From DRGV01 sp018903055 [NCBI: bacterium] (lineage in GTDB: Bacteria; UBP18; UBA7526), in NCBI GenBank assembly GCA_018903055.1, contig JAHIPW010000124.1, positions 1-7,443 of the forward strand: a DNA stretch of 7,443 nucleotides, in the 5' to 3' direction. The notes under the pieces were generated by a model, which ran no database searches, was not told the origin of the DNA, and worked only from the letters and a program-made list of their open reading frames with translations. Positions 1 to 7,443 of this stretch are shown here, piece by piece; the stretch's first letter is position 1; every line of letters starts with the position of its first letter. The translations under genes were made by a program, and so were the position numbers.

Positions 1-1342
1 ATTGCATTTTCAAGATGACAATCTTTAGGGCATCAATGCGAGAGGTCTGTCCAGCACCGATGGCCAAGGTCTGATTCTCACTGCTTATCACAATGGCGTT
101 TGATTTTACATACTTCGCCACTTTCCAGGCAAAGAATAAAGCCGCTAACTCTTCCTTTGTCGGCTTCCTCTTGGTTACTGTTTTGAAGTTTTTGGTTTTG
201 ATATCTTTAATATCCTTATCCTGAACCAACAATCCCCAGTCTACTGTCCGTAAATCCTTTTTCTGACATTGGACGTTGCCTCTCGTCCCGAGGGGACTCG
301 AGATCCCCGAGGGAGACATTGGACATTGGACAACTCTTAGGTTTTTCTTTTTCTTCAGGACTTTTATGGCCTGCGGAGTAAACCCAGGGGCAATGACTGC
401 TTCAATAAAAGTAGAGGTTACTTCTTTGGCCGTAGAGATGTCGGCTTTTCTGTTCAGGCCGATCACTCCCCCAAAGGCGGAAAGGGGATCACAGTCTCTC
501 GCCTTTTGGTAGGCACTCACCAAATTTTTATCTCTTGCTACACCGCAGGGATTAGTATGTTTAATAATAACTGCTGTCGGTTCTTTAAACTCTCTAATTA
601 TACTCCAGGCAGCATCCAGATCCAGTATATTATTAAACGATAACTCCTTCCCCCCCAGCTGTTTCGGTAATCGGTAATCGGTAATCGGTGATCGGTAAAA
701 AGCCGCTTTCTGATGAGGATTCTCCCCGTACCTCAAATCCTTAACCTTCTTATATTCCAGAAATAACTCCTCAGGTAGCCTGTAGCCTGTAGCTTGTAGC
801 TTGTAGCCTGTCAAGCATCCATATACCATTCTATCATAATGAAGGATATAAACAAGAGCCTTCCTTGCTAAATTTTCTTTAGTTTTTAGTGGTAGATTAC
901 CCCTTCTCTTTCTCAATTCATTCAGGGTCTTCTTATAATCTCCGGACTCAATGACTACTCCCACATTCTTAAAATTCTTGACTGCTGATCTGATGAGAGC
1001 CGTTCCTCCGATATCTATGCTCTCTAAGTTGTGAAAGGGATAGAGATTGACTACTACAAGATCGATGGGCTTTATATCTTCTCTTGCCAATTCCTTTAAG
1101 TGCTTCTTCTCACGCAAGGCCAATACCCCTCCGAAAATCGCAGGATGCAAAGTCTTTACTCTCCCTTCTAAAATTTCTTTAAAGCCTGTAATCTCTGAGA
1201 TAGTCTTGACTGGAATACCCTTCTTTTTAAGTATTCTCGCTGTGCCCTCAGTAGCGATGATCTCAAAGCCCAATCTCACTAATCCCTTAGCAAAGGGAAC
1301 AAGGCCCCTCTTATCGGAGACACTGATCAGAACCCTCTTCAT
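1..1342 (-). CDS. purH: Bifunctional PurH (AICAR transformylase / IMP cyclohydrolase), 3' end cut by window edge
   Basis: PurH carries out the last two steps of IMP synthesis: formyl transfer to AICAR, then ring closure. The ATG at 1342-1340 follows a GGGGAG ribosome site, and 447 codons are open to the left edge. The N-terminal cyclohydrolase domain (about 1-165) shows ISVSDKRGL, GRVKTLHP (60-67), VVNLYPF (97-103) and IDIGGTALIRSA. The transformylase domain shows LRYGENPHQ (203-211), FNNILDLDAAW, IIKHTNPCG with the catalytic Lys-His at 261-262, DPLSAFGG, FIEAVIAPGF, LLVQDKD and VKSNAIVIS. The family is about 510-530 aa, so roughly the last 80 residues lie outside the window; this is not a truncation. 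Three low-complexity inserts at about residues 178-190, 217-227 and 338-360 fall in variable linkers and keep the frame. Minor oddities are F70 where most homologues have His (KTLHPxIHGG) and W369 where most have Gly (GGLLVQ). It probably shares a purine transcription unit with purB. Confidence 0.96.
   Translation of the reverse strand, partial: MKRVLISVSDKRGLVPFAKGLVRLGFEIIATEGTARILKKKGIPVKTISEITGFKEILEGRVKTLHPAIFGGVLALREKKHLKELAREDIKPIDLVVVNLYPFHNLESIDIGGTALIRSAVKNFKNVGVVIESGDYKKTLNELRKRRGNLPLKTKENLARKALVYILHYDRMVYGCLTGYKLQATGYRLPEELFLEYKKVKDLRYGENPHQKAAFYRSPITDYRLPKQLGGKELSFNNILDLDAAWSIIREFKEPTAVIIKHTNPCGVARDKNLVSAYQKARDCDPLSAFGGVIGLNRKADISTAKEVTSTFIEAVIAPGFTPQAIKVLKKKKNLRVVQCPMSPSGISSPLGTRGNVQCQKKDLRTVDWGLLVQDKDIKDIKTKNFKTVTKRKPTKEELAALFFAWKVAKYVKSNAIVISSENQTLAIGAGQTSRIDALKIVILKMQ
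265..330 (-). repeat. In-frame insert in purH: ACATTGG array interrupted by GC-rich palindromic core
   Basis: The 10-mer GACATTGGAC occurs at 265-274 and again at 315-324. The second copy runs on as a further 7-bp ACATTGG unit to 331. Between the copies lies a 40-bp GC-rich core (275-314) with internal symmetry: GTCCC-GAG-GGGAC at 285-297, and GGGGA/TCCCC arms around CTCGAG at 292-308. On the minus strand the block encodes about 23 residues of PurH (338-360) between the conserved LRV and DLRTV stretches, rich in Ser, Pro and Gly, without breaking the frame. The identical 10-bp flanks could be a target duplication or simply array units. Confidence 0.85.
664..698 (-). repeat. Five-copy 7-bp array (TTACCGA on minus strand) inside purH
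   Basis: Five contiguous 7-bp units begin at 664, 671, 678, 685 and 692. On the plus strand they read TCGGTAA, except the fourth, which is TCGGTGA. In the purH frame they give the peptide SPITDYRLP (about 218-226), placed between the conserved NPHQKAAFYR and LGGKELSFNNILD stretches. The plus-strand unit contains TAA, so the array would stop translation in the opposite orientation. The orientation present is the one that stays open in all three frames. Confidence 0.93.
775..809 (-). repeat. Five-copy 7-bp array (AGGCTAC/AAGCTAC on minus strand) inside purH
   Basis: Five contiguous 7-bp units begin at 775, 782, 789, 796 and 803: GTAGCCT, GTAGCCT, GTAGCTT, GTAGCTT, GTAGCCT on the plus strand. 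In the purH frame they encode TGYKLQATGYRLP (about 178-190). This forms the linker between the cyclohydrolase domain (ending near YDRMVYG) and the transformylase domain (KDLRYGENPHQ). The plus strand carries TAG in each unit, so only this orientation is open to translation. The array has no sequence in common with the 7-bp array at 664-698, apart from unit length. Confidence 0.93.
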
Positions 1343-1357
1343 TGCTCACTCCCCTCG

Positions 1358-1458
1358 CAGATATCAGATCTCAGAAGTCAGATATCAGTTTGTTTTGTAG
1401 TAAGTTATTGCTGATTTCATCCGCAATCTGAAAACTGAAATCTGAAGACTGATATCTG
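1358..1458. repeat. Inverted pair of degenerate 7-bp arrays upstream of purH
   Basis: The left array (1358-1388) has units CAGATAT, CAGATCT, CAGAAGT, CAGATAT and a final CAG. The right array (1428-1458) has CTGAAAA, CTGAAAT, CTGAAGA, CTGATAT and a final CTG. CTGATAT is the reverse complement of ATATCAG, so the arrays face each other across 39 nt and can form an imperfect stem of about 30 bp. They fill most of the 128-nt gap between the end of the isochorismatase-like gene and the purH start. No T-run follows the stem on the minus strand, so I do not call it a terminator. It may affect purH mRNA stability or read-through. Confidence 0.85.
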
Positions 1459-1470
1459 TTTTCTGGTTAC

Positions 1471-2118
1471 TCATAGATGTCTGATGACTTCGTTTGTCTT
1501 TAATACCAGACCGATATTCTCTCTGAAATATTTTAGGGCAGCCCTGTGTAGGTCCCGGTAAGTAGCGCTCACAGCATCAGAGACTACTATCACCTCATAA
1601 TCCCTGAAGTAGGCATCCCTTACCGTAGAAGAGACACAACAACTGGTCGTCACCCCACAGACAATAAGCCTTTTAACCTTCAGTCTCTTCAAGAGTCTTT
1701 CTAGGCCTGTTTTAAAGAAAGCGCTATACCTTCTCTTCTTGATAATATATTCTTTCTTTTGAGGATTAATCTCAGAAGTGATCTTTGCTCCCGGAGTATT
1801 CTCTATGCAATAGGCACGATTATACTCTTTATCCAGCAGAGCCCAGCTACCTCTATCTCTCTTATGGGAAGTAATAGCATAGACAACAGGAATTTTTTTC
1901 TTGCGGCAGGCAGTCAAAAGTTTGACTATCTTGGGAATGACCTTTTTGGCAGGCAGGACATAGACAGGAGAATTCTTGAAATGGATGAAGTCGTTCTGCA
2001 TATCAACGATTAGGAGCGCAGTCCTCACCCCGCACCTTTTTGTATTCCTCTTTTTCCGTGTTCCTGTCAAAGGTGTGGGGTTCAATTCCTTCTTCTTGCT
2101 TAAAGGTGCGGGGCTCAT
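1471..2118 (-). CDS. Isochorismatase-like cysteine hydrolase (substrate unknown)
   Basis: This is a 215-aa member of the isochorismatase/nicotinamidase hydrolase superfamily, presumably cytoplasmic. The catalytic triad is visible: Asp39 in TALLIVDMQNDF, Lys128 in KRRYSAFFKT, and Cys161 in VCGVTTSCCVSSTVRDAY, followed by the usual VVSDAVSA strand. CIENTPGAKI matches the family's loop before the Lys. The metal-binding DxHxxxH pattern of nicotinamidases is not evident, so I do not call it PncA. The ATG overlaps the purB stop as ATGA, with AGGAG 9 nt upstream, implying translational coupling. Residues 1-30 are a basic, repeat-derived extension. Most homologues begin just before TALLIVDMQ, and a GTG at 2028-2026 would give a normal 185-aa protein. 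Its position between purB and purH may point to a nucleotide-salvage or clean-up role, but that is inference. Confidence 0.88.
   Translation of the reverse strand: MSPAPLSKKKELNPTPLTGTRKKRNTKRCGVRTALLIVDMQNDFIHFKNSPVYVLPAKKVIPKIVKLLTACRKKKIPVVYAITSHKRDRGSWALLDKEYNRAYCIENTPGAKITSEINPQKKEYIIKKRRYSAFFKTGLERLLKRLKVKRLIVCGVTTSCCVSSTVRDAYFRDYEVIVVSDAVSATYRDLHRAALKYFRENIGLVLKTNEVIRHL
2028..2113. repeat. Palindromic insert with CCCCRCACCTTT arms at the purB/hydrolase junction
   Basis: CCCCGCACCTTT at 2028-2039 and its exact reverse complement AAAGGTGCGGGG at 2102-2113 are 12-bp inverted arms. A near copy, AAAGGTGTGGGG (2069-2080), lies between them in the same orientation as the right arm. The block covers almost exactly the extra N-terminal codons (about 2-30) of the isochorismatase-like gene. 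Transcribed RNA could pair the outer arms, or the left arm with the middle copy. The coding frame stays open through the block. Confidence 0.85.
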
Positions 2119-3407
2119 ATATCTAATCTCCTGTAAATCTTGTTCACATTACGAAGATAATACTTTAGATCAAAGCAGCCTTCTATCTCTCGGAATTTGA
2201 GGTGTTTGGTAACTTCTTTATCCTTTAGTAGACAGTCTTTGAACTCCAAACCCTTTTCCTTTGCCCGGAAAGCATTCCTCTGGACAAGGGAATAGGCCTT
2301 CTTTCGCGAAAGCCCTTTCTTCATTAGTTCCAGCAATACCTTTTCAGAGAAGATGAGACCCTTTGTCTTCCCTAAATTCTCTCTCATCTTTCCGGAATAG
2401 ACCTTTAAACCTTCCATTACTTCCCTAAACTTACGGAGCATATAATCGACTAAGATGCTTGAATCGGGGATAATGATTCTCTCCACGGAGGAATGGCTAA
2501 TGTCCCTCTCCTCCCATAAAGGGATATTCTCCAGGCCGGCTAAGAGATTTCCTCTCACTACCCGTGCTAAGCCACAGATCCTTTCACAGATTATGGGATT
2601 CCTCTTATGGGGCATGGCAGATGAGCCCTTCTGCCGGGAAGCAAAGGGCTCCTCCACTTCTCCAATCTCTGTCCTCTGTAAGTTCCTCAAGAGGAGGGCG
2701 AACTTCTCCAAAGAGGTAGCAATTAGGGCTAAAGTAGCCAGATACTGGGCCTGTCTATCCCTCTGAATAATCTGGGTAGAAATAGGAGCGGGTTTTAAAT
2801 TTAATCTTTTCAAGACTATTTTCTCTACCCTGGGGTCGATATTGGAATAGGTCCCCACTGGCCCGGAGATCTTGCCATAGGAGACCATCTCTTTTGTCTC
2901 TTTCATCCTCTCTAAGTTTCTCCGGCACTCCTCGGTCCAGAGGAGGAGTTTTAAGCCGAAGGTGGTCGGTTCGGCATGGATGCCATGGGTTCTACCCACC
3001 ATAATCGTATCTTTATACTTACTTGCTTTCTTGAGCAATCTTTTTATTAGATTCTCTAAGTCCTTAATAATTAGACAGGAAGACTCTTTCAACTGCAGAG
3101 CCAGAGCGGTATCCAGGATATCGGATGAGGTGAGGCCGAGGTGGAGAAACCTTGCCTCCTTGCCTACCTTTTCGCTTATTGCTTCAATAAGAGCGATGGT
3201 TTCGTGGCGGGTTGCTTTTTCAATCTCTTTTATTCTTTTAATGTCTACTTCTACTTTCTTGCGAATCTTTCTTGCTGCTTCCTTAGGAATCTGACCGATC
3301 TGGGCTAAGGCCTCGCAGACCAGGACCTCAATTTCTACATACTTCTTAAACCTATTCTCTTCACTCCAGACTTCTCCCATCTCTGGTAGAATATATCTCT
3401 CTAACAA
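2115..3407 (-). CDS. purB: Adenylosuccinate lyase
   Basis: PurB removes fumarate from SAICAR in IMP synthesis and from adenylosuccinate in AMP synthesis. It is a cytoplasmic homotetramer with active sites shared between subunits. The 430-aa length is normal. Visible motifs are TRHET (67-71), GLTSSDILDTA (91-101), GRTHGIHAEPTTFG with the active-site His141 (138-151), the superfamily signature GSSAMPHKRNP (261-271) on the flexible loop, and ERDISHSSVER (300-310). The start is TTG at 3407-3405, supported by AGGAGG with a 6-nt spacer and by the conserved first residues ERYILPEMGEVWSEENRF. No ATG lies closer in frame. It follows a strong terminator and a plausible promoter, so it likely opens the purB-hydrolase-purH unit. 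Its stop overlaps the next start by ATGA. Confidence 0.97.
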   Translation of the reverse strand: MLERYILPEMGEVWSEENRFKKYVEIEVLVCEALAQIGQIPKEAARKIRKKVEVDIKRIKEIEKATRHETIALIEAISEKVGKEARFLHLGLTSSDILDTALALQLKESSCLIIKDLENLIKRLLKKASKYKDTIMVGRTHGIHAEPTTFGLKLLLWTEECRRNLERMKETKEMVSYGKISGPVGTYSNIDPRVEKIVLKRLNLKPAPISTQIIQRDRQAQYLATLALIATSLEKFALLLRNLQRTEIGEVEEPFASRQKGSSAMPHKRNPIICERICGLARVVRGNLLAGLENIPLWEERDISHSSVERIIIPDSSILVDYMLRKFREVMEGLKVYSGKMRENLGKTKGLIFSEKVLLELMKKGLSRKKAYSLVQRNAFRAKEKGLEFKDCLLKDKEVTKHLKFREIEGCFDLKYYLRNVNKIYRRLDI

Positions 3408-3413
3408 TGTTCT

Positions 3414-3419
3414 CCTCCT
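3414..3419 (-). promoter_or_regulatory. Ribosome binding site that fixes the purB TTG start
   Basis: The minus strand reads AGGAGG here, a full anti-SD match, with 6 nt before TTG at 3407-3405. This spacing and the conserved N-terminus support a rare TTG start rather than an internal ATG. Confidence 0.8.
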
Positions 3420-3441
3420 GTCTCCTTCTTAAACTACTTTT

Positions 3442-3470
3442 ATCTTATCACAGGCTAAGGTTAAAATCAA
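3442..3470 (-). promoter_or_regulatory. Candidate sigma-70-type promoter for purB
   Basis: On the minus strand TTGATT (3470-3465) and TAAGAT (3447-3442) are separated by exactly 17 nt. They lie between the cspA terminator and the purB ribosome site, about 35 nt upstream of the start codon. Both boxes are imperfect (4 of 6 bases each). The position just after a terminator makes a promoter here likely. I see no recognisable purine riboswitch. Confidence 0.5.
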
Positions 3471-3471
3471 T

Positions 3472-3512
3472 AAAAAAATCCCCCCCCACCACAAAAGTTC
3501 TGTAGTGGGGGG
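3472..3512 (-). terminator. Strong intrinsic terminator after the cold shock gene
   Basis: Reading the minus strand, CCCCCCACTAC pairs with GTGGTGGGGGG (one T-G wobble) around a 9-nt loop, followed by extra G, A and a run of seven T. The hairpin begins about 27 nt after the cspA stop. It should end cspA transcription and separate it from purB. Confidence 0.92.
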
Positions 3513-3538
3513 CTGTTTGTTAAACTAAGGAATTACTT

Positions 3539-3739
3539 CTATAATTTAACAACATTCTTTGCCTGAGGGCCGCGGGAAGTATCTTCGATCTCAAACTCTA
3601 CCTCATCACCTTCAGCCAAGGACTTGAATCCTTCGCTTGTGATGGCAGAAAAGTGAGCGAAGACATCCTTGCTACCGTCGTCGGGCGTGATGAAACCAAA
3701 ACCTCTCTTCTCGTTGAACCACTTCACTTTACCTTTCAT
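3539..3739 (-). CDS. cspA: CspA-family cold shock protein
   Basis: A single 66-aa cold shock domain, which binds single-stranded RNA/DNA and acts as an RNA chaperone. RNP1 is seen as KRGFGFI (11-17) and RNP2 as DVFAHF (25-30), after the usual [10 protein letters not shown] opening. The end [12 protein letters not shown] is also standard. I chose ATG at 3739-3737 because GGAAGGAG lies just upstream and the protein then has the family's length. A longer in-frame reading from 3793 would add 18 unrelated residues running into the repeat hairpin. The gene stands alone, with its own terminator downstream and a repeat element upstream. No clear promoter is visible in the leader. It may be constitutive; the name does not prove cold induction. 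Confidence 0.96.
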
Positions 3740-3758
3740 CCTTTTCTCCTTCCTAAGA

Positions 3759-3773
3759 AATTTTTGAAAAATT
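3759..3773. other. A/T-only 15-bp palindrome in the cspA leader
   Basis: AATTTTT and AAAAATT flank a single central base, about 20-35 nt upstream of the cspA start and just upstream of its ribosome site. It could be an operator or a weak temperature-sensitive stem, or chance in A/T-rich leader DNA. Confidence 0.4.
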
Positions 3774-3780
3774 ATTTCTT

Positions 3781-3873
3781 CACAGATTAGCACAGATTGA
3801 CTAAACTGATTAGCACGGATTTAGCAACGAACATCAGTGCTAATCCGTATCTTTTAATCTGTGCCTATCCGTG
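3781..3873. repeat. Long imperfect inverted repeat built of GATTAGCAC-type units
   Basis: The left arm (3781-3816) contains CACAGATTAGCACAGATT and GATTAGCAC. The right arm (3837-3873) is its approximate reverse complement. The inner 9 bp GATTAGCAC/GTGCTAATC (3808-3816 and 3837-3845) match exactly, and 11 of 12 match when extended outward. CACAGATT and CACRGAT recur further out. The loop is 20 nt. It occupies most of the 148-nt gap between the patatin gene and cspA. RNA from either strand can fold into a long hairpin. No T-run follows on the minus strand. Confidence 0.88.
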
Positions 3874-3887
3874 TAAGATTATCTCTT

Positions 3888-4778
3888 TCAAAGACCTCTT
3901 AAAATTTTTCTTTTGAACCTATAGATGATTCCTTTCCTTCTTTTAATCTCCCTCTTGAGTTGAGGAATGACCTCTTTTGCTGCCTGATAGCCAGTCCGAA
4001 GAAGTTCTCGGGCCCTCTTTAAATCCACCTTGGAGATATCCCCGATCTCAGGATAGATAACGAGATCCGCATCCTTCCTGGCCCTCGCTGCTCCCTGACG
4101 GGATATCACATCCCAGGACTGCAGGATGACCTGAAAGACATTCTTGGGCTCCGGGCTTATGGTTGCTCTGGTATTGACATCCACTCCAATGACGAAGTCT
4201 GCTCCCATCCTGCGCAAAACATCAGTAGGAAGAATATTGACTATTCCCCCATCGATCAGAAGCATATCCTCATACTTTACCGGGGTGTAGACCCCGGGAA
4301 TGGAACAACTTGCTTGAACAATCTTGGCCAATGCTCCCTTTCTAAAGACCACTTCTTTCTCGGTAATCAAATCTGTGGTAACAACGGCTAAGGGAATTTT
4401 GAGTTCTCCAAATTCCTTTACCTTAGTATACTTTGAGACAAATTCCTCTATTCCCTTCCCAGAAATGAGTCCCATCCTTGGTGGGGTGAGGTCTGCAAAC
4501 TCCTTCCACCTTAAACCTAAGGCCACACTTTCAATGGTCTCGATATCTAATCCCGAGGCATAGAGGGCACCGATGAGCGCGCCGCTCGAGACCCCGGCAA
4601 TCATATCTATGGGAATCCGGGCCTCTTCTAAGGCCTTCAGGGCCCCGATATGGGCAATTCCCCGAGCCGCTCCTCCGCTTAAGGCTAAGCCGACTTTTAC
4701 CCCGCTCGCCCCGTTAGAGATCCTTACAATAAGGTTGGTTAAGGTTTTCCAAAGTTTAAGATTACTATCAAATTTCAT
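3888..4778 (-). CDS. Patatin-like phospholipase (RssA/YchK type)
   Basis: A 296-aa patatin-fold serine hydrolase, expected to cleave acyl esters of phospholipids or related lipids. It shows the oxyanion-hole motif SGGAARG (34-40), the nucleophile elbow GVSSG with Ser64 (62-66), and the DGG motif with the dyad Asp176 (176-178). The typical PTDVLRRMGADFVIGVDV stretch follows. There is no signal peptide or clear membrane helix. The basic C-terminus (about 274-295) could touch membranes. Residues 1-27 precede the normal start region (VGLALSGG), and residues 20-29 are encoded by a dispersed repeat. No good Shine-Dalgarno site precedes ATG 4778-4776, and no alternative start is visible before the motif. 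The gene is isolated by gaps of 148 and 223 nt, so its partner genes and true substrate are unknown. Confidence 0.93.
   Translation of the reverse strand: MKFDSNLKLWKTLTNLIVRISNGASGVKVGLALSGGAARGIAHIGALKALEEARIPIDMIAGVSSGALIGALYASGLDIETIESVALGLRWKEFADLTPPRMGLISGKGIEEFVSKYTKVKEFGELKIPLAVVTTDLITEKEVVFRKGALAKIVQASCSIPGVYTPVKYEDMLLIDGGIVNILPTDVLRRMGADFVIGVDVNTRATISPEPKNVFQVILQSWDVISRQGAARARKDADLVIYPEIGDISKVDLKRARELLRTGYQAAKEVIPQLKREIKRRKGIIYRFKRKILRGL
4694..4721 (-). repeat. Copy of the TCTCTAACGGGG repeat inside the patatin gene
   Basis: On the minus strand this reads ATCTCTAACGGGG, then CGAGCGGGGTAAAAG. It encodes residues 20-28 (ISNGASGVK), just before the conserved patatin core. A shorter copy of the same sequence lies in the opposite direction at 4807-4824; the coding copy has an extra CGAGCGGGG that partly duplicates the GGGG block. 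Confidence 0.75.
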
Positions 4779-5001
4779 TAGGAGCTAAGTCTCTATTGGA
4801 TTGAAGTCTCTAACGGGGTAAAAGATAGGAAACGCTTTAAACAGATTGGAAGATGATACTGTCTTGGGAGCGTTTCCGTAAAACTTTGTTAGAACCTTCT
4901 GTGTAAAACTGGTCATTTTCTCATATCTTATTACTGAGATATAAAACATGATTCTCTAAGCCATCTCTAATGGGGTTCATTCCTATACCTCTACCCCAAG
5001 A
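4779..5001. other. 223-nt intergenic region with TCTCTAAYGGGGT repeats; no coding seen
   Basis: This gap separates the permease operon from the patatin gene. It holds TCTCTAACGGGGTAAAAG at 4807-4824 and TCTCTAATGGGGTT at 4964-4977, both in the plus direction. AAGTCTCTA is repeated 17 bp apart at 4787 and 4804, and a hairpin lies at 4828-4877. I see no convincing gene, no typical T-tailed terminator and no clear promoter. Confidence 0.6.
4828..4877. other. Inverted repeat GGAAACGCT/AGCGTTTCC with inner stem
   Basis: Exact 9-bp arms at 4828-4836 and 4869-4877 enclose 32 nt, which includes ACAG (4841-4844) and CTGT (4859-4862) as a possible inner stem. On the minus strand the outer stem is followed by TATCTTTTA, a weak T-rich tail. 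It might be a poor terminator for the permease operon, a processing hairpin, or another repeat copy. Confidence 0.55.
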
Positions 5002-6285
5002 TTAAACAAGATACCTAAAGTAGATATAGATTGAAGCAATGAAGAGGGAAACGAGGGTCAAGGGCATTCCTACCTTAAAATAATTCTTAAAGGTGAGGGG
5101 GGTTCTGGTCTTTTCACTAATTCCAGCGACAATGAGGTTGGCAGAGGCAGCAATCAAAGTTCCATTCCCTCCCAGGCAAGCCCCAAGGGCCAACGCCCAC
5201 CAGAGGTGGTTCATCTCTAAAGGGGGAAGCCCAAGCTGAATGCCGATATGTTCTACCAAGGGAATGATAGCGATGACGCTGGGAACAGCACTCAATATGA
5301 AAGAACCAAAAGCAGAGCCCCATAGAATGATAAGGACGATGGCTGCCGGATTCTCAGTAGCTCTTAGAATAACTCTGGCAAGAGATTCAATGATACCTAC
5401 CTTCTCTAATGCCCCCACTAAAATGAATAGGCCGAAGAAAAAGAATAAGACAGGCCATTCGATTTCCTTAAAAATCTCTTCTGGATTAATTCTGCTTATA
5501 AATAATAGAAGGGCTGCTCCTCCAAGGGCGATAGTGGAGGGAAGGAGGTTGAAACGATGATGGATAGTGAAGGCAATTAGGGTAAGCCCTAAGACAATGA
5601 GGGACTTCTTCATTAATAGAGGGTCTCTTATGGCTCCCCTCTCCTTGAAGGCCGCCACCTTCCTCTCCATCTCAGGCTGCACCTTAAAATGACGTCGAAA
5701 GAAAAGTAACAGAAGAAGCAGTGTTACTACAAAAATGATAATAGCAATGGGGGCTAAATTGATAATGAAATCCATAAAAGAGAAGTGAGCAGCACTACTC
5801 ACCAGGATATTTGGGGGATCCCCGATGAGGGTAGCGGTTCCTCCAATATTAGCGGATAGTATCCCAGCCATTAAAAAAGGAATAGGACTTTTGCCTAAGG
5901 TATCGGCGATTAAAATGGCCATGGGAATGGTCAATAGGACAGTGGTGACATTATCCAGAAAGGCAGAGAGAACGGCGGTAGCCGCAGAGAGAGTAATGAG
6001 AACCAGCCAGGCCCTGCCCCGGGCTAATTTGGCGGCCTTGATGGCCACATACTGGAAGAGACCGGTCCTCTTGGTAATGGCTACGATGATCATCATCCCG
6101 ATTAGCAAGAGAAGGGTATTGAAGTCAATATACTCTACCCAGGCCTCTTTTAGGGGAAGGATGTTCAATATCAATATAAGGCTTGCCCCAACCAGGGCGG
6201 CGGTAGCGCGATGAACCTTCTCTGTAATAATAAAAATATAGGCCGCTATGAAGATAACAGCAGCCAGGATCATGGATTGATTCAC
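5002..6285 (-). CDS. ArsB/NhaD (SLC13-like) family ion permease
   Basis: A 427-aa integral membrane protein of the ion transporter superfamily, with about 11-12 hydrophobic segments. Signatures are AFLDNVTTVLLTIP (108-121) and ANIGGTATLIGDPPNIL (145-161). They recur in the second half as LSAVPSVIAIIPLV (331-344) and GACLGGNGTLIAASANLIVAG (368-388), the two-repeat architecture with paired re-entrant loops. A charged cytoplasmic linker lies at about 197-226. Relatives move arsenite, Na+/H+ or dicarboxylates; no ars gene is nearby, so the substrate stays open, with Na+/H+ exchange a reasonable guess. The start is GTG at 6285-6283, one base after the CBS-gene stop, with a weak GAAGAAG site. An ATG four codons later is possible. 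It is the last gene of the EIIA-CBS-permease operon. Confidence 0.9.
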   Translation of the reverse strand: MNQSMILAAVIFIAAYIFIITEKVHRATAALVGASLILILNILPLKEAWVEYIDFNTLLLLIGMMIIVAITKRTGLFQYVAIKAAKLARGRAWLVLITLSAATAVLSAFLDNVTTVLLTIPMAILIADTLGKSPIPFLMAGILSANIGGTATLIGDPPNILVSSAAHFSFMDFIINLAPIAIIIFVVTLLLLLLFFRRHFKVQPEMERKVAAFKERGAIRDPLLMKKSLIVLGLTLIAFTIHHRFNLLPSTIALGGAALLLFISRINPEEIFKEIEWPVLFFFFGLFILVGALEKVGIIESLARVILRATENPAAIVLIILWGSAFGSFILSAVPSVIAIIPLVEHIGIQLGLPPLEMNHLWWALALGACLGGNGTLIAASANLIVAGISEKTRTPLTFKNYFKVGMPLTLVSLFIASIYIYFRYLV

Positions 6286-6286
6286 T

Positions 6287-6742
6287 TTACTTCTTCTTCT
6301 CTACTCTATAAACCGCTCTACAGATGTCCATCTGGCTAATGATCCCCACTACCTTATCATCCCTTACCACAGGAAGGATGTTTAAGCGGTGATGGGCCAT
6401 GACAGAGGCGGCAGCTAATAAGGGTGTCTCTTCAGTAACTGTAACTGGCTTACGAATCATGATGTCATCGATTACTAAGAGTTGGTTCAGTTCAGGAAGG
6501 ACCTCGGCCTTCAGAAGTCCGAAGTCCTCAATGTAGGACAGATCGCCCAGGAGATCGAAGTAGTCGGGGATGAACATCATGAGAAGTTCCTTCTTGGTCA
6601 CGATGCCCAAAATTCTATCCTCTTCATCCACTACGGGTAATCCCCCGTAGTGATGCTCGCTGAATATCTTCATGGCCTCCAGAATGGGTGTGGAGCGGGT
6701 GACGGTCACCACCCCTTGAGTCATAAAGTCTTTTACTTTCAT
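6287..6742 (-). CDS. Two-CBS-domain protein
   Basis: A 151-aa protein made of a CBS pair (Bateman module), which usually binds adenine nucleotides such as AMP, ATP or SAM and controls an attached or neighbouring protein. CBS1 covers about 1-56 (VKDFMTQGVVTVT, GGLPVVDEEDRILGIVTKKEL). CBS2 covers about 90-146 (IDDIMIRKPVTVTEET, NILPVVRDDKVVGIISQMDI). The linker (57-89) is acidic and hydrophobic. No other domain is attached, so it probably acts in trans. The start ATG 6742-6740 lies 2 nt after the EIIA stop, and its ribosome site GAGGAG is formed by the last codons of that gene. The close spacing to the permease suggests that it gates or reports energy status to the transporter; that role is inferred. 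Confidence 0.93.
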   Translation of the reverse strand: MKVKDFMTQGVVTVTRSTPILEAMKIFSEHHYGGLPVVDEEDRILGIVTKKELLMMFIPDYFDLLGDLSYIEDFGLLKAEVLPELNQLLVIDDIMIRKPVTVTEETPLLAAASVMAHHRLNILPVVRDDKVVGIISQMDICRAVYRVEKKK

Positions 6743-6744
6743 AA

Positions 6745-7212
6745 TTACTCCTCGGCCTCTTTTTCTTCTTTTCTTATTAAGTTTATCACTTGACGGGGAG
6801 ATTGGGCAGCGCGCAATCCCTTCCTTATCTTCTCCTCGTGTAAGAGGCGGGATATTCGAGCAAGAACTCTCAGATAGGTCTCGTAGGCCTCCTCTGGAGC
6901 AATGATGAGAAAGACTAAATAGACCGGATTTTTATCCAGAGAATCAAAGTCTATTCCTTTCTCTGACTTGCCAAAAACGATAGTAATCTTTTTCACTAAA
7001 TCTGTCTTGGTATGGGGGATGGCTATCCCATTCCCCACTCCTGTGCTTCCCAGGCTCTCCCTTTCCAGTAAGACATTGACCATCTTCTCTCTGTCTGGGA
7101 TTATTCTCTGCCTGGCCAAGAGATCAGTCAGTTCTTCCAGGGTTTCTTTCTTGCCCTTTGCCTGAAGGTTCAGATTGATAAGCCTCTTGCTAATAAAGTC
7201 TGATAGTCTCAT
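6745..7212 (-). CDS. Stand-alone PTS EIIA domain protein (fructose/Ntr type)
   Basis: A 155-aa EIIA of the mannitol/fructose/Ntr class, cytoplasmic. The phosphorylatable His67 sits in GSTGVGNGIAIPHTKTD (55-71), the best-conserved motif of the family. The fold continues with ITIVFGKSEKGIDF and PVYLVFLIIAPEE, and LRVLARISRLL forms a C-terminal helix. No EIIB or EIIC domain is attached or adjacent, so this is more likely a PtsN-like regulator than part of sugar uptake. It opens a tight operon with the CBS protein and the permease. A phospho-state signal controlling ion transport, as known for PtsN acting on K+ systems, is a reasonable inference. It lies 50 nt after the tRNA pair and could share their transcript. 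The ribosome site is weak (AGGGGG, far upstream). Confidence 0.92.
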   Translation of the reverse strand: MRLSDFISKRLINLNLQAKGKKETLEELTDLLARQRIIPDREKMVNVLLERESLGSTGVGNGIAIPHTKTDLVKKITIVFGKSEKGIDFDSLDKNPVYLVFLIIAPEEAYETYLRVLARISRLLHEEKIRKGLRAAQSPRQVINLIRKEEKEAEE

Positions 7213-7262
7213 TTTTTCTTATTTCCCCCTTCGTAAACACGGATAATGTCTATCTACAGTAT

Positions 7263-7337
7263 TGGAGCCGACGGAGGGATTTGAACCCCCGACCTAAGCT
7301 TTACGAAAGCCTTGCTCTACCACTGAGCTACGTCGGC
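7263..7337 (-). tRNA. tRNA-Thr (anticodon CGT)
   Basis: A full cloverleaf with encoded CCA. The acceptor stem GCCGACG/CGTCGGC is perfectly paired, the D arm reads GCTCAGTGGTAGAGC, and the anticodon loop TTCGTAA is closed by AGGCT/AGCTT. The T arm is GGGGG-TTCAAAT-CCCTC. G1-C72 and C2-G71 fit threonine identity. Discriminator base 73 is U, less common for bacterial tRNA-Thr. Position 1 follows directly on the CCA of the upstream tRNA. Confidence 0.95.
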
Positions 7338-7412
7338 TGGTGCCGCAGGGCGGAATCGAACCTCCAACCTACGGTTTACGAAACCGTTGCTCTACCACTG
7401 AGCTAAGGCGGC
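7338..7412 (-). tRNA. Second tRNA-Thr (anticodon CGT), with stem mismatches
   Basis: The cloverleaf is recognisable, with encoded CCA, A73, a perfect anticodon stem ACGGT/ACCGT around TTCGTAA and a normal D arm. The acceptor pairs only over its first five positions (GCCGC/GCGGC); pairs 6-67 (C-U) and 7-66 (U-C) are mismatched. The T stem has A51 opposite G63. Another pair, U(-1)-A73, could extend the stem outward. It may be a decaying duplicate of the neighbouring gene or a non-standard functional tRNA. Its CCA touches the first base of the downstream tRNA, so processing must cut exactly at that junction. Confidence 0.85.
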
Positions 7413-7443
7413 AAGTCAGGCGGGCGGGCGAAAGCGTTGCTTG

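What the first reader, a model, noticed from the sequence alone, without database searches (positions are those of the whole stretch)
664..809. Two unrelated 7-bp tandem arrays translated inside purH
purH carries a 5-copy TTACCGA array and a 5-copy AGGCTAC-type array 76 bp apart. Both are in frame and both fall in variable linkers between conserved motifs. Because 7 is coprime to 3, a stop-free 7-bp array encodes the same heptapeptide cycle in every frame. Both units are stop-free only in the strand direction present, since the other strand has TAA or TAG in each unit. This suggests a class of mobile or expanding repeat that housekeeping genes tolerate by design or by selection. Rickettsia palindromic elements are a described parallel, but the sequences and unit length differ.
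Basis: partly seen in the sequence, partly recalled or inferred. Interest (0 to 1): 0.75.

Follow-up and report, generated by a model that had tools for sequence, protein, structure and literature searches.

The report
Changing 7-base repeats inside housekeeping genes
This bacterium and its relatives carry many short 7-base tandem repeats, a good share of them translated inside housekeeping genes at the same loops in different genera, where the repeat often stays while its sequence changes, which makes them a natural test of how repeats are born, kept and rewritten.

Summary
In detail: purH carries a TTACCGA array (664-698) and a CAGGCTA array (775-811), both in frame. A third, interrupted CCAATGT array (265-332) was missed. 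They belong to a genome-wide population: 45 period-7 arrays of 23 units in 339 kb of this draft genome, 44 in 331 kb of relative G003, and 12 in 615 kb of 40 genomes outside the family. Of 101 arrays read in the family, 47 lie inside ORFs. At 13 of 14 comparable gene sites another genome carries an array at the same loop (26 of 38 pairs, against 25 of 911 control windows); in 20 of those 26 the 7-mer differs, sometimes by one base. So site and period persist while the unit turns over. No MutS, and no MutL over the cut-off, was found in six draft family genomes; RecA was found in all six. A 36-bp palindromic element (25 copies) is flanked by in-phase heptamer units in all 9 copies read, including purH and dapF. 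Best reading: old slippage-type arrays in tolerated loops, homogenised and sometimes replaced or copied, with selection filtering frame and stops. Heptanucleotide arrays are known; unit turnover at fixed coding sites is the new part.

The parts
2..1342 (-). purH (AICAR transformylase / IMP cyclohydrolase), host gene, 3' end beyond the contig
   Evidence: NF002049 1.7e-159 above cut-off; PF01808, PF02142; PDB PurH chains, best 3zzm 2.9e-88
664..698 (-). site B: 5-copy TTACCGA array, aa 216-227 (YRSPITDYRLPK), between two strands of the model
   Evidence: orthologues carry AAAATGC here in G003 and G004, no array in G002
775..811 (-). site A: 5.3-copy CAGGCTA/CAAGCTA array, aa 179-190, low-confidence loop (pLDDT <50 at 180-186)
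   Evidence: G003 AGTTACC, G004 partial GCCACAG, G002 degenerate, same length and register
315..332 (-). site C, 5' part: 2.6 copies of CCAATGT
265..278 (-). site C, 3' part: about 2 copies of the same heptamer (one mismatch) after the palindrome, in phase with the 5' part
279..314 (-). 36-bp GC-rich double-hairpin element, translated (about SPSGISSPLGTRG), nested in the site C array; 25 places in this draft genome within 3 mismatches
   Evidence: pLDDT <50 at aa 344-360
1358..1388 (.). intergenic 7-bp array CAGATAT upstream of purH, 4.4 copies, 79% matches
1425..1458 (.). intergenic array of alternating heptamers upstream of purH (14-bp AATCTGAAAACTGA, 2.4 copies)

Best explanation
The arrays are microsatellite-like heptanucleotide repeats made and re-made by replication slippage or short-repeat recombination with a 7-nt step, in a clade without detectable MutS/MutL mismatch repair. 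Many intragenic arrays are old: they were already in tolerated surface loops of purH, dapF, yjeF and other genes before the genera split. They persist because loss in steps of 7 breaks the frame unless three units go at once or a paired change follows. Gain-then-loss steps spread one unit variant through an array, so the unit drifts in concert while period, place and length stay; at some sites the unit has been replaced outright, perhaps by copying from other loci. Selection acts as a filter (frame kept, no stop, loop position). Shown: arrays, period-7 excess, shared sites, different units, MutS/MutL not found. Inferred: slippage, homogenisation, copying, the causal role of repair loss, and the reason for 7.
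For: Perfect tandem duplications are most in excess at period 7: 146 seen vs 20.3 expected in G000, 130 vs 25.3 in G003, 52 vs 45.3 in 40 genomes outside the family; period 8 is next, 46 vs 7.0 and 39 vs 8.0. Arrays: 45 in 339 kb and 44 in 331 kb, with 23 and 28 unit types. Site persistence: 38 unique genome pairs at 14 sites, array present in 26; 13 of 14 sites have one in at least one other genome; control windows of the same alignments 25 of 911. Unit differs in 20 of 26, between genera in 16 of 20. Constant length: PurH site A is 81 nt in 4 of 4 genomes, site D 42 nt in 3 of 3. In-phase likeness: site A G000/G003 22 of 33 matches in phase, at most 11 of 33 off phase; site D G003/G004 25 of 29 against at most 16 of 28. 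TsaD: the G003 gap is 7 aa, exactly three units, and keeps AAAGTCCAAAGTC of the G000 unit. MutS1 0 of 6 family genomes against 24 of 25 others (23 over the cut-off); MutL 0 of 6 over cut-off (one weak match in G001) against 23 of 25; RecA 6 of 6, 5 over its cut-off. PurH arrays A and C fall in segments with pLDDT <50 (aa 180-186 and 344-360).
Against: At PurH site B, YjeF G000/G005, TsaD G000/G004 and the ligase-like site the units do not clearly match in phase, so concerted drift does not explain all; in-phase likeness could also reflect kept amino acids. Units recur at unlinked loci far above chance (40 same-unit pairs in G000, null mean 1.1, maximum 6 in 2000 simulations), and the purH CAGGCTA array shares a 33-bp string of variants with L014:90-132; local slippage alone predicts neither. 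In the smaller sample (five family genomes, 198 kb) period 7 gave 16 arrays and periods 4-6 and 8-11 together also 16, so dominance is less sharp there. Repair loss is neither needed nor enough on these samples: G006 and G021 have MutS and MutL but also arrays (3 and 6 in 20 kb each), while G016 and G018 lack MutS1 over the cut-off and MutL and show none in 26 kb. Nothing shows why the step is 7. The genomes are incomplete (53-93%).
Confidence: 0.55

Rival explanations
1. Repeated independent births. Each genus gains its own arrays, and only a few loops in each protein tolerate them, so hits fall on the same loops by selection, not by descent.
For: Units differ in 20 of 26 pairs and several sites show no clear in-phase likeness; PurH site B and YjeF have no array and a shorter loop in G002.
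Against: Same register and length at PurH site A in four genomes with in-phase likeness 22 of 33 for G000/G003, and site D 25 of 29; identical CTGGATA array in DapF of G000, G003 and G004; a three-unit length difference in TsaD.
Confidence: 0.25
2. Arrays are scars of small mobile palindromic elements: insertion duplicates 7 bp of arbitrary target, loss leaves the duplication, and further rounds or slippage extend it.
For: 9 of 9 copies of the 36-bp element read here have at least about one heptamer unit on both sides, in phase, of three different units; some CGAACTC copies have hardly more than one unit a side. Other hairpins split arrays in G003 and G004.
Against: Most arrays read contain no palindrome. 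Simple inverted repeats with 9-bp perfect arms lie within 40 bp of an array (score 12 or more) in 3 of 104 and 2 of 81 cases, 1.5 and 1.2 expected; the hits of this test do not include the 36-bp element. In purH there are about two units on each side, more than one duplication gives. CGAACTC flanks 19 of the 25 places, so it may be part of the element, and the element may simply land in existing arrays.
Confidence: 0.12
3. The arrays are functional DNA or RNA sites, for example regulator-binding heptamers or phase-variation switches.
For: Heptamer repeats elsewhere were proposed as regulatory: TAACTGA (PMC4679880, abstract and three sections read) and GGGACCG in Geobacter (PMC2700814, passages).
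Against: Units are many and change at the same site between genera; a single 7-bp step in purH or dapF would shift the frame of a housekeeping enzyme.
Confidence: 0.05
4. Assembly artefact of metagenomic contigs.
For: All six family genomes are incomplete drafts of about 50-191 contigs.
Against: The same sites recur in separate assemblies with open frames; arrays are not enriched within 150 bp of contig ends in G000, 2 of 45 against 2.4 expected.
Confidence: 0.02

Closest known systems
Heptanucleotide long simple sequence repeats of prokaryotes (Mrazek et al. 2007, not held; known here only through PMC4679880 and PMC4692102)
   Same: Heptanucleotides were the most abundant long repeats in most genomes; polymerase slippage with a 7-nt contact was proposed
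   Different: There, units whose length is a multiple of three were the likeliest in coding regions; here 7-bp arrays sit inside housekeeping genes and keep the site while the unit changes
TAACTGA direct repeats of Beggiatoaceae, Cyanobacteria, Bacteroidetes (PMC4679880)
   Same: 7-bp arrays of 2-6 copies; the stop-free strand and frame argument was made there; coding regions of 25 predicted proteins contain or overlap them
   Different: That work follows one unit, mostly upstream of start codons, related heptamers being rare; here 23 units in a third of one genome
GGGAATC and GGGGA(T/C)T repeats of Xanthomonas and Nostoc (PMC4692102, passages)
   Same: Preference for four units; [quoted passage not shown]
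   Different: One G-quadruplex motif family, mainly intergenic (7-11% intragenic in Xanthomonas, 68% intergenic in Nostoc)
Four-copy GGGACCG elements of Geobacter metallireducens (PMC2700814, passages)
   Same: 49 elements in inter- and intragenic places, sometimes more than one per gene
   Different: A single unit family, read there as regulatory
Rickettsia palindromic elements (through the review PMC10969869, passages)
   Same: The 36-bp element at 279-314 is a dispersed palindrome translated in frame inside housekeeping genes (purH, dapF)
   Different: 36 bp rather than about 150 bp, and set between heptamer repeats

Membership tests
Heptanucleotide simple sequence repeats | Tandem period of 7 well above chance and above neighbouring periods | tested here: met
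   146 vs 20.3 and 130 vs 25.3 perfect duplications; 45 and 44 arrays against 0 and 2 of periods 3-6 and 16 and 24 of period 8
Heptanucleotide simple sequence repeats | Copy-number variation by slippage | tested here: inconclusive
   One exact three-unit difference in TsaD between G003 and G000; no strain-level data
TAACTGA repeats | Unit TAACTGA | tested here: not met
   None of the 101 arrays listed for the family samples has canonical unit AACTGAT
GGGAATC / G-quadruplex heptamers | G-tract of 3 or more in each unit | tested here: not met
   purH units TTACCGA, CAGGCTA and CCAATGT have no run of three G or C
Rickettsia palindromic elements (arrays) | Palindromic element of about 150 bp | tested here: not met
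   Arrays A and B are 35-37 bp direct repeats
Rickettsia palindromic elements (36-bp element) | Dispersed palindrome inserted in frame in unrelated genes | tested here: met
   25 places; in frame in PurH and DapF
Rickettsia palindromic elements (36-bp element) | Length of about 150 bp | tested here: not met
   36 bp, so it is called RPE-like only

The most novel reading that the evidence does not exclude
In this family the place and the 7-bp period of a repeat inside housekeeping genes are inherited, while the sequence of the repeat is not: arrays are continually rewritten, by homogenisation or by copying from a pool of dispersed heptamers, at constant length and in frame, in cells without classical mismatch repair. 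Coding DNA would then carry a period as its conserved character.
Probability: 0.4. Interest if true: 0.75.

Novelty: new variant of a known kind. Interest (0 to 1): 0.58.

Why it matters
That bacterial long repeats favour a 7-bp step was noted in 2007 with a slippage proposal, and the later papers I read do not settle it. A clade with a hundred 7-bp arrays of many units in the parts read, no detectable MutS/MutL, and orthologous coding sites where the array stays but the unit changes makes the slippage, homogenisation and insertion models testable by plain comparison. It also warns that peptide repeats such as ITDYRLP or LQATGYR in predicted proteins can be by-products of DNA repeats and not protein motifs.

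Tried and rejected
Contig breaks at arrays: not enriched, 2 of 45 near ends against 2.4 expected. Association of arrays with simple inverted repeats: 3 of 104 and 2 of 81, close to the 1.5 and 1.2 expected, so the palindrome link rests on the one 36-bp family and a few hairpins that split arrays (of 6 interrupted arrays in G000 and 6 in G003, 3 and 3 have a clearly folded insert, z -2.7 or lower; the other 6 do not). Shared flanks of same-unit arrays, which would mark a mobile carrier: not seen in most of the listing; exceptions are two AAAGTCC arrays (L005, L082) with a shared right flank, two AAACCGT arrays (L005, L090) with weakly alike right flanks, and orthologous pairs in relatives. Rfam finds only two tRNAs in the window. 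The source organism could not be named: I spent the one scan of named genomes on the TTACCGA pattern, and its listing says that records of the own genome may be left out. The Mrazek 2007 paper is not held, so it is cited through two later papers. Searches that might have shown a print report of unit turnover inside genes (capped listings and abstract starts, except for the papers named in this report) showed none that I recognised. The printed output was cut in the middle; one search made the table anew.

Full report
Check. The window is contig 115 of a draft genome (1,085,295 bases, 191 contigs, 85% complete). purH lies on the minus strand at 2-1342. Two 7-bp arrays are present as stated, far beyond chance (best 13 in 500 Markov simulations, observed 22 and 22). 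A third heptamer array in the same gene, CCAATGT at 265-332, is split by a 36-bp palindromic element. Two more heptamer arrays lie upstream of purH.

Genome scale. The first 21 contigs (128 kb) gave 19 period-7 arrays with score 12 or more and a mean of 0.0 in three Markov simulations; periods 4-6 gave none and period 8 gave 3. With 61 of 191 contigs (339 kb) there are 45, of 23 units; in G003, a relative of another genus, 44 in 331 kb, of 28 units. Periods 3-6 gave 0 in G000 and 2 in G003; period 8 gave 16 and 24. The other four family genomes, read over 18-48 kb each, gave 4, 3, 3 and 2 arrays (6-22 per 100 kb). In the first family sample (198 kb of five genomes) period 7 gave 16 and periods 4-6 and 8-11 together also 16. 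Perfect tandem duplications are most in excess at 7 in G000 and G003 and near expectation at 7 in 40 genomes outside the family. Those 40 (of 54 in the search, first 20 kb or less of one contig each) held 12 arrays in 615 kb, 9 of them in two genomes and one of the others a poly-A run. The same unit recurs at unlinked places: 40 same-unit pairs in G000 against a null mean of 1.1, and 26 in G003 against 1.05. The purH CAGGCTA array and an intergenic array at L014:90-132 share an identical 33-bp string, with the same order of CAAGCTA and CAGGCTA units, which hints at copying between loci. CAGGCTA x2 has 18 hits in G000, 2 in G001, 1 in G003, none in the other three; the reversed control has none. 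Those 117 stretches (819 kb, chosen for this unit and so biased) hold 296 period-7 arrays, 119 of them of the query unit, against 28 of period 8 and 6 of period 6.

Inside genes. With simple ORF calls (100 aa or more, longest first), 16 of 45 arrays in G000 and 22 of 44 in G003 lie wholly inside an ORF; 7 and 6 overlap an ORF end; ORFs cover 86% and 89% of the samples. Over all six family samples 47 of 101 are inside. Arrays are thus depleted in genes but common there. Of the first 13 intragenic arrays of G000 (41 contigs), the genes besides purH are, by Pfam, DapF (two arrays), radical SAM/DUF2344, a GltD-like oxidoreductase, acyltransferase, formyltransferase, M23 peptidase, a Big_5/beta-propeller protein, pyruvate oxidoreductase, YjeF and TsaD. 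The consensus unit is open on the sense strand in 42 of 47 intragenic arrays, and 21 of these 42 are also open on the other strand; of 54 arrays outside or overlapping ORF ends, 31 are open on one strand, 14 on both and 9 on none. In the PurH model (mean pLDDT 85.5) arrays A and C fall on segments with pLDDT below 50, and array B lies between two strands.

The same sites in relatives. PurH site A: G000 GCTACAA/GCTACAG, G003 AGTTACC, G004 partly GCCACAG, G002 degenerate; 81 nt in all four. Site B: G000 TTACCGA, G003 and G004 AAAATGC, G002 none. Site C: G003, G002 and G004 ATCACCG or ATTACCG, G000 CCAATGT; G000 and G003 have a palindrome in it. Site D: G003 CCACATC, G004 TCACATC, G002 no array by score; the G000 contig starts here. 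DapF loop: G000 CGAAACC, G003 AAAATGC, G004 and G005 AAAATCA, G002 AAAATGC beside unread bases. YjeF loop: G000 ATCCAGG, G003 and G004 CGCATTC, G005 AGCGACC (weak), G002 none. In all, 47 site comparisons, 34 with an array at the site, against 25 of 911 windows from the same alignments. Without reciprocal counts these are 38 pairs at 14 sites, 26 with an array, 6 of the 26 with the same unit and 20 with a different one, of which at least two differ by a single base (PurH A G000/G004, PurH D) (the list was made by hand). Pairs at one site are not independent, so the Fisher value printed there is only a guide. A site counts only where an orthologue with 55% identity or more was among the fetched sequences; relatives were only partly read.

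Descent or new birth. At PurH sites A and D different units match in phase much better than out of phase, and YjeF G000/G003 less strongly; at PurH B, YjeF G005, TsaD and the ligase-like site the comparison is not clear. Retained amino acids could add to in-phase likeness. I read this as old arrays whose unit drifts in concert, with replacement at some sites.

Repair. With the MutS1 profile there is no match in 6 family genomes and a match in 24 of 25 others (23 over the cut-off; one of the 24 is only a weaker, MutS2-like match). MutL: 0 of 6 over the cut-off, one weak match in G001 at 1.6e-4, against 23 of 25 others. RecA: 6 of 6, 5 over the cut-off, G002 split into two pieces below it. Taking completeness as chance of recovery (85, 53, 82, 93, 83, 75%), missing one gene in all six by incompleteness would be about 4 in 100,000 (my arithmetic, assuming independence). 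The link to the arrays is inference: two genomes with arrays have both genes, and two without MutS1 over the cut-off and MutL show no arrays in 26 kb. That MutS mainly repairs loops of up to about four bases, so that 7-base loops escape it anyway, is recalled; relaxed control of recombination between diverged repeats may matter more.

The palindrome. The 36-bp element at 279-314 has 25 places in the own genome within 3 mismatches and none for the reversed control. All 9 copies within the fetched contigs have heptamer units on both sides that continue in phase across the element: CCAATGT (window, L005), AAAGTCC (L007, in dapF) and CGAACTC (6 copies, some with little more than one unit a side). 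With CGAACTC arms there are 19 places in G000, 5 in G001 and 1 in G004, so CGAACTC may travel with the element. In purH and dapF it is translated in frame. It either lands in arrays or helps to make them; I could not decide.

Known work. Heptanucleotides as the commonest long repeats, with the slippage proposal, are reported from Mrazek 2007 by PMC4679880 and PMC4692102 (sections and passages read). Single-unit heptamer families are described in Beggiatoaceae, Cyanobacteria and Bacteroidetes, in Xanthomonas and Nostoc, and in Geobacter, the last also within genes. So this is a known kind. What I did not find in print (searches named under Tried and rejected) is many units in one small genome, held at the same in-frame sites across genera with the unit exchanged.

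Noticed in passing
window 279-314: Dispersed 36-bp double-hairpin element, 25 places in the genome, translated inside PurH and DapF and flanked by heptamer units in the 9 copies read.
   Followed up: partly
window 3781-3880: Intergenic cluster of CACAGATTAGCACAGATT / CTAATCCGTG-type repeats in both orientations; period-22 arrays of similar sequence occur in L019, L020 and L088.
   Followed up: no
G002:C55:12103-13142: RecA of this relative matches in two pieces about 160 bp apart and below the cut-off; possibly interrupted, but the stretch could not be fetched.
   Followed up: partly
family genomes G000-G005: MutS1 not found and MutL not found over the cut-off in any of six draft genomes.
   Followed up: partly
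G000 and G003 samples: Period-8 arrays are the second class (16 and 24), with periods 9-13 rare.
   Followed up: no
L014:90-132 and window 775-807: Intergenic array with the same 33-bp string of unit variants as the purH CAGGCTA array.
   Followed up: no
window 7263-7412: Two adjacent tRNA-Thr genes with the same CGT anticodon.
   Followed up: no
L102, L136, L146 (other phyla): Longer TTACCGA arrays in a Verrucomicrobiales MAG, Daejeonella sp. and a Spirochaetaceae MAG.
   Followed up: no
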